A program made the translations under genes and the position numbers. 64,000 bases of DNA from Collinsella tanakaei (lineage in GTDB: Bacteria; Actinomycetota; Coriobacteriia; Coriobacteriales; Coriobacteriaceae). The notes under the pieces are model-generated. The model did no database searches, was not told the DNA's origin, and saw only the letters and a program-made list of their open reading frames with translations. Positions 1 through 64,000 of the stretch are shown one piece after another. Position 1 is the stretch's first letter, and each line of letters begins with the position of its first letter. The DNA is taken from assembly GCF_021531055.1 (NCBI RefSeq), contig NZ_JADYTL010000001.1, positions 124,001 through 188,000 on the forward strand. Reading direction: 5' to 3'.

Positions 1-407
1 TCGAGCGGACGAACGTCGTCGACCTTCCGAGCCTCGGCTACACCTCCTCGTTCGATCTTGCCGTATGCGACGTCTCGTTTACGAGCATCCGGACCATCCT
101 CGCCGCCGTCATCGATGTGCTGCATCCGGGTGCGACCTTCGTGACGCTGGTCAAGCCGCAGTTCGAGGCCGCGCCCGACGATGTCGGTGAAGGCGGTATC
201 GTGCGAGACCCCGCTGTCCATGTACGCGTGCTGCACGAGTGTCTCGACTACGTGTCCGCCCATGGGCTCGACCCCCATGACATCTGCGCGTCGCCCATCA
301 CCGGCGCGAAGGGTAACCGCGAGTTCTTCCTTTTGGGAACGCGTGCCGTCGGTGAGGTTCCGGCTGCGCGCGTCGATGACCTCAAACGAAAGGCCGAGAA
401 CCTATGA
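1..407 (+). CDS. tlyA: TlyA-type rRNA 2'-O-methyltransferase, C-terminal part
   Basis: Only the last ~135 codons are present; the 5' end lies before the window and the reading frame starts at base 3. The family is an S4-domain plus FtsJ-like SAM-dependent methyltransferase that modifies 16S/23S rRNA ribose, historically called hemolysin TlyA. Visible features are the strand reading LAVCDVSFTS (the catalytic-core DVSF motif), then LVKPQFEA with the FtsJ-type lysine, and the tail SPITGAKGNREFFL typical of the family. The stop overlaps the nadK start (ATGA at 404-407), so the two are translationally coupled. The order tlyA-nadK-recN is common in Gram-positive genomes. The S4 domain cannot be seen here. 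Confidence 0.87.
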   Translation, partial: ERTNVVDLPSLGYTSSFDLAVCDVSFTSIRTILAAVIDVLHPGATFVTLVKPQFEAAPDDVGEGGIVRDPAVHVRVLHECLDYVSAHGLDPHDICASPITGAKGNREFFLLGTRAVGEVPAARVDDLKRKAENL

Positions 408-1273
408 AGATCTTCCTCGTCGCGAATTACTCCAAGGATGAGGCCGTCCAAAGCGGGCTGACGCTCGAGCTGTGGCTCACCCGTCAGGGGTACGAGGTCG
501 TGTGGGCCGCCGATAAGAACTCGAAGATCGCCGTCGACCATACTCCCGATATCGACGGCTCGGAGCTCGTCATCTCGCTCGGGGGAGACGGCACCCTGCT
601 TCGCGCGGCGCATCTGGTCGGTGCGCGCGAGATTCCCATTTTGGGCCTGTCCTACGGGCACCTCGGATTCCTGACGGCGGCGAGTCCCCAGGATCGTGAC
701 ATCCTGGGTGTCGTGTCCGATGCGCTTGCCGGTGAGATGCACGTCAGCCGACGCGCGACGATCGCGTGCGACGTGCATGTCGTGACGCCCGATGGGGGCG
801 AGGAGGTCATCTCCGCCACCGGCTTGAACGATATGGCGCTCGCACGCGGTCCTCTTTCCGACATGGTCGAATTCGATATCTCGGTCTCCGGTCACCACAT
901 CGACCGCCTGCGCGGCGACGGCGTCGTGGTCTCGACGGCCACCGGCTCGACGGGATACGCGCTGTCCGCCGGCGGCCCGATCGTCAGCCCCGATTTCGAC
1001 GGTATGGTGTGCGTGCCGATCGCCCCGCACACCATCCAGGCCCGTGCCTTCCTGACGTCGCCTTCCGACGTGATCGAGGTCACGATGTCGCGCGACCGTC
1101 CCTCGCAGCCCGCGATCGCCGTCGACGGTCAGTACATCCTTTCCGAGGGCGTGGTCGACCGTGTGGTCTCGCGTCGTGGCGATGCCGATATCCTGCTGCT
1201 CGATTACGGTCCGGAGAGCTTCTACAACTCGGTGTCCCGCGTGTTCTACGGAGTCAGGCGCCATGATCGATGA
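404..1273 (+). CDS. nadK: NAD kinase
   Basis: Phosphorylates NAD to NADP with ATP or polyphosphate in the cytoplasm. The 289-residue length is normal. The diagnostic GGDGT loop is at residues 60-64 (SLGGDGTLLRAAH), followed by the family block TGSTGYALSAGGPI and the C-terminal beta-rich region with VDGQ. The ATG overlaps the upstream tlyA stop and the gene runs 11 bp past the recN start, so tlyA-nadK-recN is a tightly coupled operon. Nothing is missing from the catalytic core. Confidence 0.95.
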   Translation: MKIFLVANYSKDEAVQSGLTLELWLTRQGYEVVWAADKNSKIAVDHTPDIDGSELVISLGGDGTLLRAAHLVGAREIPILGLSYGHLGFLTAASPQDRDILGVVSDALAGEMHVSRRATIACDVHVVTPDGGEEVISATGLNDMALARGPLSDMVEFDISVSGHHIDRLRGDGVVVSTATGSTGYALSAGGPIVSPDFDGMVCVPIAPHTIQARAFLTSPSDVIEVTMSRDRPSQPAIAVDGQYILSEGVVDRVVSRRGDADILLLDYGPESFYNSVSRVFYGVRRHDR

Positions 1274-2915
1274 GCTGCATGTCGAGAACCTCGCGCTGAT
1301 CGAGGACGCCGTGCTCGAACCGGCGCCCGGTCTGACCGTGCTCACCGGCGAGACGGGGGCGGGTAAGACCGCGCTGTTGTCCGCCTGCAAATTGCTCATG
1401 GGCGATCGTGCGGATTCCGCGATGGTCCGCGAGGGCACGGATGCCGCGGTGGTCGAGGGCCGTCTGTTCGACGGTCCGCACGATACCGAGGGCACCGTCG
1501 TCGTGAGGCGGGTCGCCGCCGACGGCAGGAGCCGCGTGCGCATCGACGGTACGCTGGCAAGCGTGAAGGAGCTGTCCGCGCGCATCGGATCGCATATCGA
1601 CCTGTGCGGGCAGCACGAGCATCAGCGTCTGCTCGATTCCGCGACCCATGTCGAGATGGTCGATCTGTGGGCTGGAACCGCGGTCTCCCGGCCGCTCGAT
1701 GCCTATCGTCGCGCCCTTCGCGAAGCGCGTGAGGCGCAGCGTGAGGTCGATCGGGTCGAGCGGGCGTCGCGTACACAGGGCGCACGGCTTGAGGAGGCGC
1801 GTTTCGCCTACGATCGCATCTGCGATGTCGATCCTCAGCCCGGTGAGCTCGAGGAGCTCGAGGAGACGCTTCCGCGAGCCCAGCACGCCGAATCGCTCGT
1901 CTCGTGCGCGCTCGATGCCGACGAGTCGCTTTCCGGTGAGGGGGGCGCCCTGGACGCGCTCAACGCGGCGATCGCGGAGCTATCGCGTATGGGTACGGTC
2001 GATCACGCGCTCTCGCGGTTTGCCGACGCGCTCGCCGAGGCGGCCATCCTCATCGAGGATGCCGCATCGGACCTGCGTCGATATCGGGATGACATCGATT
2101 TCGACCCGGCGTCCTTGGCTCAGCTGCAGGAGCGCTATTCCGCGCTCAAGGGGCTCATGCGCCAGTTCGGTCCGCATATGGAGGATGTGTTTTCGCGTCG
2201 GCAGGAGGCCGAGGAGCTGCTCTCGCTCGTCGACGATGCCGATCGTCATGTGGCCAAGGCCCGCGAGGTTCGCGACGCGGCCGAGACGGCACTCGCACGG
2301 GCGGCACGCGACCTGCAACGCGCCCGTAACGCCGTCGCGCCCCGCTTTTGCCGCGAGGTCGGCAAGCAGATGGCCCGTCTCGAGATGGGTGCATCCGAGG
2401 TCGTCTGGGATGCGCGCGAGCTTCCGCGCGAGCAGTGGAGCGAGATCGGGCCGGCAAGCTATGAGCTTCTGTATCGCAGCGGTTCTGGCATGACGCCGCG
2501 TCCGTTGCGCCGCATCGCCTCGGGCGGCGAGCTTTCCCGCGTGATGCTCGCCTGCAAGGTGGTGCTCGGCGAGGCTGACGGCGTCGATACGCTCGTGTTC
2601 GACGAGGTCGACGCCGGCGTGGGCGGCTCGGTCGCCCGCAGCCTGGCGGCGGTTCTCGCAGACCTGTCGCGCACGCATCAGGTGATCGTCGTCACGCACC
2701 TCGCGCAGGTCGCTGTCATGGGCGATATCCACTATGTCGTACGGAAATCGGACGGCGACATGCCCAAGACCACGCTTTCACGCGTCGGCGGTGAGGGCCG
2801 CGTGCGGGAGGTCGCGCGCATGCTGTCCGGCGATGCCAGCCAGGCGTCTCTCGCGCATGCACGGCAGATGCTTCGCGAGGCCGGTCATTTGGATGTGAGC
2901 GCGTCGGTCGGCTGA
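1263..2915 (+). CDS. recN: DNA repair protein RecN
   Basis: SMC-like ATPase that acts at DNA double-strand breaks during recombinational repair. The ATG at 1263 gives the typical N-terminus MIDELHVENLALI; longer in-frame starts would lie inside nadK. Walker A GETGAGKT is at residues 29-36, the middle is a long charged coiled-coil, and the C-terminal half has the ABC signature (IASGGELSRVMLA) and Walker B (LVFDEVDAGVGG), then VTHLAQVA. The 550-residue length is typical. It overlaps nadK by 11 bp. Its TGA at 2913-2915 directly abuts the stop of the convergent aroQ, with no room for a dedicated terminator. Confidence 0.95.
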   Translation: MIDELHVENLALIEDAVLEPAPGLTVLTGETGAGKTALLSACKLLMGDRADSAMVREGTDAAVVEGRLFDGPHDTEGTVVVRRVAADGRSRVRIDGTLASVKELSARIGSHIDLCGQHEHQRLLDSATHVEMVDLWAGTAVSRPLDAYRRALREAREAQREVDRVERASRTQGARLEEARFAYDRICDVDPQPGELEELEETLPRAQHAESLVSCALDADESLSGEGGALDALNAAIAELSRMGTVDHALSRFADALAEAAILIEDAASDLRRYRDDIDFDPASLAQLQERYSALKGLMRQFGPHMEDVFSRRQEAEELLSLVDDADRHVAKAREVRDAAETALARAARDLQRARNAVAPRFCREVGKQMARLEMGASEVVWDARELPREQWSEIGPASYELLYRSGSGMTPRPLRRIASGGELSRVMLACKVVLGEADGVDTLVFDEVDAGVGGSVARSLAAVLADLSRTHQVIVVTHLAQVAVMGDIHYVVRKSDGDMPKTTLSRVGGEGRVREVARMLSGDASQASLAHARQMLREAGHLDVSASVG

Positions 2916-3362
2916 TCAGGCGTCTTTGCCGTCGATATGCTCGACGAGGATGCGCATGGCGTGCGCATAGCCGTCGAGCCCTTCGCCCGTGACGGTGGCG
3001 ATGCATGCGTCGCGCACATAGGAGATCTGCCGGAAGGCCTCACGTCGGTCCACGGCCGAGATGTGGATCTCGACGGTGGGAAGCGCGACCGCCTTCAGGG
3101 CATCGAGGATGCCCACGCTCGTGTGCGTATAGGCTGCCGGGTTGATCACGATGCCATCGAAGGTGCCATACGCCTCCTGGATCTTGTCGATCAGATCTCC
3201 CTCATGATTCGATTGGTATACCTCGATGCGCCCGCATCCCAGCTCGGCGCCGGTCCGCTCGCACAACGCGACGAGATCCTCATAGGTTTCGCGTCCGTAG
3301 ATGTCCGGCTCGCGAATGCCGAGCATATTGAGGTTGGGGCCGTTGATGACGAGAATGTCCAT
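2916..3362 (-). CDS. aroQ: 3-dehydroquinate dehydratase, type II
   Basis: Third step of the shikimate pathway: dehydrates 3-dehydroquinate to 3-dehydroshikimate. It is the small flavodoxin-like type II enzyme (148 aa, forms dodecamers). NGPNLN is at residues 7-12; Arg17 and the catalytic Tyr22 lie in the flexible lid IREPDIYG; SNHEG is at 51-55 and the catalytic His100 in EIHIS. It is the last gene of the aromatic operon, 33 bp after aroEK, with an upstream AAGGAG. Its stop touches the recN stop. Confidence 0.96.
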   Translation of the reverse strand: MDILVINGPNLNMLGIREPDIYGRETYEDLVALCERTGAELGCGRIEVYQSNHEGDLIDKIQEAYGTFDGIVINPAAYTHTSVGILDALKAVALPTVEIHISAVDRREAFRQISYVRDACIATVTGEGLDGYAHAMRILVEHIDGKDA

Positions 3363-3395
3363 GGAAGCTCCTTCGTGCCTGGGATCGAGGTGCGC

Positions 3396-4646
3396 TTATT
3401 CGTCGATCATGGGTGGCAGGCCCTCGAAGATGACGCGTGCCGTGGCCTGCGCGCTTTCACGCGAGTCGACGATCGTGTCGGCCCAGGAGCGATACAGACC
3501 CATGCGCTGCTCGGCAAGGTGCTCGATACCGTCTCGGGCGGTGATGGGGCGGCCTTTTTTCGAGAGTTGGTCGAGCGGTCTGTTGAGCATGACGATCCGG
3601 CTGTTCTGATGGAGCAGGGGATAGTTCTCCTCACGCGTCACCACGCCGCCGCCGCATGAGATGACGAGGCGCGAGCGCTGCGCGATGTCGTTCGTGCAGG
3701 CGGTCTCCTGCTCACGGAACGCTCGCTCCCCTTCGGACTCGATGTATTCCGCACAGGTGCGTCCCAGACGGCGCTCGAGTTCGTGGTCGATATCGATGTG
3801 CTCCCGGTCGAGCATACCGGCGAGCTGCTGACCTACGCGCGTCTTGCCGGACCCGGGCATACCGATGAGCACGATGTTCTGCTCGGTCGCCGAAAGCGTA
3901 TCGCAGACTTCGTGGATACGTGCGGCATCAACGGTCGCGCCGGTGTAGCGCTCGGTCGCCTGGGCGGCTTGGGCGACGAGCATGAGCAGGCCGCCGACGG
4001 CGGGAATCCCCAGGCGCTCGGCCTCCATCATGAGGCCGGTGCGCGCCGGGTTGTAGACGATATCGACGACGGCTTTCAGGCGATCGAAGCCCTCGAGGGT
4101 GCAGGGCGACTCCGGACAGGAGGGATACATGCCCACCGGCGTGCAGTTGACGATCATGTCGGCATGGGCATACCGGTCAAGATCCCCATAGGTGACTGCC
4201 CCGGTACGGTTGACCGAGACCGGGCTCGCGCCCATATCGGTCAGGACGCGCAGCGCGGTCGTCCCGGCACCGCCGTCGCCGCCGAGCACGAGCACGCATG
4301 CGCCCTCAAGATCGACGCCGGTCGACTCGACCAGGAACTTGAAGCCGAAATAATCGGTGTTGTCGCCGCGAAGGCGACCGTCGGCGAGCCTCGTGATCGT
4401 GTTCACGTTGCCCATGCGGCGAGCGACGTCCGACAACTCGTCGAGATAGGGGACGACCGTCTTCTTGTACGGGATGGTGACGTTGACACCTTCCCATTCG
4501 TCACCATGCAAAAATGCCTCGACCTGCTCGGGTTCGCGCTCGAAGCGCACATAGTCGATACCCGCGAGTTCGCGGTAGATGACCGGCGTGTAGCTATGGC
4601 CGAGCGTGCGACCGAGGACGCCATAGGGGCGCGTCACATTTCCCAT
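3396..4646 (-). CDS. aroEK: Bifunctional shikimate dehydrogenase / shikimate kinase (AroE-AroK fusion)
   Basis: One 416-residue chain joins two consecutive pathway enzymes. Residues 1-255 resemble shikimate dehydrogenase: the shikimate-site lysine in IPYKK (K61), NTDYFGF with D98, NADP-binding NRT at 146-148. Residues 256-416 are shikimate kinase: P-loop GMPGSGKT at 262-269, the DID pair at 285-287, CGGGVV at 331-336, lid arginine R366. The start is the ATG at 4646, preceded by GGAGG and overlapping the pheA stop (TGATG). The nucleotide loop reads LGGDGGAGTTA, which looks one residue longer than the usual GAGGAA-type loop. The combined symbol is descriptive, not standard. Confidence 0.92.
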   Translation of the reverse strand: MGNVTRPYGVLGRTLGHSYTPVIYRELAGIDYVRFEREPEQVEAFLHGDEWEGVNVTIPYKKTVVPYLDELSDVARRMGNVNTITRLADGRLRGDNTDYFGFKFLVESTGVDLEGACVLVLGGDGGAGTTALRVLTDMGASPVSVNRTGAVTYGDLDRYAHADMIVNCTPVGMYPSCPESPCTLEGFDRLKAVVDIVYNPARTGLMMEAERLGIPAVGGLLMLVAQAAQATERYTGATVDAARIHEVCDTLSATEQNIVLIGMPGSGKTRVGQQLAGMLDREHIDIDHELERRLGRTCAEYIESEGERAFREQETACTNDIAQRSRLVISCGGGVVTREENYPLLHQNSRIVMLNRPLDQLSKKGRPITARDGIEHLAEQRMGLYRSWADTIVDSRESAQATARVIFEGLPPMIDE

Positions 4647-5785
4647 CAGAGTACCTCCGTGTAGGATCCGAGATAGTCGACGTGCTCGCACACGTCGTCC
4701 AGCGCGTCGAGAAGGGCCGGTAGGCGGTCGCTTTCGACCGGGCATTCGACATCGAAGTAGAACATGAACTCGAAGTCGTGCCCGACGATCGGACGGCTCT
4801 CGAGTTTAACGAGGTTGATATCGAGCGCATAGAAGCGTTCGAGCACGCGGTACAGCGAGCCCGGTTCATGGGACAGGCGCACCACAAGCGAGGTGCGGGT
4901 GGCGCCGGGATAGATCTCGGGATGTGCGGACACGACGACGAAGCGGGTGTAGTTGTTGTCGGAATCCTGTACGTCATGGGCGAGGATGTCAAGGTCGTAG
5001 AGGGATGCGCAGGCCTTGGAGGCAAGCGCCGCGACATCGTCGCGGTCGGAGGCCGCCACGAACGCCGCTGCCATCGCCGTGTTCTCGAAGACGTTCACGT
5101 GGGCGTCGAGACCCTCGAGGAAACGCGAGCACTGGGCGACCGCCTGCTCGTGGGAGTACACCTCCTTGACCTCGTCGAGTTTTGTGCCGCGCTTAGCCAC
5201 GAGCTGGTGGTCGATCTTCAGGCGCAGCGACCGCACGATCGAACAGGAGTACCGTGCGAGCAGGTCGTAGACGGCATTGACCGAACCGGCGGTGGAGTTC
5301 TCGATGGGGACCACGCCGTAGGTGCACCTGCCGTCCGTGACGGCGCGGAAGACGTCCTCGAACGATTCGCAGTACGTGATCTGCGGGATGCGGAACAGCC
5401 GGCATGCGGCAAGCTGGCTATACGCGCCTTCGACGCCCTGGCAGGCGACGGATGCCATATCGGGAAACGCGGTCTCCACCCGCGATGCGTCCAAGACCTT
5501 GGAGGGAGCGCTCGGGGTATCGCCATGGATGATCTTGAGCTGTTCGGCCTTGTTCATGCTCATGAGAAGCGAGAACAGGCTCAGCGCCCCGTCACGGTAG
5601 CGCTCGGGCGTCGCGTGGGCGATATCCAGAAGTTTCTCGCGTTCGCGTGCAGGGTCGAAGACGGCTTTGCCCGTCTCGCGTTTCGACGCCGCGACGCTCG
5701 CGGCGAGTTCCATGCGCTCGACGTAGAGATCGAGCAGTGCGTCGTCGATCGCGTCGATGCGGGATCGGATGTCCGAGAGGTCCAT
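4646..5785 (-). CDS. pheA: Chorismate mutase / prephenate dehydratase (P-protein)
   Basis: Committed steps to phenylalanine: chorismate to prephenate to phenylpyruvate. The 379 residues show three parts. An AroQ-type chorismate mutase helix bundle spans about 1-85 (R7, R24, K35 region). A prephenate dehydratase spans about 112-285, with GVEGAYSQ, the IENSTAGSV block and the catalytic TRF at 280-282. A C-terminal ACT domain spans about 298-379, with the phenylalanine-sensing motif ESRP at 329-332, so feedback inhibition by Phe is expected. It starts 3 bp after aroC and its stop overlaps the aroEK start. Confidence 0.95.
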   Translation of the reverse strand: MDLSDIRSRIDAIDDALLDLYVERMELAASVAASKRETGKAVFDPAREREKLLDIAHATPERYRDGALSLFSLLMSMNKAEQLKIIHGDTPSAPSKVLDASRVETAFPDMASVACQGVEGAYSQLAACRLFRIPQITYCESFEDVFRAVTDGRCTYGVVPIENSTAGSVNAVYDLLARYSCSIVRSLRLKIDHQLVAKRGTKLDEVKEVYSHEQAVAQCSRFLEGLDAHVNVFENTAMAAAFVAASDRDDVAALASKACASLYDLDILAHDVQDSDNNYTRFVVVSAHPEIYPGATRTSLVVRLSHEPGSLYRVLERFYALDINLVKLESRPIVGHDFEFMFYFDVECPVESDRLPALLDALDDVCEHVDYLGSYTEVL

Positions 5786-5788
5786 GGG

Positions 5789-6925
5789 TCAATCCTTCTG
5801 ATCGTTGGCGGTCGTGATGCCGGTGAAGGCTGCTGCCCCCTCATCGGTAAGCAGGGCGTCCATGAGGGCGAGGGCGCATGCCGCTTCGGCGACCGGCACG
5901 GCGCGCGGCACGATGCAGGGATCGTGCCGGCCATGTATCGACAGGTCGGCATCGCTCATGTGCTCGAGATCGATGCTCGCCTGCGTTCGCGCGATGGACG
6001 GGGTCGGCTTCACGGCCATGCGCCAGATGATCGGCGCCGCGGTGGTGATGCCGCCCAGGATGCCGCCGGCGTTATTGGACTGGACGGCAACCTCGCCGTC
6101 GCTTACCCGATACGGATCGTTGTTCTGGCTGCCGAGCATCCGCGCCGCCTGGAAGCCCGCACCGAACTCGACCCCCTTGACCGCCGGGATGCCGAAGGCG
6201 ATCTGCGCGATGCGGTTCTCGATGCCGTCGAACATGGGGTCGCCGATGCCCGCCGGCATACCGTATGCCGCGCACTCGATGACGCCGCCGATGCTGTCCT
6301 GCTCGGCTTTCGCTCCAAGGATCGCGTCGTGCATCGCGCTCGCCGCCGCCGTGCTCACGCAGGGAAGGGCGTTCGCCCGGATCAGGGTGGCCTGGGAGGG
6401 ATTGAGGTGCAGCGGGTCGAGCGGCATGTCCAGGATCGGCTCGGTGCCGAGGGAGGAGATGTGCGCGACGATGCGGATGCCACGCGATTCGAGCGCTTGA
6501 CAGGCGATGGCGCCCGCCGCGCACAGCGGAGCGGTCAGCCGTCCGGAGAAGTGTCCGCCGCCCGCGACATCGTGGTAGCCGCGATATTTGACGTAGGCGG
6601 GGTAGTCGGCGTGTCCTGGCCGCGGGATGCGACGGAGTTCGTCATAGTCGCGCGAGCGCGTGTCGCCGTTGCGGATGATGCCGGCGATCGGTGCGCCGTT
6701 GGTGTGCCCGTCCGTCAAGCCTGCGATGAACTCGACGGTGTCGGTCTCGCGGCGTGCCGTGGCGGTGCGGCTCCTGCCGGGCGCCCGACGGTCGAGCAGT
6801 TGCTGGACCTGCTCGGTGTCGATCGCGATGCCGGCGGGAACGCCGTCGAGTGAGAACCCGATGGCGGGGGAGTGCGACTGCCCGAAGATGGAGAGCGTGA
6901 TGGATGTTCCGTATACCGAAGCCAT
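5789..6925 (-). CDS. aroC: Chorismate synthase
   Basis: Last step of the common aromatic pathway: converts 5-enolpyruvylshikimate 3-phosphate to chorismate, needing reduced FMN. The 378 residues begin with the family pattern FGQSHSPAIG (one of the three PROSITE signatures). RPGHADY with the active-site His lies near residue 100, and the third signature region reads GRHDPCIVPRAVPVAEA near the C-terminus. The gap to aroA is 13 bp and to pheA 3 bp. The enzyme is usually tetrameric and cytoplasmic. Confidence 0.96.
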   Translation of the reverse strand: MASVYGTSITLSIFGQSHSPAIGFSLDGVPAGIAIDTEQVQQLLDRRAPGRSRTATARRETDTVEFIAGLTDGHTNGAPIAGIIRNGDTRSRDYDELRRIPRPGHADYPAYVKYRGYHDVAGGGHFSGRLTAPLCAAGAIACQALESRGIRIVAHISSLGTEPILDMPLDPLHLNPSQATLIRANALPCVSTAAASAMHDAILGAKAEQDSIGGVIECAAYGMPAGIGDPMFDGIENRIAQIAFGIPAVKGVEFGAGFQAARMLGSQNNDPYRVSDGEVAVQSNNAGGILGGITTAAPIIWRMAVKPTPSIARTQASIDLEHMSDADLSIHGRHDPCIVPRAVPVAEAACALALMDALLTDEGAAAFTGITTANDQKD

Positions 6926-6938
6926 GGGACCCCTTCGT

Positions 6939-8258
6939 TTACGCTTCCGTGAGTTCGACTTGACCGCCGAGGAGGCGGTAGTGGTCGAAGAATTGCGGAT
7001 AGGACTTCTGGACGGCCTGCGCGCCGCGGATCGTGACGGTGCCCTCGCAACGGATCGCGGCGATCGCCGCCATCATGGCGATACGATGGTCGTTGTGCGC
7101 GTCGACGACGCCGCCGCGCAGGCGCCCGACGCCATGGATGACGAGGCTGTCGCGGTCGATGTCCACCTGCGCGCCGAGCGCGTTCAGCTCCGAGGCGGTC
7201 GTGGCGAGGCGATCGGACTCCTTGATGCGCAGACGTGCGCAATCGCGGATGACGGTCGTACCCTCACAGCAGGAGGCGACGGCGGCGATCACGGGCACGA
7301 GATCGGGGATATCCTGCGCACTCATCGAGAAGGCATGGAGCTGGTCGGGCTGGACGATGGCGGAATCGGCCGAACGCCGCGTCCTCGCGCCGAAACGCGA
7401 CAGCGCGGCGAGCACGTTGCGGTCGCCCTGCGCCGAGGTGAGCGAGACGCCCGCGACCTCGATCGGGTCCGTGCCGAGCGCGCCAGCGCACAGCCAAAAC
7501 GCCGCGTTCGACCAGTCTCCCTCAACGCGAACCTCGCCGGGAGAGCGGTAGGAGCGGTCCTTGGTGCAAAAGCGCGTGACCTCGTCGATCCCGTTCGCGG
7601 CGACGCCGCGGTCGACGCGGACCTCGATGCCGAACTGCTTGAGGACCTGCAGCGTGATGTTGATGTAGGGACGGCTCTCTATACGGCCCACGACCTCGAT
7701 CTCACACGCCCCCGGCAACAGCGGGGCGGCGAGCAGCAGGCCGGTGATGTATTGGGAGCTGACCGTGCCGGGAAGTGTGAATCGGCCGGGACGGATGCGA
7801 CCGGACGTCCGCAACGGGAAACCGTCTTCGCGTTCGATCCCGCATCCCGCCGCCACCAGCTCGTCATCAAGCGGTGAGAGGGGACGCTGCCCGAGTCGCT
7901 CGGATCCGATAAAGGTCGCATCGGCGCCGAGCGCGCACGCGACCGGCAGCATGAACCTGAGCGTGCTGCCGGATTCCCCGCAATCGAGGGTGGCGCCCTG
8001 GAATGCCTTGAGGATGCCGAGCTCGATGCTCTTGGCGATCGGATGCACCTCGAAGCCGTCATCGGTCTTTTCGATGCGGGCGCCGAGCGCGGCAAGGCAG
8101 CGGACGGTGGCATCGATGTCCTCGCACGTGGTGTTGCAGATCACGTGCGTGGTTGAGCTCGAAAGCGCGGCGGCTATGATCATGCGGTGGGCGACGGACT
8201 TGGATGCGATCGCCGGCACCGTTCCGGAGAGCCGGCGCGGCTCGATGGTGGCTAGCAT
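6939..8258 (-). CDS. aroA: 3-phosphoshikimate 1-carboxyvinyltransferase (EPSP synthase)
   Basis: Transfers the enolpyruvyl group of PEP to shikimate 3-phosphate. The 439-residue length fits the family. The substrate pair K20-S21 and R25 lie in ASKSVAHR. The PEP-loop reads GESGSTLR at 94-101, keeping the glycine equivalent to E. coli G96, so the change linked to glyphosate tolerance at that site is absent. LRIKESDRL and the C-terminal DHRIAM motif are present. The ATG at 8258 overlaps the aroB stop by 7 bp. Confidence 0.95.
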   Translation of the reverse strand: MLATIEPRRLSGTVPAIASKSVAHRMIIAAALSSSTTHVICNTTCEDIDATVRCLAALGARIEKTDDGFEVHPIAKSIELGILKAFQGATLDCGESGSTLRFMLPVACALGADATFIGSERLGQRPLSPLDDELVAAGCGIEREDGFPLRTSGRIRPGRFTLPGTVSSQYITGLLLAAPLLPGACEIEVVGRIESRPYINITLQVLKQFGIEVRVDRGVAANGIDEVTRFCTKDRSYRSPGEVRVEGDWSNAAFWLCAGALGTDPIEVAGVSLTSAQGDRNVLAALSRFGARTRRSADSAIVQPDQLHAFSMSAQDIPDLVPVIAAVASCCEGTTVIRDCARLRIKESDRLATTASELNALGAQVDIDRDSLVIHGVGRLRGGVVDAHNDHRIAMMAAIAAIRCEGTVTIRGAQAVQKSYPQFFDHYRLLGGQVELTEA

Positions 8259-9373
8259 TGCGCATCACCTTCGCTTTCCGAAAGGCCTTCCTCGATCAGC
8301 GAGCGGAACTCCGCGAGCGGGATCCGCTCGATGGAACACGCTCCGATGCGATGCGGCAAGACGACGTCGATCTCGTCGCCGGCGCGCTTCTTGTCGTGCA
8401 GCGCGGCGGCGTAGAGCTCGTCGACGGGGAAGGTGTTCGATCCCTGCAGGCCGTGGGCGCGGCAGAGCGCCACGATGCGCTCCGGCACATCCGCGTCGCA
8501 GATACCGCGGTGTGCGGCGGCGCGGCAGATCGCTCCCATACCGAGGGCGACGCAGGTGCCGTGGCCGAGGCTGTACGCGGCGCACGATTCGATGGCATGA
8601 CCGATGCTGTGTCCGAAGTTGAGCAGCTTCCGGGTTCCGGTCTCGCGCTCGTCGGCAACCACGACGGCGCGTTTGATATCGATGTTCCGTGCGACGAGGT
8701 ACGCGACGCGCGGCAGGTCGCGCATGAGGAGCTCGAGGGTGAGCGGGGTGCGCTCGAGCTCGGCGAACAGGTCCGCATCGGCGATCGCGGCGTGCTTGAC
8801 GACCTCGCCGCACCCGTCGGCGAACTGCTCGGACGATAGGGTGGCCAAGCATCCCACGTCGGCGATCACGACGCTCGGTTGCCAGAAGGCGCCGGCGAGG
8901 TTCTTGCCCGCTGCAAGATCGATGGCGGTCTTTCCTCCCACGGAGGAGTCGACCATCGCCAGCAGGCTCGTGGGCATCTGGATGAACCGGCACCCGCGCA
9001 TATACGTAGCGGCGGCGAACCCCGCGACGTCCCCGACCACACCGCCGCCGAGTGCGACGACGATATCGCTGCGCGTCAGTTCATGTGCGGACATGAATTC
9101 GAGGATATCGATCAGCGTATCGGCGCGTTTACTCGCCTCGCCGGCTTCGAAGGTGTACTGCGATGCGGCATAGCCGGCGTCCTGCAGGCTCTTGAGCACC
9201 GGCTGCGCATAGAGCGGGCCGACATTCGAGTCGGTCACGACGACCGCCCGTGCACCGCCGCAGACCTCGCGGGCGATGGCGCCGGCCGCTTCCAACAGGA
9301 ACGTGCCGATATGGACCTGGTAGGGTCGACCGGTGTCGACGTCGAGCGTGTAGTAGATCTTGGACTCAGCCAT
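8252..9373 (-). CDS. aroB: 3-dehydroquinate synthase
   Basis: Second pathway step: cyclises DAHP to 3-dehydroquinate using NAD and a divalent metal. The ATG at 9373 (MAESKIYYT) gives 373 residues, the family norm; longer frames would run into tyrA. The NAD and metal-site blocks GGGVVGDVAGF and SVGGKTAID are visible, with the metal-ligand His in the NFGHSIGHAIE region. It starts 2 bp after the tyrA stop. The Shine-Dalgarno is weak (GAAGGA, spaced about 10 bp), suggesting dependence on coupling with tyrA. Confidence 0.94.
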   Translation of the reverse strand: MAESKIYYTLDVDTGRPYQVHIGTFLLEAAGAIAREVCGGARAVVVTDSNVGPLYAQPVLKSLQDAGYAASQYTFEAGEASKRADTLIDILEFMSAHELTRSDIVVALGGGVVGDVAGFAAATYMRGCRFIQMPTSLLAMVDSSVGGKTAIDLAAGKNLAGAFWQPSVVIADVGCLATLSSEQFADGCGEVVKHAAIADADLFAELERTPLTLELLMRDLPRVAYLVARNIDIKRAVVVADERETGTRKLLNFGHSIGHAIESCAAYSLGHGTCVALGMGAICRAAAHRGICDADVPERIVALCRAHGLQGSNTFPVDELYAAALHDKKRAGDEIDVVLPHRIGACSIERIPLAEFRSLIEEGLSESEGDAQC

Positions 9374-9375
9374 GG

Positions 9376-10269
9376 TTATTCGCGTCCTTCGTCGTCGAGT
9401 GCACGTTTGATGCGGTCTCCTTCGGCCAGCAGCATGCGCAGACGGTCTTGGTCGCGCTGCTCGAGGGCATCGCGATATGCCGAGAGTGCCTCGATCAGCC
9501 AGGTTATCTCCTGTCCGAGATGATCCGCGTCGTCGCACATGAGCTCAGCCCACATGGAGGGGTTCAGATGCGCCACGCGCGTCAGGTCGCGATAGCTTCC
9601 CGCGGAGAAGCCGTGGTGCATCTGTGCGGTCGGGCTCTTCACGTACGCGTTGGACACCACGTGCGCGAGCTGGCTGGTGTAGGCGATCACGGAGTCGTGC
9701 ACGTCGGGTGTGGTGACGCTGAAGCGCCCGAATCCGACGGGAGCGAGCAGCATATGGGTGCGATCGAGCAGCGACAGACGCGTCATGTCGTCGACAGGCG
9801 GCGGCGTGAGCACCATCGGAGCGCCGCGGAACAGGTTGGCGCGCGCGTAAGCGAATCCGGAATGCTCGGTACCCGCCATGGGGTGGGCACCGACGAAGGC
9901 GAATCCGTGTTGGGCGGCCAATGGGAACGCATCACGGCAGACCGCCGCCTTGACACCCGCCGTATCGATTACGACCGGACCGGTCCCTGCGGTCACATCC
10001 GATGCCTCACCGAGCGTTTCCGCATGGGCGTGCAGCCAGTCGGTGCACGCATTGGGATACGCGGCGAGGACGATCAGGTCGCAGGTCGGAATCGTCGTAT
10101 CGTCGAGTTCGCCGCTGATCGTCTCGATCCGTGCGGCTCCCATGGTGTCTTGGTCGGGATCGTAGGCGACGACATCGGCGCCTGTCGCGCGATAGGCGCG
10201 CGCGAAGCTGCCGCCGATCAGGCCGAGCCCCAAGATGCCGACGCGCATGCCGGTCGCATCGTTGCTCAT
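9376..10269 (-). CDS. tyrA: Prephenate dehydrogenase
   Basis: Tyrosine branch: oxidative decarboxylation of prephenate to 4-hydroxyphenylpyruvate. The ATG at 10269 ([11 protein letters not shown]) overlaps the aroF stop as ATGA, giving 297 residues. The dinucleotide fold is explicit: GLGLIGGS at residues 14-21 with an acidic residue in YDPD at the end of beta-2, suggesting NAD preference. The helical half contains GAHPMAGTEHSG with the conserved His. No C-terminal ACT domain is apparent, so direct Tyr sensing through ACT is not expected. Confidence 0.92.
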   Translation of the reverse strand: MSNDATGMRVGILGLGLIGGSFARAYRATGADVVAYDPDQDTMGAARIETISGELDDTTIPTCDLIVLAAYPNACTDWLHAHAETLGEASDVTAGTGPVVIDTAGVKAAVCRDAFPLAAQHGFAFVGAHPMAGTEHSGFAYARANLFRGAPMVLTPPPVDDMTRLSLLDRTHMLLAPVGFGRFSVTTPDVHDSVIAYTSQLAHVVSNAYVKSPTAQMHHGFSAGSYRDLTRVAHLNPSMWAELMCDDADHLGQEITWLIEALSAYRDALEQRDQDRLRMLLAEGDRIKRALDDEGRE

Positions 10270-11291
10270 GAGCGTCCACCGTCCTGGGCGATGACGGCCC
10301 GAATCGCACGGATGCGGTCCATGAGATGGTCGAACTGATCGGGGGTGAGCGCCTGCGCACCGTCCGACCATGCGCGCGCCGGCATATCGTGGACCTCGAT
10401 CTCGAGACCGTCCGCCCCCGCGGCGCAGGCGGCGAGCGCCATGGGCTCGACGTAGCGCGTATATCCGGTCGCGTGGCTCGGGTCGGCGACCACGGGCAGG
10501 TGGGAGAGGTAGTGCAGGACCGGCACCGCGTTGAGGTCGAAGGTGTTGCGCGTGCGCGTCTCGAACGTGCGGATGCCGCGCTCGCAGAGAATCACGTTCG
10601 GGTTGCCCTCGCTCATGATGTACTCGGCGGCCATCAGCAGCTCATCGATCGTTCCGGACATGCCGCGCTTGAGCAGCACGGGGACCTGTGTTTTGCCGAC
10701 TTCCTTGAGCAGGGGGAAGTTCTGCGCGTTGCGGGCGCCGATCTGCATGACGTCGATGCCCTTGTCCACAAACAGGGCTACATCGCGCGGGTCCATGATC
10801 TCGGTCACGATCGGCATGTCCAGCTCACGGGAGGCCTCGATGAGGAGGTCGAGCCCCTCGCTGCCCATACCCTGATAGGCATAGGGGGAGGTGCGGGGCT
10901 TGAAGGCCCCGCCGCGCAGCATGGTCGCACCGGCGGCATGCACGCGACGCGCGATCGCGAGGAGGTTCTCTCCCTCGACGGAACAGGGGCCGGCGATGAC
11001 CTGGAAATGCCCCCCGCCGAGCTTCACGCCGTGACCGCAGTCGACGACGGTGTCGGCGGGATGGAACTTGCGATTCGCCTTCTTGAACGGCTCGGAGACG
11101 CGCTGCACGCGCTCGACGATGTCCATCGATTCGAGCAGGAACGGATCGATCTTGGTCGTATCGCCCACCAAGCCGATGACGATCTTGTTCTCGCCGCGCG
11201 AGACGTCCGTCTGCAGGCCCTTGCTTTGGATCCAGCTGACAAGCTGGTCTACGGCTTCGTCGGGTGCGCTGTTGCGCAAAATGGCGATCAT
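10266..11291 (-). CDS. aroF: 3-deoxy-7-phosphoheptulonate synthase (DAHP synthase, type I beta)
   Basis: Entry enzyme of the shikimate pathway: condenses PEP and erythrose 4-phosphate. The ATG at 11291 with GGAGG 5 bp upstream gives 341 residues. Residues 1-65 form the small ferredoxin-like regulatory domain of the TIGR01361/KDO8P-like subgroup (as in Thermotoga and PheB-type enzymes). The barrel follows, with AGPCSVE at 100-106, [11 protein letters not shown] and PSHATG. The N-terminal domain suggests feedback control by Tyr or Phe. It is the first gene of the eight-gene aromatic operon and diverges from tRNA-Arg. No convincing sigma-70-type promoter was found upstream. Confidence 0.93.
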
Positions 11292-11476
11292 GCGGCCTCC
11301 TTCACCGGCTCTGCGGCGGTCGTCTGGCGGGTTGTGTAATGGAGCAGTGTATACCAATCGGGCTGCTTCGGGCACGCATGCGATGAACTTTAATAGAGTG
11401 GAGTGTCGTGGCTGCCCCGCGTCCCCGTGCGCACGTATATTTTCTGTGCGCGGTGGCATGTGAACGGGCACATCGC

Positions 11477-11482
11477 TATAAT
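11477..11482 (+). promoter_or_regulatory. -10 box of the tRNA-Arg gene
   Basis: A consensus TATAAT lies 13 bp before the mature tRNA start. The best -35 at a 17-bp spacing is the weak TGGCAT at 11454-11459. A transcription start around 11489 is inferred from spacing. Confidence 0.6.
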
Positions 11483-11494
11483 GGCTATCGTTGT

Positions 11495-11571
11495 GCCCCA
11501 TTAGCTCAGGGGATTAGAGCGTCTGCCTCCGGAGCAGAAGGCCGTTGGTTCGAATCCGACATGGGGCACCA
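11495..11571 (+). tRNA. tRNA-Arg (anticodon CCG)
   Basis: Cloverleaf visible: acceptor GCCCCAT (11495-11501) pairs with ATGGGGC (11561-11567). The D-arm is of the TAGCTCAG type, the anticodon loop CTCCGGA has CCG at its centre, and the T-arm contains GGTTCGAATCC. Discriminator A at 11568 is followed by an encoded CCA at 11569-11571. It decodes CGG. It sits alone, divergent from the aromatic operon, and is followed 17 bp later by a terminator. Confidence 0.96.
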
Positions 11572-11588
11572 TCATCCGCTGTTTGAAA

Positions 11589-11609
11589 GTCGCCCTGAGC
11601 GGCTTTTTT
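11589..11609 (+). terminator. Rho-independent terminator after tRNA-Arg
   Basis: A short stem GTCGC / GCGGC (one G-T pair) with loop CCTGA is followed directly by six T (11604-11609). Confidence 0.75.
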
Positions 11610-11646
11610 CTTACCGGTCGAATGGCCATCCGGCTCGGGAGGTACG

Positions 11647-14406
11647 ATGTCGCAATCCCAGGTGCGATCCGATATGACGGAAGACGACGTTTCGGTGGGC
11701 GATCGCGATGTCCTGCGCGGCCTTTCGCTCGAAGAGGTGCAGGCCCGTATCGATGAGGGCAAGGTCAACGTCAACGTCGAGCTCAAGACCAAGTCCGTGC
11801 GCGAACTCGTCCTCGAGAACGTATGCACCCTGTTCAATCTCATCAACGTCGTGCTCGCGGTGCTGGTCATCGTCACCGGCTCGTTCAAGAACCTCACCTT
11901 CCTGCTGATCGTCGTTTTGAACACCGGCATCGGCATCGTCCAGGCGTGGCGCTCCAAGCGCCTGGTCGATCGGCTGACGCTGCTCACCACCAAACAGGCC
12001 ACGGTCATCCGCGAGGGCGTCGAGACCCATGTCGATCTGGAGCAGATCGTGATCGACGATGTCGTGCGGCTGGGTCGCGGCGACCAGATCCCAGCCGACG
12101 CCGTCGTGGTGTCGGGCGAGGCGCAGGTCAACGAGAGCCTGCTCACCGGTGAGAGCGATCTGATCCGCAAGGTCATCGGCTCCGGGATCATGAGCGGCAG
12201 CTTCGTCGATTCGGGCGTCATCTACGCGAAGGTTCGCCATGTCGGCGCCGACAACTACGTGTCGAGGATCAACAACGAGGCGAAGTACGTCAAAAAAGTC
12301 AACTCCGAGATCATGAACGCGCTCAACGCGATCGTGCGCTTCGCCAGCATCATCATGGTGCCGCTCGGCATCGCGTTGTTCATCGCGAGCGTGCACGGCT
12401 CCTACGTGGCATGGGCGAACCATTCCCCCGATTCGGCGGCAGGTGTCTTCTCGTGGCTCGTGTCCGGTTCCGCGGCATGGGGCGACGTCTCCCGCGCGAT
12501 CCTGTCGACGGTCGGCGCCCTGCTGGGGATGATCCCGCAGGGCCTCGTCCTGCTCACCTCCTCGGTGCTCGCCATCGCCACCGCGCGCCTCGCGCGCCGT
12601 CGCGTGCTCGCCCAGCAGCTCTACTGCATCGAGACCCTGGCTCGCGTGGACGTGCTGTGCCTCGATAAGACCGGTACCATCACCTCGGGCCGCATGGAGG
12701 TCGAGGGCGTCTACGATTTGGAGGGGAGCGGGTCCGCGGTGCCCACCGCCGATGTGGACTCCGAGCTCCATCGCGCTCTTTCCGGTATCGCGTTCGCCAC
12801 CTCGGCCGACGCCAACGAGACATGTCGCGCCGTGCTCGATTACTATGCCGCGCGCGGCCTCACCCATCCCGAGGCGCTTACGGTCGTGCCGTTCTCGTCG
12901 ACCAAGAAATGGAGCGGTGCCTCGTTTTCCGAAGGTTCCTACATCATGGGTGCGGCCCAGTTCTGCCTGGACGAGGCTGCGTTCGAGTCGGTTCGCACCG
13001 CGGTCGAGGACCTCGCCGCTACCTGCCGCGTGCTCGTCGTCGCGCGCGTCGACGGCTTCACCGCCGAGGGCGATATGGTCGGGCGCGCCGTGCCGATCGG
13101 CCTTGTGGGGATCCGCGACGAGATCCGCTCCTCGGCGGAGGATACCATCAGGTTTTTCTGCCAGCAGGGTGTGACCCTCAAGGTCATCTCGGGTGACGAT
13201 CCGCGCACGGTCTCCTCCATCGCTTCGGTGGTGGGGATTCCCGATGCCGACCGTTACATCGACGCGACGAAGCTCGACACGCCGGCGAAGATCGATGCCG
13301 CCGTCGAGAGGTACCAGGTGTTCGGCCGTGTCACGCCGCAGCAGAAGCGCGACCTGGTCGTCGCGCTCAAGGCCCATGGCCACACCGCCGCCATGACCGG
13401 CGACGGCGTGAACGACGTGCTCGCCCTGAAGGAGGCCGACTGCTCCATCGCGATGGCCGCCGGCTCGGACGCCGCGCGCAACGTCGCCGAGATCGTGCTC
13501 GTCGACAACGACTTCGCCTCCATGCCCGCCGTCGTCGCCGAGGGGCGCCGCTCCATCAACAACCTGCAACGCTCTGCGGCCCTGTTCCTCACCAAGACGC
13601 TTTTTTCCATGGGGCTGGCCGCGATCTGCATCCTATGCCCGCCCTATCCCTTCCAGCCGATCACGATGACGCTCATCAACTTCTTCTGCATCGGGTTCCC
13701 GAGTTTCGTGCTGGCGCTCGAGCCCAATCGCTCGCGTGTGCAGGGGCGCTTTCTCACCAACGTGCTGCGGCGCGCCTGCCCCGCGTCGATCGCGGTCATC
13801 GTCGCGTGCGCGCTGTGCATGTTCGCCGCTTCCTCCATCGGTCTTGGCGAGCTCGCCCTGTCCACCATGTGCCTGATCACCACCGCGTCGATCGGGTGCT
13901 GCCTCATCTGGCGGATCTCCTGGCCGTTCACGCGTCTTCGCCTGGCGCTGTTCATCGTCGTCGTGGCCGGTCTGTGCCTCGGCGTCATCGCGTTTCCCGA
14001 CCTGTTCTCCATCGCCGCCCTGTCGCCGAGCATCATCGTGGCGACCCTCATCGTCGCCGTCATCGGTTGCGCGTTGTTCTTCGCGATGGCTCGCGCGGTC
14101 GACTCGGTCGCATCGCGGCAGACGCATTCGGCGACGGGGTTCGGTCGCGGCGTCAGGATGTCGCTTGGTCGCGGGGGTGGTAAGGTGACCTCCACGGGAT
14201 CCTCGGCGCGTCGCCTCATCTCGTCCACACTCGCGCGCAGGAAGGAGAGTGCCGACTTGCGTCGGGCGCGCACCTCGGCCCAGCGCGCGGTGACGGGGGA
14301 GAGCGATGCCCTCAAGCGCCAGCGCCGTCGCCGCATCGTCAAATCCTCCCACGGCATCAAGATGAGCATGGGGTCGTCTAAGAAGCGTTCCTCCCACGAT
14401 GCGTGA
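11647..14406 (+). CDS. P-type cation-transporting ATPase, CtpE-like
   Basis: Inner-membrane ion pump of 919 residues. The actuator motif TGES is at 167-170; the phosphorylation motif DKTGTIT starts at D340; GDGVND in the hinge is present. The fourth transmembrane helix reads MIPQGLVLLTS (295-305), resembling the VPEGLVLLTS of mycobacterial CtpE (a calcium-uptake pump) but with Gln where Glu usually is. The predicted ion is therefore a divalent cation, possibly calcium, by inference only. GGGAGG precedes the ATG by a few bases. The last ~93 residues are a soluble Arg/Lys-rich tail after the final membrane helix, which is not part of the usual family architecture. Confidence 0.88.
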   Translation: MSQSQVRSDMTEDDVSVGDRDVLRGLSLEEVQARIDEGKVNVNVELKTKSVRELVLENVCTLFNLINVVLAVLVIVTGSFKNLTFLLIVVLNTGIGIVQAWRSKRLVDRLTLLTTKQATVIREGVETHVDLEQIVIDDVVRLGRGDQIPADAVVVSGEAQVNESLLTGESDLIRKVIGSGIMSGSFVDSGVIYAKVRHVGADNYVSRINNEAKYVKKVNSEIMNALNAIVRFASIIMVPLGIALFIASVHGSYVAWANHSPDSAAGVFSWLVSGSAAWGDVSRAILSTVGALLGMIPQGLVLLTSSVLAIATARLARRRVLAQQLYCIETLARVDVLCLDKTGTITSGRMEVEGVYDLEGSGSAVPTADVDSELHRALSGIAFATSADANETCRAVLDYYAARGLTHPEALTVVPFSSTKKWSGASFSEGSYIMGAAQFCLDEAAFESVRTAVEDLAATCRVLVVARVDGFTAEGDMVGRAVPIGLVGIRDEIRSSAEDTIRFFCQQGVTLKVISGDDPRTVSSIASVVGIPDADRYIDATKLDTPAKIDAAVERYQVFGRVTPQQKRDLVVALKAHGHTAAMTGDGVNDVLALKEADCSIAMAAGSDAARNVAEIVLVDNDFASMPAVVAEGRRSINNLQRSAALFLTKTLFSMGLAAICILCPPYPFQPITMTLINFFCIGFPSFVLALEPNRSRVQGRFLTNVLRRACPASIAVIVACALCMFAASSIGLGELALSTMCLITTASIGCCLIWRISWPFTRLRLALFIVVVAGLCLGVIAFPDLFSIAALSPSIIVATLIVAVIGCALFFAMARAVDSVASRQTHSATGFGRGVRMSLGRGGGKVTSTGSSARRLISSTLARRKESADLRRARTSAQRAVTGESDALKRQRRRRIVKSSHGIKMSMGSSKKRSSHDA

Positions 14407-14512
14407 TGCTATACCGCCGTGCCGCCCGTAGGGAGCGGCAAGGTGGTATTCTTGCTTCGGGGAATCTCTCCGAAGAACCGTTCGATTCCGCATGTACGAA
14501 ATGGGGAGCGCC

Positions 14513-15619
14513 GTGATCTGTCCGCATTGCTTGAAGACCATCGACGACAACGAGACCTTCTGTCCGCACTGCCATGGGTACGTCGGCAGTTCCTCGAGTT
14601 CGGAGTTCGTCTTCTGCGAGGGGTGCGGCGCCCGTCTCTCCACGCATGATAGGACCTGTCCCAAATGCGGTCGTCCCGCCCCCGGCATCCTGTCGGTCGA
14701 ATCCTCATCCTCCGATCTCGCCGCCGGCAAGACGGCGTCGTTTCCCCGTCTGACCAAGCATATGATCCAGACCGAGACGCCTGCGGTCGAGCCGATCTCG
14801 GCCGCCCGTGAGCTCGATGATTCCGTCGACCCTTCCTCGACCAACGTACTGGACCGCGGCGACCTCGACCGCGCCGCCGGTACCGTGAAGCCCGTTATGC
14901 CCGTCGAGGACCCCTATCATCCGCATCGCCGTTCCTATCGTGGGCTCATCATCGCCCTCGTCGCCATCGCGCTGATCGGCGGCGGCGCCGCGTTCGTCGC
15001 CCTCGATCCGCTCGGTGTCATGCCCGGTTTCTATGAATCGTTCAAGAACGCCGCGCAGGAGGCGTTCCCCTCACGGCAGGTGGCCGAGGACCCCCAGAAT
15101 CAGCAAACGGTTGAACCCGTCGTTCCGCAGGGTTCCGATGCGGTCGAGCCCGAGCCTAAAGAGGATACCGAGCTCAACGACGACGAGGTCTTCGCGGTGC
15201 TTTCTGACGCATACGACAAGTTGCTCGAGTACGATTCCCAGGAGGGCATCGGCGAGGTCATCGATTCGTTCAATTCGTATTACCTCGACCCCGACCTGGC
15301 CTCGCGTGAGGCGAACTCGCGTACCGCCTACGAGCTTCGCGACGCGATCCAGGAGACGATCGACGAGCTCGAGGGGATCGAGGCGCCCGCCGACACGGTG
15401 TATGCCGAGGACATCGACCACATGATCCAGCTCGCGACCTGGATGTACGGGCGCGTCGACCAGATCTGCGCGTCGTGGGACGTTTCGCTCGCGATTCCGG
15501 AAGGGGAGTCGACGCTTGCCGCCGAGGACGATATCCTGCAGCCCATGCGCGAGGCGGGCTCGAGCGATCTGGACCAGTTCGACGCCCATCTGGGCGAATG
15601 GGAGCCTCAGGAGAAGTAA
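14513..15619 (+). CDS. Membrane protein with tandem N-terminal zinc ribbons
   Basis: Function unknown. From the GTG start (GGGGAG ends 4 bp upstream; in-frame ATGs at 14492 and 14501 lack a good ribosome site) the 368-residue protein begins MICPHC. Two CxxC pairs form each zinc ribbon: C3/C6 with C17/C20 and C35/C38 with C49/C52. A Ser-rich and acidic linker follows, one transmembrane helix at about 143-164, then an acidic helical outer domain of about 200 residues. The topology implies ribbons in the cytoplasm and the C-terminal domain outside. It lies between an ion pump and a cyclophilin/TPR pair; a role in envelope stress sensing is only a guess. Confidence 0.75.
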   Translation: MICPHCLKTIDDNETFCPHCHGYVGSSSSSEFVFCEGCGARLSTHDRTCPKCGRPAPGILSVESSSSDLAAGKTASFPRLTKHMIQTETPAVEPISAARELDDSVDPSSTNVLDRGDLDRAAGTVKPVMPVEDPYHPHRRSYRGLIIALVAIALIGGGAAFVALDPLGVMPGFYESFKNAAQEAFPSRQVAEDPQNQQTVEPVVPQGSDAVEPEPKEDTELNDDEVFAVLSDAYDKLLEYDSQEGIGEVIDSFNSYYLDPDLASREANSRTAYELRDAIQETIDELEGIEAPADTVYAEDIDHMIQLATWMYGRVDQICASWDVSLAIPEGESTLAAEDDILQPMREAGSSDLDQFDAHLGEWEPQEK

Positions 15620-15761
15620 CGCTCCATGTCGCTCCCCGTGCATCGTCGATGGCTGACGAAAACGGGTTGGATGGAACACGTCCCCAACTGACCCATCGGC
15701 CCTGGCGGCCGCTTGTCGGGCGCGCTGGTATGCCGAACGTGTGAACCCCCGCCGTTCTTGG

Positions 15762-15767
15762 TAGAAT
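15762..15767 (+). promoter_or_regulatory. Candidate -10 box upstream of the cyclophilin gene
   Basis: TAGAAT lies 36 bp before the start codon in an otherwise non-coding 184-bp gap (15620-15803). No good -35 is seen. The same TAGAAT hexamer recurs upstream of pyrH, proS and scpA in this window, which supports it as a native -10 variant. Confidence 0.4.
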
Positions 15768-15803
15768 ACCCAAGATAGCTGTTTTCTGTGTAAAGGGGAT
15801 CCG

Positions 15804-16334
15804 ATGTTCGGTAAGCAACTCTACACGCCTTCATATGTCCCGACGGGTACGGAAGTCGCCACGATCGAGACGTCGAAGGGGACGATCCGCGTCAAGCTCG
15901 ACGCCGCGGGAGCGCCCATCCATGTCGCGAACTTCTGCGAGCTCGCCATCCACGGGTTCTACGATGGTTTGAAGTTCCATCGCTATGTGCCCGGATTCGT
16001 CATCCAGGGAGGCGACCCCAATACGCGCGATATGACCGGCGAGGACGTGGCGCGCGGCGTGGCGGGCCCCGACGGTAGGCCCGGCACCGGCGGTCCCGGG
16101 TACTGCATCAAGGGCGAGTTCGCCACCAATCCCAACAACAGCCACGACGACGGCGCGCTGGCCATGGCCCGTTCCATGGACCCCGACTCCGCAGGCTCCC
16201 AGTTCTATTTCTGCCTCGGTCCCCAGCATGGGTTGGATTCCGGCTACACGGTGTTCGGCCAGACGCTCGAGGGCCTCGACGTCATCTCCCAGCTCCGGGC
16301 GGGCGATGAAATCATCCATATCGAGATCGTCTAG
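15804..16334 (+). CDS. Cyclophilin-type peptidyl-prolyl cis-trans isomerase
   Basis: Catalyses proline isomerisation during protein folding. The 176 residues contain the full cyclophilin core: FHRYVPGFVIQGGDP (active-site Arg, Phe and Gln), GALAMARSMDPDSAGSQFYF, then VFGQTLEGLDVI. There is no signal peptide or lipobox, so it is probably cytoplasmic. AAGGGGA sits just upstream of the ATG. The downstream TPR protein starts 12 bp after the stop, with AAGGAG directly after it, so the two are probably co-transcribed. Confidence 0.93.
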   Translation: MFGKQLYTPSYVPTGTEVATIETSKGTIRVKLDAAGAPIHVANFCELAIHGFYDGLKFHRYVPGFVIQGGDPNTRDMTGEDVARGVAGPDGRPGTGGPGYCIKGEFATNPNNSHDDGALAMARSMDPDSAGSQFYFCLGPQHGLDSGYTVFGQTLEGLDVISQLRAGDEIIHIEIV

Positions 16335-16345
16335 AAGGAGCAACC

Positions 16346-17695
16346 GTGAACGCACAGTATTTCGATCGCGCCCGCAGCGCCTACCGCGCCGGTGACTATT
16401 CCGCCGCCGCGCAGATGTTCCTGGCGGCCAAGGATCCCGGCGAGCTCGCCGGAGAGGCCGACCACCTGAGGGGCAATTCCCTCATGAAGCTCGGCCTGTT
16501 CTCCGACGCCGCTCAGGCGTACGCCGATGCCCTGGAGGATACCTCCTACGGAAAGTCCGGAGCGCTGCTCACCAACCAGGGTAAGGCCTACGCCGCGTCG
16601 GGCGATCTTCACGCCGCCGTCGACTCCTTTACCGCCGCGACGAAGGATGCCAGCTACGCCACTCCGTACAAGGCGTTCATCGGCCTTGCGAACGCGCAGA
16701 TGAAGCTCGGCAACGTCGCCGAGGCCGGCGTCGCCTTCCGTTCCGCCGCGATCGACGGCACCAACCCCGCGCCCGCATCGGCGCTGGCGAGTCTCGGCGA
16801 TTGCTTCGTCAAGCTCGGTCGTCCCGCCGACGCGGTTGAATCCTATCTCACCGCGCTCGACTACGTCGGCGCCCACGACGATCCGCGCGCCATCGAGGCC
16901 AACCTCGGCTGCGCCTACCAGGCCGCCGGTCGCAGCGCCGACGCGGTCGATTCCTTCAATCGCGCCACCTCCGACGGCATCTATCAGCTTACCGCCGAGC
17001 AGTCCGAGGCCTTCGCCGCGGCCCGCGAGGCGGCGGTCGCGCAGCGTCAGATCGTCAACGCCACGGGGTCCGTTCCCGTGACGGCCGCGGATCCCCTGGA
17101 TCCCATGGGCGCCACCGGTAACTTCATGCCCGATCCCTCCGACACCGGCTTCTTCACCATGACGGAGTCCGAGATGATCCAGGAGGACAAGCGCCGTGCC
17201 AAGGTGCGTCGCAAGCATCGCCACACCGGCCTCAAGGTCTTCATCGTGATCGTGTTGCTGCTGCTCATCGCCGGCGGTGCCCTCGGTTTCCTGTACACGC
17301 GCGGATTCGGGTTCCCCTCCCAGCAGGATGCCGTGTCCGGCCTGCTCACCGCCGTGGCCGAAGGCGGCGATACCGACCAGTACCTGTCGCCGCGCCTGTC
17401 TGAGGACAACAAGAACCGCATCGTCAGCACCATTGAGGGCATCGGTGACGCGACGGCCGAGGTCTCCGGCCTCGATGCCGGCATGACCGAGAGCGATGCG
17501 ACCGTCACGGTCTCTCTGGCTCCCGGCGGCACGCTCACCTACGAGGTGCATTTCGTGCGCAGCGATAACCATATCGGCTGGGCGATCGAGTCCTTCGAGC
17601 CGTACTTCGGCGATGTCGACGAGTCCGGCTCCTCCGACATCGACACCGCCGATGTCGCCACGGACACGACGGTCGATCCGGGTTCCGCCGCGTAA
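16346..17695 (+). CDS. TPR-repeat single-pass membrane protein
   Basis: Function unknown. The GTG start follows AAGGAG by 5 bp. Residues 1-235 are helical TPR-like repeats with recurring A-G-D/A-AA patterns (for example ARSAYRAGDYSAAAQMF). A low-complexity linker follows, then a basic stretch KRRAKVRRKHRH at 282-293, a transmembrane helix at about 296-317, and an outer domain of about 130 residues ending in an Asp/Thr-rich tail. The positive-inside rule places the TPR part in the cytoplasm. Lying between a cyclophilin and the mre cluster, it may scaffold envelope proteins; that is inference from position. Confidence 0.78.
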   Translation: MNAQYFDRARSAYRAGDYSAAAQMFLAAKDPGELAGEADHLRGNSLMKLGLFSDAAQAYADALEDTSYGKSGALLTNQGKAYAASGDLHAAVDSFTAATKDASYATPYKAFIGLANAQMKLGNVAEAGVAFRSAAIDGTNPAPASALASLGDCFVKLGRPADAVESYLTALDYVGAHDDPRAIEANLGCAYQAAGRSADAVDSFNRATSDGIYQLTAEQSEAFAAAREAAVAQRQIVNATGSVPVTAADPLDPMGATGNFMPDPSDTGFFTMTESEMIQEDKRRAKVRRKHRHTGLKVFIVIVLLLLIAGGALGFLYTRGFGFPSQQDAVSGLLTAVAEGGDTDQYLSPRLSEDNKNRIVSTIEGIGDATAEVSGLDAGMTESDATVTVSLAPGGTLTYEVHFVRSDNHIGWAIESFEPYFGDVDESGSSDIDTADVATDTTVDPGSAA

Positions 17696-17706
17696 GTTGA
17701 TTCTTT

Positions 17707-17744
17707 GCAGACGCGACCTCGCATGCTCTGCGCGTCGCGTCTGC
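17707..17744. other. Perfect 11-bp inverted repeat upstream of mreB
   Basis: GCAGACGCGAC (17707-17717) is exactly complementary to GTCGCGTCTGC (17734-17744), with a 16-nt loop. No T-run follows on either strand, so it is not a standard intrinsic terminator. It lies in the 106-bp gap between the TPR gene and mreB and may be an operator, an RNA hairpin in the mreB leader, or a factor-assisted terminator. Confidence 0.6.
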
Positions 17745-17801
17745 ACTACACTGCATACCTAATGGTTCTATGAACGTTCTTTACAGCCCTTTGGAGCGGT
17801 T

Positions 17802-18845
17802 TTGTTTTCTTTGATGGATATGTTCTTCGGTCAGTATGGAGGCGATCTGGCGATCGACCTCGGTACCGCCAACACGCTCGTGTCCGTTCGCGGCAAGGGC
17901 ATCGTCATCCGCGAGCCTTCCGTCGTCGCGATCGATAAGAACGACGAGCGCATCTTGGCCGTCGGTATCGACGCCAAGCGCATGCTCGGCCGTACGCCCG
18001 GCAACATCGTCGCGGTCCGCCCCCTGAAGGACGGCGTCATCGCCGATTTCGACGTCACCGAGGCCATGCTGCGTTACTTCATCGACAAGGCGAGCGACAA
18101 GCGCTATCCGTGGACCCCGCGTCCCCGTGTCGTGGTATGCGTTCCCTCCGGTGTCACGAGCGTCGAGAAGCGTGCCGTCTTCGAGGCGACTATTTCCGCC
18201 GGCGCGCGCCAGGCGTATCTGATCGAGGAGCCCATGGCCGCTGCCATCGGTGCCGACCTTCCTGTAGAGGAGCCGACCGGCTCCATGGTCGTGGACATCG
18301 GCGGTGGTACCACCGAGGTCGCGGTTATCGCCATGGGCGGCATCGTCGTCTCGCAATCCATCCGCGTTGCAGGTGACGAATTCGATCAGGCGATCCTGTC
18401 GCATGTTCGCGACGCGTACAACCTCGCGATCGGTGAGCGCACCGCCGAGGATATCAAGATCAAGGTCGGTTCCGCCGTACCGCTGAAAGACGAGCTCGAC
18501 GTCGAGGTCAACGGACGCGACGTCATCTCCGGTCTCCCCAAGACGGTCCGTATCGAGAGTGAGGAGATCCGCCGCGCCCTCAACAAACCGCTCGACGAGA
18601 TGACCAAGGCGGTCAAGGAGGCGCTCGACGCCACGCCGCCCGATCTTGCATCCGACCTTATGTATTACGGAATCCTGCTGACGGGCGGAGGCGCTCTGCT
18701 GCGCGGCCTCGACGTTCGTCTTCGTGATGAAACCGGCGTCGCCGTCAACGTGAGCCCGACCGCCCTCGACAACGTGGTCAACGGTTGCGCTCGCGTGCTC
18801 GAGGCCAACGCGTTCGACGGCGGGTTCGTCCAGAGCAACGCGTAG
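17802..18845 (+). CDS. mreB: Rod shape-determining protein MreB
   Basis: Actin-like ATPase that forms membrane-associated filaments guiding lateral wall synthesis. From the TTG at 17802 (GGAG five bases upstream) the protein is 347 aa; the ATG at 17814 is an alternative. The N-terminal MFSLMDMFFG may act in membrane contact. Phosphate 1 reads AIDLGTANT, phosphate 2 MVVDIGGGTTEVAVI, and the adenosine motif LTGGGALLRG. It opens the cluster mreB-mreC-mreD-mrdA-rodA, whose spacing of about 10-16 bp indicates an elongasome operon. It suggests the cell is, or descends from, a rod. Confidence 0.95.
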   Translation: MFSLMDMFFGQYGGDLAIDLGTANTLVSVRGKGIVIREPSVVAIDKNDERILAVGIDAKRMLGRTPGNIVAVRPLKDGVIADFDVTEAMLRYFIDKASDKRYPWTPRPRVVVCVPSGVTSVEKRAVFEATISAGARQAYLIEEPMAAAIGADLPVEEPTGSMVVDIGGGTTEVAVIAMGGIVVSQSIRVAGDEFDQAILSHVRDAYNLAIGERTAEDIKIKVGSAVPLKDELDVEVNGRDVISGLPKTVRIESEEIRRALNKPLDEMTKAVKEALDATPPDLASDLMYYGILLTGGGALLRGLDVRLRDETGVAVNVSPTALDNVVNGCARVLEANAFDGGFVQSNA

Positions 18846-18861
18846 CTGGAGGTTCAATCGC

Positions 18862-19872
18862 GTGCCACGCAATCAGAGGAGATACCCGTCTTCACATCTG
18901 AATACGAAACGGCAATCAACGGGGATGCGCCCGTTGATTGTTTTATGCGTTCTCTCCATCGTCGTCCTGACGTTCTACATTCGCGAAGGGGAGTACGGGC
19001 CCATCCATGCCGTGCGCTCCGCCGTCACGACCATCACCAGTCCGGTACGCTTCGCCGGCTCGCTTGCCGCCACGCCGTTCAACGCGCTCGGCAACGTGTT
19101 CTCGAACCTCACCGCATCGCAGGAGACGCTTTCCGAGCTCAAGGCGCAAAACGATGAGCTGACCGCCAAGGTCGCCGAGCTCTCCGAGGCGCAGGAGACC
19201 GCCGAGCGCCTGCAGGAGCTCGTCGGGCTGCAGTCCACCTATAACCTGCAGTCGACCGCCGCCCGCATCATCGGTGGCTCGAGCGACGCTTGGTCCCAGA
19301 CCGTTACCATCGATAAGGGATCGGCCAACGGCATGGCCATCGGCATGCCCGTCTGCAACGCGTACGGCGTGATCGGCCAGATCACCGAGACCTCGCTCAA
19401 CACCTCGACCGTCCTGCTCATCACCGACGAATCCTCCGGCGTCTCCGCCATGTCGCAGCGCTCGCGTGCTCAGGGCATGCTTCGGGGGCAGCCCGACGGA
19501 ACGCTTCGACTCGAGTACGTTTCCGTCGATGACGACGTCAAAACCGGAGATATCGTCATCACGTCGGGCATCGGCGGCGTCTTTCCCAAAGGTCTGCCGA
19601 TCGGCACCGTCTCGTCGGTCGATCGAAGCGACAACGATATCTACTATACGATCGTCGTTCGCATGCAGGCATCGACAGAGAATAACGAGGAGGTGCTCGT
19701 CATCACGTCCCTGACCGACGAGCAGCGGGCCTCCGATGACGATGTGGCCGCCGCCAACGACTCGGATGATGTTTCCGCGGATACGTCCGTTGACGATGCG
19801 GACGCAACGGATTCCGGGGATGATACCTCAGATGATACGTCTGATGTCGACGACAGCACGGATGAGGAATAG
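18862..19872 (+). CDS. mreC: Rod shape-determining protein MreC
   Basis: Bitopic scaffold of the elongasome that activates PBP2. The GTG start follows GGAGG. Residues 1-21 are cytoplasmic and basic, residues 23-41 a transmembrane helix, and a coiled coil (LKAQNDELTAKVAELSEAQ) runs to about residue 120. Two beta domains follow with the typical VGLQSTYN, VINVGS-like and ITSGIGGVFPKGLPIG blocks. After residue ~285 there is an unusual tail of about 50 residues made almost entirely of Asp, Ser, Thr, Ala and Glu. It starts 16 bp after mreB and its stop forms part of the mreD ribosome site (TAGGAGG). Confidence 0.93.
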   Translation: MPRNQRRYPSSHLNTKRQSTGMRPLIVLCVLSIVVLTFYIREGEYGPIHAVRSAVTTITSPVRFAGSLAATPFNALGNVFSNLTASQETLSELKAQNDELTAKVAELSEAQETAERLQELVGLQSTYNLQSTAARIIGGSSDAWSQTVTIDKGSANGMAIGMPVCNAYGVIGQITETSLNTSTVLLITDESSGVSAMSQRSRAQGMLRGQPDGTLRLEYVSVDDDVKTGDIVITSGIGGVFPKGLPIGTVSSVDRSDNDIYYTIVVRMQASTENNEEVLVITSLTDEQRASDDDVAAANDSDDVSADTSVDDADATDSGDDTSDDTSDVDDSTDEE

Positions 19873-19881
19873 GAGGTCCGC

Positions 19882-20427
19882 ATGCAACTTCGTGAAACGG
19901 GCCGTCCCATGCGTTCGATTATCGTGCTCTCGGTCGTCGCCGCCCTGCTGCAGGTCGGGCTCGCTCCTCAGTTGTCGGTTATGGGCGGGACGCTCAACTT
20001 CATGTTGGCCCTGTGCTGCGCCTTGGCGCTTACCAGCGACGTCTCAAGTGCCGTCTACATCGGATTTTGCTGCGGTTTGTTCTTCGATCTCACGTCTTCG
20101 GGTCCCATCGGGCTCATGGCGCTGATCATGACCGTCGCCGGATTCGGCCTTGCGACCGCATCGCGCGGCGTGATGGGCGGGCTGACCCCTGAGTCGTTGC
20201 GTCTGGCCGGCATCGTGATCCTGCTCGTGAACCTCGCCTACGGGCTCTGCCTGTTCCTTATGGGCGTCCAAGGCGACCTGTTGTGGGCGTTGTTCGGACA
20301 CGGCATCTCATCGACGGTTCTCGATATCTTGCTTGCCGCGTTGTTCCTGCTCGTGCTATCCGGCCAGGGGCCGCAGCGCACGTTCTCGTCCCGTCCCCGC
20401 GGATCCCGATACAAGCTCAACCGATAG
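19882..20427 (+). CDS. mreD: Rod shape-determining protein MreD
   Basis: Polytopic membrane component of the rod complex. The 181 residues contain about five hydrophobic segments (around 12-30, 40-60, 65-90, 108-130, 140-160) and the family patterns PQLSVMGGTLNFMLAL and GFCCGLFFDL. TAGGAGG lies 5 bases before the ATG. Position between mreC and the PBP2 gene supports the call, since MreD is otherwise weakly conserved. The Arg/Lys-rich end (RPRGSRYKLNR) is cytoplasmic. Confidence 0.9.
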   Translation: MQLRETGRPMRSIIVLSVVAALLQVGLAPQLSVMGGTLNFMLALCCALALTSDVSSAVYIGFCCGLFFDLTSSGPIGLMALIMTVAGFGLATASRGVMGGLTPESLRLAGIVILLVNLAYGLCLFLMGVQGDLLWALFGHGISSTVLDILLAALFLLVLSGQGPQRTFSSRPRGSRYKLNR

Positions 20428-20438
20428 GAGGGATACCC

Positions 20439-22496
20439 GTGGACGCTCGACTCGTTGTCGTCATCGCCGGTGTCGTCCTCTTCGTCGTGATCATCGCTTC
20501 GCTGATCGTGCTTCGGTCCCATGGCGGTCGGTTCACCTTCGACACCCAGCATGGAACCCAGCCTAAAGCGACGGAAGGGGAGGGTAACACCCCCGGTGTG
20601 ACCTTCAGAGGTCGTTTCACCATGCTCACGGCTGCTGCCGGCGCGATCTTCGCCGCTATCGGCGTGCGTCTTTGGAGCATGCAGATGGTCTCCTCCGATT
20701 ATTACGAGGAGCTTGCTCAGCAAAACCAGACGCGCACCGTCACGACCCCCGCGCCCCGCGGCCGGATCCTCGATCGCAACGGCGAGCCGCTCGTCACCAA
20801 TCGCGCGAGCCTGACCGTTGCAGCCTACCGCGACCTTGCGGATAGCGAGATCGTGGTGCGTCATCTTGCGAACGTGCTCGGCATGCCGTACATCGCCGTC
20901 CGTCGCAATATTCAAGATTACAACCAGGGTGCCCAGAGCCTGCACACCGTCGCGTCCGATGTGCGCCGTTCCACGGTCGCCTATATCCAAGAGCATCCCG
21001 TCGACTTCGACGGCGTGCAGGTCGTTGAGCGTACCGAGCGCGTCTATCCCCACGGGGAGCTTGCTGCGCATGTCCTCGGCTACACCGGTACCATCACGCA
21101 GGAGCAACTTTCCGCCCAACAAGAATCGCAGGAGCTCGGCGAGGATTCACCTGGATCCATCGTCTACGAGTCGGGCGACATCGTCGGTCAGGCCGGCGTC
21201 GAGATCGCCTACGAGAGCCTGCTGCAGGGTATCCGCGGTGAGCAGACGGTGCAGGTCGATGCGTCCGGCAACGTCACCGATGCCACCGCTGCCATCCCCC
21301 CTGAGCCCGGAAGCGATATCAAGCTGACGCTCGACATCAAGATCCAGCAGGCGTGCGAGGACGGTCTCGACCTCGCAATCAGCACGGCCCACCAGTTCGG
21401 CTATCCAAACGCCAAATGCGGCGCGTGTGTCTGCATAGACTGCACGAACGGCGATATCCTCGGCATGGCCAGCGCACCCGAGTTCGATCCGTCGGTTTTC
21501 ATCGGCGGCGTTTCCAATGACGACTGGTCGATGCTCAACAGCGAGGACAGCGGCTATCCCATGATCAACCGCGCGATCGCGGGCGAGTACATGTCGGCTT
21601 CGACCATCAAGCCCCTTTCGGCGCTCGCCGCGCTCGAATACGGCATCTACACCGAGAATGAATCCACGGTCTGCACCGGCTGGTGGACCGGTATGGGTGA
21701 GTCGAACGGCCGTTACTGCTGGGATCATTCCGGCCATGGACCCATGACGCTCCAGTCGGCGATCACGATGTCGTGCGACCCGGTTTTCTACGAGATCGGC
21801 AAGGGCTTCTACTATGACGAAGATAATCCCGAAGGTCTTCAGGAGGTCTTTCGCCGTTGGGGGCTCGGTGATGCCACCGGCGTCGACCTTCCGGGTGAAA
21901 GCTCGGGTCGCGTGCCGGATGCGAAATGGAAAAACGAGTACTTTTCGAGTTGGGACGAAGGCGATCGCACATGGAACCCCGGCGATATGTGCAACATCGT
22001 CATCGGGCAGGGTGACATCCTCGTGACGCCGCTTCAGATGGCGTGCGTCTATGCGGGTATCGCCAATGGGGGAGCCGAGCCGGTTCCGCATATCTTCCAT
22101 TCCGCCATCAGCAGGGACGGCAGCCGCGATGCGGTGACCTATGAGCCCAAAGAGCGCCTGAACGCCTCGTATCGCCAGGAATCCGACCTCGACTTGGTGC
22201 GCAACGGTCTGATCGGCGTCATCTACGACGAGTCCGAGTCGCAGGCCTCGCACTTCACCAATCTGTCGGTCAGCGTTGCGGGAAAGACCGGCACCGGCGA
22301 GAAGAACGGTCAGGACGATTACTCCTGGTTCGTCGCGTATGCTCCCGCCGACGATCCCAAGTACGTTATCGCGTCGGTCGTCGAAGAAGGCGGATTCGGA
22401 TCCACGTCGGCGATGTACGCGGTGCGCACCGTGCTCGGCGCCATCTACGACGAGCCGGATACCGCAACGATCTCCGCCAGCGACGGCGCACGTTAG
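20439..22496 (+). CDS. mrdA: Penicillin-binding protein 2 (elongation-specific transpeptidase)
   Basis: Class B PBP that cross-links peptidoglycan during elongation with RodA. The GTG at 20439 follows GGAGGG; an upstream in-frame extension would overlap mreD. Of 685 residues, about 5-28 form a signal-anchor helix, and a second hydrophobic stretch lies near 52-70. The pedestal domain begins with RGRILDRNG. Transpeptidase motifs: SxxK as S388-T-I-K391, SxN-like SCD in TMSCDPVFY, and KTG at 616-618. It precedes rodA by about 10 bp. It is a beta-lactam target by family knowledge. Confidence 0.94.
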   Translation: MDARLVVVIAGVVLFVVIIASLIVLRSHGGRFTFDTQHGTQPKATEGEGNTPGVTFRGRFTMLTAAAGAIFAAIGVRLWSMQMVSSDYYEELAQQNQTRTVTTPAPRGRILDRNGEPLVTNRASLTVAAYRDLADSEIVVRHLANVLGMPYIAVRRNIQDYNQGAQSLHTVASDVRRSTVAYIQEHPVDFDGVQVVERTERVYPHGELAAHVLGYTGTITQEQLSAQQESQELGEDSPGSIVYESGDIVGQAGVEIAYESLLQGIRGEQTVQVDASGNVTDATAAIPPEPGSDIKLTLDIKIQQACEDGLDLAISTAHQFGYPNAKCGACVCIDCTNGDILGMASAPEFDPSVFIGGVSNDDWSMLNSEDSGYPMINRAIAGEYMSASTIKPLSALAALEYGIYTENESTVCTGWWTGMGESNGRYCWDHSGHGPMTLQSAITMSCDPVFYEIGKGFYYDEDNPEGLQEVFRRWGLGDATGVDLPGESSGRVPDAKWKNEYFSSWDEGDRTWNPGDMCNIVIGQGDILVTPLQMACVYAGIANGGAEPVPHIFHSAISRDGSRDAVTYEPKERLNASYRQESDLDLVRNGLIGVIYDESESQASHFTNLSVSVAGKTGTGEKNGQDDYSWFVAYAPADDPKYVIASVVEEGGFGSTSAMYAVRTVLGAIYDEPDTATISASDGAR

Positions 22497-22506
22497 GAGG
22501 ATTGTC

Positions 22507-23709
22507 ATGACACAGACAGATGCTGCTGCATCCGCGGACGTGCTTAAACGCGTCAACCGTCAGGCTTCCGCGCAGCGCGGTCCCATCAAGCGCTTCATCA
22601 ACGTGCCGGTGCTGATCGCCGTCGTGCTGCTGATCATCTACGGCGCGATCGTGATCTGGTCTGCGTCGCTCACCATGCCCGAGGCGTCGTTTCCCCGCCA
22701 TCTGCTCGGCATAGGCCTTGGTGCCGTGCTCGGTGTCGTTTGCTGGAGGCAGGACTTCCGCGGTCTCGCCAACATCACGACGCCGCTGCTCGTACTCGAC
22801 GTCCTCGTGATCTTCTCGCCGTATATCCCCGGTTTGTCCTACAACGCTATGGGCATGACCGGATGGATCCGCTTTCCCTTCATCAACCTGACCTTTCAGC
22901 CTGTCGAGCTGGCGAAGATCATCACCGTCTTCGTGATCGCGGCGTATGGAGCCCAGTACAACGGCAAGATCGATTCGGTGCGCGACTACGTGAAGCTCTG
23001 CGGCATGCTCGCGATCCCATTCGGCGCGATCATCTTGGCCGATGATCTCGGCAGCGGTCTTGTCGTCTTCTTTTCCGGTGCGGTCATCATCATGATGAGC
23101 GGACCCAAGAAGGAATGGGTGCTCTCCACCATCGCCATCATCATCGGCATGGTCGCCGTGCTGCTCGCGGCGGACTCCGTCGTCGACAGTCTGCTCGGCC
23201 AGGACGTATTGCTCCGCCAGTATCAGATCAATCGCCTGCTCGTGTTCATCGATCCGACGGCTGATACGACCGGATCGGGCTACAACCTCATGCAATCGTT
23301 GATCGCCGTGGGTTCGGGCGGATTCTTCGGCAAGGGGATCGGAGCGGCATCGCAAGCGGGCGAGGGGTTTTTGCCCGAGGCGCACACCGACTTCGTCTTC
23401 GCGTTGCTGTGCGAGGAGTTCGGCTTCATCGGGGCGCTGATCCTGCTTTCCCTGTTCGCGTTGCTCATCTTCTCGACGATTCGCATCGCGTTTCGCGCCT
23501 CTTCGCTCTACCTCAAACTCGTCGCCGTCGGCATCGTCGGTATTTGGATGTTCCAGCTCCTCGAGAACGTCGGCATGTGCATCGGCCTCATGCCCATCAC
23601 CGGCATTCCGCTGCCGTTCATCAGCTTCGGATCGAGTTCCATGCTCATGCAGATGGCGAACGTCGGCATCGTCCAGTCGATCTGGCGTCTGAGGAACAAG
23701 GCCGCATAG
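22507..23709 (+). CDS. rodA: SEDS-family peptidoglycan glycosyltransferase RodA
   Basis: Polymerises lipid II for lateral growth together with PBP2. The ATG at 22507 follows AGGAGG. The 400-residue protein shows about ten membrane segments, a short cytoplasmic N-terminus, the SEDS signature region in WIRFPFINLTFQPVELAK, and LPEAHTDFVFALLCEEFGFIGAL with the catalytic-region Asp. The C-terminal block GIPLPFISFGSSSML is diagnostic of RodA/FtsW/SpoVE. Placement right after mrdA favours RodA over FtsW. Confidence 0.93.
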   Translation: MTQTDAAASADVLKRVNRQASAQRGPIKRFINVPVLIAVVLLIIYGAIVIWSASLTMPEASFPRHLLGIGLGAVLGVVCWRQDFRGLANITTPLLVLDVLVIFSPYIPGLSYNAMGMTGWIRFPFINLTFQPVELAKIITVFVIAAYGAQYNGKIDSVRDYVKLCGMLAIPFGAIILADDLGSGLVVFFSGAVIIMMSGPKKEWVLSTIAIIIGMVAVLLAADSVVDSLLGQDVLLRQYQINRLLVFIDPTADTTGSGYNLMQSLIAVGSGGFFGKGIGAASQAGEGFLPEAHTDFVFALLCEEFGFIGALILLSLFALLIFSTIRIAFRASSLYLKLVAVGIVGIWMFQLLENVGMCIGLMPITGIPLPFISFGSSSMLMQMANVGIVQSIWRLRNKAA

Positions 23710-23731
23710 ATTTAGCTTCAAGGAGGTTTCC

Positions 23732-24646
23732 ATGCATATTCCGTACCAGCGCATCGCCGATGCGCTCAAGATGGGCGTCTCGACGCTGCGTGACGCCGAC
23801 GAACCGGTCCGCGTCGCCGTGTTCGTCGACGCGACCGCCACGCCAGCGCTCGTCGACTGTGTGAAGGAGGGCTTCGTTCCACAGACGACGTCCGCGCTCG
23901 TGCGGGTCGCACGCCTCTCCGACGATGTCGAGGTCAAGTCCGATACGGATGTTGCCATCGTTGTCACGTGCGGCTCCGAGCAGTTGCAGGAAGCCGTCCA
24001 GCGCATCATCGTGACGGGCACGCCGACGGTCGTGCTGTGCGAGTCGAGCGTGGAGGCTCCGTTCATCACGAAGGACACACCCATGCTGGGCCTTATCTCG
24101 TCCACGGATAAGACCTACCTGCTCGAGACCCTTGCACGCTGGATCCTCGAACGCACCGAGAAGCAGACGGCGTTCGCCTCGAATTTCCCGTTCATGCGCA
24201 TCGCCGCGGCCAATCGCATCATCACCTCGTGCGCGATGGCGAACATGGCCACCGGTGCGCTCGTGTTCATTCCGGGTGCTGACTATCCCGTCATGGCGCT
24301 CGCGCAGATCGGCATGTTGCTCGATCTTGCCGCGGTGTTCGGCAAGCCCCTCCGTATGGAGCGCGGGTACGAGATCGCGGCGGTTCTCGCTGGAGGTCTT
24401 GCCTTGCGTGCCGCGGCGCGTGCCGCCACCCAGGCTGCGCCCCGCCTTGGATTCGCCGTCAAAGCGCTCGTCGCCGCGGGCGGCACGTTCGGCATGGGAC
24501 GCGCCCTCATGTTCGCCTATGAACGCGACATCGATTACTCGCGTGCGAATGACATGGTGCTCTCCGTCGCCGACCGGTGCCGCCGCGTCGCCAGCGGCTT
24601 CATGGGCCGCGCCGATATCGTCGTCGATGACGTGCAGGCGGTGTGA
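23732..24646 (+). CDS. DUF697-like protein of unknown function
   Basis: The 304 residues split in two. Residues 1-135 look like a small alpha/beta domain (repeated VAVFVDA, VAIVVTCGSEQ, TPTVVLCES strands) without a P-loop. Residues 145-285 match the hydrophobic, Ala-rich DUF697 pattern, with ALVFIPGADYPVMALAQIGMLLDLAAVFGKPL its hallmark-like stretch. DUF697 domains often accompany membrane-associated GTPases, but here no GTPase motif is visible. AAGGAGG precedes the ATG. It sits between rodA and the radical SAM gene, whose GTG overlaps its stop. The family assignment is from pattern memory. Confidence 0.7.
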   Translation: MHIPYQRIADALKMGVSTLRDADEPVRVAVFVDATATPALVDCVKEGFVPQTTSALVRVARLSDDVEVKSDTDVAIVVTCGSEQLQEAVQRIIVTGTPTVVLCESSVEAPFITKDTPMLGLISSTDKTYLLETLARWILERTEKQTAFASNFPFMRIAAANRIITSCAMANMATGALVFIPGADYPVMALAQIGMLLDLAAVFGKPLRMERGYEIAAVLAGGLALRAAARAATQAAPRLGFAVKALVAAGGTFGMGRALMFAYERDIDYSRANDMVLSVADRCRRVASGFMGRADIVVDDVQAV

Positions 24647-26526
24647 TCGTGCGCGTACCTTACGAGAACCGTTTCGGCGACCTCGAGCCGCTGCTGCCCC
24701 GGGTCGAGAAGCCGAGCCGCTATATCGATCATGAGTGGGGCACGCTGAGCTCGCCGGAGGCCGCCTATCGGGCTTGTCTGATCTATCCCGATGTCTACGA
24801 GGTGGGCCTGCCCAACCAGGGCATCGCCATCCTCTACGCGACCTTGAACGCGCAGGAGGGCATCTCCTGCGAGCGCGGCTACGTCCCCTGGGTCGATATG
24901 GCCGACCTCATGCGTGAAGCCGGCGTCCCGCTGCTCTCCTTGGAGGGCGCCGCCCCTGTCGCCTCGTTCGATGTGGTCGGCATCCATATCCCGCACGAGA
25001 TGGCTGCCACGAACGTGCTCGAAACCCTCGATCTGGCTGGCATCCCGCTGCATTCGCGCGACCGCGACGACGGCGACCCGCTCATCATCGCGGGCGGTCC
25101 TTCCGTCTACAATCCCGAGCCCCTCGCGCCCTTCATCGACGCGTTCCTCATCGGCGAGGGCGAGGAGCATATCGTCGAGGTCTGCCGCGCCCACGAGCGC
25201 CTTCGCGATGGGGGTGCCACGCGCGCGGAGATCCTGCGTGAGCTCGCGCGGATTCCCGGCACCTATGTTCCGAGCCTGTATACCGAGAGCTACGAGGGGC
25301 CCTGTACCGAGCACGGCTATGCCGTTCCCGCCGACGGCGAGGATGTGCCTGCGACCATCTATAAGCGCGTCGTCGCCGATTTCGCCGCGACCGACCCGGT
25401 TCCCCAGTCGGTCGTCCCCTTCGCTCAGCTCGTCCATGATCGCCTCTCGATCGAGGTGCTACGCGGCTGCGCACGCGGCTGCCGCTTCTGTCAGGCCGGC
25501 ATGACCTACCGCCCGGTCCGCGAGCGCACGCCCGACCAGATCGTGTCCGCCGTCGTCCGCGGCCTGGAGAAGACCGGCTACGACGAGGTCTCGCTGACCT
25601 CGCTTTCCACCACCGATCATTCCTGCTGTCGCGAGATGCTCAACCGTCTCAACACCCGACTTGCCGATACCGGTACGCGCGTGTCGATCCCCTCCCAGCG
25701 ACTCGATTCGTTCGGGGTCGACATGGCCGCCAGCGTGGCGGGGGAGAAGAAGGGTGGTCTCACCTTCGCGCCGGAGGCAGGCAGCCAGCGTTTGCGCGAT
25801 GTGATCAACAAGAACGTGACGGAGGAGGACTTGGAGCGTGCCACCCGTGCCGGCTTCGAGGCCGGATGGCGTCGCGTCAAGCTGTACTTCATGATGGGGC
25901 TTCCCGGAGAGACCGATGACGACATCGTCGCCATCGCGCAGCTTGCCGACCGTACCTACGAGATCGCGCGCGAGGTGGTCCCGCCGGCGCAGCGCGGCGG
26001 GGTTTCGGTCTCCGTCTCCTGCTCGGTGTTCATCCCCAAGGCATCCACGCCGTTCCAGTGGTGCGCCCAGCTCGACGATGCCGAGGTCAAGCGGCGCCAG
26101 CAGCTGTTGATCCACAGCGTGCGCAACCGCGCGGTCCGCGTCCACTATCATGACGCCGACACCTCCTTGATCGAGGCCGTGCTCTCCCGCGGCGGTCGCG
26201 ATGTCGCCGCCATCGTGGAGGGCGCTTGGAGGCGCGGTGCGCGCTTCGATGCCTGGACCGAGCAGTTCTCGCTCGAGCGCTGGGAGCAGGCGGCCGAGGA
26301 GGCGTCGATGGACCTGCGCGCCGTCGCGCATGCCCCGTATGCCGTCGACGCCCGCTTGCCGTGGGAGCACGTCAGCACCGGCGCGAGCCGCGGCTTTTTC
26401 GAGCGCGAGTACCGCCGTGCCCTGAACGCCCAAACCACGCCCGACTGCACGCGGACGTCCTGCACCGGGTGCGGGATCTGCCCGACGCTCGGCGTCGATA
26501 ACGTTTTGGTAGGTGATCGGTCGTGA
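24643..26526 (+). CDS. B12-binding-domain radical SAM protein (TIGR03960-like)
   Basis: The GTG overlaps the upstream stop (GTGA). The 627 residues contain an N-terminal half resembling a cobalamin-binding-like fold (YPDVYEVGLPNQG, VVGIHIPHEMAATNVLE, IIAGGPSVYNPEP). A radical SAM core follows, with the 4Fe-4S cysteines C276, C280 and C283 in CARGCRFC, and the loop TFAPEAGSQRLRDVIN. A C-terminal cysteine group CTRTSCTGCGIC may bind another cluster. Its stop overlaps the DUF2344 gene (GTGA at 26523), a pairing conserved in Gram-positives. Substrate unknown; proximity to rplU and obgE hints at RNA or ribosome modification. Confidence 0.85.
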   Translation: MIVRVPYENRFGDLEPLLPRVEKPSRYIDHEWGTLSSPEAAYRACLIYPDVYEVGLPNQGIAILYATLNAQEGISCERGYVPWVDMADLMREAGVPLLSLEGAAPVASFDVVGIHIPHEMAATNVLETLDLAGIPLHSRDRDDGDPLIIAGGPSVYNPEPLAPFIDAFLIGEGEEHIVEVCRAHERLRDGGATRAEILRELARIPGTYVPSLYTESYEGPCTEHGYAVPADGEDVPATIYKRVVADFAATDPVPQSVVPFAQLVHDRLSIEVLRGCARGCRFCQAGMTYRPVRERTPDQIVSAVVRGLEKTGYDEVSLTSLSTTDHSCCREMLNRLNTRLADTGTRVSIPSQRLDSFGVDMAASVAGEKKGGLTFAPEAGSQRLRDVINKNVTEEDLERATRAGFEAGWRRVKLYFMMGLPGETDDDIVAIAQLADRTYEIAREVVPPAQRGGVSVSVSCSVFIPKASTPFQWCAQLDDAEVKRRQQLLIHSVRNRAVRVHYHDADTSLIEAVLSRGGRDVAAIVEGAWRRGARFDAWTEQFSLERWEQAAEEASMDLRAVAHAPYAVDARLPWEHVSTGASRGFFEREYRRALNAQTTPDCTRTSCTGCGICPTLGVDNVLVGDRS

Positions 26527-27353
26527 GCGATACCCAGGCCGGCGGCCTCTATAAGCTGAGGTGCGCCTATGTCAAGCAGGGGAGGCTGGCATACCTCGGC
26601 CATCTCGAGGTGCTGCACACCATCGAGCGCATCGTGCGTCGCGCGCAGCTGCCCTTCGCGGTCACGCAGGGCTTCTCGCCTCATATGCGCGTCGCCTTCA
26701 CCTCCGCGCTTCCCGTGGGCACGTCGTCCGACGAGGAGCTGTTCGATCTCGTTCTGACCTCCTATGTGCCGCCCGCGGAGGCCTTGGCGCGACTCAAGGC
26801 CGCCGCGCCGTGCGATCTCGCTCCGACGAACGTGTGCTACGTGGACATGCGCACCCCTGCGCTGACCGCCGCCATCACACGGGCGGTCTATCGCGTCGTC
26901 ATGACGATGCGCGATGGCCTCACCTGTGAGGATACGGTCGTCGCGGATGCGCTCGACCGCGTCGTCGCCATGGGGAGCATCCCGTACCTGCGCGGTAAGA
27001 AGTCGAAGGTACTCGACCTTTCGGCCACGCTCGTCGAGGTATCCATCGTCGAATGCACGGCCGGGCGCATCGTGCTCGACCTCGATACGAGGATCGGAAA
27101 CGACGGATCGCTTCGGCCCGAGATCTTCGTCGTCGCCTTCGATCGCGTCCTCGCCGGCGCGCTCGGGTGCGATGAGGTTCGTGAAGGTCCTATCGTTTCG
27201 ACGGGAATCCAGGACCTTTCGAGCATAAAGCGCTATGCTGTATGCCGGACTGCCCAGTACGTGGAGGATGCTGACGGATCCCTCTTGAGTCCTTTGCGCG
27301 CTGGCGAGACACCATCTGCTCCCATTTCCGTCTCGTCTGTGCCGTCCTTGTGA
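26523..27353 (+). CDS. DUF2344 (TIGR03936) family protein, radical SAM partner
   Basis: The GTG overlaps the preceding radical SAM stop, so the two are co-translated. The 276-residue protein begins with the family block LRCAYVKQGRLAYLGHLE and contains RRAQLPFAVTQGFSPHMRVAF, both characteristic. In many Clostridia this domain is fused to the C-terminus of the same radical SAM family, which supports a physical or functional pair; here it is a separate gene. The biochemical role is unknown. The last ~30 residues are low-complexity Ser/Pro-rich. A gap with a promoter follows before rplU. Confidence 0.85.
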   Translation: MSDTQAGGLYKLRCAYVKQGRLAYLGHLEVLHTIERIVRRAQLPFAVTQGFSPHMRVAFTSALPVGTSSDEELFDLVLTSYVPPAEALARLKAAAPCDLAPTNVCYVDMRTPALTAAITRAVYRVVMTMRDGLTCEDTVVADALDRVVAMGSIPYLRGKKSKVLDLSATLVEVSIVECTAGRIVLDLDTRIGNDGSLRPEIFVVAFDRVLAGALGCDEVREGPIVSTGIQDLSSIKRYAVCRTAQYVEDADGSLLSPLRAGETPSAPISVSSVPSL

Positions 27354-27358
27354 ATTAG

Positions 27359-27382
27359 CAGGGCAAATGCAGGTTTGCTCTG
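27359..27382. other. Imperfect inverted repeat directly before the rplU -35 box
   Basis: CAGGGCAAA (27359-27367) and TTTGCTCTG (27374-27382) form a 9-bp stem with one G-T pair and a 6-nt loop. It begins 6 bp after the DUF2344 stop and ends one base before TTGACG. It may end upstream transcription without a T-run, or be a regulator site. Confidence 0.4.
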
Positions 27383-27411
27383 TTGACGCACGCAAAACCA
27401 CCTGATAGAGT
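27383..27411 (+). promoter_or_regulatory. Promoter of rplU-rpmA
   Basis: TTGACG (27383-27388) and TAGAGT (27406-27411) are separated by exactly 17 bp, a strong housekeeping-sigma match. Transcription would start near 27418, about 34 bp before the rplU start. Confidence 0.75.
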
Positions 27412-27451
27412 ATTCGGCTGTTGCACTAACTGATGCATGAAGGGCAAAACA

Positions 27452-27811
27452 ATGTACGCAATCGTTACAACCGGCGGCAAGCAGTATAAGGTCGCCACCG
27501 ATGATGTTCTGAACGTCGAGAAGATCGAGGGCGAGGTCGGCGACAAGGTCGAGCTTCCCGTCATCTTCCTGAACGACGGCAAGAAGATCATCACCGATCC
27601 TGCCAAGCTTGCGAAGGCTAAGGTCACTGCTGAGATCGTCGAGCAGTTCAAGGGCAAGAAGCAGCTCGTCTTCAAGTTCCACAAGCGTAAGCGCTATCGT
27701 CGTCTCCAGGGCCACCGCCAGCAGCTGACCCGTCTGAAGATCACGAAGGTCCAGGCTACGTCCCGTGCCAAGAAGAGCACGGCCGAGGCCGAGGCTCCCG
27801 CGGCTGAGTAA
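27452..27811 (+). CDS. rplU: Ribosomal protein bL21
   Basis: Structural protein of the 50S subunit. The ATG at 27452 gives the classic start MYAIVTTGGKQYKV; the ATG 15 bp upstream would add MKGKT, which is not typical. The 119 residues include the conserved FKGKKQLVFKFHKRKRYRR stretch and a ~15-residue Ala/Glu-rich C-terminal extension. It is the first gene after its own promoter and is followed 34 bp later by rpmA. No prp (ysxB) protease gene lies between them. Confidence 0.96.
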   Translation: MYAIVTTGGKQYKVATDDVLNVEKIEGEVGDKVELPVIFLNDGKKIITDPAKLAKAKVTAEIVEQFKGKKQLVFKFHKRKRYRRLQGHRQQLTRLKITKVQATSRAKKSTAEAEAPAAE

Positions 27812-27845
27812 CCCGCACCGAGAACTGTAGAAAGAAGGAAACACC

Positions 27846-28103
27846 ATGGCACACAAAAAAGGTCTCGGCTCCTCCCGTAACGGCCGCGACTCGCGCGGTC
27901 AGCGTCTCGGCTGCAAGCGCTTCGCCGGCCAGACCGTGAAGTGCGGCACCATCCTCGTCCGTCAGCGCGGCACCCACATCCACCCCGGCGCCAACGTCGG
28001 CCGTGGCAAGGATGACACCCTGTTCGCGCTCGTCGACGGCACCGTCGAGTACACCCGCGGCATCAAGCATCGCGTGAACGTGCGCCCTGCCGTCGAGGCC
28101 TAG
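27846..28103 (+). CDS. rpmA: Ribosomal protein bL27
   Basis: Component of the 50S peptidyl-transferase region. The 85-residue product starts [16 protein letters not shown], the mature form. Unlike Bacillota L27 there is no N-terminal extension to be cleaved by Prp, consistent with the absence of a prp gene beside rplU. AGAAGGAAACACC precedes the ATG. A strong terminator follows. Confidence 0.97.
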
Positions 28104-28130
28104 TCGACGCTCTTCATTCCAAGCATCATC

Positions 28131-28165
28131 GAGACCCTTGGAGCTGCTCCAAGGGTCTCTTTTTT
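28131..28165 (+). terminator. Rho-independent terminator of rplU-rpmA
   Basis: A perfect 12-bp stem GAGACCCTTGGA / TCCAAGGGTCTC with loop GCTGC is followed by six T (28160-28165). Confidence 0.92.
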
Positions 28166-28182
28166 GCCATCGGCAAACCGTC

Positions 28183-28188
28183 TACAAT
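28183..28188 (+). promoter_or_regulatory. Candidate -10 box of obgE
   Basis: TACAAT lies 38 bp before the obgE ATG, just after the rpmA terminator. No clear -35 is present at 16-18 bp, where the terminator T-run sits. Confidence 0.45.
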
Positions 28189-28190
28189 GA

Positions 28191-29594
<1,404 letters not shown>

Positions 29595-29596
29595 CG

Positions 29597-30286
29597 ATGC
29601 ACACGCATCCCACCGGCCTGCCCGAACTCGGGGCTGATCCCTCCCGTGAGTATCGTTTGGGCATCATGGGCGGCACCTTCGATCCCATACACTACGGGCA
29701 TCTCGTCACCGCCGAGCAGGCCCGCGAGGCGCTCCAGCTCGACCTCGTGCTGTTCATGCCTGCCGGTCAGCCCGCGTTCAAGCAGGATCAGGAGGTGAGC
29801 GACGCCGAGGATCGCTATGCGATGACCGTGCTCGCGACCGCCGCGAACCCCGCGTTCGATGCCAGCCGCTTCGAGATCGACCGCGACGGGATCACCTATA
29901 CGATCGACACGCTCCGTGCGCTTCGGCGGAACTATCCGGACAACGTGAAGCTGTTCTTCATCACCGGAGCCGATGCGATCCTCGATCTGGTGACCTGGCA
30001 CGACGCCGCCGCCATGGCCGAGCTCGCCACCTTCATCGCCGCGACGCGTCCCGGCTACGATATCGATCAGGCGCGTCAGCGCGTCGCCGCATCGGGCGTG
30101 CCCTTCGATGTGCGCTACATCGAGATCCCCGCCCTCGCGATCAGCTCGACCAACATCCGCGAGCGCGTGAGCCGTGCGAAAAGCGTCCGGTATCTGACGT
30201 CCGAATCCGTCATCGGATACATTCGAAAGAACGGCCTGTATAATAAGCGGGTCGTCGAGCGCGTCGACGCGGCGACCGTCCATTAG
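29597..30286 (+). CDS. nadD: Nicotinate-nucleotide adenylyltransferase
   Basis: Adenylates nicotinate mononucleotide to deamido-NAD. The ATG at 29597 is placed 7 bp after GAGGAGG; the GTG at 29591, overlapping the obgE stop, would be too close to it. The 229-residue product has the nucleotidyltransferase motif GIMGGTFDPIHYGH near its N-terminus and the C-terminal ISSTNIRERV, both diagnostic. Together with nadK at the window start this shows at least the late NAD(P) pathway. The next gene starts 17 bp after its stop. Confidence 0.95.
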   Translation: MHTHPTGLPELGADPSREYRLGIMGGTFDPIHYGHLVTAEQAREALQLDLVLFMPAGQPAFKQDQEVSDAEDRYAMTVLATAANPAFDASRFEIDRDGITYTIDTLRALRRNYPDNVKLFFITGADAILDLVTWHDAAAMAELATFIAATRPGYDIDQARQRVAASGVPFDVRYIEIPALAISSTNIRERVSRAKSVRYLTSESVIGYIRKNGLYNKRVVERVDAATVH

Positions 30287-30303
30287 GTGAGGAGGGGATG
30301 GAC

Positions 30304-30930
30304 ATGGATCATACCTACGATATCGCCGATACACGCGCCTACCTCGCGCGCATGCGCGACATGCTGAACGTCCGCATGGCCGATGACAGCCATCGTCTGA
30401 ACCACTCGCTCGGTGTCGCCCGTACGGCGTCCGAGCTCGCCTCGACCTACGGCGTCGATCCGTTTTTGGCTGAGGCGGCAGGCCTTATCCACGATTGGGA
30501 CAAGGTGCTGACGCACGAGGAGCTCCTAGCGCGGGCGGTGCAGTACAACGTCTCCGTCGCCGGTTCGCCGTCCGATGCCATCGCGCTGCTTCACGGCCCC
30601 GTTGCCGCCGTCGAGCTCCCGCAGCTGTTCGGCGAGCTGCCGTCCTGTGTCTTTCAGGCCGTGGCGCGCCATACGGCGGGCGCCGTGGACATGACCGATC
30701 TCGATATGGTCGTGTTCGTCGCCGATGCGATCGAGCCCATGCGCCATGGCGCCTATGCGGACGAGCTACGCGCCCTGGTCGGGAAGGTCGACCTCGAGCA
30801 TCTGTTCTTCTCCTGCTTCTCGCAGGGCATCTCCTATGTGATCTCCACGGGCCGCTATCTGTATCCCACGGCGATCGATATCTATAATCACTATGCGCTG
30901 AGCTTGGCGCACCGGAAAGGTACGGTATGA
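30304..30930 (+). CDS. yqeK: HD-domain Ap4A hydrolase, YqeK type
   Basis: Symmetrical diadenosine tetraphosphatase by family knowledge, converting Ap4A to two ADP. The 208-residue protein shows metal-site motifs HRLNHSLGVA, LIHDWDK and ARHT, then VFVADAIEPMRH. The Trp in HDWDK replaces a small hydrophobic residue usual there. The ATG at 30304 sits 8 bp after AGGAGG; the ATG at 30298 is too close. It overlaps rsfS (ATGA), and nadD-yqeK-rsfS is a conserved Gram-positive order. Confidence 0.9.
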   Translation: MDHTYDIADTRAYLARMRDMLNVRMADDSHRLNHSLGVARTASELASTYGVDPFLAEAAGLIHDWDKVLTHEELLARAVQYNVSVAGSPSDAIALLHGPVAAVELPQLFGELPSCVFQAVARHTAGAVDMTDLDMVVFVADAIEPMRHGAYADELRALVGKVDLEHLFFSCFSQGISYVISTGRYLYPTAIDIYNHYALSLAHRKGTV

Positions 30931-31373
30931 CTGACACGATGACCGATTCCACCCTGTACGACGAGACCTCCGCTTTTGAGAGCGATGCCGATCGCAGCGC
31001 GGCGAGCGTGTCTTCCGCGGGCGTGGAGGCCCGCGAGGTCGCCCGCGTGGCAGCACAGGCGGCATATGACAAAAAGGCCGAGGATGTCGTCGTCCTCGAT
31101 CTCACGGAGCTTTCCGACGTCTGCGACTACTTCGTGATCGCGACCGGTTCGAACCGCAGGCTCGCCGATGCCGTCATCGACGAGGTCGAGGAGAAGGTCG
31201 CCAAGGCCTGTCACGAGCATCCGCTGGCGATCGAGGGGCGCGACGAGGGTACCTGGATCCTCATGGACTACGGTTCGGTGCTCGTCCATGTTTTCACGCC
31301 CGAGGCGCGCGACTACTACCGCCTGGAAAAGCTCTGGGGCGACGCTCCGGTGCTCGACGTCGTGCTCGACTAG
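30927..31373 (+). CDS. rsfS: Ribosomal silencing factor RsfS
   Basis: Binds uL14 on the 50S subunit and blocks subunit joining under starvation. The 148 residues have an Asp/Ser-rich N-terminal extension of about 35 residues, then the core: DVVVLDLTELSDVCDYFVIATGSNRR, WILMDYGSVLVHVF and YYRLEKLWGDAP. The ATG overlaps the yqeK stop. A long GC-rich hairpin follows. Confidence 0.94.
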   Translation: MTDTMTDSTLYDETSAFESDADRSAASVSSAGVEAREVARVAAQAAYDKKAEDVVVLDLTELSDVCDYFVIATGSNRRLADAVIDEVEEKVAKACHEHPLAIEGRDEGTWILMDYGSVLVHVFTPEARDYYRLEKLWGDAPVLDVVLD

Positions 31374-31397
31374 CCTCCCTGCGCAATACGCCATGTG

Positions 31398-31443
31398 ACG
31401 CGCCGCACCGACCATCCAGGTCGGTGCGGCGCGTTATACTTTG
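31398..31443 (+). terminator. Strong hairpin after rsfS, probable terminator
   Basis: A perfect 16-bp stem runs from 31398-31413 to 31419-31434 with loop ATCCA, followed by TATACTTTG rather than a clean T-run. It ends just before the dinB -10 box. Termination efficiency is uncertain, but the stem is very stable. Confidence 0.65.
31435..31440 (+). promoter_or_regulatory. -10 box of dinB, placed for a leaderless mRNA
   Basis: TATACT ends 6 bp before the dinB ATG at 31447, so a start site about 7 bases downstream would coincide with the A of the ATG. No Shine-Dalgarno precedes that ATG. The -35 region lies inside the rsfS hairpin and does not resemble TTGACA. Confidence 0.5.
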
Positions 31444-31446
31444 TCC

Positions 31447-32745
31447 ATGGATACGGATGCGACATACGATGCCCAGGCGTTCGCCGAGGCCTTGATCGGT
31501 TCGTGGGACGGTCCTGCGGTCGGTCTTCTCGACCTCGATGCGTTTTTTGCCAGCGTGGAGCAGCTGGACCATCCCGCTTGGCGCGGCAAGCCGGTGATCG
31601 TGGGCGGCGATCCGGATAAGCGCGGCGTCGTCTCGACGGCATCGTATGAGGCAAGGACGTTCGGTGTCCGCTCGGCGATGCCATCCGCCCAGGCGCGGCG
31701 TCTGTGCCCGCAGGCCATTTGGACGCACGGCCACTTCGACCGCTATCGCGAGATGAGCGCGCAGGTCATGGCCATCTTGGAACGAGAAACCCCCTTCGTG
31801 GACCGCGTTTCCATCGACGAGGCCTTCTTTGATGTCACGCCCGGTCGCTTCTCCTCCGAAAATCCCATCGTCATCTGCCGGCGCATCTCGGAGGCGGTGA
31901 GCAAACTCGGCATCACCTGTTCCATCGGGCTGGGTGTCAACAAGACCATCGCCAAGATCGCCAGCGAACGCGATAAACCCCGTGGGCTCACCGTCGTCGT
32001 TCCCGGAACGGAGCGAGCGTTTCTCGCGCCGTTGCCGGTGCGCGCCATGAGCGGTATCGGAAAATCCGCCGAAACGGTGCTGGTGAAGGCTCGTATCCAC
32101 ACCTTGGGCGAACTCGCGAGCGCCGACCCGCTCGTATTGCGCCGCATCTTCGGTGCCAATGCCGAGGCGATGCGCTTGCGCGCGGCGGGACGCGAGGTCA
32201 GCCGCGTGAGCGCGATCGACGAGGCCGACGATGTCAAGTCGGTGAGCAACGAGCGGACCTTCGCGCGCGACCTCACCGACCGTGCGGATGTGGAGGCTGC
32301 CCTCTCTCTTTTGGGGGAGTCGGTGGGCCAACGGCTTCGCAGACGCGGCCTTGCCGGGTGGACCGTCACCGTCAAGCTCAAGTTCTCATATGGCTCGGGC
32401 AGGACGATCCAGCGCAAGCTCGCGCATCCGACCGACGACGAGAACGTGTTCGTCCCGATCGCCATCGACCTCGTGCGAGGCATTTGGTCGCCCGGTATGC
32501 ATATTCGGCTCGCCGGCATCGGCATGAGCGATTTCGATATCTCGGGTGGCGTGCAGACCGATCTGTTCTGCGAGGTCGATGAGCGCGGTGTGCAGGCGAG
32601 CGAACGGAGGAACCTTTCGGTGGCGATGGATCGCGTCCGCGAGCGTTTCGGTTCCGGATCGGTCGGATTCGGCCGTGCCGCACGGTTCGAGGGGGACCTC
32701 ATACGGCGCGATAAGTTTCCCGGTCAGGGAAAGCCGACCGAATGA
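31447..32745 (+). CDS. dinB: DNA polymerase IV (Y-family)
   Basis: Error-prone translesion polymerase. The 432-residue protein has the catalytic DLDAFFASVE near residues 29-38 and the SIDEAF motif (DRVSIDEAFFDV), the HhH region SGIGKS, and a little-finger domain. QTDLF near residue 364 resembles the beta-clamp binding motif. The ATG at 31447 is chosen because the -10 box would give a leaderless mRNA; a TTG at 31441 is also in frame. No LexA-type box was recognised. It forms a single-gene unit between two terminator-like hairpins. Confidence 0.92.
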   Translation: MDTDATYDAQAFAEALIGSWDGPAVGLLDLDAFFASVEQLDHPAWRGKPVIVGGDPDKRGVVSTASYEARTFGVRSAMPSAQARRLCPQAIWTHGHFDRYREMSAQVMAILERETPFVDRVSIDEAFFDVTPGRFSSENPIVICRRISEAVSKLGITCSIGLGVNKTIAKIASERDKPRGLTVVVPGTERAFLAPLPVRAMSGIGKSAETVLVKARIHTLGELASADPLVLRRIFGANAEAMRLRAAGREVSRVSAIDEADDVKSVSNERTFARDLTDRADVEAALSLLGESVGQRLRRRGLAGWTVTVKLKFSYGSGRTIQRKLAHPTDDENVFVPIAIDLVRGIWSPGMHIRLAGIGMSDFDISGGVQTDLFCEVDERGVQASERRNLSVAMDRVRERFGSGSVGFGRAARFEGDLIRRDKFPGQGKPTE

Positions 32746-32775
32746 GCCGCATCGTACTGGTCGCTCATCGTTTTT
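32742..32775 (+). terminator. Possible weak terminator at the end of dinB
   Basis: ATGAGC (32742-32747, spanning the dinB stop) pairs with GCTCAT (32763-32768), and TTTTT follows at 32771-32775. The stem is only 6 bp with a 15-nt loop. Confidence 0.4.
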
Positions 32776-32856
32776 GTGAAGGGCTTGCATTTAGGCGATA
32801 AGTGGTCAAAATATGAACGTGCCTGCGGCAATTCCGAAGAAGTTACTCTCACGGGC

Positions 32857-32885
32857 TTCACCTGCTCACGCCGTTGGCGTATCAT
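32857..32885 (+). promoter_or_regulatory. Promoter of rpsP-khpA-rimM-trmD
   Basis: TTCACC (32857-32862), a 17-bp spacer and TATCAT (32880-32885) form a plausible housekeeping promoter, giving a leader of about 50 nt. In the leader a small hairpin GCAGCA-TCA-TGCTGC (32909-32923) sits just before the ribosome site. Confidence 0.65.
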
Positions 32886-32942
32886 TACAAACCGTTTGTT
32901 TTAACGTCGCAGCATCATGCTGCTTGGTTGGAGGAGTTTTCA

Positions 32943-33293
32943 TTGGCAGTTAAGATCCGCCTCGCTCGTCACGGTTCGCACAAGCGTCCGTACTACCGTG
33001 TTGTCGTCGCCGATTCCCGTTCGCCTCGCGACGGTCGCTTCATCGAGGAGGTCGGCCGCTACAATCCGCTGACCAACCCCAAGGTCATCGACCTCGACCT
33101 CGAGAAGATCGCCGATTGGCAGTCCAAGGGCGCCCAGCTCACCGATTCCGTAGCTGCGCTCGTCCGTGCCGCCGAGGCCGGTCCCAAGGCTGCGACCGAG
33201 CAGAAGAAGTCCAAGAAGCAGCTCGCCCGTGAGGCCGAGGAGGCCAAGCGTGCTGCCGAGGCTGCCGCTGAGGCCGAGGGTTCCGAGGAGTAG
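32943..33293 (+). CDS. rpsP: Ribosomal protein bS16
   Basis: Small-subunit assembly protein. The TTG at 32943 follows GGAGGAG by 6 bp and gives the canonical start [19 protein letters not shown]. The conserved core is ~80 residues; the remaining ~35 form a Lys/Ala/Glu-rich tail ([19 protein letters not shown]) that should be helical and is longer than the E. coli protein. It starts the unit rpsP-khpA-rimM-trmD. Confidence 0.95.
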
Positions 33294-33295
33294 TC

Positions 33296-33601
33296 TTGTC
33301 CGCGGTTCAAAACGAGCAGGTCGATGCCGTGACCGAGTATGCTTCCGATGAGGAGATGGTTTCGGACCGCATCGCCGATCTCGTCGAATACCTCGTCGTG
33401 AGCATCGTCGACGACGTCGATTCCGTCAGTCTCGAAGTTATCGACGGCGATCTGTCCTCCACGATCGAGGTTTCCGTCGCAGACGATGACGTGGCCAAGG
33501 TGATCGGTCGCCATGGTCGCACCATCAAAGCGATCCGCACCCTTTCGCGTGCTCTTGCCGCGCGGTTGGGTACGTCGGTCGAAGTCGAGGTTTTAGGATA
33601 G
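33296..33601 (+). CDS. khpA: KH-domain RNA-binding protein KhpA
   Basis: Small RNA chaperone-like protein that pairs with KhpB in Gram-positives. The TTG start is 2 bp past the rpsP stop; its GAGGAG (33285-33290) lies at the end of rpsP, so expression is coupled. The 101 residues contain the KH signature VIGRHGRTIKAIRTL with the GxxG loop RHGR. The position rpsP-khpA-rimM is the conserved one. The N-terminal ~25 residues are acidic. Confidence 0.92.
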   Translation: MSAVQNEQVDAVTEYASDEEMVSDRIADLVEYLVVSIVDDVDSVSLEVIDGDLSSTIEVSVADDDVAKVIGRHGRTIKAIRTLSRALAARLGTSVEVEVLG

Positions 33602-33605
33602 TCTG

Positions 33606-34139
33606 TTGACGATAGCCTACAGGAACATCGCCCGAGTGGGCGCTCCACATGGTTCGAAAGGGGAGGTCTCCGTGGTTCCGCTGCGGGGGCTTCCCTTTCT
33701 GTTGCGCGTCGGCATGACCGTGGCGCTTACGCCACCGTCGCTTACGCGTGATCGCTTTTGCACGGTGACGTCCGTGAACGAGGTCGCGTCCCGTGCGACG
33801 TTTTCCGGCATCGCCTCCATCGACGACGCGCAGGCCATCGTCGGCTGCCATGTGCTGGCGCGTGCCGACGACGTCGTCCTCGATGCGTTCGAGGTTCCGT
33901 TCGCTGACTTGATCGGCCGCGGGGTCCACGATGAGCGCTACGGCGATCTGGGCACGATCGAGGAGGTGATGGAGACGCCGGCGAACAACGTCTGGGTCGT
34001 CTCCGGCTCCTCGTATGGCGAGGTGCTCATCCCCGTCATCGCCGATGTCGTGCGCTCGCTGCCCGATTCCGGCACCATCGAGGTCCGCATCATGGACGGC
34101 CTGATCGACGGGGCCCCGTCGGAAGGTGCGGTCCGATGA
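33606..34139 (+). CDS. rimM: Ribosome maturation factor RimM
   Basis: Assists 30S head assembly through uS19. The 177 residues hold the N-terminal RimM domain (RVGAPHGSKGEVSV, the usual GxxxGxxG-like start) and a C-terminal PRC-barrel (about 98-170, LIGRGVHDERYGDLGTIEEV). A TTG start at 33606 is assumed, with AGGAT about 8 bp upstream. It overlaps trmD (ATGA). It is the third gene in a row with a TTG start. Confidence 0.92.
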   Translation: MTIAYRNIARVGAPHGSKGEVSVVPLRGLPFLLRVGMTVALTPPSLTRDRFCTVTSVNEVASRATFSGIASIDDAQAIVGCHVLARADDVVLDAFEVPFADLIGRGVHDERYGDLGTIEEVMETPANNVWVVSGSSYGEVLIPVIADVVRSLPDSGTIEVRIMDGLIDGAPSEGAVR

Positions 34140-34903
34140 TCATCGATGCGGTCTCCGTTTTTCCCGAGATGTTCGAGCCGGTGATGTCCACCTCGATCCT
34201 GGGTCGCGCACGCCGTGCCGGCCTGTTCGAATTCCACGCGCACGATCTGCGCGACTGGACGCATGACCGTCACCGTACGGTCGACGACGAGCCTTACGGT
34301 GGGGGCCAGGGCATGCTTATGAAGGTGGAGCCGCTCGCCGAGGCCATCGAGGCGATCGCCGCCGAGGGCCCGCGGCCCCATGTCGTCTTCTTCACGCCGT
34401 GCGGCTCCCCCTTTTGCCAGGCGACGGCTGAACGTCTCGCCACCTATGAGCGCATCCTTCTGGTCTGCGGGCGCTACGAGGGGATGGACGAGCGCGCGTA
34501 CGCATTCGCCGACGAGCGGATCTCGATCGGGGATTACGTGCTGACCGGCGGCGAGCTGCCCGCCATGGTGGTCGCGGACGCCGTGATACGCCTGCTTCCC
34601 GGAGCGCTCGGTGACGAGATGTCCAATCGCGACGAGTCGTTTTCGACCGAGGATGACGGTGGCCTGCTCGAGTACGCGCAGTACACGAGGCCCGCGGTCT
34701 TCCGCGATATGGCGGTGCCCGATATCCTGTTGTCGGGCGATCATGCCAAAGTCGACGCCTACCGTCGCGCCGACGCGATCGAGCGCACGTGCCGTTGGCG
34801 TCCCGACCTGATCGATGCGGCCAGCCTCACGCCCGAGGAGCGCGATCGCGCCCGAACCCTCATCGAGCGTTATCATGGGCGGCAGACGAGTGAGACCGAG
34901 TAG
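34136..34903 (+). CDS. trmD: tRNA (guanine-N1)-methyltransferase TrmD
   Basis: Methylates G37 next to the anticodon, preventing +1 frameshifts. The 255-residue SPOUT enzyme shows FPEMFEP at the start, YGGGQGMLMKVEPL, LVCGRYEGMDERA and SIGDYVLTGGELPAM, which includes the trefoil-knot SAM site. The ATG overlaps the rimM stop. A GAGGAG at its stop serves lepB, 10 bp downstream. Confidence 0.96.
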   Translation: MIIDAVSVFPEMFEPVMSTSILGRARRAGLFEFHAHDLRDWTHDRHRTVDDEPYGGGQGMLMKVEPLAEAIEAIAAEGPRPHVVFFTPCGSPFCQATAERLATYERILLVCGRYEGMDERAYAFADERISIGDYVLTGGELPAMVVADAVIRLLPGALGDEMSNRDESFSTEDDGGLLEYAQYTRPAVFRDMAVPDILLSGDHAKVDAYRRADAIERTCRWRPDLIDAASLTPEERDRARTLIERYHGRQTSETE

Positions 34904-34913
34904 AGGAGCCAAG

Positions 34914-35474
34914 GTGACCCCGCATACCGATACCTTTTTCCGCAGCCTCGTCGAATGGCTGGTGATCGTGGCCATCGCGTGCGGCCTCATGCTCGTCGTG
35001 CGTACCTTCATCATCGAGCCGTACGTCGTGCCGACGGGCTCCATGGAGGATACCATCGAGATCGGCGACCAGGTCTTCGCGCAGAAGGTGACGACGAACC
35101 TCGGTATGTCCCCGCAGGCGGGAGATATCATCGTGTTCCGCAACCCCGACGGCTCCTCCGACCACGACGTGCTCGTCAAGCGCGTCATCGCCACCGCCGG
35201 TCAGACGGTCGAGATGGTCGGCGGGCGCGTGCTGGTCGACGGGCAGGCGCTCGATGAGCCGTATGCGATCGGCCAGAGCCAGCCGCTGGCGAGCCAAGCG
35301 CCGGGCGTCATCATCCGCTACCCCTACACCGTTCCTGAGGGGTGCATCTGGGTGATGGGCGACAATCGCGAGAATTCCGCCGACTCCCGGTATTTCGGTG
35401 CGGTCGAGGTCGACGACGTCATCGGCGTGGTTGTGCTGCGCTATTGGCCCCTGCATCGTTTCGGAACGCTGTAA
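34914..35474 (+). CDS. lepB: Type I signal peptidase
   Basis: Removes signal peptides from exported proteins at the outer face of the membrane. The GTG at 34914 follows GAGGAG by 5 bp and gives 186 residues; an earlier ATG (34875) inside trmD has no ribosome site. One N-terminal transmembrane helix (about 13-31), box [10 protein letters not shown] with nucleophile S43, box D with general base K89 (DVLVKRVIA), and box [12 protein letters not shown] are all present. lepB lies between trmD and glyQS instead of the usual rplS. Confidence 0.94.
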
Positions 35475-35550
35475 CCGCACGCTTTCGCCGGACATACCGC
35501 CCACTTGGGCTATCATTACGTCTGTTGAACATTCGAGTCGAGGGGATACC

Positions 35551-36459
<909 letters not shown>

Positions 36460-36460
36460 G

Positions 36461-38551
36461 ATGGCCGAGACCCGAGACGTTCTGTTCGAGATCGGCGTGG
36501 AGGAGATGCCCTCCGCCCCGCTCATGAATGCGGTCAAGCAGCTGCCCAAGCTGATTTCCGACGGCCTCGACGCCGCCGGCCTCGCCCATGGCGAGGTCCG
36601 TGTCGTCTCCACGCCGCGTCGTCTGGCCGCCCTGTCGACCGTGGCGACCGAGACCGAGGCCGTCCACGAGGTCAAGCGCGGCCCCGCCGCGCAGATCGCC
36701 TTCGATGCCGACGGCAATCCCACCAAAGCCGCCGAGGGCTTTGCGCGCAAATGCGGCATCGCGGCGACCGAGCTCATCCGTCGGGTCGACACCGACGGGC
36801 GTGAGTACGTGTTCGTCGAGAAGGACATCCCGGCCGCTCCCGCCATGCCGCTTCTGTCCCGACTGTTCGAAGACGTGATCGCGAACCTCGAGTGGCCCAA
36901 CTATCGCAGCCAGCGCTGGGGGTCGACCCACGAGACGTTCGTGCGTCCGATCCGTTGGATCTGCGCACTGCTGGGCAGCGAGGTCATCCCCGTGAGCTAT
37001 GCCGATGTCGTCTCCGGTAACACCACGCGCGGGCACCGCGTCTTGGGCCCGGGTGAGCACGTCGTCAGCGAGCCCGCGGTGTACGAGCAGGTACTCGAGC
37101 AGGCGGGCGTCCTTTCCGAGGAGCGCCGTCGTCAGGTCATCGCCGACGGTATCGCAAAGATCGAGGCCGAGCGCGATGGCGCCCATGTGGATACGCCCAA
37201 GAAGGTCCTCGACGAGGTCGTGAACCTCTGCGAATGGCCGACTGTTCTCGTGGGCGTGTTCGATGAGGAGTTCCTGCATGTCCCGCACGAGATCATCTGC
37301 GAGTCCATGCTCTCCAACCAGCGGTATTTTCCCATCTACGACGCGCAGGGCGAGCTGACGCGCGAGTTCGTCGTGGTCGGCAACGGCCGTCCCGAGAACG
37401 CCGCGACCATCATCGACGGCAACGAGCGCGTGGTCCGCGCCCGTCTCTACGACGCCAAGTTCTTCTACGATGAGGACCTCAAGGTCCCGCTCGAGGAGTT
37501 CCGTTCGCGTCTCGCCTCCGTCGCCTTCCAGGAAAAGCTCGGCAGCGTGCTGCAAAAGTCCGAGCGCATGGAGGACCTCGCGCTTGCCATCGCGAACGCC
37601 GCCCATATCGGTGCCCATGCCGCTTCCGACGCTCAGCGCGCCGCGCATCTCGCCAAGGCGGATCTCGTGAGCTCAGCGGTCGTCGAGTTCACGAGCCAGC
37701 AGGGTGTCATGGGCGGGTACTACGCCAAGGCGGCAGGGGAGAGCGACGAGGTCGCCGACGCCATCCGCGACCACTATCGTCCGCGCTTCGCAGGCGATGA
37801 GCTGCCCGAGGGTATCGCCGGTTGCATCGTGGCCGTTGCCGATAAGCTCGACACCGTCGCCGGCATGTTCGCCATCGGGGAGCCTCCGACCGGCTCCAAA
37901 GATCCCTTCGCCCTGCGTCGCAGCGCGATCGGCATCCTGAACATCCTTCGTCAGCGTCTACAGTGCGGCTACGAGGAGCTTGTCGATGCCGCGCTCGCAA
38001 ACTACGCCGAACAGGGTATCGAGTTCGACCTTGGCGCCACTGCCGCCGCCGTGTGCGGCTTCATCAAGGGACGCATGGAGCAGATGGCACGTGACGAGCA
38101 TATTCCCGCCGATACGGTCGCGGCGGTGTCCGCCGGTTCCGTCTCTTCGCCTGTCGATTACTTCGCGCTCGCGCACGCGCTGCAGGACGCTCGCGGCAAC
38201 GATCCCGAGACTTTCGAGAACCTCGCGACCGCGTTCGCGCGTGCGAGCCATCTTGCCGACGGCTCCCTTGGCTGCGAGGTCGACGAATCTTCCTTGGAGA
38301 CCGCCGAGCTCGAGTTGCTCCAGGCTACCGACGCCGCGCGCGAGCAGACCGCCTCGGCACTTGCCGCCAAGGACTTCGCCGCGGTGATCTCCGCGCTTGC
38401 CTCCCTGCGTGCTCCGATCGACCGCTTCTTCGACGATGTCATGGTCATGGACGATGATCCTGGCGTACGTGAGAACCGCCTCAAGCTGCTCAACCGTTTC
38501 GAGTCGGTCTTCACCGATATCGCCGATATGGGGGCGCTTGCAAAGAAGTAG
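36461..38551 (+). CDS. glyS: Glycyl-tRNA synthetase beta subunit
   Basis: The beta subunit carries tRNA recognition and HD-like and anticodon-binding domains. From the ATG at 36461 (GGGGAGG about 9 bp upstream, overlapping the end of glyQ) it is 696 residues. Typical blocks: DVLFEIGVEEMPSAPL at the N-terminus, STPRRLAAL, PIRWICALLG, FVVVGNGRP, KLGSVLQKSERM, and DPFALRRSAIGIL. The C-terminal ~120 residues form the helical DALR-like anticodon domain. A promoter for rplS follows within 20 bp. Confidence 0.95.
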   Translation: MAETRDVLFEIGVEEMPSAPLMNAVKQLPKLISDGLDAAGLAHGEVRVVSTPRRLAALSTVATETEAVHEVKRGPAAQIAFDADGNPTKAAEGFARKCGIAATELIRRVDTDGREYVFVEKDIPAAPAMPLLSRLFEDVIANLEWPNYRSQRWGSTHETFVRPIRWICALLGSEVIPVSYADVVSGNTTRGHRVLGPGEHVVSEPAVYEQVLEQAGVLSEERRRQVIADGIAKIEAERDGAHVDTPKKVLDEVVNLCEWPTVLVGVFDEEFLHVPHEIICESMLSNQRYFPIYDAQGELTREFVVVGNGRPENAATIIDGNERVVRARLYDAKFFYDEDLKVPLEEFRSRLASVAFQEKLGSVLQKSERMEDLALAIANAAHIGAHAASDAQRAAHLAKADLVSSAVVEFTSQQGVMGGYYAKAAGESDEVADAIRDHYRPRFAGDELPEGIAGCIVAVADKLDTVAGMFAIGEPPTGSKDPFALRRSAIGILNILRQRLQCGYEELVDAALANYAEQGIEFDLGATAAAVCGFIKGRMEQMARDEHIPADTVAAVSAGSVSSPVDYFALAHALQDARGNDPETFENLATAFARASHLADGSLGCEVDESSLETAELELLQATDAAREQTASALAAKDFAAVISALASLRAPIDRFFDDVMVMDDDPGVRENRLKLLNRFESVFTDIADMGALAKK

Positions 38552-38570
38552 CGTAGGTGCGATTTCGTGC

Positions 38571-38598
38571 TTGCGTTCCCGAAACGCTTGCGTATAAT
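38571..38598 (+). promoter_or_regulatory. Promoter of rplS
   Basis: TTGCGT (38571-38576), a 16-bp spacer and a consensus TATAAT (38593-38598). The predicted leader is about 60 nt. Confidence 0.72.
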
Positions 38599-38664
38599 AA
38601 TCACGTTTGTTCAACCCATGTGTCGTCAGATCGCGGCACCTCTGGTAAGAGTTAGGATCGAACC

Positions 38665-39006
38665 ATGGATTACATCCGCGCTATCGAGCGCCAGGACATG
38701 CGCGAGGACATCCCGCAGGTCCGCGTCGGCGACAACGTCAAGGTGCACTACCGCATCAAGGAGGGTGACCGCGAGCGCATCCAGGTCTTCCAGGGCGACG
38801 TCATCCGCATGAGCGGTGGCTCCTCCCGTGAGACCTTCACCGTCCGCAAGCTTTCCTTCGGCATCGGCGTCGAGCGTACCTTCCCGCTGCACAGCCCCAA
38901 GATCGCCAAGCTCGAGGTCGTCCGTCACGGTCGTGTCCGTCGCGCCAAGCTCTACTACCTGCGCGACAAGATCGGCAAGGCCGCCCGCATCCCCGAGAAG
39001 CGCTAA
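38665..39006 (+). CDS. rplS: Ribosomal protein bL19
   Basis: 50S protein at the subunit interface. The 113 residues include the conserved [22 protein letters not shown]... core, [20 protein letters not shown] and the end [18 protein letters not shown]. It has its own promoter and terminator, separated from trmD by lepB and glyQS. Confidence 0.97.
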
Positions 39007-39031
39007 GGCACCCGATACATCATGGTATCTT

Positions 39032-39065
39032 CGAAGGGCCGCCCGATTGGGTGGCCCTTCGTTTT
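39032..39065 (+). terminator. Rho-independent terminator of rplS
   Basis: A 13-bp stem (39032-39044 with 39049-39061, one G-T pair), loop GATT, followed by four T. It ends 16 bp before the rnhB ATG, so rnhB needs read-through or a promoter hidden in the hairpin region. Confidence 0.8.
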
Positions 39066-39081
39066 GGATTGAGGTGATCGC

Positions 39082-39870
39082 ATGGCGAATATGACGAGTT
39101 CGCAGTCGGCAACCCATGTGGCGGCCGAGCTGGCGAGCGCTTCGTTCGAGGAAATCGAACGTCTCATCGAACGCTATCGGGACGACCCACGTGTGCAGGT
39201 CCAAAAGGCGTGCGACAGGGCTCGCAAACGGCTCGAGCGCGAATCGGCCGAGCGCCAGCGCGTCGACGCCATGTACGATCGCATGCGGTCGCTGGGAGGC
39301 GAGGGCGTCGTCATCGGCGTCGACGAGGTCGGTCGCGGGTCGGTTGCGGGGCCTCTGACCGTTTGCGCCGCCTGCCTGCCGTTTGAGCCGAGAATCTGGG
39401 GCCTCAACGACTCGAAGCAGCTTACACCGGCCCGTCGCGAAGCGCTTGCGGTGCGCATCGCCGAGACCGCGACCGCGATCGGCATTTGCCATGTCTCACC
39501 CGCCGATATCGACAGCTGGGGCATGGCCCGCTCGCTTCGTGTGGCGGTTGCCGGCGCAATCGAGGACACCGGGCTCGATCCCGATTGCGTCCTGATGGAT
39601 GGCAACCCGCTTGGAGCTCATCCGCGCGAGGTTTCGGTCGTGCACGGCGATGCCCAGATCGCCTGCATCGCCGCCGCCTCCATCGTCGCGAAGGTCACGC
39701 GTGACGACATGATGGTGGAGCTCGACACCGAATATCCCGGCTATCATCTCGCTCAGTCCAAAGGATACGCGTCCGCCGAGCACATCCAGGCGATCAAGGA
39801 TCTTGGGTTGAGCCCGATCCATCGCGTGAGTTTCTGCGGTAATTTCCTGGAGACCGCTCGCCTGTTTTAG
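39082..39870 (+). CDS. rnhB: Ribonuclease HII
   Basis: Cuts RNA-DNA junctions and single ribonucleotides in DNA. The 262 residues carry an N-terminal helical extension of about 70 residues (FEEIERLIERYRDD...), as in Bacillus RnhB. The catalytic core follows: GVDEVGRGSVAGPL (first Asp-Glu pair), VLMDGN, and the second Asp in VTRDDMM. TGAGGTGATCGC precedes the ATG. A 170-bp non-coding gap with no obvious terminator follows. Confidence 0.94.
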   Translation: MANMTSSQSATHVAAELASASFEEIERLIERYRDDPRVQVQKACDRARKRLERESAERQRVDAMYDRMRSLGGEGVVIGVDEVGRGSVAGPLTVCAACLPFEPRIWGLNDSKQLTPARREALAVRIAETATAIGICHVSPADIDSWGMARSLRVAVAGAIEDTGLDPDCVLMDGNPLGAHPREVSVVHGDAQIACIAAASIVAKVTRDDMMVELDTEYPGYHLAQSKGYASAEHIQAIKDLGLSPIHRVSFCGNFLETARLF

Positions 39871-40040
39871 TCGCGTTTCCTTCGAGCGTGCAAGGACGAT
39901 ACCCCTGAGCGTTTTGCGAGCTGGCGTGTCGTGGCGGTGTCGGGTTCCTCAGGTATTCGGTTTCGCCCCGGTCGCCCTCTTTTCGATATGTGTTCGATTG
40001 GCGGTCCCATACTCCTTCCATCCGACGGAAAGGAGCACAT

Positions 40041-40511
40041 ATGGGGGACCACAAGAACGATTGCGGGCGCGAGCGGGATGAGCGGCTCATACGGAGCTGC
40101 CAGGAGGATCCTTCGCTACTCTCCACGCTGACGCCTCAGGAACTCGGGCGCTTGGGCGAGGCGATCGCGCGGTCGTTTTTGCAGCAGCGCGGCTATGCAC
40201 TCGTGTGCCAGGGCTATCGGTGCCCGGAAGGGGAGGCTGATCTCGTCGTCGTGGATGTCGACAGCGACGAGACGGTGCTTGTCGAGGTCAAGACCAGACG
40301 GCTTTCGGCGTCAGGCGATACCGTCTATCCCGAGCTCGCGGTCGATGAGCGGAAGCGCCGTCGCTATGCCCGTATCGCCGCCTGCTATGTACTCGAGCAT
40401 TTTCCCGTGAGATCCATGCGGTTCGACGTGATCGCCGTTACGCTGTTGCCCGGGTTTCGCGCCGAGATCGAGCATCTGTACGCCGCCTTCGAATGGGATG
40501 GCGACCGATGA
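40041..40511 (+). CDS. yraN: YraN/UPF0102 family endonuclease-like protein
   Basis: The ATG at 40041 sits 5 bp after AAAGGAG and gives 156 residues, about 35 longer than usual because of a polar N-terminal extension. The family core GRLGEAIARSFLQQRGYALVCQGYRC, then GEADLVVVD and VLVEVKTRR, matches the Holliday-junction-resolvase-like (E-D-ExK) nuclease fold. The biological role is unsettled. It overlaps yifB (ATGA), and the rnhB-yraN-yifB-dprA order is conserved. Confidence 0.9.
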   Translation: MGDHKNDCGRERDERLIRSCQEDPSLLSTLTPQELGRLGEAIARSFLQQRGYALVCQGYRCPEGEADLVVVDVDSDETVLVEVKTRRLSASGDTVYPELAVDERKRRRYARIAACYVLEHFPVRSMRFDVIAVTLLPGFRAEIEHLYAAFEWDGDR

Positions 40512-42031
40512 GCGGCCAGGCATCGCGCGTGTTCGCCGTCCACGCCGCATGCCTCAAGGGTGTCGAGGCCCACCCGGTCACCGTCGAGGTATCGATGTCC
40601 GACGGAATCCCGGGGATCACGCTCGTCGGCATGGTCGACTCGAGCATCATGGAGGCTCGTGGACGAATCCGCTGCGCGCTGCGGTCGGCTGGTTACGATA
40701 TTCCGCGCAAGCACATCACCGTCAATCTCGCTCCCGGCGACATGCGGAAGACCGGTTCGGGCTTCGATGTCCCCATCGCGGTGGCGATACTCGTCGCGTC
40801 GGGGCAGATCCCATGTGAAGGGATCGACGACTGCCTCTTCGTCGGCGAGCTCGCCCTCGATGGAACGGTGAACCATGTGAAGGGCGAAGTCGCCTTCCAG
40901 CTGTATGCGCGCGATCACCATCTGACCCTCGTGACCTCGCGATCAGGCGACCATGTCCCGATGGAGGGCGTGGATCATGTCGCGTTCGATCATATCGGCA
41001 TGTTGCGTCTGGGCGTGCGCGACGCGTGCTCCGCCGTAAGGGGTAATCCCGCACGTATCGATTCGGATATTCCGACCCTGGACTTCTCGGATGTGCTCGG
41101 GCAAGACATGGCGAAACGGGGCATGGTGATCGCGGCGGCGGGCAATCTCGGCATGCTCATGATCGGGACGCCCGGTGCCGGAAAGACGATGCTCGCCAAA
41201 CGCATGACGACCATTTTGCCGCCGCTCGAGGAGACCGTGAAACAGGAGGCGCTCTGCATCCATTCCGTCGTCGGGGAGCCGATCGATCGTCTGCTCGCCG
41301 GTGAACGACCGTTTCGATGCCCGCATCACAGCATATCGTCGGCGGGGCTCATCGGCGGCGGAAGACCCGTCAGGCCGGGCGAGATAAGCCTTGCGCATGG
41401 AGGGGTGCTTCACCTTGACGAGCTTGGCGAGTTTTCGGCCCACGTTCTACAGACCCTACGGCAACCCATGGAATCCGGGCGCGTCCGCATCGTGCGCGCC
41501 GACGGGTCCTACCTGTTTCCCGCACGCTTCCAATTGCTGGCGGCGAGCAATCCGTGCCCGTGCGGCTACCTCGGGGATCGCGAGGTCGTTTGCACGTGCG
41601 CGCCCGCGGCGATCGAGCGGTACCGGTCCAAACTCTCGGGTCCGCTTGCGGATCGAATCGACATCTGCATCGACGTGATGCGGCCGGATCCCGAATTGAT
41701 CGTCAGGGGAGATGAGGGGCTGGACACAGCCGCCATGGGCGCGCTCGTCGAACGGGGGAGGGCGTATCGAGTGTGGCGCCGCTCGCGGTCCGGTCTTCGC
41801 GACACCGATACGCCGTCGCGCACCAGCGGGGACATCGGCTCGTATGGGCTCGACGAGAAATCCGAGAGGATCTTGATCACGCTTGCCCACACCTCCTCGC
41901 TGACCGCTCGCGGCATGGTCCGAGTCTGCCGTATAGCGAGAACCATTGCCGATATCGAGGAGAGCGAGCGTATCTTGGAGCGCCATATGCTCGAGGCATC
42001 GATGTTCCGGGGGAGGCTGACCGATGAATGA
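40508..42031 (+). CDS. yifB: YifB/ComM-family Mg chelatase-like AAA+ ATPase
   Basis: ComM is a branch-migration helicase that aids integration of foreign DNA in naturally transformable bacteria; YifB is the general name. The 507 residues start from the ATG overlapping yraN. An N-terminal Lon-protease-like ChlI fold spans 1-170, the AAA+ P-loop GTPGAGKT is at 220-227, Walker B reads VLHLDELGEF, and a Cys-containing region NPCPCGYLGD...CTCAP follows. It overlaps dprA by 8 bp. Confidence 0.93.
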   Translation: MSGQASRVFAVHAACLKGVEAHPVTVEVSMSDGIPGITLVGMVDSSIMEARGRIRCALRSAGYDIPRKHITVNLAPGDMRKTGSGFDVPIAVAILVASGQIPCEGIDDCLFVGELALDGTVNHVKGEVAFQLYARDHHLTLVTSRSGDHVPMEGVDHVAFDHIGMLRLGVRDACSAVRGNPARIDSDIPTLDFSDVLGQDMAKRGMVIAAAGNLGMLMIGTPGAGKTMLAKRMTTILPPLEETVKQEALCIHSVVGEPIDRLLAGERPFRCPHHSISSAGLIGGGRPVRPGEISLAHGGVLHLDELGEFSAHVLQTLRQPMESGRVRIVRADGSYLFPARFQLLAASNPCPCGYLGDREVVCTCAPAAIERYRSKLSGPLADRIDICIDVMRPDPELIVRGDEGLDTAAMGALVERGRAYRVWRRSRSGLRDTDTPSRTSGDIGSYGLDEKSERILITLAHTSSLTARGMVRVCRIARTIADIEESERILERHMLEASMFRGRLTDE

Positions 42032-42953
42032 CCGCGATGTTCGCCACGAGATCGGTCTGGGCGACGGAGGATACCCCGATTGCATCAAGGAGCTTCAGCC
42101 TCCGCCTGCGGTGATATATGTCAGGGGCGATCTTGATGTGTTGCGGACCCCATGCGCGGCCGTTATCGGTTCGAGGAGGGCGACTCCGTATGGAATCGCC
42201 ACCGCCCAGATCATCGCCGCGGCGCTTGCGCAGTCCGGTATCACGGTCGTCTCGGGCGGGGCACGCGGATGCGATCAAGCCGCGGGATGGTCCGCGCTCG
42301 GTGCGGGCGGCAAGCACGTTATCGTGCTCGGCACGGGAGCCGATATCGTGTATCCGCGTTCCGCCGCGCCGCTTATCGAGCGGACGATCGATGCCGGCGG
42401 CGCGATCGTATCGATTGAGCGATGGGGGACCGGTCCCCGCAAGTATGCCTTCCCTAAGCGCAATCGCGTCATAGCGGCGTTGTCCCGCGTGCTGTTCATC
42501 ACCGAGGCGGACCTGCCGTCTGGAACGTTCTCGACGGCCGAGGCGGCGGTAGCGCTCGATCGTGAGGTGCTGGCGGTGCCCGGCTCGATTATGTCGCCGC
42601 TCTCGCGTGGCACCAACCACCTCATCGCTTCCGGCGCGGGATGCTTGATCGATGAGGAGTCCATCGAGGTGGCGGTCTCGCGCATTTTCGGTACGCTGAG
42701 ATACTGTCGCGCCGGGGAGTCCGGTCCGATCGAGGGCGTCGGGCAGGAGGCGGAGATTATGCGCGCGCTTTTTGCGAGCCCCTTGCGTATGGACGAGATT
42801 GCCGCCATGCTTTCCGTAGGCGTGATGGATTGCCTTCCGGTGGTGAGCGCCCTCGAGATGCGCAAGCGTATCGAGCGCCTGCCGGATGGCCGCTATGCGC
42901 CGACTGCGCGCTCTTTGCGCGAACGTTCGACTATCGTGGATTCCGCACCGTAG
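42024..42953 (+). CDS. dprA: DNA-processing protein DprA, short form
   Basis: Binds incoming single-stranded DNA and loads RecA. The 309-residue protein contains the Rossmann-like DprA core: PPAVIYVRGDL, IGSRRATPYG, a variant SGGARGCDQAAGW (usual SGxARGID-AAH) and FPKRNRVIAALS. It lacks the ~60-residue N-terminal SAM domain of many DprA proteins but keeps a C-terminal winged-helix-like region. It overlaps yifB by 8 bp. With yifB it suggests transformation or recombination capacity, although no competence machinery is in the window. Confidence 0.88.
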   Translation: MNDRDVRHEIGLGDGGYPDCIKELQPPPAVIYVRGDLDVLRTPCAAVIGSRRATPYGIATAQIIAAALAQSGITVVSGGARGCDQAAGWSALGAGGKHVIVLGTGADIVYPRSAAPLIERTIDAGGAIVSIERWGTGPRKYAFPKRNRVIAALSRVLFITEADLPSGTFSTAEAAVALDREVLAVPGSIMSPLSRGTNHLIASGAGCLIDEESIEVAVSRIFGTLRYCRAGESGPIEGVGQEAEIMRALFASPLRMDEIAAMLSVGVMDCLPVVSALEMRKRIERLPDGRYAPTARSLRERSTIVDSAP

Positions 42954-42972
42954 CGGAAGATTGGACATATCG

Positions 42973-44310
42973 ATGGACGCTATGCAGGTCAAGATCATAG
43001 GAGGCGGTCTTGCGGGCTGCGAATGCGCATGCCAGCTCGCCGATCGCGGCGTGGACGTCGAGCTGTACGAGATGCGACCGCAGACGATGTCGCCCGCCCA
43101 TCATACCGAGGGCTTGGCGGAGCTCGTCTGCTCCAATTCCTTCAAGTCGACCCGCTTCGATTCCGCCGCGGGACTGCTCAAGGAGGAGCTGCGCCGCATG
43201 GGATCGGTGTTGCTCGCCTGCGCCGAACAGGCCGCCGTTCCCGCTGGCGGCGCGCTGGCCGTCGATCGTGTGGAATTCTCACGTCTCGTCGAGGCCCGCA
43301 TGAACGACCATCCGCGGATCCGCGTGATCCGTCAGGAGGTGGGCGAGCTTCCCGAGGGCTATGCGGTTATCGCTGCAGGTCCGCTTTGTGCGGCCTCGCT
43401 CGCCGGGGCGTTGCTCGAACGGACCGGTGGGTCCTCGCTGTCGTTTTTCGACGCGGCGGCCCCGATCGTCGATGCCTCGACGCTCGATATGGACGTGCTG
43501 TTCACGCAGTCACGCTACGGGGAATCCGGCGACGGCGACTATCTCAACGCGCCGTTGTCCAAAGACGAATACGAGGCTTTCATCGACGCGCTCGTCGGGG
43601 CGGAGCGTGTCGTGCTCAAGGATTTCGAGCGCAAGGAGCTGTTCTCCGCCTGCCAGCCTGCCGAGGAGGTCGCCCGCACGGGCCGCGACGCCATCCGGTT
43701 CGGTGCGATGAAGCCGGTCGGTCTGATCGATCCGCGTACCGGTCGTCGCCCGTGGGCCGCCGTCCAGCTTCGCGCCGAGAACGCCGAGCGCAGCGCCTAC
43801 AACCTCGTCGGCTTCCAAACGAATCTCACGTTTTCCGAGCAGCGCCGCGTGTTCCGCATGATCCCGGGTCTCGAGCATGCCGAGTTCTTCCGCTACGGCG
43901 TCATGCATCGCAACACTTTCGTCGATTCGCCGCACGTCCTTGATGCCACCTTCTGCATTCCCGGCACCCATGTTCGGCTTGCCGGTCAGATCACCGGTAC
44001 GGAAGGGTATACCGAGGCGATCGCTTCCGGGTTGCTCGCCGCGTTGAACACCTATGCGGATCTGACCGGTGCTCCCTCGGTCGCGTTGCCTCGCACGGGC
44101 GCGTTCGGAGCGCTCGTCGCGTATGCCACCGATCCCGCTACGCAGGATTACCAGCCGATGCACGTGAACTTCGGCTTGGTTCCCGCGCTCGAAGACGGCG
44201 TCAAGCGTTCCAAGCGCGACCGTTACGCACGGTATGCCGTGCGCGCGATAGACGATCTCGACGCGTATATCGCCACCCGGCGCGACCTGTTCGCACCGAG
44301 GGGTGCGTGA
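42973..44310 (+). CDS. trmFO: Methylenetetrahydrofolate-tRNA (uracil-5-)-methyltransferase
   Basis: Folate- and FAD-dependent enzyme making m5U54 in the T-loop of tRNAs. The 445 residues begin with the FAD site IIGGGLAGCECA and contain the TrmFO hallmarks YEMRP, ELVCSNSFKS, EEL, FFDAAAPIVDASTLD, and the cysteine in ACQPAEEVART. The start is the ATG at 42973 or 42982. dprA is followed directly by trmFO; the topA usually between them in Bacillota is absent. The stop overlaps xerC. Confidence 0.93.
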   Translation: MDAMQVKIIGGGLAGCECACQLADRGVDVELYEMRPQTMSPAHHTEGLAELVCSNSFKSTRFDSAAGLLKEELRRMGSVLLACAEQAAVPAGGALAVDRVEFSRLVEARMNDHPRIRVIRQEVGELPEGYAVIAAGPLCAASLAGALLERTGGSSLSFFDAAAPIVDASTLDMDVLFTQSRYGESGDGDYLNAPLSKDEYEAFIDALVGAERVVLKDFERKELFSACQPAEEVARTGRDAIRFGAMKPVGLIDPRTGRRPWAAVQLRAENAERSAYNLVGFQTNLTFSEQRRVFRMIPGLEHAEFFRYGVMHRNTFVDSPHVLDATFCIPGTHVRLAGQITGTEGYTEAIASGLLAALNTYADLTGAPSVALPRTGAFGALVAYATDPATQDYQPMHVNFGLVPALEDGVKRSKRDRYARYAVRAIDDLDAYIATRRDLFAPRGA

Positions 44311-45239
44311 TGGACGCTTCGATGGGCGACGCCGACGCGATCGAGGAATTTCTCCGATACATCCGCACGATCGACGGCATGTCTCCCGAGACCGTGCGGG
44401 CGTACGGGTCGCATCTCGACGCCTATCTCAGGTGGATGGAGCGTGTAGGCTTCGAGCTGCAGTCGCTCACCTCACGCGATATCCGACGCTACCTCGCCGA
44501 GCTGAAGCTCGCACGCTATGCTCCCAAGACGATCGCGGCGCACCTCTCGTCGATTCGCGCGCTCCATCGATGGCTGGTGCTCGAGTGCCGCACGTCGTCT
44601 GATCCGGCGGCTGCGCTGGTCAGCCCGAAGCTGCCGAAGTCCCTGCCGCATGTGCTGACTCCGGCTCAGATCGACGCGCTGCTCTCGGCTCCCGACAGGG
44701 AGACGCCTGACGGGCTTCGTGATGCCGCCTTCCTCGAGACGCTATACGCCTCGGGCGCGCGCATCTCGGAGATCGCCTCGCTGACGCTTTCGCGTGTCGA
44801 TCTAGCCGAAAGCACGCTCACGCTCTTCGGAAAGGGGTCGAAGGAGCGCATCGTCCCGCTCTATCGACGGGCGCGTGAGAAGCTCACCGCCTATATCGAG
44901 CAAGCACGCCCGGTGCTGCTCGGATGTCGTAAGGATATTCCCACAGAGCCCGTGCAGGCGGTGTTTATCTCCGCGCGAGGACTTCCCATGAGCGCCGATT
45001 CGCTCAGGCATCGATTCTCACGGCATGCGAGAGCCGCCGGATTGCCCGCCGACATCACGCCCCATGCCCTGCGTCATACGTTCGCCACCGATCTTTTGGA
45101 AGGGGGAGCCGATCTCCGCAGCGTCCAGGAGTTGCTCGGCCACGTGAGCCTTTCGACGACGCAGATCTACACGCATCTGACCCCCGATCGCCTCAAGGGC
45201 GCGGTCAAGCAGGCCCATCCGCGCGGCGATGCGGTGTAG
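44310..45239 (+). CDS. xerC: Site-specific tyrosine recombinase, XerC/XerD type
   Basis: Resolves chromosome dimers at dif. The ATG at 44310 overlaps the trmFO stop (TGATG), with GAGGGG upstream; 309 residues. The N-terminal SAM-like core-binding domain spans 1-105. The catalytic set is complete: R151 (GARISE), K175 (GKGSK), H252 and R255 (HALRHTFAT), H278 and nucleophile Y287 (TQIYTHL). Position after trmFO matches Bacillus CodV (XerC). Whether it acts alone or with XerD cannot be told here. Confidence 0.88.
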   Translation: MDASMGDADAIEEFLRYIRTIDGMSPETVRAYGSHLDAYLRWMERVGFELQSLTSRDIRRYLAELKLARYAPKTIAAHLSSIRALHRWLVLECRTSSDPAAALVSPKLPKSLPHVLTPAQIDALLSAPDRETPDGLRDAAFLETLYASGARISEIASLTLSRVDLAESTLTLFGKGSKERIVPLYRRAREKLTAYIEQARPVLLGCRKDIPTEPVQAVFISARGLPMSADSLRHRFSRHARAAGLPADITPHALRHTFATDLLEGGADLRSVQELLGHVSLSTTQIYTHLTPDRLKGAVKQAHPRGDAV

Positions 45240-45286
45240 GGAGTGGCGTCTTAGCCCACAAGCTGCACACATGGCCCCATTTACGC

Positions 45287-45315
45287 TTGGATTCGAGGCG
45301 TAAGCCTGCTATCAT
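45287..45315 (+). promoter_or_regulatory. Promoter of rpsB-tsf
   Basis: TTGGAT (45287-45292), a 17-bp spacer and TATCAT (45310-45315). It drives a long leader of about 138 nt before rpsB. Confidence 0.72.
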
Positions 45316-45321
45316 GCTTCA

Positions 45322-45459
45322 GGTTGCGATTACTCGCAACGTATTCCATCACACACGCGCGGCTACTCGCCGGCCGTGGTGCCCGACACATCGGTAGCTT
45401 GAGGTCGGGTGGGCGGCGAGGTCGGATGCCGGCGCGGAGGCGAACCACAGGAGGTATCA
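45322..45459 (+). promoter_or_regulatory. Long 5' leader of rpsB with hairpins, possible S2 autoregulation
   Basis: The predicted leader begins with GTTGCG / CGCAAC (45323-45328 with 45335-45340), and has GC-rich segments able to pair further down. It ends with AGGAGG before the ATG. Autogenous leaders are known for rpsB in other bacteria; that this one is regulatory is inference. Confidence 0.35.
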
Positions 45460-46212
45460 ATGGCTACCAAGATCAACATCCGTACCCTGCTCGAGGCCGG
45501 CTGCCACTTCGGTCATCAGACCCGTCGCTGGAACCCCAAGATGCGCCCCTACATCTTCGGTGAGCGCAACGGCATCTACATCCTCGACCTCAAGCAGACG
45601 ATCGTCGAGGCCGACCGCGCCTACACCTTCCTCAAGAACACCTGCGCCCACGGCGGCAAGGTCCTGTTCGTCGGCACCAAGAAGCAGGCTCAGGAGGCCG
45701 TCAAGGCCGCTGCCGAGCGCGCCGGCATGCCCTTCATCAACCAGCGCTGGCTCGGTGGCATGCTCACCAACTTCGTCACCATCCGTTCCCGCATGAACCG
45801 CATGGAGGAGCTCGAGGGCATGGTGGCCGACGGCTCCATGGCGCTTCGCGGCAAGAAGGAGCAGGCCGTGCTCGGCAAGGAGCTCGCCAAGCTCCAGACC
45901 AACCTCGGTGGTGCCCGCGACATGAAGTCGCTGCCCGCGGCGCTGTTCGTCATCGACACCAAGCGCGAGGAGAACGCCATCAAGGAGGCCAAGCGCCTGC
46001 ACATCCCCGTGGTCGCCCTCATCGACACCAACTCCGATCCGGATGATGTCGATTACGGCATCCCCTGCAACGACGACGCTATCTCCGCCGTTTCCCTGAT
46101 GTGCGAGCTGTTCGCCGACGCCTGCCTCGCCGGCACCGGTAAGGAGCAGATCTCCGAGGCCGAGATGGCCGCTCCTGCCGAGGCTCCCGCCACTGAGGCC
46201 GCTGCCGAGTAA
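45460..46212 (+). CDS. rpsB: Ribosomal protein uS2
   Basis: 30S protein needed for bS1 binding. The ATG follows AGGAGG by 5 bp. The 250 residues begin MATKINIRTLLEAGCHFGHQTRRWNPKM, with FVGTKKQAQ and NQRWLGGMLTNF later, and the signature region around KREENAIKEA. An Ala/Glu-rich tail ends the protein. It is followed 48 bp later by tsf. Confidence 0.97.
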   Translation: MATKINIRTLLEAGCHFGHQTRRWNPKMRPYIFGERNGIYILDLKQTIVEADRAYTFLKNTCAHGGKVLFVGTKKQAQEAVKAAAERAGMPFINQRWLGGMLTNFVTIRSRMNRMEELEGMVADGSMALRGKKEQAVLGKELAKLQTNLGGARDMKSLPAALFVIDTKREENAIKEAKRLHIPVVALIDTNSDPDDVDYGIPCNDDAISAVSLMCELFADACLAGTGKEQISEAEMAAPAEAPATEAAAE

Positions 46213-46260
46213 CATCGTTTCGTACCTGTCGATCGTTCATCAAGTTCGAAAGGAACCAAC

Positions 46261-47139
46261 ATGGCTCAGATCACCGCCGCTATGGTCAAGCAGCTCCGCG
46301 AGATGACCGACTCCCCGATGATGGAGTGCAAGAAGGCCCTCGTCGAGGCTGACGGCGATATGGACGCCGCCGTCGACGTCCTCCGCAAGAACGGTATCGC
46401 CAAGGCCGCCAAGAAGGCCGGTCGCGCCACCAACGAGGGTGCCGTCGCCGCCTACATCGCCGAGAACGGTTGCGCCGGCGCGCTCGCCGAGGTCGCCTGC
46501 GAGACCGACTTCGTCAGCTCCAACCCCAAGTTCACCGGCTTCGTCGCCAAGATCGCCCAGGTCGCCTGCGAGACCGAGCCCGCCGACGTCGATGCGCTGC
46601 TCGCCACCGATATGGACGGCGAGACCGTGAGCGACGCCCTCACCGAGATGATCCACGTCATCGGCGAGAACATGAAGCTCACCCGCTTCGCCATCCGCAA
46701 GCCCGCCGCCGGCGCCGTCGCCAGCTACATCCACATGGGCGGCAAGATCGGCGCGCTCGTCGAGTTCGCCTTCGACAAGCCCGAGACCGCCGCGAGCGAT
46801 GCCTTCAAGACCTTCGCTCACGACGTCGCGATGCAGGTTGCCGCCACGGCTCCGATCAGCGCCGTGCGCGAGGACGTGCCCGCCGAGACCATCGACCACG
46901 AGGTCGCCATCTACAAGGCTCAGGCTGCCGAGTCCGGCAAGCCCGAGGCCATTCAGGAGAAGATGGCCCTCGGCCGTCTCGAGAAGTTCTTCAAGGGCTT
47001 CGTCCTGAACGAGCAGGAGTTCATCAAGGACCCCAGCATCACGATCAAGCAGTACGCCGAGAAGGTCTCCAAGGAGACCGGCGACAACGTCCGCGTCGTC
47101 GCGTTCGACCGTCTCGTGAGCGGCGAGGCCGCCAACTAA
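46261..47139 (+). CDS. tsf: Elongation factor Ts
   Basis: Nucleotide exchange factor for EF-Tu. The 292 residues start with the UBA-like domain and the TDSPMMECKKALVEA signature, followed by GRATNEGAVAAYI, CETDFVSSNPKF (first core), and the second core with a C-terminal coiled region. AAAGGAACCAAC precedes the ATG. A terminator ends the rpsB-tsf unit 22 bp after the stop. Confidence 0.97.
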   Translation: MAQITAAMVKQLREMTDSPMMECKKALVEADGDMDAAVDVLRKNGIAKAAKKAGRATNEGAVAAYIAENGCAGALAEVACETDFVSSNPKFTGFVAKIAQVACETEPADVDALLATDMDGETVSDALTEMIHVIGENMKLTRFAIRKPAAGAVASYIHMGGKIGALVEFAFDKPETAASDAFKTFAHDVAMQVAATAPISAVREDVPAETIDHEVAIYKAQAAESGKPEAIQEKMALGRLEKFFKGFVLNEQEFIKDPSITIKQYAEKVSKETGDNVRVVAFDRLVSGEAAN

Positions 47140-47160
47140 GCAATCCTACGATGGGTTTCG

Positions 47161-47196
47161 AGCAGGCTATGGGGTGCACCTATAGCCTGCTTTTTT
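47161..47196 (+). terminator. Rho-independent terminator of rpsB-tsf
   Basis: A 10-bp stem AGCAGGCTAT / ATAGCCTGCT (47161-47170 with 47182-47191) and an 11-nt loop, with a run of six T at 47191-47196. Confidence 0.9.
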
Positions 47197-47228
47197 ATGG
47201 GTCGACCGGAACGATCGCCCAAGTACGC

Positions 47229-47234
47229 TAGAAT
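47229..47234 (+). promoter_or_regulatory. Candidate -10 box of the pyrH operon
   Basis: TAGAAT in the context GCTAGAAT, 31 bp before the pyrH start and after the tsf terminator. The -35 region is not convincing. Confidence 0.45.
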
Positions 47235-47265
47235 AGGTGCAATTCGACCTACGAAGGAGGACATC

Positions 47266-47988
47266 TTGTCTGAGTACCTCTATAAGCGCACGCTCCTCAA
47301 GCTTTCGGGTGAGGCTTTGATGGGGGAGGGTCGCTACGGTATCGATCCGCATGTCACCGAGCGTCTCGCCACGCAGATCAAGCATCTTCACGATGACGGT
47401 GTGGAGATCGGCATCGTCGTCGGCGGCGGCAATATCTTCCGCGGTCTTGCCGGTTCCGCCAAGGGCATGGACCGCGCACAGGCCGACTACATGGGTATGC
47501 TCGCGACCGTCATGAACGCGCTCGCCCTTCAGGATGCGTTCGAGCGCGTGGGCGCTCCCTGCCGCGTCATGAGCGCCATCCAGATGAACGAGGTCTGCGA
47601 GCCCTATATCCGCCGTCGCGCCATCAACCATCTCGAGAAGGGCGATATCGTCATCTTCGCCGCCGGCTCGGGCAACCCCTATTTCACGACCGACACCGCC
47701 GCCGCGCTTCGCGCCTGCGAGATCGGCGCCGAGTGCCTGCTCAAGGCGACCAAGGTCGACGGCATCTACGACAAGGATCCCGTCGCCCATGACGATGCCG
47801 TCCGCTTCGATCGCATCACCTACCATGAGGTGCTCGTCCGTGGTCTCCAGGTCATGGATACCACGGCCGCGGCCCTGTGCCAGGACAACCATATGCCGAT
47901 CATCGTCCTCAACATCGAGGGCGAGAGCAATATCAAGCGCGCGCTCAAGGGCGAGCCCGTTGGAACCGTCGTCGTACAGGAGGATTAA
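47266..47988 (+). CDS. pyrH: Uridylate kinase
   Basis: Phosphorylates UMP to UDP as a hexamer. The TTG at 47266 follows AAGGAGG by 5 bp and gives 240 residues ([18 protein letters not shown]). Amino-acid-kinase motifs: [46 protein letters not shown]. Its stop is 2 bp before the frr start. It begins the unit pyrH-frr-uppS-cdsA-dxr-rseP. Confidence 0.96.
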
Positions 47989-47990
47989 CC

Positions 47991-48524
47991 ATGGCGGACA
48001 TCACCACGCAAATGGACAAGACCATCGAGAACCTGAAGCACAACTTCGGTAAGGTCCGCACCGGACGCGCCAATGCCAACATCCTGTCCGATATCACCGT
48101 CGATTACTACGGCGTCGCCACCCCGATCACCCAGGTCGCCGCCGTCAAGACGCCTGAGGCGCACATGCTGCTCGTCGAGCCGTGGGACAAGGCGCTCGTG
48201 AACGCCATCGTCAAGGCGATCTCGGCTTCCGATCTCGGCATCACGCCCTCCTCCGACGGCACGGTCGTGCGCCTGCCGTTCCCCGCACCGACCGAGGAGC
48301 GTCGTCGCGAGCTCGTCAAGGAGTGCCGTGAGCTCGCCGAGCACGCCAAAGTCGCCATCCGCAACATCCGCCGCGACGCCAACAACAAGCTCGATCGCGA
48401 CGAGGACCTGACCGAGGACGACGTCCGTCGCGAGCAGGCCAAGGTGCAAAAGCACACCGACGCCTATGTCGCCAAGATCGACGAGCTGCTGAAGGCCAAA
48501 GAGGCCGAGGTCATGGAGATCTGA
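47991..48524 (+). CDS. frr: Ribosome recycling factor
   Basis: Splits post-termination ribosomes with EF-G. The 177 residues have the typical KVRTGRANANIL, GVATPITQVAAV, PFPAPTEERRRELVK and a C-terminal coiled-coil arm. They are a little shorter than the usual 185. AGGAGG precedes the ATG by 6 bp. The uppS GTG follows after 2 bp. Confidence 0.96.
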   Translation: MADITTQMDKTIENLKHNFGKVRTGRANANILSDITVDYYGVATPITQVAAVKTPEAHMLLVEPWDKALVNAIVKAISASDLGITPSSDGTVVRLPFPAPTEERRRELVKECRELAEHAKVAIRNIRRDANNKLDRDEDLTEDDVRREQAKVQKHTDAYVAKIDELLKAKEAEVMEI

Positions 48525-48526
48525 TC

Positions 48527-49315
48527 GTGCAGTACGATGAGGCAAAGCTGACGGAGTATCTGCTCGATCCCCCTTCGGACATCGACCTTTCCTCGCTCGA
48601 TATGGCGCGTATCCCGCGCCATATCTCCTGCATCATGGACGGCAACGGCAGATGGGCGACCGCGCGCGGCATGGCTCGCACCGAAGGCCATAAGGCCGGT
48701 ATCGTCTCGCTTCGCGAGATCATCACCGCCTGCGTCCGACTCGGGGTCGATGTCCTGTCCGCGTATGCGTTTTCCACCGAGAACTGGAACCGCCCCCAGC
48801 ATGAGGTCAACCTCCTCATGCACCTGTTCGCCAAGACCTTCATCGATGAGCTTCCCCTGCTCAAGCAGGAGAACGTCCAGGTACGTTTCCTGGGCGATAT
48901 CAGCGCCCTTCCGGCGCGCACGCGCGAGGTCTTCGAGTACGGTCTTGCGGAGTGCGCATCTCATACCGGCATGGTACTCGCACTTGCCGTGAACTACGGC
49001 GGCCGTGCCGAGCTCGTACGCGCATCCAAGCTACTCGCACAGCGCGTTCTCGAGGGTACGCTCGACGTCGAGGACATCGATGAGGCGTCCTTGTCCGAGC
49101 AGCTCTATACCGCCGGCCTTCCTGATCCCGAGCTCGTGGTCAGGACCTCCGGTGAGCTCCGCGTTTCGAATTATCTGCTTTGGCAGATCGCGTACGCGGA
49201 GTTCTACGTTACCGATACCTACTGGCCCGATTTCGATCGCTGGGAGCTCATTCGAGCTATCTTGGCCTTCCAAAATCGAGACCGGCGTTTCGGAGGGCTC
49301 AGCGCCAAGCGCTGA
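48527..49315 (+). CDS. uppS: Undecaprenyl diphosphate synthase
   Basis: Makes the C55 lipid carrier for wall precursors from FPP and IPP. A GTG start 2 bp after frr gives 262 residues, with an N-terminal extension of about 30. Catalytic IMDGNGRWA carries D38. SAYAFSTENWNRP, AVNYGGRAEL and RTSGELRVSNYLLWQ with YAE and the RxG/RF(G) end are conserved. No clear ribosome site precedes the GTG, suggesting re-initiation from frr. Confidence 0.95.
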   Translation: MQYDEAKLTEYLLDPPSDIDLSSLDMARIPRHISCIMDGNGRWATARGMARTEGHKAGIVSLREIITACVRLGVDVLSAYAFSTENWNRPQHEVNLLMHLFAKTFIDELPLLKQENVQVRFLGDISALPARTREVFEYGLAECASHTGMVLALAVNYGGRAELVRASKLLAQRVLEGTLDVEDIDEASLSEQLYTAGLPDPELVVRTSGELRVSNYLLWQIAYAEFYVTDTYWPDFDRWELIRAILAFQNRDRRFGGLSAKR

Positions 49316-49350
49316 TCCCATCCCGACGCAGTCGTTCAAGGAGCATCTTG

Positions 49351-50220
49351 TTGGAACCCGTTTCTAGGGGTGCGCGGAAGCAGACGGCACCCGATACCGA
49401 GTCACAAACATCCGGCCTGCACGGGCTTGTTGTCCGCACGGCATTCGGTTTGATCTACGCCGCCCTGTTCATCGGGTGCCTGCTGCTCGGTACGCTGCCG
49501 ACCGCGCTGTTCGTCGCGGCGATGAGCTGGCTATGTTGTTTCGAGTTCTTCCGTATGATGCGTCTTGACGGCAAGGTCCCCAACGAGCTGCTCGGGCTCA
49601 CCGCGGCGGTGCTGTTTCCGCTGTCTGCACTTGTCGATCCGCTTTGGCTGACCGCCTTGATCTTCCTGCTCGTCCTCACGCTTGGGCTTTGGTACGTCTT
49701 CTCGCCGAGGACCCGCATCGCGGATATCGCCGTCACGGCATTCGGACCGATCTACACCGGCTTCATGCTGTCGTCGATCGTATTGCTTCGCGATTCCATC
49801 GATGGTTTTCCCGGCGCGCTCCTGCCGATCGGCGTATGCGCGTCGCTGTGGGTGAGCGATTCGTTCGCCTATCTCGTGGGAAGCCGCTTCGGCAAGCACA
49901 AGATGGTGCCCAAGATCTCACCTCATAAGAGCTGGGAGGGCTTTTTCGGTGGTCTTTTTGGTTCCGTTATCATCTGGCTGATCCTTTTGGTGACCGGCCT
50001 GTACCGTATCGACCTCGCTTTCGCGGTCATCACCGGTCTTGCCGTGGCGATTCTCGGCGTCTTCGGCGACCTCCTCGAATCCCGCATCAAACGCGGAGTC
50101 GGAGTCAAGGATTCCGGCAATCTCATCCCGGGCCACGGCGGCATGCTCGATCGATCCGACTCGCTGATCTTCGGTTGCATCACCGCCTATCTCATTTTGA
50201 AGATCGGGGGCGTCATCTGA
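49351..50220 (+). CDS. cdsA: Phosphatidate cytidylyltransferase
   Basis: Makes CDP-diacylglycerol for phospholipid synthesis. The TTG at 49351 is 7 bp after AAGGAG (a TTG at 49348 is also possible), giving 289 residues. The N-terminus is hydrophilic for ~20 residues. Several transmembrane helices follow (around 32-52, 55-70, 80-115, 125-160), then SPHKSWEGFFGG and the family signature KDSGNLIPGHGGMLDRSDSL. Its stop overlaps dxr (TGATG). Confidence 0.94.
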   Translation: MEPVSRGARKQTAPDTESQTSGLHGLVVRTAFGLIYAALFIGCLLLGTLPTALFVAAMSWLCCFEFFRMMRLDGKVPNELLGLTAAVLFPLSALVDPLWLTALIFLLVLTLGLWYVFSPRTRIADIAVTAFGPIYTGFMLSSIVLLRDSIDGFPGALLPIGVCASLWVSDSFAYLVGSRFGKHKMVPKISPHKSWEGFFGGLFGSVIIWLILLVTGLYRIDLAFAVITGLAVAILGVFGDLLESRIKRGVGVKDSGNLIPGHGGMLDRSDSLIFGCITAYLILKIGGVI

Positions 50221-51407
50221 TGACTCAAAGCGGCGTATCCTCCCCATCATCCGACCGTCTTCGCGTGGCGATTCTCGGGTGCACCGGTTCGATTGGAACG
50301 CAGGCGCTCGACGTATGCCGTCAGCATGCCGACAAGCTCCAGGTCGTTGCGCTCTCGGCGCATTCCGGTACCGAACGGCTCGTCGCCTCGGCGCGCGAGT
50401 TCGGCGTTCGGCGTGTTGCCGTGACCGACCCCGCTCATCGCCACGACCCCATCCTGCAAGACCTTCCCGATGCGACGAGCCTATCCGTCGGCGCGCAGGC
50501 TGCCGTGGATATCTGCCTTCATGACGATGTCGATTGCGTGCTCGTCGCCATCGTCGGGGCTGCCGGTCTTGCCGCGAGTGCGGCGGTCCTCGCCACTGAC
50601 AAGCGCTTGGCGCTCGCGAACAAGGAGTCCCTGGTCGTCGGTGGCGAGCTGCTCATGCCCATGGTGTCACCGGGACAGCTGCTGCCCGTCGATTCCGAAC
50701 ATGCCGCGATTTTTCAATGCCTGCTCGGCGAAAACCCCCGTGAGGTACATAAGATCTGGTTGACGTGCTCCGGTGGCCCGTTCTTCGGTCGTTCGCGCGA
50801 TCAGCTCGCCCATGTCGGTGTCGATGACGCGCTCGCGCATCCCACCTGGAATATGGGGGCCAAGATCACGATCGATTCGGCGACGCTTATGAACAAGGGG
50901 CTCGAACGTATCGAGGCCATGCATCTGTTCGGCGTCGGCATGGACGATATATGCGTTGTCATCCAACGGCAGTCTAAGATTCATTCGATGGTGGAATACG
51001 AAGACGGATCGGTCATCGCCCACCTTGGCGTATCGGATATGCGTATCCCCATCCAGTATGCGTTCTCGTATCCCGAGCGCTGGGCGTCACCGGCGCTTCG
51101 CATGGACTTCCGTGAGCTCGGCCGTCTCGATTTCGGCGCGCCCGATACGGACGCGTTCCGCTGTCTTGCTTTGGCCGAGCGTGCCGGTCGTATCGGTGGC
51201 ACGCTTCCGTGCGTGCTCAATGCGGCGAACGAGATCGCCGTCTCCGCCTTTCTTGGTGGCACGTGCTCGTTCACCGATATCGACCGTATCGTCGAACGCT
51301 GCATGGACGATCACGACGCACAGCGTGTCCAGTCGCTGGAACAGCTCGCCGACGTCGACCGTTGGGCCCGCGCACGCGCCTCGCAGGTGGTCTCCGATCT
51401 TTCGTAA
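50220..51407 (+). CDS. dxr: 1-deoxy-D-xylulose 5-phosphate reductoisomerase
   Basis: First committed step of the MEP isoprenoid pathway, NADPH and metal dependent. The ATG overlaps the cdsA stop; 395 residues. NADPH site ILGCTGSIGTQALDV, LANKESLVVGG, metal and substrate residues in PVDSEHAAIFQ, and PTWNMGAKITIDSATLMNKGLE are visible. With ispG downstream it shows two MEP-pathway genes grouped with lipid carrier and phospholipid genes. Confidence 0.96.
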   Translation: MTQSGVSSPSSDRLRVAILGCTGSIGTQALDVCRQHADKLQVVALSAHSGTERLVASAREFGVRRVAVTDPAHRHDPILQDLPDATSLSVGAQAAVDICLHDDVDCVLVAIVGAAGLAASAAVLATDKRLALANKESLVVGGELLMPMVSPGQLLPVDSEHAAIFQCLLGENPREVHKIWLTCSGGPFFGRSRDQLAHVGVDDALAHPTWNMGAKITIDSATLMNKGLERIEAMHLFGVGMDDICVVIQRQSKIHSMVEYEDGSVIAHLGVSDMRIPIQYAFSYPERWASPALRMDFRELGRLDFGAPDTDAFRCLALAERAGRIGGTLPCVLNAANEIAVSAFLGGTCSFTDIDRIVERCMDDHDAQRVQSLEQLADVDRWARARASQVVSDLS

Positions 51408-51436
51408 ACCGCTCGGCTGACGATGGGATCTTGCCT

Positions 51437-52804
51437 ATGACCGCCGTCTTCACATTCATCTCGTCGCTCTTTTGGGGCGTGCTCACGCTATCGGTGCTCG
51501 TGTTCATCCACGAGCTCGGCCATTTCCTTGCAGCGCGCGCATGCCATGTTCGCGTCACTGAGTTTTTCCTCGGCATGCCCTGCAGTAAGAATATCCATGT
51601 CGTCTCGAAGAGGACCGGCACCAAGATCGGCGTGACGCCGATTCTGCTCGGAGGGTATGCCGCGATCTGCGGTATGGAGGATTCCGAATCCGCCTATGCG
51701 CCCATGGTCCTATCCGCGATCCATCGGGCAGGCACGATTTCGTGTCAGCGATTGTCGACCGAGCTCGGTTTGGATATCGAGGTGGTCCAGGAGGCATGTG
51801 CCCAACTTGAGCAATGGGGTTCGATCGCCCCCGTCTACCTCGACGGCGACGGACCGCAAGGTCGCTATTATCCGAGCGCGTATGCGGCCATGCCTCGAGA
51901 TGCGCAAGGGTACACCATCTATGACGGTCGTGCGTTCGACGCTTCGCATGCGACACGGCAAGGTGAGCCTTGGGATCCGTCGATGGGGGAGCGAGCGTTC
52001 TACTGTGCCGAACGCTCGCATACCTATGCCGGCAAAGGGTTCCCCAAACGCGTCTTCATGCTCGTCGCCGGTGTTGTCATGAACCTGTTGCTCGGGTTCG
52101 CCTTGCTCGTGTTCGTCTACTCGGTCATCGGATTCGACGTCGCGATCGATTCGAACGTGATCGGTTCCGTCGAGGAATCTTCGCCTGCGTCGCAGGCCGG
52201 CCTTCGTGCAGGCGATGAAATCGTCTCCATCTCCGATATCGAGACGGATTCCTGGACCGACATCCTTGCTGCTATACAGGAGTTGTCCGAAACGTCGGAC
52301 GAACCCTCTTTCGCCATCACCTTCGAGCGCGACGGGGCTCTCGATACGGTGACCCTTTCGCCCGACGATGACGGCTTGGTCGGCATCGGCATCATGTACG
52401 AGCATCGTCGTCTCGGCGTCATCGATGCGATCCGCGTATCGGCGGACTACATCTACCAAACCGCTTCCGGCGTGATCCAGCTGCTCATCCCTTCGCAAAC
52501 CATGGAAGTGCTCGATAACTCGACCTCGATCGTCGGCATTTCGGTGATCTCCGCGCAGGCGGCGGCAAGCGGACCTGTGGTCTACCTGACGTTTGCGTCG
52601 CTCATCTCCCTTTCGCTCGGCCTCATGAACCTCCTTCCCATTCCGCCGCTCGACGGTGGCAAACTGCTCTTCGAGGTTTTTCAGCTGATCGTCAGGCGAC
52701 CGGTGCCCGCCAAGATAAAGAACGCGGTCTCGTATATCGGCATCGCACTGTTTTTGATGCTGTTCGTCTATATGTTCCAACAGGATATCGCGCGCTTGAT
52801 CTGA
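51437..52804 (+). CDS. rseP: RseP-type site-2 protease with an inserted winged-helix-like segment
   Basis: Intramembrane zinc metalloprotease. Active-site HELGH is at residues 25-29 in the first helix, GGYAAICG at 72-79 marks the re-entrant loop, and the second motif region reads NLLPIPPLDGGKLLFE near the C-terminus. A PDZ domain spans about 232-320. At 455 residues it is longer than usual because ~120 residues (about 83-200) are inserted between the GGY loop and VAGVVMN. Of these, 88-146 look like a winged helix-turn-helix. The start is the ATG at 51437, with no strong ribosome site. It lies between dxr and ispG, the usual place. Confidence 0.9.
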   Translation: MTAVFTFISSLFWGVLTLSVLVFIHELGHFLAARACHVRVTEFFLGMPCSKNIHVVSKRTGTKIGVTPILLGGYAAICGMEDSESAYAPMVLSAIHRAGTISCQRLSTELGLDIEVVQEACAQLEQWGSIAPVYLDGDGPQGRYYPSAYAAMPRDAQGYTIYDGRAFDASHATRQGEPWDPSMGERAFYCAERSHTYAGKGFPKRVFMLVAGVVMNLLLGFALLVFVYSVIGFDVAIDSNVIGSVEESSPASQAGLRAGDEIVSISDIETDSWTDILAAIQELSETSDEPSFAITFERDGALDTVTLSPDDDGLVGIGIMYEHRRLGVIDAIRVSADYIYQTASGVIQLLIPSQTMEVLDNSTSIVGISVISAQAAASGPVVYLTFASLISLSLGLMNLLPIPPLDGGKLLFEVFQLIVRRPVPAKIKNAVSYIGIALFLMLFVYMFQQDIARLI

Positions 52805-52856
52805 TGGTCCTCTTGCGATATCCCGCACGTATCATGCCCGTCAAGGAGGTTTTCCG

Positions 52857-53921
52857 ATGGAGCAGGTAGCACCCCGTACGTTGACGCGCAAGGTTCACGT
52901 CGGTGACGTGGCCATCGGTGGCGATGCGCCAGTGGTCGTCCAGTCCATGACCTGCACGCCGACATCGGATACCAAGGCTACGCTCGCCCAGGTTCGCGCT
53001 CTTGCCGATGCCGGATGCGATATCGTCCGCGTCACCCTGCCCGATAAGAATGCCATCGACAGCTTCGCGCGCATTTGCGCCTTGAGTCCCGTGCCGATCG
53101 TCGCCGACATCCATTTCGATTATCGACTCGCCATCGCTGCCGTTCGCGCCGGTGCTGCCAAGCTCCGCATCAATCCCGGTAACATCGGCTCGTGGGAACG
53201 CGTGGATGCCGTCATCGATGCGGCGGGGGAGCGTGGCGCCGCCATCCGCATCGGCGTCAACGCCGGTTCGCTCGAGCAGGATATCGCCGAGCGCGATGAT
53301 CTGACGCTGCCTCAAAAGCTTGTCGCGTCGTCGTTGCGCTTCGTCGATCATTTCGAGCAGCGGGGCTTTCGCGACATCGTGCTTTCCGCGAAAGCCCACA
53401 GCGTTCCCACGACGATCGACACCTATCGTGCGCTCTCGCGTGAACTTCCCGACATTCCGCTGCATCTCGGTGTGACCGAGGCGGGTACCGTGCGCCAGGG
53501 GACGATCAAAAGCTCTGTCGGACTGGGCGTTCTGCTCGCCGAGGGAATCGGTAACACCTTGCGCGTCTCGTTGACGGCCGACCCCGTCGAGGAGCCTCCG
53601 GTTGCATGGGGCATCCTCGAGTGTCTCGGTATCCGTCGACGCGGACCCGAGCTCGTGTCGTGTCCGACGTGCGGGCGAACCCAGGTGAACCTGATCCCGA
53701 TCGCGCAGGAGGTGGAGCGCCGCCTTCAAAACGTCACCAAGCCGATCTCGGTCGCCGTGATGGGATGCGTGGTCAACGGGCCCGGTGAGGCCTCGGATGC
53801 GGATGTGTGCGTCGCATGCGGACGCGGTTCGGCGCTGCTGTTCCGCCATGGTGAGGTGATCAGGAAGATCGACGAGGACCATATCGTCGATGAGCTCATG
53901 CGTGAGATCGAATCGCTCTGA
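52857..53921 (+). CDS. ispG: 4-hydroxy-3-methylbut-2-en-1-yl diphosphate synthase
   Basis: 4Fe-4S enzyme of the MEP pathway producing HMBPP. The 354 residues start at an ATG 5 bp after AAGGAGGTTT-type sequence. VHVGDVAIGGDAPVVVQSMT, DIHFDYRLA, RINPGNIG are conserved. The cluster ligands lie in SCPTCGRTQVNL (two Cys) and GCVVNGPGEA (third Cys). The 52-bp gap after rseP makes co-transcription likely. Confidence 0.96.
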   Translation: MEQVAPRTLTRKVHVGDVAIGGDAPVVVQSMTCTPTSDTKATLAQVRALADAGCDIVRVTLPDKNAIDSFARICALSPVPIVADIHFDYRLAIAAVRAGAAKLRINPGNIGSWERVDAVIDAAGERGAAIRIGVNAGSLEQDIAERDDLTLPQKLVASSLRFVDHFEQRGFRDIVLSAKAHSVPTTIDTYRALSRELPDIPLHLGVTEAGTVRQGTIKSSVGLGVLLAEGIGNTLRVSLTADPVEEPPVAWGILECLGIRRRGPELVSCPTCGRTQVNLIPIAQEVERRLQNVTKPISVAVMGCVVNGPGEASDADVCVACGRGSALLFRHGEVIRKIDEDHIVDELMREIESL

Positions 53922-53989
53922 GCAAGCCCGGTGCTTACGCATACCTTGCGATATCGCCTGTTCGCACGGCCCCCATCGGGGTCCTGCGC

Positions 53990-53995
53990 TAGAAT
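53990..53995 (+). promoter_or_regulatory. Candidate -10 box of proS
   Basis: TAGAAT preceded by GCGC, 41 bp before the proS TTG, in the 114-bp gap after ispG. No clear -35. A GC-rich self-complementary stretch (GGCCCC-ATC-GGGGTCC) lies just upstream. Confidence 0.4.
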
Positions 53996-54035
53996 GCTGA
54001 CCGTACGGCTTATTACGTTCTGAGGAGAAACCACC

Positions 54036-55760
54036 TTGGCGACCACCAAACGTGTTATGAAGATGTCGAACCTCTACGCTCCCACCTTGAAGGAGGATCC
54101 CGCCGAGGCCGAGCTCGCGAGCCATCGTCTGCTGCTTCGAGCCGGTATGATCCGCAAGGTCGCGGCCGGTCTTTACAGCTACCTGCCGCTGGCGTGGCGT
54201 TCGATCAGAAAGATCGAGGCGATCTGCCGCGACGAGATGGACGCGATCGGTGCGCAGGAGATGATGGCGCCGATCCTGACTCCCGCAGAGCTGTGGGAGG
54301 AGTCCGGACGTATCGGTGCATACGGCCCCGAGCTCATGCGACTCGAGGACCGTCATGACCGCACCTTCTGCCTCGGGCCCACGCACGAGGAGACGTTCAC
54401 CGATCTTGTCCGCAACGAGCTTCGCAGCTACAAGCAACTTCCGTTGACGCTCTACCATATCCAGGATAAGTTCCGCGATGAGCTTCGTCCCCGATTCGGC
54501 CTCATGCGCAGCCGCGAATTCATCATGAAGGATGCCTACTCCTTCTCCGCGACCCAGGAGTCGCTGCAGGAGGTCTATGAGGACATGAAGGGCGCCTATG
54601 CGCGCTATTGCGAGCGCTGCGGCCTCAAGGCGCTTCCCGTCGCCGCGGATTCCGGCGAGATCGGCGGAGATTCCTCGATCGAGTACATGGCGCTTGCCGA
54701 GGCCGGCGAGGCGTCGCTCGTCTGGTGCGATTGCGGGTTCGCCGCCGACGATGAGGCTGCATCCACGACGGTGGTCGTCAGCGAGGGTCCGGGCGACGGC
54801 ACGCTCGAGAAGGTCCATACCCCCGGTTTGGGCACGATCGAGGCGGTTGCCGCGTTCTTCGGATTCCCCGAGAACGGCACCCGCAAGTCCCTTGCGCTTA
54901 TCGATGGCGACGGCGAGCCCGTCGTCGCCATCGTTCCGGGCGACCATGAGCTCAACGATATCAAGACGTCCAAGCTCTTCGGCGACTATCATCTCATGAG
55001 CGATGAGGAGCTCGAGCAGTTTGGCCTGCATAAGGGCTTTATCGGGCCCGTCGGTCTGCCCGCGGGGATCCGCTTGGTATGCGACGAGTCGCTGAAGTCC
55101 AGCACACGCTGGGCGTGCGGCGCCAACGAGGTCGACTACCACTACACCGGCGCCTGCCCCGATCGCGACTTCGCGGTCGATATGTGGGCCGATCTTGTGA
55201 CGGTCAAGCCGGGTGACCCCTGCCCTCATTGCGGCAAGATCCTCCACGGCGGTCGCGGCATCGAGTGCGGTCAGGTTTTCCAGATCGGCACCGAGAAATA
55301 CGCTGCCAAGATGGGTGCGACGTTCGCCGATGAGAACGGTCGCGAGCAGCCGTTCTATATGGGCTGCTACGGCATCGGCATCTCCCGTACCCTCGCGGCG
55401 ATCGTGGAACAGCATCATGACGACGGCGGCATCGTGTGGCCCGTCTCGGTCGCACCCTACGAGGTCTCCGTCATCGCGCTCGACAAGAAGGGAGAGGCCT
55501 TCGACGCTGCTGCGGACCTTGCCGACCAACTGGCAGCCGCCGGTATCGACGTCGTGTTCGATGATCGCAAGGAGCGTCCGGGCGTGAAGTTCGCCGACAA
55601 CGATCTCATGGGCTTCCCGTATCAGCTCATCGTCGGCAAGCGAGGCCTGCAAAACGGTACGGTCGAACTCAAGGTCCGTGCCGACGGCACACGCGAGGAC
55701 CTCGTACTCGACGGAGCTGTCGCGGAGCTCGTCGCCCGCGTCGAGCGCGAACGTCGCTGA
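54036..55760 (+). CDS. proS: Prolyl-tRNA synthetase (bacterial type)
   Basis: Charges tRNA-Pro. The TTG at 54036 follows TGAGGAG by 8 bp; 574 residues match the bacterial-type length. Class II motif 1 region AGLYSYLPL, motif 2 with RDELRPRFGLMRSREFIMKDAYSF, and motif 3 GCYGIGISRTLAA are present. An INS editing domain sits at roughly 230-390 with the conserved lysine in TRKSLALID, so Ala-tRNA-Pro editing in cis is expected. The C-terminal anticodon domain carries VVFDDRKERPGVKF. Confidence 0.95.
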   Translation: MATTKRVMKMSNLYAPTLKEDPAEAELASHRLLLRAGMIRKVAAGLYSYLPLAWRSIRKIEAICRDEMDAIGAQEMMAPILTPAELWEESGRIGAYGPELMRLEDRHDRTFCLGPTHEETFTDLVRNELRSYKQLPLTLYHIQDKFRDELRPRFGLMRSREFIMKDAYSFSATQESLQEVYEDMKGAYARYCERCGLKALPVAADSGEIGGDSSIEYMALAEAGEASLVWCDCGFAADDEAASTTVVVSEGPGDGTLEKVHTPGLGTIEAVAAFFGFPENGTRKSLALIDGDGEPVVAIVPGDHELNDIKTSKLFGDYHLMSDEELEQFGLHKGFIGPVGLPAGIRLVCDESLKSSTRWACGANEVDYHYTGACPDRDFAVDMWADLVTVKPGDPCPHCGKILHGGRGIECGQVFQIGTEKYAAKMGATFADENGREQPFYMGCYGIGISRTLAAIVEQHHDDGGIVWPVSVAPYEVSVIALDKKGEAFDAAADLADQLAAAGIDVVFDDRKERPGVKFADNDLMGFPYQLIVGKRGLQNGTVELKVRADGTREDLVLDGAVAELVARVERERR

Positions 55761-55794
55761 TCCGCCTGCTTACGACTCGTGTAAGGGTCCCGTT

Positions 55795-55832
55795 AAGGGA
55801 GGGTATCGATATGGTCGATGCCCTCCCTTTGT
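55795..55832 (+). terminator. Rho-independent terminator of proS
   Basis: A 15-bp stem (55795-55809 with 55815-55829, one G-T pair), loop TATGG, then TTTGT with a short T-run. Confidence 0.75.
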
Positions 55833-55877
55833 CATATCATGACAAGATGTCCCATAGGAGAAAGGCCTACTCCGTCC

Positions 55878-56456
55878 ATGCGTGTATTGGATTTCGACAA
55901 CACCATATACGACGGGGAGAGCACCCTCGATTTCTACCTGTTCTCGTTGCGATACAACTTCTGGACGATCCGTTTCATCATCCCGGTCATCTACCATCTT
56001 ATACGCTATCAGCTCTCGCGCAGCACGCGCGATGATCTCGAGCGTGCCATCAACAGGTACAGCCATAGCTATCTCGCATCATTCGATGACATCCCCGCCA
56101 TGGTTCGGGCATTTTGGGATAGCCATATGCATAAGATCAAATCATGGTATTCGCCGCGACCCGATGACATCATCATCACCGCGTCGTTCAACTACACCAT
56201 GGACGAGTTCGCCAAACGATACGGCATCACGCACTGCATCTACTCGACGATCGACTACGAGACGTTCGATCTGATACACCTGAACTTCGGTGACAACAAA
56301 GTCAAGGCGTTCAAGGAGGCCTACGGGGACGATGTGGTTCCCGATGAGTTTTACACCGACAACCTCGTCGATCTGCCGATGATGAGATACGCGAAGCACG
56401 CTTTTTTAATCAAGGGCAACACCGTCGTGCCCTACAAGTTCGACGAGGGCAAGTAG
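55878..56456 (+). CDS. HAD-superfamily phosphatase, unknown substrate
   Basis: The ATG at 55878 gives 192 residues starting MRVLDFDNTIYDGES, with nucleophile D5 and D7 of the DxD motif. Motif II could be IITASF (near residue 99), and the late acidic motif reads TDNLVDLPMM. Hydrophobic, aromatic-rich cap residues (YNFWTIRFIIPVIYHLIRY) could associate with membrane. The pattern is nearest the SerB/CicA-like HAD-IB group. Codons are visibly less GC-rich than in neighbours (ATA, AGA and CAT occur), a hint of transfer. No well-spaced ribosome site; ATG 55839 is an alternative start. Confidence 0.78.
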   Translation: MRVLDFDNTIYDGESTLDFYLFSLRYNFWTIRFIIPVIYHLIRYQLSRSTRDDLERAINRYSHSYLASFDDIPAMVRAFWDSHMHKIKSWYSPRPDDIIITASFNYTMDEFAKRYGITHCIYSTIDYETFDLIHLNFGDNKVKAFKEAYGDDVVPDEFYTDNLVDLPMMRYAKHAFLIKGNTVVPYKFDEGK

Positions 56457-56521
56457 CGTCTCCATAGCATGAATGTCCTGATACGGTGCGCCGTCTGCCG
56501 GCGAAATCGATGATGGCGCAT

Positions 56522-56552
56522 GAAAAACGCCGTCCAAGCATGTGGACGGCGT
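56522..56552 (-). terminator. Rho-independent terminator of the tRNA-Met transcript
   Basis: Reading the minus strand, a perfect 10-bp stem ACGCCGTCCA / TGGACGGCGT with a 6-nt loop is followed by a T-run (the A-run at 56523-56527 on the plus strand). Confidence 0.85.
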
Positions 56553-56560
56553 GCAAGTTC

Positions 56561-56636
56561 TGGTGGGCCCAGCAGGATTCGAACCTGCAACCCAGGGATT
56601 ATGAGTCCCCTGCGCTAACCGTTGCGCCATGAGCCC
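56561..56636 (-). tRNA. tRNA-Met (anticodon CAT)
   Basis: Acceptor GGGCTCA pairs with TGGGCCC (one G-T pair), discriminator A, encoded CCA at the 3' end (56563-56561). The anticodon loop is CTCATAA. It could instead be the CAT-type isoleucine tRNA modified by TilS; sequence alone does not decide. Its 5' end abuts the terminator-like hairpin of the upstream tRNA-Ala. Confidence 0.88.
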
Positions 56637-56673
56637 GAAATAAAACAAAGCAGCCTCCGAAACCGGAGGCTGC
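56637..56673 (-). terminator. Terminator-like hairpin between tRNA-Ala and tRNA-Met
   Basis: Minus strand: a 10-bp perfect stem GCAGCCTCCG / CGGAGGCTGC with a 4-nt loop, followed by TTTGTTTTATTTC. The T-rich end touches the first base of tRNA-Met, so either tRNA-Met depends on read-through or has an unrecognised start. Confidence 0.7.
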
Positions 56674-56684
56674 GATATCTCTTG

Positions 56685-56781
56685 GGTGGAGACGAGGGGG
56701 ATCGAACCCCTGACCTCTTGACTGCCAGTCAAGCGCTCTCCCAGCTGAGCTACGCCCCCAAGCGGTGCGCGAATTACTATA
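56685..56781. repeat. 97-bp direct repeat, copy 1
   Basis: Identical base for base to 58187-58283; it spans a whole tRNA-Ala gene and its upstream region through the -10 box. Similarity resumes briefly at the -35 region (CGATTGCAAGGA). The two copies lie 1,502 bp apart and flank icd. Confidence 0.95.
56687..56759 (-). tRNA. tRNA-Ala (anticodon GGC), copy 1, CCA not encoded
   Basis: Acceptor GGGGGCG pairs with CGTCTCC and includes the G3-U70 wobble that identifies alanine tRNAs. Anticodon loop CTGGCAG, T-loop GGTTCGATCC. After discriminator A the next bases are CCC, so CCA must be added by the nucleotidyltransferase, unlike copy 2. Otherwise identical to copy 2. Confidence 0.95.
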
Positions 56782-56804
56782 CGGGACTTACGAAACGATT
56801 GCAA
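56776..56804 (-). promoter_or_regulatory. Promoter of tRNA-Ala copy 1
   Basis: On the minus strand TTGCAA, a 17-bp spacer, TATAGT. The spacer differs from copy 2 while both boxes are conserved, which supports function. Confidence 0.8.
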
Positions 56805-56851
56805 GGACAATTTTCAAATTTGTGGATTCGAGTCATAAACCCGTACGTCGG

Positions 56852-57934
56852 TTAGAGCGCAGCGATCACGGCATCGGTGAACTCATCCGTACCGGCCGCA
56901 CCTTCGGTAGAGCCCGTCAGTGCGCGCTTGACGTCGGCGGTGACGTGCGTGCCGGCATCCAAGGCCGTGCGAATAGCGCGGCGGATCGTATCGGCAGCGG
57001 CATCTTCACCGAGATGATCGAGCAGCATGCACGCGGACAGGATCTCCGCGGTCGGGTTCGCGATGTTCTGACCGGCGATGTCGGGCGCCGAACCGTGCGT
57101 CGCCTCGAAGATGGCGCAGTTTTCCCCGATGTTCCCGCCGGGAGCCATGCCGAGGCCGCCCACGAGTCCCGCGGAAAGGTCGCTCACGATGTCGCCGTAG
57201 AGATTGGGGAGTACAAGCACGTCGAAATCCTCGGGATGCATGACGAGTCCCATGCATGCGGCGTCGACGATCTTATCGTCGAACTCGATATCGGGATAGC
57301 GCTTCGCGACGAAGCGTGCGACATCGAGATAGAGACCGTCGGTCGCCTTCATGATGTTCGCCTTATGGACGGCGGTGACTTTCGAACGGTTGTGACGACG
57401 CGCGTATTCGAACGCGTAGGTAAGGATACGCTCCGATCCCCATACGGAAATGGGCTTGATTGAAATCGCGGCATCCTCGCGAATCACGGCACCGGTTTGC
57501 TCGCGAACCAGGCAGCGCAGTTCCGAGGCGCCCGGATCGGTTGCCGGAAACTCGATGCCGGCATACAGGTCCTCGGTATTCTCGCGGATGATGACGAGGT
57601 CCACATCTTGATATCGCGAGCCGTCGCCCGGCATGGAAAGGCAGGGGCGGACGCAGGAGTAGAGGTCGAAGGTACGACGCAGTTCGACGTTCACGCTGCG
57701 GAAGCCGGTGCCCACCGGCGTCGTGATCGGGCCCTTGATGGCGACGCCGACGCTGCGGATCGCATCGATGACGTGGGCGGGGAGGGGGGTGCCGTATTGG
57801 TCGATCACGCCTGCGCCTGCCTCGAATTCATGCCATGTGATATCGACACCGGCCGCCTGAACGACGCGCTGCATCGCGCGCGTGATCTCGGGGCCGATCC
57901 CGTCTCCGGGAATAAGCACTACATCGTGGGTCAT
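56852..57934 (-). CDS. icd: Isocitrate dehydrogenase, NAD-type
   Basis: Beta-decarboxylating dehydrogenase of 360 residues, TCA-cycle step to 2-oxoglutarate. The isocitrate-binding signature SVN (S80, N82) with R86, R87 and R96 separates it from isopropylmalate dehydrogenase. The coenzyme region reads HGSAPDIAGQN: Asp-Ile where NADP enzymes have Lys-Tyr, so NAD is predicted. IRENTEDLYAG, AVHKANIMKATDG (catalytic Lys) and MHPEDFDVLVLPNLYGDIVSD are intact. AAGGCGG precedes the ATG. No terminator is seen before tRNA-Ala copy 1. It is the only gene between two tRNA-Ala repeats. Confidence 0.9.
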   Translation of the reverse strand: MTHDVVLIPGDGIGPEITRAMQRVVQAAGVDITWHEFEAGAGVIDQYGTPLPAHVIDAIRSVGVAIKGPITTPVGTGFRSVNVELRRTFDLYSCVRPCLSMPGDGSRYQDVDLVIIRENTEDLYAGIEFPATDPGASELRCLVREQTGAVIREDAAISIKPISVWGSERILTYAFEYARRHNRSKVTAVHKANIMKATDGLYLDVARFVAKRYPDIEFDDKIVDAACMGLVMHPEDFDVLVLPNLYGDIVSDLSAGLVGGLGMAPGGNIGENCAIFEATHGSAPDIAGQNIANPTAEILSACMLLDHLGEDAAADTIRRAIRTALDAGTHVTADVKRALTGSTEGAAGTDEFTDAVIAAL

Positions 57935-57987
57935 GGGAACACCGCCTTGACTCTATCGGGATCATGTATGGATGACATAATATTAGA

Positions 57988-58015
57988 CGTATAAGCCACG
58001 GTTCGCTGCCATCAA
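57988..58015 (-). promoter_or_regulatory. Candidate promoter of icd
   Basis: On the minus strand TTGATG, a 16-bp spacer, TATACG; predicted leader about 45-50 nt. Confidence 0.5.
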
Positions 58016-58074
58016 ACTGCAAGAAACACACCATTAAAATCGTGTCTCTCCGCTATCTTGGATTGCGACTCCCA

Positions 58075-58133
58075 CCCGGTGATCGCCCATGTAAAATAAC
58101 CCCAGGGGTTATTTTACATGGGCGATCACCGGG
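58075..58133. repeat. Perfect 59-nt palindrome (29-bp arms)
   Basis: Left arm 58075-58103 and right arm 58105-58133 are exact reverse complements around a single central A. The arms start CCCGGTGATCGCCC and have an AT-rich middle (ATGTAAAATAA) and CCCC at the centre. No T-run follows on either strand, so it is not a normal terminator. It lies between the icd promoter and the terminator of tRNA-Ala copy 2, with no open reading frame of note. Confidence 0.95.
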
Positions 58134-58143
58134 CTATGGTTAC

Positions 58144-58175
58144 AAAAAAGAGGCTCCTGCATTGCAGAAGCCTCT
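58144..58175 (-). terminator. Rho-independent terminator of tRNA-Ala copy 2
   Basis: Minus strand: 12-bp stem AGAGGCTTCTGC / GCAGGAGCCTCT with one G-T pair, 3-nt loop, followed by a run of T (plus-strand A-run 58144-58149). Confidence 0.88.
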
Positions 58176-58185
58176 GTATTGCCTA

Positions 58186-58261
58186 TGGTGGAGACGAGGG
58201 GGATCGAACCCCTGACCTCTTGACTGCCAGTCAAGCGCTCTCCCAGCTGAGCTACGCCCCC
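58186..58261 (-). tRNA. tRNA-Ala (anticodon GGC), copy 2, CCA encoded
   Basis: Same mature sequence as copy 1, including the G3-U70 pair and anticodon GGC, but with CCA encoded at 58188-58186. It has its own promoter and terminator, so it is a complete single-gene unit. Confidence 0.96.
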
Positions 58262-58283
58262 AAGCGGTGCGCGAATTACTATA
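58187..58283. repeat. 97-bp direct repeat, copy 2
   Basis: Identical to 56685-56781; see that entry. Together they bracket icd and the palindrome. Confidence 0.95.
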
Positions 58284-58306
58284 GGGGAACGGCTCGACGA
58301 TTGCAA
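58278..58306 (-). promoter_or_regulatory. Promoter of tRNA-Ala copy 2
   Basis: Minus strand TTGCAA, 17-bp spacer, TATAGT, matching copy 1 in both boxes. Confidence 0.82.
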
Positions 58307-58376
58307 GGAATTCTTTGCAACTTTTTTACGGTCACCTTCAAACTGTGGAGTGCCGAGGATTCCCGGAAATTCGTAG

Positions 58377-58405
58377 TTGGCGATTGTCGATATCTGTGTT
58401 AGTAT
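58377..58405 (+). promoter_or_regulatory. Promoter of tRNA-Val
   Basis: TTGGCG (58377-58382), 17-bp spacer, TAGTAT (58400-58405), 21 bp before the mature tRNA start. Confidence 0.65.
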
Positions 58406-58426
58406 CTTTTTCGCCGAAAGGCAGAT

Positions 58427-58501
58427 GGGCGTTTGGCTCAGGGGTAGAGCACATCCTTCACACGGATGGGGTCACAAGTTCAAATCTTGTAACGCCCACC
58501 A
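58427..58501 (+). tRNA. tRNA-Val (anticodon CAC)
   Basis: Acceptor GGGCGTT pairs with AACGCCC; discriminator A 58498; encoded CCA 58499-58501. Anticodon loop TTCACAC with CAC, decoding GTG. The D-arm is short (TGGCTCAGGGGTAGAGCA). Confidence 0.95.
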
Positions 58502-58510
58502 TCGAACTTC

Positions 58511-58538
58511 AAGGGCTGCAGGCAACTGCAGCCCTTTT
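58511..58538 (+). terminator. Rho-independent terminator of tRNA-Val
   Basis: Perfect 11-bp stem AAGGGCTGCAG / CTGCAGCCCTT, loop GCAA, with four T at the end (58535-58538). Confidence 0.82.
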
Positions 58539-58606
58539 GCTGTATAGGCCTTGTGTGCCCGCTCACATCTCATGTGCACGCCGGCACGCTTCGGGTGGGA
58601 TGAACC

Positions 58607-60637
58607 ATGATTCTGCTTGTCGATAAGATCGAGAAGAGCTTCGGCGCCCGCACGCTTTTCAGCGGCGCGTCGTTTCAGATCAACGCGGGGGAGCGCTATG
58701 CGCTTGTCGGTCCGAACGGTGCGGGTAAAACCACGATGCTCAAGATCATCATGGGGATCGATTCCGCCGATGCGGGCACGGTGACCTATGCAAAAGACGT
58801 CAACGTCGGGTATCTCGAGCAGGAAACCAAACTCGCCTCCGACAAAGCGATCATCGATGAGGTCATGGATGCAGCCGTGGAGATCAAGCGATTCGGCGCG
58901 CGTGCCGAGGAGCTTCAGGCTGCCATCGCCCAAGCGACGGGCGACGAACCGGATTTCGAGGCGATGCTTGCCGAGTACGGCCATGTGCAGGACCGCTTCG
59001 AGCGTCTGGGCGGATACGAACTCGAAAGCAACACCCGGCAGATCCTTTCAGGACTCGGTTTCGCACCTCGCGATTTCCAGCGTCCCTGCTCCGAGTTCTC
59101 CGGTGGCTGGCAGATGCGCATCGCACTCGCCAAGCTCTTCCTACGTCGGCCCGACCTGCTGCTCCTCGACGAGCCCACGAACCATCTCGATCTGGAGAGC
59201 GTCCAGTGGTTGCGCGGTTTTATCGCATCCTATGAAGGTGCGGTCCTCATCGTCAGCCACGATCGTGCGTTCATGGATGCTTGCGTGGACCACGTCGCGG
59301 CGCTCGAGAACCGTCGCGTGACGACCTATACCGGCAACTACAGCTCCTACCTCAAGCAACGCGAGGATAATCTCGAGCAGATGCGCGCAAAGCGCGCCGC
59401 CCAGGAGCGCGAGATCGCCCATATGCAGGTCTTCGTCGACAAGTTCCGCTACAAGCCCACTAAGGCGGCGCAGGCACAGGAGCGCCTGCGCAAGATCGAG
59501 CAGATCAAAAGCGAGCTCGTCATCCTCCCCGAGGGTCACAAGCACGTCGACTTCAAGTTTCCCGATCCGCCTCGTTCGGGCGATATGGTCATCGCGCTCG
59601 AGAACGTCTCCAAAAGCTATGGAGCGAAGCGGATTTACGAAGGCATCGACCTCAAGCTGTACCGCGGCGATCATGTCGCGCTTGTCGGCCCCAACGGTGC
59701 CGGTAAATCGACGTTGCTCAAAATGCTCGCAGGTATCGAGCCGCCCACATCGGGTTCGCGAGAACTCGGCACGCATGTCGGCGTCGCATATTATGCGCAG
59801 CATCAGCTCGAAGGCCTGAAGGAATCCAACACGGTGCTTCAGGAGATCGATTCGGTCGCGCCGACATGGACGACGCCTCAGCAGCGCAGCCTGTTGGGAG
59901 CGTTTTTGTTCTCCGGCGAGGATGTCGATAAGCGCGTGGGCGTGCTTTCCGGTGGCGAGCGCGCGCGACTGGCGCTCGCTAAGATGCTCGTCGCCCCTGA
60001 GGCCCTTCTGTGCCTCGACGAGCCCACAAACCACCTCGATATCGATTCCGTCGATATGCTCGAGAACGCACTCACGCATTTTCCGGGGACCATCGTGCTC
60101 ATCAGCCACGATGAGCATCTCGTTCGCGCCGTGGCGAACCGTGTGGTGGACATCCGTGATGGCAAGATGACCGTCTACGACGGCGATTACGACTACTATC
60201 TATACAAACGGGAAGATCTGGCTCAGCGCGCCGCACAGGAGGAACAGGCTGCCGCATCCGCCTCTGCAACCAAGCGGGGAGATAAGACAGCCGGCGAGCG
60301 CGTTCCGCGTCGCACACATACCGTGTCCACCGAGGGCGGCAAGAAGACCAAGGAGCAGAAACGCGCCGAGGCCGAAGCGCGTGCCACGCTGAACAAGCGG
60401 CTCAAGTCGACGAAGGCGCGCCTCGCCAAGGTCGATGCCGAGCTTGAGAAAAAACGCGCACGCTATGATGCCCTTATGGAATTGATGGCCTCCGAGGAGC
60501 TCTATGCCGATCAGGCGAAATTCAACGAGGCCCTTGCGGAATACAATACGCTGAAGCGGGAGATTCCCGCTCTCGAAGATGAATGGCTCGAGCTTTCGAC
60601 GACCATCGAGGAGGAAACGGCACGTGGACTTGCATAG
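58607..60637 (+). CDS. ABC-F family ATPase
   Basis: Soluble tandem ABC protein acting on the ribosome (translation factor or target protection). The 676 residues contain two cassettes. First: Walker A GPNGAGKT at 35-42, signature EFSGGWQMR, Walker [13 protein letters not shown]. Second: [30 protein letters not shown]. They are joined by the Arg/Lys-rich P-site interaction linker ([21 protein letters not shown]). A C-terminal coiled coil (about 600-676) resembles YdiF/Uup types. There are no membrane segments. The exact subfamily is not assigned, and resistance function cannot be inferred. Confidence 0.92.
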
Positions 60638-60920
60638 GGCGGCGGCGATCTCCTGCTCGATTCTCGCCTATATCTTGAGGGCTTTGGCGATCGCTCTGGG
60701 ATTCCTCACGGTCATCCTGTGTTTTCCCGGCATCGGCGGTCGGCTCAACCTGACCGGCTTGGTCATCGACATCACGCAGGCGCTTCCCGATGTGATCTCC
60801 GGCTACGGTCTCATAACCTCGCCGTTCGGCGGGGTGTTCAGATTCGATTTCGCCCTCGTCATGGTCGTTTTGCTCATCGCAGATTACGTCCTGATCCGCG
60901 TAAGCCGTGCCATCCGATAG
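60624..60920 (+). CDS. Small membrane protein of unknown function
   Basis: The GTG at 60624 lies 9 bp after GAGGAGG and overlaps the end of the ABC-F gene by 14 bp. The 98-residue product has two clear hydrophobic helices (about 12-35 and 74-92) and a weaker middle segment, with a basic end SRAIR. I do not recognise a family. It sits between the ABC-F gene and a site-2 protease, 7 bp before the latter, so co-expression is likely. Confidence 0.65.
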
Positions 60921-60927
60921 GAATGTC

Positions 60928-61617
60928 ATGAACTGGAGCTACATCGCCTCTCTGCTCGTCACCGTCGTCGCCTTGATCATCGGTATCGTCATTCACGAGT
61001 GTGCTCACGCGCTCGTGGCGTACGTGCTCGGTGATCGCACCGCTCGGTCGCGGGGACGGGTGTCCCTCAATCCGATCCGTCATATCGACCCGTTCGGGAC
61101 GGTTCTTCTGCCGTTGCTCATGATCGCCGCCGGCGGCCCGGTGTTCGCTTTTGCCAAGCCGGTTCCCGTCTACCTGAATAATCTGAAGCACCCGAAACGA
61201 GATGAGTTGCTTGTCGCCCTCGCCGGACCGATCTCAAACCTCGTCCTTGCGTGCGTTGGAGCTGTGCTGCTTCGCGTGGCTGCTCAAAACGCTGCGCCGT
61301 TGGCCGATTCGATCGGTGCGGCTGCGGTCGGGCAGATCGGCGTCTTTCTCATGTCGTTCATGTCCATCAACTTGTCGCTTGCGTTTTTCAACCTTATCCC
61401 GCTTCCGCCGCTCGACGGCTCCTCCATCCTCATTCCGTTCCTGCGCGGACAGGCGTTGCGCACGTACTACCGGATTCAGCGCTATGCGATGCCGATCCTC
61501 ATCATCGTCTTATATCTGCTTCCGTCGGTACTCCACATCGACCTTGTCGGCATCTATTTCAACTTCACGCTCTACCCGCTCCTGAATGCGCTCCTCGCGT
61601 TTTCGCTCGGCTGGTAG
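60928..61617 (+). CDS. Site-2 protease family (M50) membrane metalloprotease
   Basis: A second, smaller intramembrane protease: 229 residues, no PDZ domain. Zinc motif HECAH at 23-27 in the first helix, then RVSLNPIRHIDPFGT, FAFAKPVPV, the ALAGPISNLVLA helix, and the C-terminal NLIPLPPLDGSSIL with the third ligand Asp. This is the PDZ-lacking M50B/YwhC-like type found upstream of scpA in many Gram-positives. AGGAA lies about 4 bp before the ATG. Substrate unknown. Confidence 0.9.
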   Translation: MNWSYIASLLVTVVALIIGIVIHECAHALVAYVLGDRTARSRGRVSLNPIRHIDPFGTVLLPLLMIAAGGPVFAFAKPVPVYLNNLKHPKRDELLVALAGPISNLVLACVGAVLLRVAAQNAAPLADSIGAAAVGQIGVFLMSFMSINLSLAFFNLIPLPPLDGSSILIPFLRGQALRTYYRIQRYAMPILIIVLYLLPSVLHIDLVGIYFNFTLYPLLNALLAFSLGW

Positions 61618-61622
61618 TGCGC

Positions 61623-61628
61623 TAGAAT
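61623..61628 (+). promoter_or_regulatory. Candidate -10 box of scpA-scpB
   Basis: TAGAAT in context GCGCTAGAAT, 41 bp before the scpA GTG; -35 unclear. Confidence 0.4.
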
Positions 61629-61669
61629 CTTGAATCGATATCAACGTATGGAATCGAGGGAGGGATAAG

Positions 61670-62467
61670 GTGTCGTATCGTGTCTCGACGCAGGCCTACT
61701 CAGGTCCTTTCGACCTGTTGCTGCAGCTCGTGTCTCGAAACAAGGTCGACATCGGATCCATCTCGATCAGCGAGGTCGCCGATCAATATCTTGCCGAAGT
61801 CGACCGCCTCGAGGCGCTCGATCTGGATGTCGCGAGCGATTTCCTGCTTGTTGCCGCCACGCTACTCGACATCAAAGCATCATCGCTCGTTCCCGATGAG
61901 CGCCCTGCTTCCGACGAGGATGATGGGCTTGAGGAATATGCCGAGCTTGACGGTGACGCCCTGCGTGAGGTGCTGATCGCGCGGCTCATCGCCTACAAGC
62001 AGTTCAAGAGCGCCGCAGCGGCGCTCGCCGCGCGCATGGAGTCCGAGTCGCGCATGCATCCGCGCGTCGCGGGACCGGACCCGGAGTTTTTGAACCTCAT
62101 GCCCGATTACCTCGCCGGCATCACCCTGCGCGGGCTTGCTGTCATCTGTGCCGATCTGGCCGGGCGAAGAGAGACGTTCCTGCTCGAGGCGGAGCACGTG
62201 GCGCCGCATCGCGTACCGTTGGAGCTCACCGTCGCCTCGGTCGATCGGCTCACCATGAACCGTCCCCATGTCACCTTCAAGGACCTGCTGGATGGCGACG
62301 CCACGACCGAGCAGATCGTCGCGACGTTTCTCGCTGTGCTCGAACTCGCCAAGCGCGGAACCGTGTCCGTTTCGCAGGAGGAGAACTTCGGAACCATCAC
62401 CATCGACCGCATCGAGGGAGCGCCCGCGTATCGTCCCGGCGACGCCCTCGCCATTGAGGAGGCCTGA
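61670..62467 (+). CDS. scpA: Segregation and condensation protein A
   Basis: Kleisin subunit that bridges SMC heads in the bacterial condensin. The GTG is 5 bp after GAGGGAGGG. The 265 residues show the family opening YSGPFDLLLQLVSRNKVDIGSISISEVADQYL and DFLLVAATLLDIKASSLVP, a central acidic region, and a winged-helix C-terminus (about 190-260). scpB starts 2 bp after the stop. Confidence 0.95.
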   Translation: MSYRVSTQAYSGPFDLLLQLVSRNKVDIGSISISEVADQYLAEVDRLEALDLDVASDFLLVAATLLDIKASSLVPDERPASDEDDGLEEYAELDGDALREVLIARLIAYKQFKSAAAALAARMESESRMHPRVAGPDPEFLNLMPDYLAGITLRGLAVICADLAGRRETFLLEAEHVAPHRVPLELTVASVDRLTMNRPHVTFKDLLDGDATTEQIVATFLAVLELAKRGTVSVSQEENFGTITIDRIEGAPAYRPGDALAIEEA

Positions 62468-62469
62468 TC

Positions 62470-63177
62470 ATGAACGACCTCGAGACGCTCGATCAATCGT
62501 CGATCAAAGGCGCGCTGGAAGCGCTGCTGCTCGTTTCAAGCGATCCGGTGAGCGCATCCGCCCTGGCCGGCGCGCTCGATATCGCTCCCGGTGAGGCCGC
62601 CTCGCTTTTGGCTGAGCTCAAGGTGGAATACGAAGAGGCAAACCGCGGGTTCCAGCTGCGCGAGGTCGCCGGTGGTTGGCGCCTGTTCACCCATCCCGCG
62701 TACCACGACCAGGTCGAGGCGTTCGTCCTTTCGTGGGATACGCAGCGACTTTCGCAGGCTTCGCTCGAGACCCTCGCGGTTATCGCCTATCATCAGCCCG
62801 TTACCCGCGATACCGTCAAAGGCGTGCGCGGCGTCAACTCCGACGGCGTCATCTCGTCGCTTGTCGACAAGGGCCTCGTCCGCGAGGTCGGCCGCGACCC
62901 CAATCGCGGCCAAGCCATCCTCTACGGCACGACCAATGCCTTCCTTGAGAAGTTCGGCCTGCGCAGCGTTCGCGACCTGCCTGATCTCGAGCAGTTCGCG
63001 CCTGACGAGCAGACGCGTTCCTATATCCGGGAGCGCCTTTCCGGTCGCTCGATCCAATCCACCCTCGAGGAGACCGATGCCGAGCTCGAGGAGGAGCGTG
63101 AGCTGATCGACGATACCGACGATGACGACCTCGTCCTTATCGGCAATGTGACGGATGATGACTTCGATGAGCGATAG
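62470..63177 (+). CDS. scpB: Segregation and condensation protein B
   Basis: Dimeric winged-helix partner of ScpA. The 235 residues show IKGALEALLLVSSDPVSASALA, GWRLFTHPAYHDQV, LSQASLETLAVIAYHQPVTR and the signature region RGVNSDGVISSLVDKGLVREVGR, then FLEKFGLRSVRDLPDL. An acidic C-terminal tail (EEERELIDDTDDDD) follows. It overlaps the rluB start at 63167. Confidence 0.95.
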   Translation: MNDLETLDQSSIKGALEALLLVSSDPVSASALAGALDIAPGEAASLLAELKVEYEEANRGFQLREVAGGWRLFTHPAYHDQVEAFVLSWDTQRLSQASLETLAVIAYHQPVTRDTVKGVRGVNSDGVISSLVDKGLVREVGRDPNRGQAILYGTTNAFLEKFGLRSVRDLPDLEQFAPDEQTRSYIRERLSGRSIQSTLEETDAELEEERELIDDTDDDDLVLIGNVTDDDFDER

Positions 63178-64000
63178 AAACGGCATGCCGCCACAAGATC
63201 CGGCGACCGGGGAGCTTATCGTGCCGATGCGCCTGCAGCGCTTTCTCGCCCGTGCCGGCGTCGCCAGCCGCCGTGGCTCGGAAGACCTGATGACTGCGGG
63301 GCGCGTCAGCGTGAACGGCATCGTGGTCACGGAGCTGGGAAGCAAGGTCGACCCCGCCCGTGACGAGGTCCGTGTTGACGGGCGTTTGATATCCCGTAGC
63401 CAGCAGCCGGCCTATCTGATGCTGTATAAACCCGAGGGCTACTTGACGACGATGAAAGATCCCCAAGGACGTCGATGCGTATCCGAGCTCGTGCCCACGA
63501 CGCGCTATCCCGGTCTGTTCCCGGTTGGACGTCTCGACAAGGACACCACGGGGCTCTTGCTCTTCACGACCGACGGCGATCTGGGACAAAAGCTCCTGCA
63601 CCCCTCGCGTCACGTCGTCAAAACCTATATCGCGGCCGTAGATGGCCGGATGCACGACCATGAGCTCGAGCCGCTTCGCCATGGCATCGTCTTGGACGAC
63701 GGGCCTTGCAAGCCCGCGCAGGCACGCGTGCTCGATGACGATACGCCGGATCTTCCCTATGGATTCCCGAGAGGGGAGCGGGGCACCTCGCTTGTCGAGA
63801 TCAAGATCAGCGAGGGGCGCAAACATCAGGTGAAGCGCATGCTCGGCTCCATCCATCATCCGGTGCTACGACTCCACCGCACGAGCTTCGGTCCGCTGCA
63901 TCTTGACGGAATCGAGCCGGGCAGCTGGCGTGCACTGACGCCCGCGGAAATTGCGGAACTGAGACGCACAATCGACCGATCCGAGGGTAAGACCTCGGAA
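63167..64000 (+). CDS. rluB: 23S rRNA pseudouridine synthase, RluB/RsuA family, 3' end missing
   Basis: Open to the window end with 278 codons. The ATG at 63167 overlaps scpB by 11 bp; ATG 63185 is an alternative. The S4 RNA-binding domain is at about 21-65 (MRLQRFLARAGVASRRGSE, GRVSVNG). The catalytic block FPVGRLDKDTTGLLLFT contains the conserved Asp. EGRKHQVKRML and HRTSFGPL belong to the RluB/RluE/RsuA group. scpA-scpB-rluB is the standard Gram-positive order, favouring RluB (pseudouridine at 23S 2605). Confidence 0.9.
   Translation, partial: MSDRNGMPPQDPATGELIVPMRLQRFLARAGVASRRGSEDLMTAGRVSVNGIVVTELGSKVDPARDEVRVDGRLISRSQQPAYLMLYKPEGYLTTMKDPQGRRCVSELVPTTRYPGLFPVGRLDKDTTGLLLFTTDGDLGQKLLHPSRHVVKTYIAAVDGRMHDHELEPLRHGIVLDDGPCKPAQARVLDDDTPDLPYGFPRGERGTSLVEIKISEGRKHQVKRMLGSIHHPVLRLHRTSFGPLHLDGIEPGSWRALTPAEIAELRRTIDRSEGKTSE

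Follow-up and report, generated by a model that had tools for sequence, protein, structure and literature searches.

A perfect 59-nt palindrome ahead of icd in Collinsella tanakaei: a REP-like copy within a RAYT/TIRYT system, most likely left by collapse of a doublet

Described palindromic repeats and their transposases

The systems closest to the element considered here are REP sequences and their inverted doublets (REPINs), together with the RAYT and TIRYT transposases whose genes such repeats flank. Bertels and Rainey (2011; PMC3116915) describe, in the excerpted text, deletion between both REPs of one REPIN, the product being a long palindrome that contains just one REP, and Quentin et al. 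(2018; PMC6006769) consider that a double-foot REP could arise by central deletion of an inverted dimer. The excerpted text of the latter survey gives for TnpA-Y1 subclass 2.1 a median length of 238 aa, NHVH and Y--NP motifs and a C-terminal HTH, of the Bac_DnaA_C, HTH_23 or HTH_28 type, and reports no REP-like sequences near subclass 2.1 genes. In the TIRYT/TIRtron systems of De Nocera et al. (2013; PMC3733652), tyrosine transposase genes lie between inverted repeats, in some cases self-complementary, which make up repeat families of moderate size that include dimers; the excerpts from that paper make no mention of Collinsella, Coriobacteria or Actinobacteria. On evolution, rayt genes are reported to evolve faster than their neighbours (PMC2817692), and Nunvar et al. 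(2013; PMC3686654), in the part of the text on the "orthoswitch", describe orthologous RAYTs flanked by different REP classes, with a model in which new REPs spread and old copies decay, the authors being able only to speculate on switching. A search of the open-licence literature (subscription papers being outside its scope) gave nothing joining Collinsella, REP and RAYT, or RAYT, REPIN and Actinobacteria, and nothing joining repetitive extragenic palindromic, concerted evolution and transposase.

The window, i.e. the whole 64,000-nucleotide stretch of C. tanakaei DNA that was analysed, contains a perfect palindrome. Judged from its sequence and its relatives, the palindrome is a REP-like member of a Coriobacteriaceae RAYT/TIRYT system and in all likelihood a doublet that has collapsed; nothing points to a role dedicated to icd. 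Taken as a whole, the reading as a RAYT-linked REP-like copy that has collapsed from a doublet and sits near icd as a passenger is the best explanation that we can offer, and we consider it probable. The palindrome thus becomes readable as the product of a known kind of element, which argues against a special icd operator. The family also ties palindromic repeat doublets, in Coriobacteriaceae, to a RAYT group for which the excerpted survey reports no REPs (PMC6006769).

The palindrome and its dispersed core family

An inverted-repeat search finds exact arms at 58075-58103 and 58105-58133, each of 29 nt, 100% complementary and separated by a 1-nt spacer, and a script check agrees; the perfect palindrome with 29-bp arms around one central base in the preliminary description is thus reproduced. 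By script, the 59 nt resolve into a 31-bp core (58089-58119) with an outer arm of 14 bp on each side, the two arms pairing exactly. Among perfect inverted repeats of the window with arms up to 80 bp apart none is longer, the runner-up having arms of 16 nt, and by arithmetic about 64000 x 4^-29 such palindromes, i.e. nil, are expected by chance in 64 kb. As single-stranded DNA, the minus strand of 58060-58150 folds at -36.8 kcal/mol, compared with a shuffle mean of -10.5 (z = -11.3); none of 200 shuffles folds as well. The features of the locus are as follows.

58075-58133, unstranded: the whole 59-nt perfect palindrome, a single-core REP-like element, probably a collapsed REPIN (repeat search, folding, core survey)
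58089-58119, unstranded: 31-bp core ATGTAAAATAACCCC-A-GGGGTTATTTTACAT, the family repeat or REP-like unit (49 genome sites, control 0)
58075-58088, unstranded: left outer arm, specific to this locus and exactly complementary to the right arm (14 bp, compared with 0-2 bp in 28 other solo-called cores)
58120-58133, unstranded: right outer arm, locus-specific (same core survey)
58149-58175, minus strand: tRNA-Ala intrinsic terminator stem-loop, with the T-run just below 58149, outside the repeat (12-pair stem and T tail)
58186-58261, minus strand: tRNA-Ala(ggc) (context)
56852-57934, minus strand: icd-like gene, isocitrate/isopropylmalate dehydrogenase family (context)

The palindrome is located between the tail of the tRNA-Ala terminator and the start of the icd-like gene, both of which are on the minus strand, and begins 141 bp ahead of the icd-like start codon, in keeping with the earlier placement upstream of icd. 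The tRNA-Ala carries its own promoter-like site. In NCBIfam the icd-like protein fits an isocitrate dehydrogenase model best, scoring 405 bits where the cut-off of the model is 510; among named genomes, its nearest relatives come from an uncultured Coriobacteriaceae bacterium (79%) and from species of Collinsella (about 70-74%). Rfam at gathering thresholds, applied to the window and 36 loci, returns tRNAs and one TPP riboswitch, and nothing else. Gene calls were made with a crude in-house finder which, for example, favours an antisense frame over proS: a 986-codon open frame at 52692-55652 (minus strand) runs antisense to an apparent proS (54036-55760, plus strand) and is probably a composition effect.

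The search of the genome and relatives that had been proposed shows that the central 31 bp recur. In the source genome (G000; 2.23 Mb in 16 contigs) the core has 49 sites with at most three mismatches to its 25-bp inner part, the backwards control giving none; at the same threshold the family is present in three of 39 genomes, namely G000 and two relatives, G021 and G022, which hold few, mostly variant copies. A core survey of 36 loci and the window, in which a core was defined by script as a CCCCNGGGG centre with A+T-rich sides, yielded 81 cores, with centres CCCCAGGGG (39), CCCCTGGGG (38) or a G or C in the middle (4). Close pairs, of which there are 26, account for 52 of the 81; in 18 of these pairs one core matches the reverse complement of the other at 27/31 positions or more, and in 13 of the 26 the cores lie 52-55 bp apart with an inner arm of 9-11 bp. 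Because the cores are paired in inverted orientation, many copies are long hairpins that run from outer arm through core and inner arm to a small loop and back, the inverted doublets forming near-perfect hairpins of about 70-115 bp. Inner arms recur in a few copies, as in two that are separated by 3 kb on contig C11, and as with GGAGCCATG on C10 and C11; outer arms vary between sites. Pairs are frequently found just past gene ends or between convergent genes, overall placement being mixed, and by the crude gene finder only 5 of 56 core groups fall within predicted genes.

The family therefore has two properties of REPs, being a short palindrome in many dispersed copies and being mostly extragenic. 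The GT[AG]G 5' foot of REPs is missing from the window copy, which has GTAA on both sides; without a GTAG or GTGG foot, it is not a canonical REP. The feet of other cores are GTAA, GTAG, GTCA, GTCG or GCAA. Compared with REPINs as described in the excerpts of PMC3116915, the family is alike in having inverted doublets of a short palindromic repeat, a pairing spacer that varies between loci, and singlets. It differs in that the core is itself a 31-bp palindrome, exact almost throughout, which is centred on CCCCWGGGG and lacks a GTAG foot, that the outer arms are locus-specific and self-complementary, and that copies number tens, not hundreds. Doublets of two inverted REPs with a pairing spacer, as in a REPIN, occur in the family; the window element itself has one core.

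Some copies, at L031 2706-2737, L034 2631-2660, and L204 and L214 1511-1536, are not inverted pairs; they are direct repeats in tandem that have an edge in common and are spaced by 24-31 bp. A core pair with the same letters, the same 66-bp spacing and unswitched centres is present both at G022:C18:17476/17542 and at G000:C2:30440/30506, one core of the latter pair lying within a predicted gene.

The flanked transposase and changed centres in relatives

A profile search of the source genome finds four Y1_Tnp genes above the Pfam cut-off. The Y1/HUH gene at G000:C13:15110-15862 (L129) has the window-type core on both flanks, one core overlapping its stop codon and two more lying 10 and 83 bp ahead of its start; flanking of a cognate RAYT gene, characteristic of REPs, is thus seen at L129/L130. 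Since the core is spread genome-wide and flanks a RAYT-type Y1/HUH transposase gene, the window element can be regarded as REP-like, and its family probably belongs to the transposase at L129. The other three Y1 genes (L126, L127 and L128) have repeats unlike the core, each gene with its own in both flanks (GGGAAAATAGGGACTGTCCC.., ATGTCCCAAAAGGGGCCAGG.. and GGTTGGTTGGGGACGTGTTCC.., respectively).

The arrangement is common in the genus. The 5' and 3' flanks have a repeat in common at 23 of 33 RAYT loci (E <= 1e-4), or 26 of 33 (E <= 0.01), compared with 0 of 33 mismatched flank pairs and 3 of 34 control loci, which represent two genes only (icd and ABC-F), all three matches there being duplicated tRNA genes. 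At seven of the 33 RAYT loci a common flank repeat is missing even at E <= 0.01, including the G021 and G022 orthologues: the former has the repeat on its 5' side only, and the comparison for the latter covered 38 nt of the 5' flank.

With respect to type, all four proteins (246-251 aa) have the NHVH and Y--NP motifs and exceed the Y1_Tnp cut-off, as RAYTs do. Against the NCBIfam model REP_Tyr_transpos (NF047646) all four score 60-68 bits, below its equivalog cut-off of 80, and the match to E. coli TnpA-REP 4er8 is weak (E = 0.05). A search for C-terminal HTH domains (E <= 5) gave weak matches in two of the four, HTH_23 (0.076) and HTH_28 (0.094) in one and other HTH families in the second; at that threshold the transposase of the window family has no clear C-terminal HTH. 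The proteins resemble subclass 2.1/TIRYT, an assignment made by motifs and length, not by the profiles of PMC6006769, although in contrast with subclass 2.1 as excerpted from that survey, the genes here are flanked by palindromic repeat families. Besides flanking inverted repeats that are sometimes self-complementary, and moderate families with dimers, a repeat overlapping the 3' end of the gene is a further likeness to TIRYTs; the common GGGGWSAS motif given in the excerpts of PMC3733652 is, however, missing from the core.

The orthologous transposases of G021 and G022 are 74-76% identical to that of G000, the next best in the genus being at 55%, and neighbouring genes are at 91-99% amino-acid identity; the transposase thus evolves faster than its neighbours, as is reported for other RAYTs (PMC2817692). 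The two relatives have a repeat of their own with the centre CCCTAGGG, as opposed to CCCCWGGGG in G000, with 20 and 10 matches, respectively (at most three mismatches; control 0). Run on G000, the relatives' pattern gives 17 matches, none with CCCTAGGG. At 8 of 12 G000 elements for which both flanks were found in the sequence covered for the relatives, a relative core lies at the same point, with CCCTAGGG in all 8, a count that is biased upward because the G000 loci were chosen for carrying cores. In a blind 400 kb of G021, a relative core was found at 2 of 5 G000 elements with both flanks located, and L017/L246 is one further common point. Unswitched copies occur too: in G021 the centre at L014_6464 is still CCCCAGGGG, and in G022 that of one core at L016 is still CCCCTGGGG. 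An intermediate form, CCCCTAGGG, is found in two cores of G021.

One doublet can be followed closely. That at L124:2535-2634 in G000 is the same element, with the same inner arm, as that at L226 near 8403-8642 in G021; 14 of 100 positions differ, 12 of these being six mirrored pairs that include the change of centre, and the other two a TT/AA difference in the loop. The pattern looks as if one arm had been templated by the other, or the element inverted. In the excerpted orthoswitch model (PMC3686654) new REPs spread as old copies decay, whereas here the switched motif is found at old, orthologous positions. It is tempting, though we hold it somewhat short of an even chance, to suppose that in this lineage the recognition motif of a whole hairpin population was altered at its old positions, with mirrored changes on the two arms and in step with a fast-evolving RAYT, either by RAYT- or hairpin-templated rewriting or because the hairpins are working sites of a co-evolving binder or cutter and not inert relics; the 59-nt palindrome would then be a collapsed, still recognisable member. 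The change may have come about by gene conversion, by rewriting under RAYT guidance, by correction templated on the hairpin or through selection exerted by a co-evolving binder; for all copies but L124, renewed insertion at favoured points is a further possibility. Orthologous repeat positions whose motif has changed alongside the transposase make REP class switching testable by comparative genomics. As a separate observation, the repeat flanks at L217 in G021 map to two G000 repeat sites (L011 and L020) about 13 kb apart, which suggests a rearrangement with breakpoints at repeats.

Origin of the single core and its position ahead of icd

What sets the window copy apart is a single core with long arms. 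Among 29 solo-called cores, i.e. those unpaired within 70 bp (some of which have a partner 73-85 bp off or a degenerate one, e.g. C13:17935 and C10:82537/82622), 28 have 0-2 bp of extra self-complementarity and the window copy has 14 bp. An outer arm of at least 4 bp (range 4-15 bp) is seen in 9 of 18 inverted pairs and in one of the 29 solo-called cores, that of the window. Since it is the only solo-called core with long outer arms and doublets often have them, the window palindrome is probably a doublet (REPIN) minus its middle. Other symmetric solo cores have no outer arms, and no doublet with the exact outer arms of the window copy was found. Core-to-core distances of 52-55, 37-38 and 29 bp occur, the 29-bp case (C14:15046) being without an inner arm, and these spacings plausibly form a shortening series with the single core as its end point. 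At one syntenic point there is a doublet in G021 (L213) and a single symmetric core in G000 (L012).

We infer that such a collapse took place at the site of the palindrome. The starting state would have been a doublet of the form outer arm-core-inner arm-loop-inner arm-core-outer arm. Since a core is close to a palindrome, two inverted cores amount to rough direct repeats as well, and deletion between the two CCCCWGGGG centres, by slippage, hairpin cleavage or RAYT action, would leave outer arm-core-outer arm, 59 nt in all. By analogy with E. coli TnpA-REP, the RAYT may cut and rejoin such hairpins in single-stranded DNA, providing for both spread and upkeep. There the element would sit as a passenger, with the tRNA-Ala terminator on one side and the icd promoter region on the other, and whatever it may do to icd, be it as a 5'-UTR hairpin, by insulation or as a roadblock, would be secondary. 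Insertion into a pre-existing GC-rich terminator was considered as a source of outer arms; no T-runs were seen beside the outer arms inspected.

The long arms could also have been made without a REPIN stage, if a flank of a solo core was copied across by fold-back (hairpin-primed) synthesis or template switching. The outer arms are indeed locus-specific yet exactly self-complementary, and the orthologous L124/L226 hairpin, with 12 of its 14 differences mirrored, is as expected if one arm templates the other; however, selection for pairing could also give mirrored changes, and outer arms of at most 2 bp in all 28 other solo-called cores, with often longer ones in doublets, make this route unlikely. 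A different kind of proposal is that the sequence is a selected binding site or RNA element, which either serves icd as operator, roadblock, insulator or 5'-UTR hairpin or is a genome-wide site of a RAYT-derived DNA-binding protein. The strong hairpin 141 bp ahead of icd fits this, as does retention of the motif at many places and its change in relatives in step with the RAYT at the same places, which is what a co-evolving binder would produce. Against it, the flanks of the 56 core groups are convergent, codirectional or divergent, with five intragenic, and show no coherent upstream placement (by the crude finder). Moreover G021 and G022, the two relatives with the orthologous transposase, retain the order tRNA-Val, tRNA-Ala, icd and a T-tailed hairpin behind tRNA-Ala, and have neither core nor palindrome at the icd site. 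There the icd and tRNA-Ala flanks align, the interval being too diverged for a clean junction or target duplication; the block best matched in the relatives (TTTTA..GGTGTGTTTC.TGCAG) is found nearer to icd, between that gene and the position of the palindrome. The palindrome at icd is lineage-specific, as far as these alignments indicate, and at the named Collinsella icd loci inspected a different gene lies directly ahead of icd; in the other icd loci that were looked at in detail, tRNA-Ala is not adjacent to icd. A selected site is accordingly given a low probability, and an icd-specific operator, for which conservation ahead of icd in close relatives would be expected, is disfavoured by both the dispersal of the core and its absence in G021 and G022; most likely there is no dedicated icd switch.

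With respect to the four origins listed in the preliminary description, the mobile-element relic gains support from a core that is dispersed and flanks a Y1/HUH transposase gene, whereas the regulator site for icd is left unsupported by the finding of the core at dozens of unrelated places and the retention of tRNA-Ala, terminator and icd without it in the two closest relatives. A lack of any inverted structure here in relatives, which that description took as a refutation, is found in G021 and G022, where it tells against a function for icd and leaves the repeat itself standing. A processed RNA hairpin or a cruciform is possible. Intrinsic termination, suggested by the position of a hairpin downstream of tRNA-Ala, is extremely improbable and was rejected: as was stated from the outset, no T-run follows the palindrome on either strand, and the nearby T-run belongs to the separate, T-tailed terminator between palindrome and tRNA-Ala, with T-tailed hairpins at the equivalent place in G021 and G022. 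Long perfect palindromes are a known type of assembly artefact, and inverted duplication during assembly or library preparation could in principle have produced the outer arms; we consider this very unlikely. The core certainly represents a genuine family, and doublets in this assembly often have outer arms, so that with 4-15 bp of extra arm in half of the inverted pairs no artefact is needed to account for those of the palindrome.
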